Below are positions 1 to 11,796 of a stretch of DNA of 11,796 nt, piece after piece; the first letter of the stretch is position 1; the number at the start of each line of letters is the position of its first letter. The notes under the pieces are model-generated. The model was given only the letters and a program-made list of their open reading frames with translations. It was not told where the DNA came from and ran no database searches. The position numbers and the translations under genes are program-made. The stretch spans positions 1 to 11,796 of the forward strand of contig JAOAAM010000338.1 in the NCBI GenBank assembly GCA_026418875.1. Reading direction: 5' to 3'. The stretch is from Gemmataceae bacterium (GTDB lineage: Bacteria; Planctomycetota; Planctomycetia; Gemmatales; Gemmataceae).

Positions 1-638
1 GGCAGGTGTACACCATCGCGGACAGCGACCTGTGCCTGATCGGAACCGCAGAGATCACCCTCGGGGGCATGCACCGGGATCAGATTTTCGACGAATTGGA
101 TTTGCCGAAGAAATACGTCGGACTGTCGCATTGTTTCCGAACCGAGGCCGGTGCCCCTGGTCGGGACACTCGGGGCCTGTACCGGGTGCATCAATTCACC
201 AAGGTCGAGATGTTCGCATTTTGCACACCCGACCAGAGCGAGTCGTTGCATCTTGAGCTACTGCGAATCGAGGAGGACATCTTCCAAGGCTTGCGTTTGC
301 CGTACCAGGTGATCGACACTTGCACTGGCGATTTGGGAGGACCGGCGTATCGCAAGTATGACCTGGAGGCGTGGATGCCCGGTCGCGGGCAGGGCGGTGA
401 GTATGGAGAGGTGACAAGCACATCCAACTGCACGGACTTCCAAGCCCGTCGGCTGAAGATTCGCTACCGGAAGTCGGGGCAGAAAGGGACGCATTTTGTC
501 CACACGTTGAACGGCACCGCGGTGGCCGTCAGCCGAACTCTGGTCGCGCTGTTGGAAAACTATCAACAAGCCGACGGCAGTGTCGTTGTGCCGGAGGTCC
601 TCCGACCTTGGGTGGGCAAAGAGCGAATCCAGCGGTAG
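1..638 (+). CDS. serS: Seryl-tRNA synthetase, C-terminal half (5' partial)
   Basis: This class II aminoacyl-tRNA synthetase charges tRNA-Ser (and tRNA-Sec) with serine in the cytoplasm. The frame is open from base 3, so the gene enters from outside the window, and it stops with TAG at 636-638. About 212 residues are visible, roughly half of the usual 420-430. The N-terminal coiled-coil tRNA-binding arm and motif 1 are missing. What is visible is the serine-binding GTAEI loop, motif 2 with the hallmark [19 protein letters not shown], and motif 3 with [19 protein letters not shown], whose arginine contacts ATP. The C-terminus ([18 protein letters not shown]) is the standard SerS ending. Nothing suggests decay; the truncation is only the window edge. 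The family assignment is certain from the motifs. Confidence 0.97.
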
Positions 639-654
639 CCGCGGGTCGGCCACG

Positions 655-701
655 CATGGTGCTCGATTGGTCTCCGGCCGGCGACGGCGACCGGCACCAT
701 G
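655..701 (+). repeat. Compound hairpin after serS
   Basis: A perfect 8-bp inverted repeat, CATGGTGC (655-662) with GCACCATG (694-701), encloses GGTC (669-672) with GACC (689-692). Inside that is GCCG (677-680) with CGGC (685-688), closed by a GCGA tetraloop of the stable GNRA type. It starts 16 bases after the serS stop. No T-run follows, so a classical intrinsic terminator is not supported. It could protect the mRNA 3' end, or help termination in a GC-rich genome. The pairing is read directly; the role is inferred. Confidence 0.45.
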
Positions 702-752
702 ACGGGGAAGATCGCCAAGTCGTCAGGTCGTGAATTCCTCGATATTATGGAG

Positions 753-776
753 GGAACGGCAGGGTCGCCGTTCTTT
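753..776 (+). terminator. Possible intrinsic terminator or attenuator upstream of the AroDE-like gene
   Basis: GAACGGC (754-760) pairs perfectly with GCCGTTC (767-773) around the loop AGGGTC, with a possible extra G-T pair outside. A short T-rich run (TTCTTT, 771-776) follows immediately. The stem of 7 bp, 6-base loop and partial U-tract resemble a weak Rho-independent terminator. It ends 19 bases before the ATG at 796, so it could end serS transcription or attenuate the next gene. It argues against the upstream GTG at 730 as the real start, because the hairpin would then lie inside the coding region. Confidence 0.4.
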
Positions 777-795
777 GCACTTCGAGTCGATCGCC

Positions 796-2259
796 ATGAT
801 CTGCATCACGATCGCGCAGGAATCTCGTCGTCTGGCCTTGGCGGACATGCTGAACGCTGCCGCGATGGGGGCTGACTTGCTCGAAGTCCGCTTAGATACA
901 TTCGAGCACGACCCGGACCCGAAGGAACTGCTGTCGGCCCGTCGAAAGCCGGTGATTTTCTCTTGCCGCCGCTCAAGCGACGGCGGTGCTTGGCGTGGCA
1001 CGGAAGAAGCGCGCATCATCCAATTAAAGACGGCGATCATCGCTCAACCGGACTTCTGCGAGCTGGAGTGGGACATCGCCGACCAAGTGCGACGATTTGG
1101 GTCGTGCCAGCGTGTCATTTCGTACACGAACCTGGTCGAGACCCCAGCTAATATCGTGGAAATTTACGAAGAGGCGAAGAAAAAAGATCCGGACATTATC
1201 AAGTTGACCTGCCGCGCCCGGACCCCGGAAGAGGCCTGGCCGCTCTTGCAGATACTTGCGAAATCGACCGTTCCGACGGTGGTTGTCGGCCTTGGCCGTC
1301 CGGGTCTGATGCTCACAATTCTGGGAAGGAAAATCGGCGCGCCCTTCGCGGTGGCGGCCTTGGAGCGTGGCATGGAGGTGTACCCTGGGCAGCCGACGAT
1401 CAGCGAGTTGGAGCGAATCTACCACTATCGGCAAATTGGGCGTCAGACATCGCTCCTGGGTGTCACGGGCATGGGTAGCTGGTCGATGGCCCTGACGGCG
1501 ACACTCAATCGAGCGTTTGAACTTCTGCAAGTGCCGACACGCTGTCTGCCGCTTCAGGTCGGTGACGTGCGGTTATTCCGGAAAATCATGGAAGCGGTGA
1601 AGCTGGTGGGGGTTGCCGTCGATGTCGACCATCAGCGGATGCTGCGTGAAGTGGCGAGCGAGGTTGACCCCGGGGTTGCCGACGACTCAGTGGACCTGCT
1701 GATACAACCCGAGGCAAAACGTTGGCTGGGTTCGCACACTCTGGGGACCGCCGCCGCCAACGCCTTGCGGTTGCAGATGAATTCGGCCGGCCGGGATGTA
1801 AACGGGTCGATGGTGATGATCGCTGGGATCACGCCGCTGTCCCGCGTCCTGGCGAAGCAGTTGGCTTCGCTTGGAGCACGATTGATCTTCGCGAGTCACA
1901 ATCGGCAAGAAGCGGCCCGCATGTGTCAGCAAATCGGTGGTCGGCTGATTCAGCCCGAGGCAATCTACACCACGTTGCACGACGTCGTGGTGGTCAGCCG
2001 CGAAGAGGCAGACGCTGAAGTCGATCGCCCGCCGTTGCTGTCCAACTACCTCCGCCCCGGAATGATGGTTCTAGATCTGACCGAACCGGGTGGTGAGACC
2101 GATTTCACGCGAGATGCCCGGTTGCGCGGTACCGATGTCGTCTCCTCAAGGCGGCTCGTCGCCGAGCAAGCCAAAACGATCGTGAGACGTCTGACCGGAC
2201 AAGATGTCGAGGCCGACCAACTGATCGCCGCGACGGAGGGGATCATCGAAGAGGAGTGA
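796..2259 (+). CDS. 3-dehydroquinate dehydratase/shikimate dehydrogenase-like fusion with altered active sites
   Basis: The 487-residue protein fuses a type I 3-dehydroquinate dehydratase (AroD-like, about 1-206) to a shikimate dehydrogenase (AroE-like, about 218-487). Both families act in the cytoplasmic shikimate pathway. AroD features kept are LLEVRLD (E30, R32), CRRSSDGG (R59), the Schiff-base lysine in DIIKL (K136) and PGQ (Q199). By eye-alignment to E. coli AroD, the catalytic His143 is Thr111, Arg213 is Thr174, Ser232 is Val195 and Glu86 is Asp62. In the AroE part, catalytic Lys65 is Gln280, Asp102 is Leu316, the HSxSP substrate loop reads WSMAL and the GAGGA nucleotide loop reads GITPL. 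The C-terminal LVAEQA motif remains. The fold is therefore supported but ordinary catalysis is doubtful. ATG 796 gives the family-like start MICITIAQ; GTG 730 and TTG 775 are in-frame alternatives. No strong ribosome binding site is visible. Confidence 0.8.
   Translation: MICITIAQESRRLALADMLNAAAMGADLLEVRLDTFEHDPDPKELLSARRKPVIFSCRRSSDGGAWRGTEEARIIQLKTAIIAQPDFCELEWDIADQVRRFGSCQRVISYTNLVETPANIVEIYEEAKKKDPDIIKLTCRARTPEEAWPLLQILAKSTVPTVVVGLGRPGLMLTILGRKIGAPFAVAALERGMEVYPGQPTISELERIYHYRQIGRQTSLLGVTGMGSWSMALTATLNRAFELLQVPTRCLPLQVGDVRLFRKIMEAVKLVGVAVDVDHQRMLREVASEVDPGVADDSVDLLIQPEAKRWLGSHTLGTAAANALRLQMNSAGRDVNGSMVMIAGITPLSRVLAKQLASLGARLIFASHNRQEAARMCQQIGGRLIQPEAIYTTLHDVVVVSREEADAEVDRPPLLSNYLRPGMMVLDLTEPGGETDFTRDARLRGTDVVSSRRLVAEQAKTIVRRLTGQDVEADQLIAATEGIIEEE
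2251..2256 (+). promoter_or_regulatory. Ribosome binding site for ald inside the preceding gene's end
   Basis: GAGGAG encodes the last two glutamates of the AroDE-like protein and lies 6 bases before the ald ATG at 2263. Only three bases separate the two coding regions, so translation of the two genes is probably coupled. This fixes the ald start. Confidence 0.75.
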
Positions 2260-2262
2260 TGC

Positions 2263-3363
2263 ATGATCGTCGGCGTGCTCAAAGAAATCAAGGCGGATGA
2301 GTATCGAGTGGCCATGACACCGGCCGGCGTCGAAGAGCTGACCGATGACGGACACGAAGTGCTGGTTCAAGCTGGGGCGGGTCATGGGAGCGGCATCAGT
2401 GACGAGCAATACGCGGAGAATGGAGCCAAGATCATCGCTTCGGCGGCGGACATCTGGCGAGCAGCCGACATGATCGTCAAGGTCAAGGAGCCGCTGCCGC
2501 AAGAGTGGCCGATGATGCGTCGTGGCCAAATCGTCTTCACGTATTTTCACTTCGCCGCCGACGAAGAGCTGACCCGCGCCGTCATGGAGTCGGGAATCAT
2601 CGCGATCGCTTACGAAACGATCCGGGATTCGCGGGGCAACCTGCCGCTCTTGACTCCGATGAGCGAGGTGGCGGGTCGCATGAGTATTCAAGAGGGCGCG
2701 AAGTTCTTGGAACGTCCTTTCCAAGGGCGGGGAATCTTGCTCGGTGGCGTGCCTGGGGTCGCCCCCGCCGCGGTGACCATCTTGGGAGGCGGCGTTGTCG
2801 GAGCGAACGCTGCCAAGGTTGCGGCAGGATTGGGAGCAAATGTTTTTATCTTGGACATCAACGTCGATCGGCTACGTTACCTGGACGATGTGATGCCGCC
2901 CAACGTCACCACCTTGTTCAGCGATCGGCACAATATCCGCCAATGCCTCTCCCTGTCAGACTTAGTCATCGGAGCGGTGCTGATTCCGGGAGCACGCGCG
3001 CCACGGCTGATCACTCGCGAAGATCTGAAACGAATGATCCCCCGCGCCGTCATCATCGATGTCGCCATCGATCAGGGAGGATGCGTGGAGACGGCCCGGC
3101 CCACGACCCACAGCAATCCGACGTACATCGTGGATGAGATCGTGCACTACTGCGTCGCAAACATGCCTGGTGCTGTCGGTCGCACGAGCACCTACGCCCT
3201 GACGAACGTCACGCTGCCTTATGCCCGCCAATTGGCGAATCTCGGTTTCCCCAAGGCGATCCGCGAAAGCTCCGCTCTTCGCCTGGGGGTCAACATTGCC
3301 GAAGGGAAGATCACCAACGCGGCGGTGGCCCAGACTTTTGGTCTGCCGTGGACGGAGCTTTGA
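2263..3363 (+). CDS. ald: Alanine dehydrogenase
   Basis: This enzyme interconverts L-alanine and pyruvate plus ammonia using NAD, in the cytoplasm. Its 366 residues match the usual length of about 370. Catalytic and substrate residues fall at the canonical numbers: Arg15, Lys75 (in VKVKEP), His96 (in YFHFA) and Asp270 (in DVAIDQGGC). The Rossmann fold has GGGVVG at 175-180 and the ribose-binding Asp198. The segment TPMSEVAGRM (131-140) and the C-terminal GKITNAAVAQTFG are family hallmarks. It starts 3 bases after the AroDE-like gene, with its ribosome binding site inside that gene. This suggests a two-gene transcription unit, although no pathway link between the two is obvious. The related N-terminal half of transhydrogenase is excluded by the conserved alanine-site residues and the complete length. 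Confidence 0.96.
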   Translation: MIVGVLKEIKADEYRVAMTPAGVEELTDDGHEVLVQAGAGHGSGISDEQYAENGAKIIASAADIWRAADMIVKVKEPLPQEWPMMRRGQIVFTYFHFAADEELTRAVMESGIIAIAYETIRDSRGNLPLLTPMSEVAGRMSIQEGAKFLERPFQGRGILLGGVPGVAPAAVTILGGGVVGANAAKVAAGLGANVFILDINVDRLRYLDDVMPPNVTTLFSDRHNIRQCLSLSDLVIGAVLIPGARAPRLITREDLKRMIPRAVIIDVAIDQGGCVETARPTTHSNPTYIVDEIVHYCVANMPGAVGRTSTYALTNVTLPYARQLANLGFPKAIRESSALRLGVNIAEGKITNAAVAQTFGLPWTEL

Positions 3364-3406
3364 AATCCGCCGGCGTCGAGCCGAATAATCGACCAGGTAA
3401 CTACCG

Positions 3407-4681
3407 ATGCCCGTGGAACTGCCGAACACCCTCAGCGTGCCGGACAACGTCGAGATCGTCTCCGTCTCTGAATTGACGGAACGAGTCCGTGCCCTGTTGG
3501 AGACGGGCCTGAACAAGGTGTGGGTCGAGGGCGAAATCAGCAACCTGGCACGTCCAAGCTCGGGGCATGTGTACTTCACGCTGAAGGACGATCAGGCGAC
3601 CCTGCGCTGCGTGATGTACCGCCATCAGGTCTATCGACTGCCCTCTGGCTTCGAGCCAAAAAACGGCACGGAGGTTATTGCCTTCGGCAGGGTGAGCGTC
3701 TACGCGCCCCGGGGTGAGTACCAATTGCTCGTGGAGCGAATGCTGCCGAAGGGGATCGGCGCTGCCGAATTGGCCCTGCGACAATTGCGGGAGAAATTGT
3801 TTAACCTCGGCTACTTCGATGTCAAACGGAAAAAACGGCTACCCTCCTTTCCCAGATCTGCTTGCTTGATCGCCAGTGCCACCGGCGCTGCCGTCCGCGA
3901 CATGATCGAGCTTTTTAGTCGGCGATGGCCAGCCACCCGGCTGTACGTTCGACACTCCCGAGTGCAAGGTGAGGGGGCGGCGGAGGAAATCGCGGAGGCG
4001 ATCCACCAAGTGAACCAATGGCACCAGGCGGGCTATTGCCCTTTTGATGCGATCATTTTGGGACGGGGGGGAGGAAGCAAGGAAGATTTGGCGGCCTTCA
4101 ATACGGAAGTCGTCGCCGAGGCCATCTATCGATCGAAAATCCCCGTTGTCAGCGCCGTGGGGCACGAAATCTCCATCACGATTGCCGAGCTGGTCGCCGA
4201 TGTCCGCGCTTCGACCCCTAGTCACGCCGTCGAACTCGTCGCACCCGATCGGGCAGAAATCCTCAAATTTCTCGAGGGACAGCGTTCTCGGCTCTTCGAG
4301 GCGATTCGACGAGCAATCTCCGATCGCCGACGACGGCTCGATCAATTTGCCCAACGGTCCGTCATGCGTCGCCCATTGGATCGGCTCCGGGATCTGGAGC
4401 GACGACTGGATGATTGGCAGGAGCGACTCAACCGGGCGATCCGAGGCACCCTTCAGCTTCGCAGGAAAGAGTTGGACGCGGTGGCCCAAAGTCTGGAATC
4501 GCTCAGTCCGCTCCGCGTCCTGGCTCGGGGCTACAGCCTGACGCGCCGACACGACCGAGAGGAATATCTGCGTTCGTCGGATCAAGTAGCCGTTGGTGAC
4601 CGACTCGTCACGATTTTGCACCGAGGTTCGGTCGTCAGTCGGGTCGAGAGCGTTCGCTTTCCACCAGAGGTGAGCCAATGA
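3407..4681 (+). CDS. xseA: Exodeoxyribonuclease VII large subunit
   Basis: XseA is the catalytic subunit of ExoVII, which degrades single-stranded DNA from both ends into oligonucleotides and works in DNA repair and in clearing recombination products. The 424-residue protein has an N-terminal OB-fold (about 38-110, with VWVEGEISNLARPSSGHVYF) that binds single-stranded DNA. The catalytic domain follows, with ASATGAAVRDM, RVQGEGAAEEI, GRGGGSKEDL at 219-228 and SAVGHE (VGHE at 251-254). An arginine-rich helical region (about 285-375) binds the small subunit. The C-terminus has LSPLRVLARGYSL. ATG 3407 is preceded by AGGT at 3395-3398, an 8-base spacing. The stop TGA overlaps the xseB ATG by 4 bases (ATGA), the standard arrangement for subunits made in coupled amounts. 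All catalytic motifs look intact. Confidence 0.97.
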   Translation: MPVELPNTLSVPDNVEIVSVSELTERVRALLETGLNKVWVEGEISNLARPSSGHVYFTLKDDQATLRCVMYRHQVYRLPSGFEPKNGTEVIAFGRVSVYAPRGEYQLLVERMLPKGIGAAELALRQLREKLFNLGYFDVKRKKRLPSFPRSACLIASATGAAVRDMIELFSRRWPATRLYVRHSRVQGEGAAEEIAEAIHQVNQWHQAGYCPFDAIILGRGGGSKEDLAAFNTEVVAEAIYRSKIPVVSAVGHEISITIAELVADVRASTPSHAVELVAPDRAEILKFLEGQRSRLFEAIRRAISDRRRRLDQFAQRSVMRRPLDRLRDLERRLDDWQERLNRAIRGTLQLRRKELDAVAQSLESLSPLRVLARGYSLTRRHDREEYLRSSDQVAVGDRLVTILHRGSVVSRVESVRFPPEVSQ

Positions 4682-5019
4682 GCATGTCCAGTGAGGACAA
4701 CCCGCTTTTGTCGGGGACGACGGAAGACCTGAGTTTCGAGTCAGCCCTTGAGCGGCTCGAGGAAATTGTGCGGAGGTTGGAGGAGGGGGGATTGCCACTG
4801 GAGGAATCGTTGAAGCAGTACGAAACGGGGGTCTCCCTTTTGCGGCGGTGCTATGGCCAACTGCGCGACGCGGAGCAAAAGGTTTTCGCTCTCGCGGGTG
4901 AAGATGCCGACGGACGTCCAATCATCGAGCCTTTCGAGCGAGCATCGAGTGGCGACGGGGACCGGCTTCCGGCGGTGCCCCGTCGATCCCGCCGCTCGGA
5001 GGGAGCCGACGAAGTTTAA
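4678..5019 (+). CDS. xseB: Exodeoxyribonuclease VII small subunit
   Basis: XseB is the helical small subunit that binds XseA in several copies and is needed for ExoVII activity. The core, about residues 18-72, has the signature SFESALERLEEIVRRLE followed by a glycine turn and LPLEESLKQYETG, ending in a second helix with AEQKVFAL. The protein has 113 residues against the usual 75-90. The extra length is a short N-terminal lead and a C-terminal tail of about 40 residues rich in arginine, serine and acidic residues, probably disordered. The start overlaps the xseA stop; AGAGGTGA at 4666-4673 is the ribosome binding site. ATG 4684 is a possible alternative with better spacing. The TAA stop lies inside the first of three direct repeats. 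Confidence 0.94.
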   Translation: MSMSSEDNPLLSGTTEDLSFESALERLEEIVRRLEEGGLPLEESLKQYETGVSLLRRCYGQLRDAEQKVFALAGEDADGRPIIEPFERASSGDGDRLPAVPRRSRRSEGADEV

Positions 5020-5070
5020 AATCGATGCTTGAAGTTTGAGGTCTCTTCTCGAAGTTTGAAGCGACGCTTC
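5011..5070 (+). repeat. Three direct repeats of GAAGTTTRA at exact 20-bp period
   Basis: GAAGTTTAA at 5011, GAAGTTTGA at 5031 and GAAGTTTGA at 5051 are spaced by exactly 20 bases, about two helical turns. The first covers the xseB stop codon. The units also share an ending close to CGAYGCTT in copies one and three. Copy three contains a perfect 13-base palindrome, GAAGCG-A-CGCTTC (5058-5070). A diverged fourth copy, GAAATTTGAGGCGAC, starts at 5221. This could be a phased protein-binding site or a decayed tandem repeat. The pattern is seen directly; a function is not established. Confidence 0.7.
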
Positions 5071-5303
5071 GGGCAGGTTTCACTCGATGAGGAAGCCACA
5101 GAATCCGGGCCATGGGCTTCCCGATTGCCGGGAGTTGCATTTGGCTCGGCACAGGTTGCGAGGTCGCGCGACTTGCGGTTCTCCGCATGACGCAAGAAGA
5201 AAATTCCCAAGCTCGCTCGGGAAATTTGAGGCGACCTCCCCTAAGATGGTGTTGAAGAGTTGGCTGCACCTGCGTGAGGGGCGTTGACTTGGGAGCGAAT
5301 TGG
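5020..5303 (+). other. Structured intergenic spacer between xseB and ispA
   Basis: No convincing coding region is seen in these 284 bases; the small open frames are arginine-rich and have no family character. Besides the 20-bp repeats, the spacer holds several inverted repeats. GGAAGCC (5091-5097) pairs with GGCTTCC (5115-5121). GTCGCGCGAC (5163-5172) is a palindrome. CTTGCG (5172-5177) pairs with CGCAAG (5191-5196). TTCCC (5204-5208) pairs with GGGAA (5219-5223), flanked by AAA and TTT. GAGG-CGA-CCTC lies at 5228-5238. This density suggests a structured RNA leader for the isoprenoid genes, a transcription end for xseAB, or both. I recognise no known riboswitch. TAAGAT at 5242-5247 resembles a -10 box, but no matching -35 is seen. 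Confidence 0.5.
5291..5295 (+). promoter_or_regulatory. Ribosome binding site supporting the ispA start
   Basis: GGGAG lies 8 bases before the GTG at 5304 and favours that start over GTG 5274, which has no purine-rich sequence at a suitable distance. GAGGGG at 5276-5281 could instead serve the TTG at 5289, so the start is not fully settled. Confidence 0.5.
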
Positions 5304-6206
5304 GTGACGGCCGTGGAAGAACGCCGTGCCCACATCGACGCCGTTTTGCGGAAAGCATTGCGCAAGGCGCATGGAGCGCCGGCTCCTCTCGTGGAGGCGA
5401 TGGAGTACGGATTGCTGGCTCCGGGTAAGCGGGTTCGCCCGCTGCTGTGCAGCTTTGCTTGCGAGGCAGTGGGGGGAGATTGGACCGAATCGCTCGCCGC
5501 TGGGGCCGCCGTCGAGATGGTCCACGCCTACTCTTTGATCCACGACGATCTGCCCGCGATGGACGACGACGACTATCGCCGGGGTCAGCCGACCGTCCAT
5601 CGGAAGTTTGGCGAGGCGCTAGCGATCCTTGCGGGTGACGCTCTACTCACCCTATCCTTTCAAACCATTGTAGAGAACTACCGGCCGGCCGTTGCCGCAG
5701 ATTGCTGCTTGGAGCTTTCGCGAGCCGCGGGGGCCTGTGGGATGGTGGGCGGGCAAGTGGATGATTTGATGTGGGATGGGAGGATCGCGACGCCGCCTCG
5801 TGAGCCGACCTTGGAAGCGTTGCAAGCCGTCCACGCCGCGAAGACTGGCGCTTTGTTCCGGGCCAGCGTGCGTCTGGGTTGGCGGGTGGCCCAAGGCGAC
5901 ACTCCGACTGAGGACGCGATGCGAGATCTGGCGGCATTGGACGAATTCGGCCGATGTTTCGGCCTCGTCTTCCAGATCACGGACGACTTGCTCGACGTCG
6001 AAGGAGACTTGGCGACGACCGGCAAGAGAGTTGGCAAAGATGCGGCCCGGGGTAAATTGACTTACCCCGTCCTGCTCGGGACAGAGCGGAGTCGGGAGCA
6101 GGCGGTCCGCCTCGCGGAGGAAGCGTTCGACGTGATCCGGCGGTTCGGTCCTGCGGGTGCTGGCTTGGCGTCGATGATGGAGATGTTGTTGAACCGTCGC
6201 AGTTGA
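5304..6206 (+). CDS. ispA: Farnesyl diphosphate synthase (short-chain polyprenyl diphosphate synthase)
   Basis: The enzyme adds isopentenyl diphosphate to allylic diphosphates in the cytoplasm, giving C15 (or C20) precursors of quinones, carotenoids, hopanoids and cell-wall lipid carrier. With the GTG start it has 300 residues, normal for IspA. The first aspartate-rich motif, DDLPAMD (81-87), has the two-residue insertion of bacterial type enzymes. The second is DDLLD (227-231). LAPGKRVRPLL near the N-terminus and GGQVDDL in the middle are family motifs, and the KTGALF loop is present. A tyrosine five residues before the first aspartate (AYSLIHDD) is typical of C15 producers, so farnesyl diphosphate is the likelier product; geranylgeranyl diphosphate cannot be excluded. 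The start is uncertain, with GTG 5274 and TTG 5289 as alternatives. It sits before dxs, as in many bacteria. Confidence 0.94.
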   Translation: MTAVEERRAHIDAVLRKALRKAHGAPAPLVEAMEYGLLAPGKRVRPLLCSFACEAVGGDWTESLAAGAAVEMVHAYSLIHDDLPAMDDDDYRRGQPTVHRKFGEALAILAGDALLTLSFQTIVENYRPAVAADCCLELSRAAGACGMVGGQVDDLMWDGRIATPPREPTLEALQAVHAAKTGALFRASVRLGWRVAQGDTPTEDAMRDLAALDEFGRCFGLVFQITDDLLDVEGDLATTGKRVGKDAARGKLTYPVLLGTERSREQAVRLAEEAFDVIRRFGPAGAGLASMMEMLLNRRS

Positions 6207-6251
6207 ATCCGGCCGCCGGTGTTTGCAGCGTTCGGCGGGGATGATCGTTGC

Positions 6252-6258
6252 AAGGGAG
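6252..6258 (+). promoter_or_regulatory. Ribosome binding site deciding the dxs start
   Basis: AAGGGAG lies 6 bases before the ATG at 6265. The in-frame ATG at 6241 has its purine run directly against the start codon, too close to work well, and TTG 6223 has none. This favours 6265. Confidence 0.75.
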
Positions 6259-6264
6259 TTTTTC

Positions 6265-8178
6265 ATGAGCGAGTTGCTGTCCCAAATCCACTCTCCGGCT
6301 GACTTGCACAAGCTGAACGACGACCAGCTTCGGCAGTTAGCCCAGGAGATGCGCGACGAACTCGTTCGCGTCCTCATGAAACGAAGTGCTCATTTCGGCA
6401 GCAACTTGGGTGTGGTCGAGTTGTGCCTGGCCCTGCATCTGACGTTCGACTTCCGCAAGGATCGACTGATCTGGGACACCGGGCACCAAATCTATCCGCA
6501 CAAGCTCATCACGGGCAGGTATCAGAATTTCGACACGATCCGTACCCGCGGCGGACTGATGGGATACCCGAACCCCGCCGAGAGCGAGTACGACTTGTTC
6601 ATGACGGGACATGCCGGTTGCAGCGTCTCGACGGTGCTGGGCTTGAAGTCGGCGGACGATTTGCTCGGCGAGTCGGATCGCAAAGCCGTGGCGGTGGTCG
6701 GCGACGGGGCGCTTGTCTCCGGCATCGTATTCGAAGCTCTGAATAATGCAGGTTATCTGAAGAAAGATTTGCTCGTCATCCTGAACGACAACAAGATGTC
6801 GATCTGCCCGAGGGTCGGGTCGATCGGTTCGTATCTGGATCAATGCCGGATGTCGAGCGTCTACACCGGATCCAAAAAAGCCATTTCGGAGTTCTTGCCC
6901 AGGATTCCGTTGGTTGGCAAGTTCGCGCACCGGACGCTCGAAGGAGTTCGGGATCGCCTGAAGGCCGTGTTGAAGCAGGGAGCGTTGTTCGAGAAGTTAG
7001 GCTTCCGCTACTACGGCCCGGTGAACGGCCATGACCTCCCCACGCTGCGCCGGATCCTTCAGGACGTGAAACAGATTCGGGGCCCGGTACTGCTTCACGT
7101 GTTCACCGAGAAGGGCCACGGGGTGCCCCAAGCGAGTGCCGACCCAGTCACTTACCATGCGCCCCCGGTCTTCGAAGAGGTCGGGCCGAACCGGCACATT
7201 CGATCGCTGAAGAAAGGGGGAGGGCGGTCGTACACGGACGTCGTCAGTGCCGCCATCGCCCAGGCCATGGAGAGCGACCCGCGGGTGACGGTGATGACGG
7301 CCGGGATGTGCCAAGGCAACAAGCTCGAAGGAGTGCGTGAACGATTCCCGGATCGCTTTTTCGACGTCGGGATCTGCGAATCCCACGCCGTCGCGTTTGC
7401 CGCGGGACAAGCGAAGGCGGGTTTGCGGCCGATCGTTGATATTTATTCGACGTTCCTGCAACGATCGTTCGATCAGATTTTCCAAGAAGTCGCGCTGCAA
7501 AACCTGCCGGTCGTCTTCACGATGGACCGTGCCGGTCTGGCTGGGCCAGACGGTCCCACGCACCATGGTTGCTTCGACATCCCGTATATGCGGCTTTTCC
7601 CGAACATCACGGTGATGGCCCCCGGAGACGAGAGCGACGTCGCCCCGATGCTTCAATTCGCCCTACAGCACTCTGGGCCGATCTCGCTGCGCTACCCGAA
7701 AGCGAGCGTCGAGCAGGTGGAGCGTTCGGTGGCCCCGATCGAGCTTGGCAAAGCCGAGGTGTGGGGTTGGGGCGAAGACGCGATGCTGATCGCCTTCGGG
7801 GCACTTTTTCCGGCGTGCGTTCGAGCGGCCCGAAAGCTCCGCGAAGAGGGTTTCAGCGTCGGCGTGATCAACGCTCGGTTCTGTAAGCCCCTAGACAGAG
7901 AGACGATTGTTCGCGCGGTCGAGCAGGCCACGCTGGCGGTCACGGTGGAAGAGGGCACGTTGGAGGGCGGGTTTGGCAGCGCGGTGCTCGAAGCGTGCAA
8001 CAATGCTGGCGTGGACGCACGGCATGTCGTCCGCCTCGGCATCCCCGACCGATTTATCGAACATGCGGAGCGGGGCGATCTTCTGGCCAGCCTCGGCTTG
8101 GATGTTCCGGGCATCTGCGAAGTCGTGCGACAAAGGCTTGGCGCGAGCCGCGAACTGCTGGCCCGATCAGATCGCTGA
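6265..8178 (+). CDS. dxs: 1-deoxy-D-xylulose-5-phosphate synthase
   Basis: Dxs condenses pyruvate and glyceraldehyde 3-phosphate with thiamine diphosphate, the first step of the MEP isoprenoid pathway (also feeding thiamine and pyridoxal synthesis). The 637 residues match the family. His43 sits in AHFGSNLGVVEL, and IWDTGHQIYPHKLITGR follows. The thiamine motif runs from GDG (146-148) to NDN (174-176). The catalytic glutamate is E372 in GICESHAVAFAAG. MDRAGLAGPDGPTHHG follows, with the conserved D421 and R422, then the phosphate-binding arginine in SLRYPKA. Two usually constant stretches differ: GHAGCSVS replaces the common GHSSTSIS, and GICESHAV replaces GIAEQHAV. The catalytic residues are kept, so I expect activity. 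It follows ispA by 58 bases and its TGA lies 11 bases before nadK, consistent with one operon. Confidence 0.96.
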   Translation: MSELLSQIHSPADLHKLNDDQLRQLAQEMRDELVRVLMKRSAHFGSNLGVVELCLALHLTFDFRKDRLIWDTGHQIYPHKLITGRYQNFDTIRTRGGLMGYPNPAESEYDLFMTGHAGCSVSTVLGLKSADDLLGESDRKAVAVVGDGALVSGIVFEALNNAGYLKKDLLVILNDNKMSICPRVGSIGSYLDQCRMSSVYTGSKKAISEFLPRIPLVGKFAHRTLEGVRDRLKAVLKQGALFEKLGFRYYGPVNGHDLPTLRRILQDVKQIRGPVLLHVFTEKGHGVPQASADPVTYHAPPVFEEVGPNRHIRSLKKGGGRSYTDVVSAAIAQAMESDPRVTVMTAGMCQGNKLEGVRERFPDRFFDVGICESHAVAFAAGQAKAGLRPIVDIYSTFLQRSFDQIFQEVALQNLPVVFTMDRAGLAGPDGPTHHGCFDIPYMRLFPNITVMAPGDESDVAPMLQFALQHSGPISLRYPKASVEQVERSVAPIELGKAEVWGWGEDAMLIAFGALFPACVRAARKLREEGFSVGVINARFCKPLDRETIVRAVEQATLAVTVEEGTLEGGFGSAVLEACNNAGVDARHVVRLGIPDRFIEHAERGDLLASLGLDVPGICEVVRQRLGASRELLARSDR

Positions 8179-8189
8179 GGATTCAGCCG

Positions 8190-9044
8190 ATGCGATTTTT
8201 CGTTCTCGGTAACGCGGAGAGACCAAACGTTCGCCGCGAGGCCGAGAAGCTTCTCCCCTGGCTGCAACAGCAGGGGGAAGTCGTCGTCTTCGACTTGGAG
8301 CAGAAAGTCAACCTTCATGACCACGATGCCGACGTCGCCTTAGTGCTCGGCGGCGACGGGGCGATCTTGCGGGCTGCGCGCCAAATGGGGCGGAAGCAGG
8401 TGCCCGTCCTCGGAATCAACCTTGGCAAGTTAGGGTTCCTCGCCGATGTCTCTCCATCCGAGGTCCGTGAGGTAATTCCCGAGCTGATCGCCGGGAACTT
8501 TCGAGTCACCTCGCACCTTATGTTCGATTGCGAGGCGGAGACCGAGGAAGGACCGCGGCGATGCCTCGGTCTGAACGAGGTGGTGGTGCAGAGCGGCCCT
8601 CCGTTCCACATGCTGGAGCTGGAACTTGCGATCAACGGCGAGGTCGCCTCGACGTTTCACGGCGATGGACTGATCGTCAGCACTCCCGTGGGATCGACCG
8701 CACACGGACTCTCGGCGGGAGGTCCGATCCTGGGGCAAGAACTGCGGGCGTTCGTGGTCACACCGATTTGCCCCCACTCGCTCACCAGTCGGACCATCGT
8801 CGAATCGGCCGACAAACAGTTCACGATCATGGTCAGCCGGGGAACCAACTCCTATCTTGTCGTGGACGGACAGGAAGTTTGGCGCTTGCCGGTACGCTCC
8901 CGTGTCACCGTACGGGAAGCGGCGGTGTCGTTTCGCTTGGTCAAGGTGGCCGGTCGTAGTTACTACCGGACCCTGCACGACAAACTGAATTGGGGAGCGA
9001 CGCCGAACTACCGCAACGACCACGAACCTCCGACGAGTTCCTGA
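8190..9044 (+). CDS. nadK: NAD kinase
   Basis: NadK phosphorylates NAD to NADP in the cytoplasm and controls the NADPH supply. The 284-residue protein carries GGDG (54-57), the phosphate-donor motif, then GINLGKLGFLADV, the NE pair in GLNEVVV, and the glycine-rich GDGLIVSTPVGSTAHGLSAGGPI. VTPICPHSLTSRTIV completes the family signature. ATG 8190 is preceded by GAGG at 8177-8180, which overlaps the dxs stop; this suggests coupled translation with dxs. An open upstream extension in the same frame overlaps dxs by nearly 190 bases and lacks NadK character, so the short form is chosen. Company with dxs and ispA makes metabolic sense because the MEP pathway consumes NADPH, but the link is inferred. 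Confidence 0.96.
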   Translation: MRFFVLGNAERPNVRREAEKLLPWLQQQGEVVVFDLEQKVNLHDHDADVALVLGGDGAILRAARQMGRKQVPVLGINLGKLGFLADVSPSEVREVIPELIAGNFRVTSHLMFDCEAETEEGPRRCLGLNEVVVQSGPPFHMLELELAINGEVASTFHGDGLIVSTPVGSTAHGLSAGGPILGQELRAFVVTPICPHSLTSRTIVESADKQFTIMVSRGTNSYLVVDGQEVWRLPVRSRVTVREAAVSFRLVKVAGRSYYRTLHDKLNWGATPNYRNDHEPPTSS

Positions 9045-9120
9045 CGTAACGAAACACGGCGGATTGTCGCTTTTTAACGGGGCAGACCGCGGTTCCAAGA
9101 ATTTGATACAGACCAGAAAA

Positions 9121-10350
9121 ATGGGCATCGTCAGCCAGTTGTTGCCGGCCTTCCTGCTGACCTTGGTGCAATTCATCGCGGCCTTGCCGTGGCTTTGGGC
9201 GGTTGACCGAACAGCATTCCGGCAGGCACTCCGGCGTCCATCGAGTTGGGGCAACGTGATCGGCGTCCTGATCGGGGTGACGCTCGTTCTGGCAGTGATC
9301 ATCTATTACCAACGGGGTGCCAACCTCCTGGAGTTGCTCGGCCGGGTTTACGCCGCCGTGCTCCATGCTCAGTTGATCGTGGACTTGTTTGTCCTACTGT
9401 TTGCGGTCGTCCTGACGATTTGGCCGAAAGGTGGTGCTGTGGCTTTGGCGGCGTTTCGGGAAGGCATTCGCCAGCCGATGTTCTGGCTGATCGGTCTGGC
9501 TGCGGTCGTCGTCTTCCTGGTCGCCATCGTCCTGCCTTATTTCACCTTTGGCGACGACTTCAAGATGATGAAGCAGATTTGCTTCGACGTCACCATGTTG
9601 TCGGCACTGGTGTTCGGCGTGCTGGCTGCAAGCATTTCCATCCATGAGGAGATTGAGGGGCGTACCGCGGTCACCCTGATGAGCAAGCCCGTCACCCGGC
9701 GTCAGTTCCTGATCGGGAAGTACCTGGGCATTTTGTTCGCCGCGTTGTGCTTGACGCTGTTCATCGGCTGGTTCATGAATTGGGCATTGTTAGTTCAGCC
9801 GACGCTGAACCCGATGGATGATGCCGTCGATCCCCTGGTTGCTCAAGCCCAAGGCGCGTTGCTGCCCTATGCCGTCCGGCTGACGACCCCTGACTCGTTC
9901 CTGCTGATCAAGGGGGCCAGCCTGTGGGTGGGGGAATCGATTGCGAACGGCCTCGGGGTGCTCCTGGGTTTCGGCAAAGTGATGGTTTTGGTCGCCTTGG
10001 CATCCGCTCTTGCGACGAGGATGCCTCTAATCACCAATCTGCTGATTTGCGTCTCCATTTTTGCCCTCGGGCACCTCGCACCGGTCCTCCGTCGGGTCTC
10101 GACCGAATTGCGGAGTCAAAACCCCGACAACACCGCGTTAGCGTTGGTCAACTTCTTGACGCAAACGTTGGAGACGTTGACCCCATCGCTCGAGTTTTTC
10201 GACATGGGACCGGCGATCATCCGCGACACGCCGATCGAGTTTTCCGCTTTTGCGAAATACGTCGTCTCGGCGGGTGCTTACGGGGTGGTGTACACGACGA
10301 TCGCACTTCTCTTCGGGCTGATTTTGTTCGAGGATCGAGACTTGGCGTGA
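9121..10350 (+). CDS. ABC-2 type transporter permease
   Basis: This is an integral membrane protein of 409 residues with about nine hydrophobic segments, near 6-28, 44-63, 79-101, 120-142, 157-174, 201-221, 280-300, 305-325 and 380-402. The stretch HEEIEGRTAVTLMSKPVTRRQFLIGKYLG (split here: HEEIEGRTAVTLMSKP at 175-190, then TRRQFLIGKYLG) is the cytoplasmic coupling region typical of ABC-2 permeases. A hydrophilic loop lies at about 222-275. The motif AFRxxxRxPxxW occurs twice, at 32-43 and 111-122, each before a membrane segment. No ATPase gene is adjacent upstream, and the next gene is a different type of ABC protein. The substrate cannot be inferred. ATG 9121 is chosen; TTG 9064 would add 19 residues, and neither has a good ribosome binding site. 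It lies 76 bases after nadK. Confidence 0.8.
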   Translation: MGIVSQLLPAFLLTLVQFIAALPWLWAVDRTAFRQALRRPSSWGNVIGVLIGVTLVLAVIIYYQRGANLLELLGRVYAAVLHAQLIVDLFVLLFAVVLTIWPKGGAVALAAFREGIRQPMFWLIGLAAVVVFLVAIVLPYFTFGDDFKMMKQICFDVTMLSALVFGVLAASISIHEEIEGRTAVTLMSKPVTRRQFLIGKYLGILFAALCLTLFIGWFMNWALLVQPTLNPMDDAVDPLVAQAQGALLPYAVRLTTPDSFLLIKGASLWVGESIANGLGVLLGFGKVMVLVALASALATRMPLITNLLICVSIFALGHLAPVLRRVSTELRSQNPDNTALALVNFLTQTLETLTPSLEFFDMGPAIIRDTPIEFSAFAKYVVSAGAYGVVYTTIALLFGLILFEDRDLA

Positions 10351-10363
10351 GCCGGCCACGGAG

Positions 10364-10427
10364 GGAATGTCGGGCAGGTCACTGATCCGCACGGTAAAAT
10401 ATCAGGGTGCGGCCAGCGCGACATTCC
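10364..10427 (+). repeat. Nested inverted repeat upstream of the ABC exporter
   Basis: GGAATGTCG (10364-10372) pairs perfectly with CGACATTCC (10419-10427). Within it, CCGCAC (10387-10392) pairs perfectly with GTGCGG (10407-10412) around a 14-base AT-rich loop containing TAAAATATC. It starts 14 bases after the permease stop and ends 25 bases before the GTG of the next gene. It may be a terminator without T-run, a leader RNA controlling the exporter, or a dyad operator. The pairing is seen directly; the function is unknown. Confidence 0.55.
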
Positions 10428-10452
10428 TGATCAGCCGAACAGAGGGTCCGCC

Positions 10453-11796
10453 GTGGATCGATCCGCCTTCCTCCGCGCTTGGGAATACCTCGGTTACGTT
10501 CGAACGTATAAGTGGTTGGCCATCACGAGTGCTGCCCTCGTCGGAGCGACGTTTGTGTTGCTGGTGGTCCTCCTGGGCATGTTCGCCGATCTCACCGTGA
10601 CGCGGGGGATCATACCAACTTTCACGGACTTGAATGACGCCGAGCGAGAACGTTTCTGCGAGCAATGGAACTCGTGGGCGGACGAGGAGCGACGACTAGC
10701 GGTCGCCGCATGGCCCTTCCCCGAGACGTTACAAACTGAAATTGCGGCCAATGCGAGCGTTTCTGATCGGCACACGCCCCTTCGATGGAAGGTGTATGTC
10801 GGAAAACTGTTGGAGCGTCGGGCGGGAACCGACGCGGCTGAGCAATACCGTGCCAAGGCTTACATTCCACCCGGGATGATCGAGGAAACCGAGGCAGGCC
10901 GAGTCGATGACCCCGATCGCGTCCAGCTTGGAATCCTTGCTCACGTTGTCCGCGAACGAGATCACCCGTTGAGTCGGGTCTCGGGATTGCTCGCTCGTTG
11001 CTGTTCTTGGTCGTGGCACCCCTCGGCGGATGGCACGCCCAATCGGCCGTATCTGCTGGGCTTGTTGATTTCGACCGTGGTGCTCGCCTTGCTCCGCGGT
11101 GGATTGGTTTTGCTGATGCACTATGGGGCCTCCCACGCAACTCTCGATGTCGTCAATCGACTCCGACGCCTCATTTACCATCACACCCATCGGCTCGGAT
11201 CTCTGACCCTCTCATCGGGTCGGAACAGTGAACCCGTGGATGTGTTTATCCGCCGGATGGACTCCTTGCACGATGGCCTTTACACGCGGCTGACGATCTC
11301 GGTTCGGGAACCGGTGAAGATCACGCTGCTCTTGTTACTTGCATTCGTGGAGAATCTCTGGCTGGCCTTGGCGACCGTGTGTGCCGCGGGTCTGGTGTGG
11401 ATCATCAGTCGACAGATCGCCGCCGTTCTCAGGGAGCGCGGGAAAGCCGGCGCACGAAGCGCCCTACGACAACTTGCATTGCTCGAAGAATCGCTTCGGA
11501 TGATGCGATTGGTGAAGGGCTACCTGATGGATCTATTCAATCAGGGGCGTGTCGAACGCCAGCTTTCCGAATACTCGCGTGCTCAGATGGCACGCTTCCG
11601 AGGCGAATTGGTTTATCGACCGTTGATCGTTCTGTTCGGTACCATGGCGGGGGCAGGGTTGCTCTTCGTGGCCGGGGTTCAAATCCTCAGCGAACGCTTG
11701 GAGGTGTCCGGGCTGATCGTGCTCGCCACGGCCATCGGCAGCATTTATTACCCACTCGACCTATGGCTTGCTCAGCGTCTGTCTCTTATACACATC
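10453..11796 (+). CDS. ABC exporter, N-terminal membrane domain (3' partial)
   Basis: From a GTG with AGAGGG 6 bases upstream (10441-10446), the frame stays open to the window end for 448 codons. The last six (LSLIHI) come from sequencing adapter, so 442 are genuine. The fold is that of the membrane half of MsbA/MdlB-type exporters. Membrane segment one is at about 22-45 and segment two at about 200-222. RLRRLIYHHTHRLGSLTL and the following acidic and arginine helix resemble the first intracellular coupling loop. Two further hydrophobic hairpins lie at about 290-325 and 400-440. The ATPase domain with Walker motifs, normally another 230 residues or so, is beyond the contig end. An unusual extracytoplasmic stretch of about 150 residues separates segments one and two. 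Such exporters move lipids, peptides or drugs, and the substrate here is unknown. Confidence 0.78.
   Translation, partial: MDRSAFLRAWEYLGYVRTYKWLAITSAALVGATFVLLVVLLGMFADLTVTRGIIPTFTDLNDAERERFCEQWNSWADEERRLAVAAWPFPETLQTEIAANASVSDRHTPLRWKVYVGKLLERRAGTDAAEQYRAKAYIPPGMIEETEAGRVDDPDRVQLGILAHVVRERDHPLSRVSGLLARCCSWSWHPSADGTPNRPYLLGLLISTVVLALLRGGLVLLMHYGASHATLDVVNRLRRLIYHHTHRLGSLTLSSGRNSEPVDVFIRRMDSLHDGLYTRLTISVREPVKITLLLLLAFVENLWLALATVCAAGLVWIISRQIAAVLRERGKAGARSALRQLALLEESLRMMRLVKGYLMDLFNQGRVERQLSEYSRAQMARFRGELVYRPLIVLFGTMAGAGLLFVAGVQILSERLEVSGLIVLATAIGSIYYPLDLWLAQRLSLIHI
11779..11796. other. Tn5/Nextera mosaic-end adapter remnant (artefact)
   Basis: CTGTCTCTTATACACATC is identical to the first 18 of the 19 bases of the Tn5 mosaic end used in Nextera library adapters (CTGTCTCTTATACACATCT). 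It sits at the very last bases of the window. It is almost certainly untrimmed adapter, not genomic DNA. In the ABC exporter frame it encodes LSLIHI, a false C-terminus. Confidence 0.96.

Follow-up and report, generated by a model that had tools for sequence, protein, structure and literature searches.

What is an AroD-AroE fusion retained for, once catalytic residues of both halves are gone, in a genome which encodes a canonical AroDE as well? The question is raised by a gene located at positions 796..2259 (+ strand, as all features given below) of contig JAOAAM010000338.1 of a Gemmataceae bacterium, whose 11,796 nucleotides are hereafter called the window. The gene encodes an AroD-AroE-like protein of 487 aa plus stop, which matches the PF01487 model (120.3 bits, cut-off 22.2) and falls in a paralogue clade supported at 100/100. 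The sequence-only reading had described a fusion with both active sites dismantled, and the alignment to plant 2gpt and to 54 canonical rows bears this out. The protein is an ancient AroDE paralogue which, judging from sequence, most likely catalyses neither dehydroquinate dehydration nor shikimate oxidation any longer. Where a database name is given among the best 120 of 764 matches, it is mostly 3-dehydroquinate dehydratase/shikimate dehydrogenase. This naming is contradicted by the active sites, as these can be read from the alignment, and pathway reconstructions counting the paralogues as AroDE would err. No title dealing with the planctomycete paralogue occurs among those listed in the literature surveyed, which included few subscription journals.

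Gene structure and domains

The reading frame is unbroken as far as the stop at 2257-2259, as had been claimed. In the list of open reading frames it starts with a GTG at 730. A start at the ATG of position 796 is more probable, given that aligned relatives open with the same xIC.. stretch, residue 2 being Ile, and residue 3 Cys, in 24 of 25 rows each. In this alignment, from which rows L098, L101 and L106 were left out, the leading Met was imposed on the rows, and is itself no evidence for the start. Codon use had been said to resemble that of the neighbours, and GC3 (0.715) indeed falls inside the range of the six other genes of the window (0.684-0.757).

In a Pfam search of the protein the AroE model found no match, and no domain other than PF01487 was detected. 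Equivalog cut-offs were reached neither for TIGR01093, type I dehydroquinate dehydratase (DHQase; 87 bits vs 139.3), nor for NF006802, bifunctional AroDE (50.8 bits vs 598), a model which may not suit planctomycetes. The AroD-like half (796..1422, residues 1-209) is a TIM barrel, and is conserved as strongly as its canonical counterpart. In the AroE-like half (1444..2256, residues 217-487) the fold is kept, the catalytic residues are lost, and the sequence is relaxed. Both the TIM-barrel fold of the AroD family and the two-domain AroE fold are present in the predicted structure (pLDDT 93), which matches plant DHQ-SDH (TM 0.85 to 2gpt) with the two-domain arrangement preserved. The modelled fold follows AroD and AroE over their whole length, and the structural comparison that had been proposed does not refute the earlier reading.

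The two active sites

Residues were compared over 36 paralogue rows, 54 canonical rows and Arabidopsis DHQ-SDH (2gpt). Rows L098, L101, L106, L049 (truncated at the end of a contig) and L127 (truncated) were left out, two genes are doubled among the canonical rows (L080/L119 and L102/L124), and the Arabidopsis (At) numbering takes the T381G mutant 6bmb as its reference point. Arg213, E46, Ser232 and Gln236 are taken here to be position numbers of the E. coli/Salmonella (Ec) enzyme, in which Arg213 binds a group of the substrate. In excerpts from PMC9902378, K170, H143, R48 and R82 are the numbers of E. coli/Salmonella type I DHQase, and the His takes part in both formation and hydrolysis of the Schiff base.

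The Schiff-base Lys position corresponds to K136 (1201..1203; Ec K170, At K241), and is Lys in 35/36 paralogue and 54/54 canonical rows. The paralogue of genome G032 (L054:7101-8561), the sole row without it, has Arg instead. The catalytic His, found in 54/54 canonical rows, is replaced by T111 (1126..1128; Ec H143, At H214). Thr occurs at this position in 34 of the 36 paralogue rows, Val and Arg in one each, His in none. T174 (1315..1317; Ec R213, At R279) replaces an Arg present in all 54 canonical rows and in 0/36 paralogues, which have Ser (22), Thr (6), Ala (6), Pro (1) or Asn (1). All three assignments made by eye, K136 kept and Thr for both His143 and Arg213, were thus found by alignment. 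The E46 position is kept in 36/36 paralogue and 54/54 canonical rows, the R82 position in 34/36 and 54/54. R48, invariant in the 54 canonical rows, is Arg in 20 of 36 paralogues and Cys in 16. E30, R58, D62 and Q199 are retained along with K136 in the protein under study.

Val for Ser232 had been listed among the losses. The substitution is real (V195), but does not count as a sign of decay, the position being Ile, Leu, Phe or Val in 45/54 canonical rows. Gln236 is kept in 34/36 paralogue rows, but in 19/54 canonical rows. Canonical Planctomycetota AroDE have Leu, Ile or Met there in 35/54 rows. At both positions E. coli makes an unsuitable reference, since canonical rows themselves vary there. 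A different His in the catalytic position had been named as contrary evidence; none is conserved across the 36 relatives, and in every column of the AroD half His is present in at most half of the rows.

Loss of DHQase activity is likely, as far as residues can tell, given the role of the His in Schiff-base chemistry and the inactive domain of Candida albicans Aro1. According to the excerpts of PMC9074039, the DHQase domain of Aro1 has Gln for His, no suitable Lys and no detectable activity. On this partial account the two cases are alike, in that a type I DHQase domain has another residue for the catalytic His and persists within a fusion. They differ because Aro1 lacks a suitable Lys and, by the same account, has other domains active, whereas the paralogue keeps the Lys and has lost the AroE catalytic residues.

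In the AroE-like half the catalytic Lys is replaced by Q280 (1633..1635; At K385), and the catalytic Asp by L316 (1741..1743; At D423). Asp is present in 0/36 paralogue and 54/54 canonical rows, and so is Lys, though three paralogue rows carry a Lys at most two columns from the catalytic position, where an alignment slip is possible. No conserved substitute residue occurs at either position in the 36 paralogue rows. The two Ser of the HSxSP loop are replaced by M231 and L233. The glycine-rich nucleotide loop (1825..1842, G344-I-T-P-L-S) is broken, reading G344-I-T346-P347 for GxGG. Across the 36 rows the first Gly is invariant, while Gly occupies the third position in 15 rows and the fourth position in 16. 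Gln for Lys65, Leu for Asp102, the changed HSxSP and the broken GxGGxx had all been reported from the sequence, and hold.

Selective constraint

Constraint differs between the halves. Among the 23 genomes in which both copies could be aligned, mean pairwise identity in the AroD half is 0.588 for the paralogue and 0.572 for the canonical copy, in the AroE half 0.343 and 0.519, respectively. Of the clade-specific positions, defined as residues found in >=90% of paralogue and <10% of canonical rows, 16 fall in the AroD half, and the AroE half has 2. The dN/dS of the gene, computed against its congener, is 0.054, at a dS (2.6) near saturation. In three other pairs paralogue/canonical values are 0.032/0.043 (family f2, g37), 0.039/0.076 (f4, g48) and 0.136/0.227 (f1, g3 and g5). 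By these sequence measures the gene is maintained by selection, above all in the AroD half, and the earlier impression of a paralogue free of obvious decay can be restated as strong constraint. The missing catalytic residues might be taken to denote a pseudogene or an annotation artefact, but the chance of this is negligible. No internal stop occurs in any of the matches of the 37 carriers, the dN/dS is low, and the genes form one well-supported clade across several families. Decay of the gene is ruled out by its dN/dS, by the conservation of the halves and by clade support.

Canonical copies, distribution and origin

The gene is not alone in its genome. A canonical AroDE of 512 aa, with HSLSP, IPHK and NTD motifs, is followed by aroK on contig C467. 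Contig C525 carries a second, unfused aroE (L004/L106), in which IPHK and NTD motifs are present. A type II DHQase (AroQ) as back-up had no match in the genome, which is 83.25% complete. The absence of other genes for the two steps, which had been named as evidence against a dismantled fusion, is not what is found, and a role as sole gene for both steps is ruled out by the canonical AroDE and the second aroE. A canonical-type copy was found in all 37 carrier genomes listed across two samples; 24 such copies were aligned (that of G001 is partial), and 12 extra carriers of family f4 were judged by score alone.

The paralogue was identified in 25 of 59 relatives, rows being assigned by score, and fetched rows also by alignment. 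Carriers are 16/37 in f1 (Gemmataceae), 4/7 in f2, 4/4 in f4, 1/3 in f5, and 0/8 in f3, f6, f7 and f8. In a 294-genome sample of the phylum all 16 f4 genomes among the matches listed have the paralogue. In a larger class sample several f4 genomes (e.g. G396 and G413) have one match, in the canonical range, which suggests that the paralogue is not universal in f4. None of 15 loci outside the class (14 genes) scored nearer the protein of the window than the canonical one. Conservation across Planctomycetota, which had been suspected, is too broad a claim, the paralogue being found in part of the class Planctomycetia.

In a tree of 85 rows, from which ten rows (the long row L126, the others being duplicate or nearly identical) were left out and to which L142 and L147 were added, 35 paralogue rows form one clade (100/100) and 42 canonical Planctomycetia rows a second (97/98), their sister relationship being supported at 99/97. 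Inside the paralogue clade f4 is one clade (100/100), f1 is one clade (96/95) with f2 rows around it, and three copies of genome G046 group together (88/92). The simplest account of these sequences would be a single duplication before the families split, followed by loss in some of them. The lineage-specific AroDE paralogue first proposed from a single sequence is thereby substantiated, with one origin and a canonical-type copy beside it in 37/37 carriers.

Genomic neighbourhood and a kinase fusion

In the window the gene is flanked by serS and ald. The latter (2263..3363), of the alanine dehydrogenase/PNT family, starts three bases past the stop. The tight coupling to ald pointed out earlier is true of the window (three bases from stop to ATG), but not elsewhere, as ald adjoins the paralogue in 2 of 38 loci, those of the window genome and its congener. 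A functional link with ald finds no support beyond the genus, and ald is probably not part of the system of the paralogue. No neighbour family, regulators included, occurs in more than four of the 38 loci, some of which lie on short contigs. Reading the table, shared families are found mostly among congeners or at differing positions.

Kolteria novifilia Pan216 (G046) carries three members of the paralogue clade and a canonical AroDE. One member (L069:4045-6852) is a 936-aa ORF in which PF00069 (residues 102-355) lies ahead of PF01487 (448-652). In the protein search it has 909 aa and is listed for Planctomycetes bacterium Pan216 under the name "serine/threonine-protein kinase PknB". The Schiff-base Lys is kept in this member, Thr replaces the His, and the branch is long. 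No further kinase fusions occur among the matches listed in the protein search and in the class sample. The fusion hints at sensing, which it favours a little. Excerpts from PMC12288469 report that K. novifilia Pan216 uses both shikimate and protocatechuate. No support was obtained for a link to protocatechuate catabolism, the protocatechuate dioxygenase beta subunit scoring above the cut-off in 0 of 59 genomes, 25 carriers included, with weaker matches in 45/59.

Possible functions

The protein is tentatively regarded as a ligand-binding pseudoenzyme with a regulatory output, convergent with the fungal AROM-derived QutR and GaaX, and the probability of this reading is put at roughly 0.48. The ligand of the AroD pocket would be a small carbonyl metabolite. 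With the His of Schiff-base formation and hydrolysis gone, this ligand might stay attached to K136 as a slow imine. Binding would be relayed via the AroE-like half to a partner, the protein acting as a metabolite sensor or regulator, and the kinase fusion of K. novifilia suggests one form that the output can take. A stricter version envisages a covalent-imine receptor. A keto-metabolite would be trapped on K136, the conserved Thr standing for the His, and the dead dehydrogenase domain would report occupancy, the recipient being a fused Ser/Thr kinase in one lineage. This version is unlikely; if true, it would represent a bacterial sensor class arisen separately from the fungal AROM-derived repressors. 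Should the protein be a sensor of any kind, a shikimate multi-enzyme would have become a regulator in bacteria, as thought for fungi, and the kept Lys would provide a direct chemical handle to the ligand (borohydride trapping).

According to passages of PMC6528562 and PMC10512348, the fungal GaaX, QutR and Qa-1S are similar to AROM over its last three domains. The working hypothesis put forward there is that AROM-like repressors are inactive yet bind the inducer, and the DHQase-like domain of QutR is proposed to bind dehydroquinate without reacting. Going by these partial descriptions, QutR, Qa-1S, GaaX and TanX are, like the paralogue, presumed inactive AroD-AroE derivatives of a shikimate multi-enzyme with low identity to the parent, and the Pfam AroE model fails on the paralogue as reported for GaaX paralogues. 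By analogy, both families may follow the same logic, a standing enzyme plus a dead copy with a kept pocket. Yet, as described in those passages, the similarity of fungal repressors extends to the shikimate kinase part of AROM, and their genes reside beside a Zn2Cys6 activator, whereas the paralogue starts at AroD, has no such domain, and has no adjacent activator (serS and ald in the window; 38 loci). Unlike the fungal repressors, the paralogue clade sits inside bacterial AroDE. Compared to canonical Planctomycetia AroDE and plant DHQ-SDH (2gpt, 2o7q), the paralogue has lost His and Arg213 from its AroD half, and Lys and Asp from its AroE half, keeps the Schiff-base Lys, and is an extra copy beside the canonical one.

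Several data do not favour the sensor reading. No regulator is consistently found beside the gene, the kinase fusion was met once and on a long branch, Arg replaces the Lys in one row of the 36 (G032), and the link to protocatechuate catabolism is unsupported. At the predicted barrel mouth, a crude secondary-structure test shows no enrichment of the clade-specific positions (7/16, p = 0.18), but none of the conserved canonical positions used as control either (12/35, p = 0.37), so that the outcome weighs neither for nor against the reading. The kept Lys fits sensing or new chemistry alike, and the main rival, though somewhat unlikely, is a new Schiff-base enzyme. K136 would work with new conserved residues (among them T111, T143, C57, E190, E194, S10 and R11) on a substrate devoid of the group bound by Arg213, and the AroE half would be only structural or part of a dimer. 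The persistence of Lys in 35/36 rows, when the inactive Candida Aro1 domain has no suitable Lys, the 16 clade-specific positions of the AroD half vs 2 in the AroE half, and a constraint at least equal to that of the canonical AroD half agree with new catalysis. Yet no conserved His takes the place of His143, no common pathway genes lie nearby in 38 loci, and the pocket is not uniform, R48 being Cys in 16/36 rows and the Arg213 position Ser, Thr, Ala, Pro or Asn.

The protein might alternatively be a non-catalytic partner, or an allosteric scaffold, of canonical AroDE, mixed dimers tuning the shikimate flux. Such a role is improbable, even if all 37 carriers keep a canonical-type AroDE, the model preserves the two-domain arrangement (TM 0.85 to 2gpt), and the Aro1 dimer of Candida is mediated by the DHQase domain, according to the excerpts of PMC9074039. 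It does not explain why the AroD half, with its Lys, is the most conserved part; 34 of 59 relatives, some with incomplete assemblies, have a canonical AroDE and no paralogue, and the Kolteria fusion suggests a different output. Even less credit goes to the notion that one canonical step is still performed, weakly or by unusual residues. The fold and K136, E30, R58, D62 and Q199 remain, but His143, Arg213 and the AroE Lys and Asp are all lost in 36/36 rows, a canonical enzyme is present, and scores are far below the equivalog cut-offs.

Other divergent copies

Additional variants were noticed in the samples. Matches of G571, G582, G519, G383, G647, G420, G667, G537 and G659 in the class sample contain one in-frame stop, which may reflect either an error of assembly or decay confined to these genomes; in the same sample frames of 741 and 715 aa occur in G420 and G667. 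The f4 genome G267 has a divergent copy as its third (L142, G267:C41). As judged by eye, Asn stands for the His in this copy; the Lys is kept, and the tree places the copy inside the paralogue clade. Genomes of family f39 (G249, G281, G301, G320; L143-L146) host a short copy of 327-344 aa besides a full-length AroDE. The short copy includes an AroD half with the His kept and the first AroE lobe only, with the Lys region altered. Judging from its sequence, the AroE half seems to have decayed or been reused here independently. In G249 the short copy keeps the His, and the full-length AroDE (L147, G249:C264) has Tyr at the expected position (by eye); the full-length AroDE of G281, G301 and G320 keep the His.
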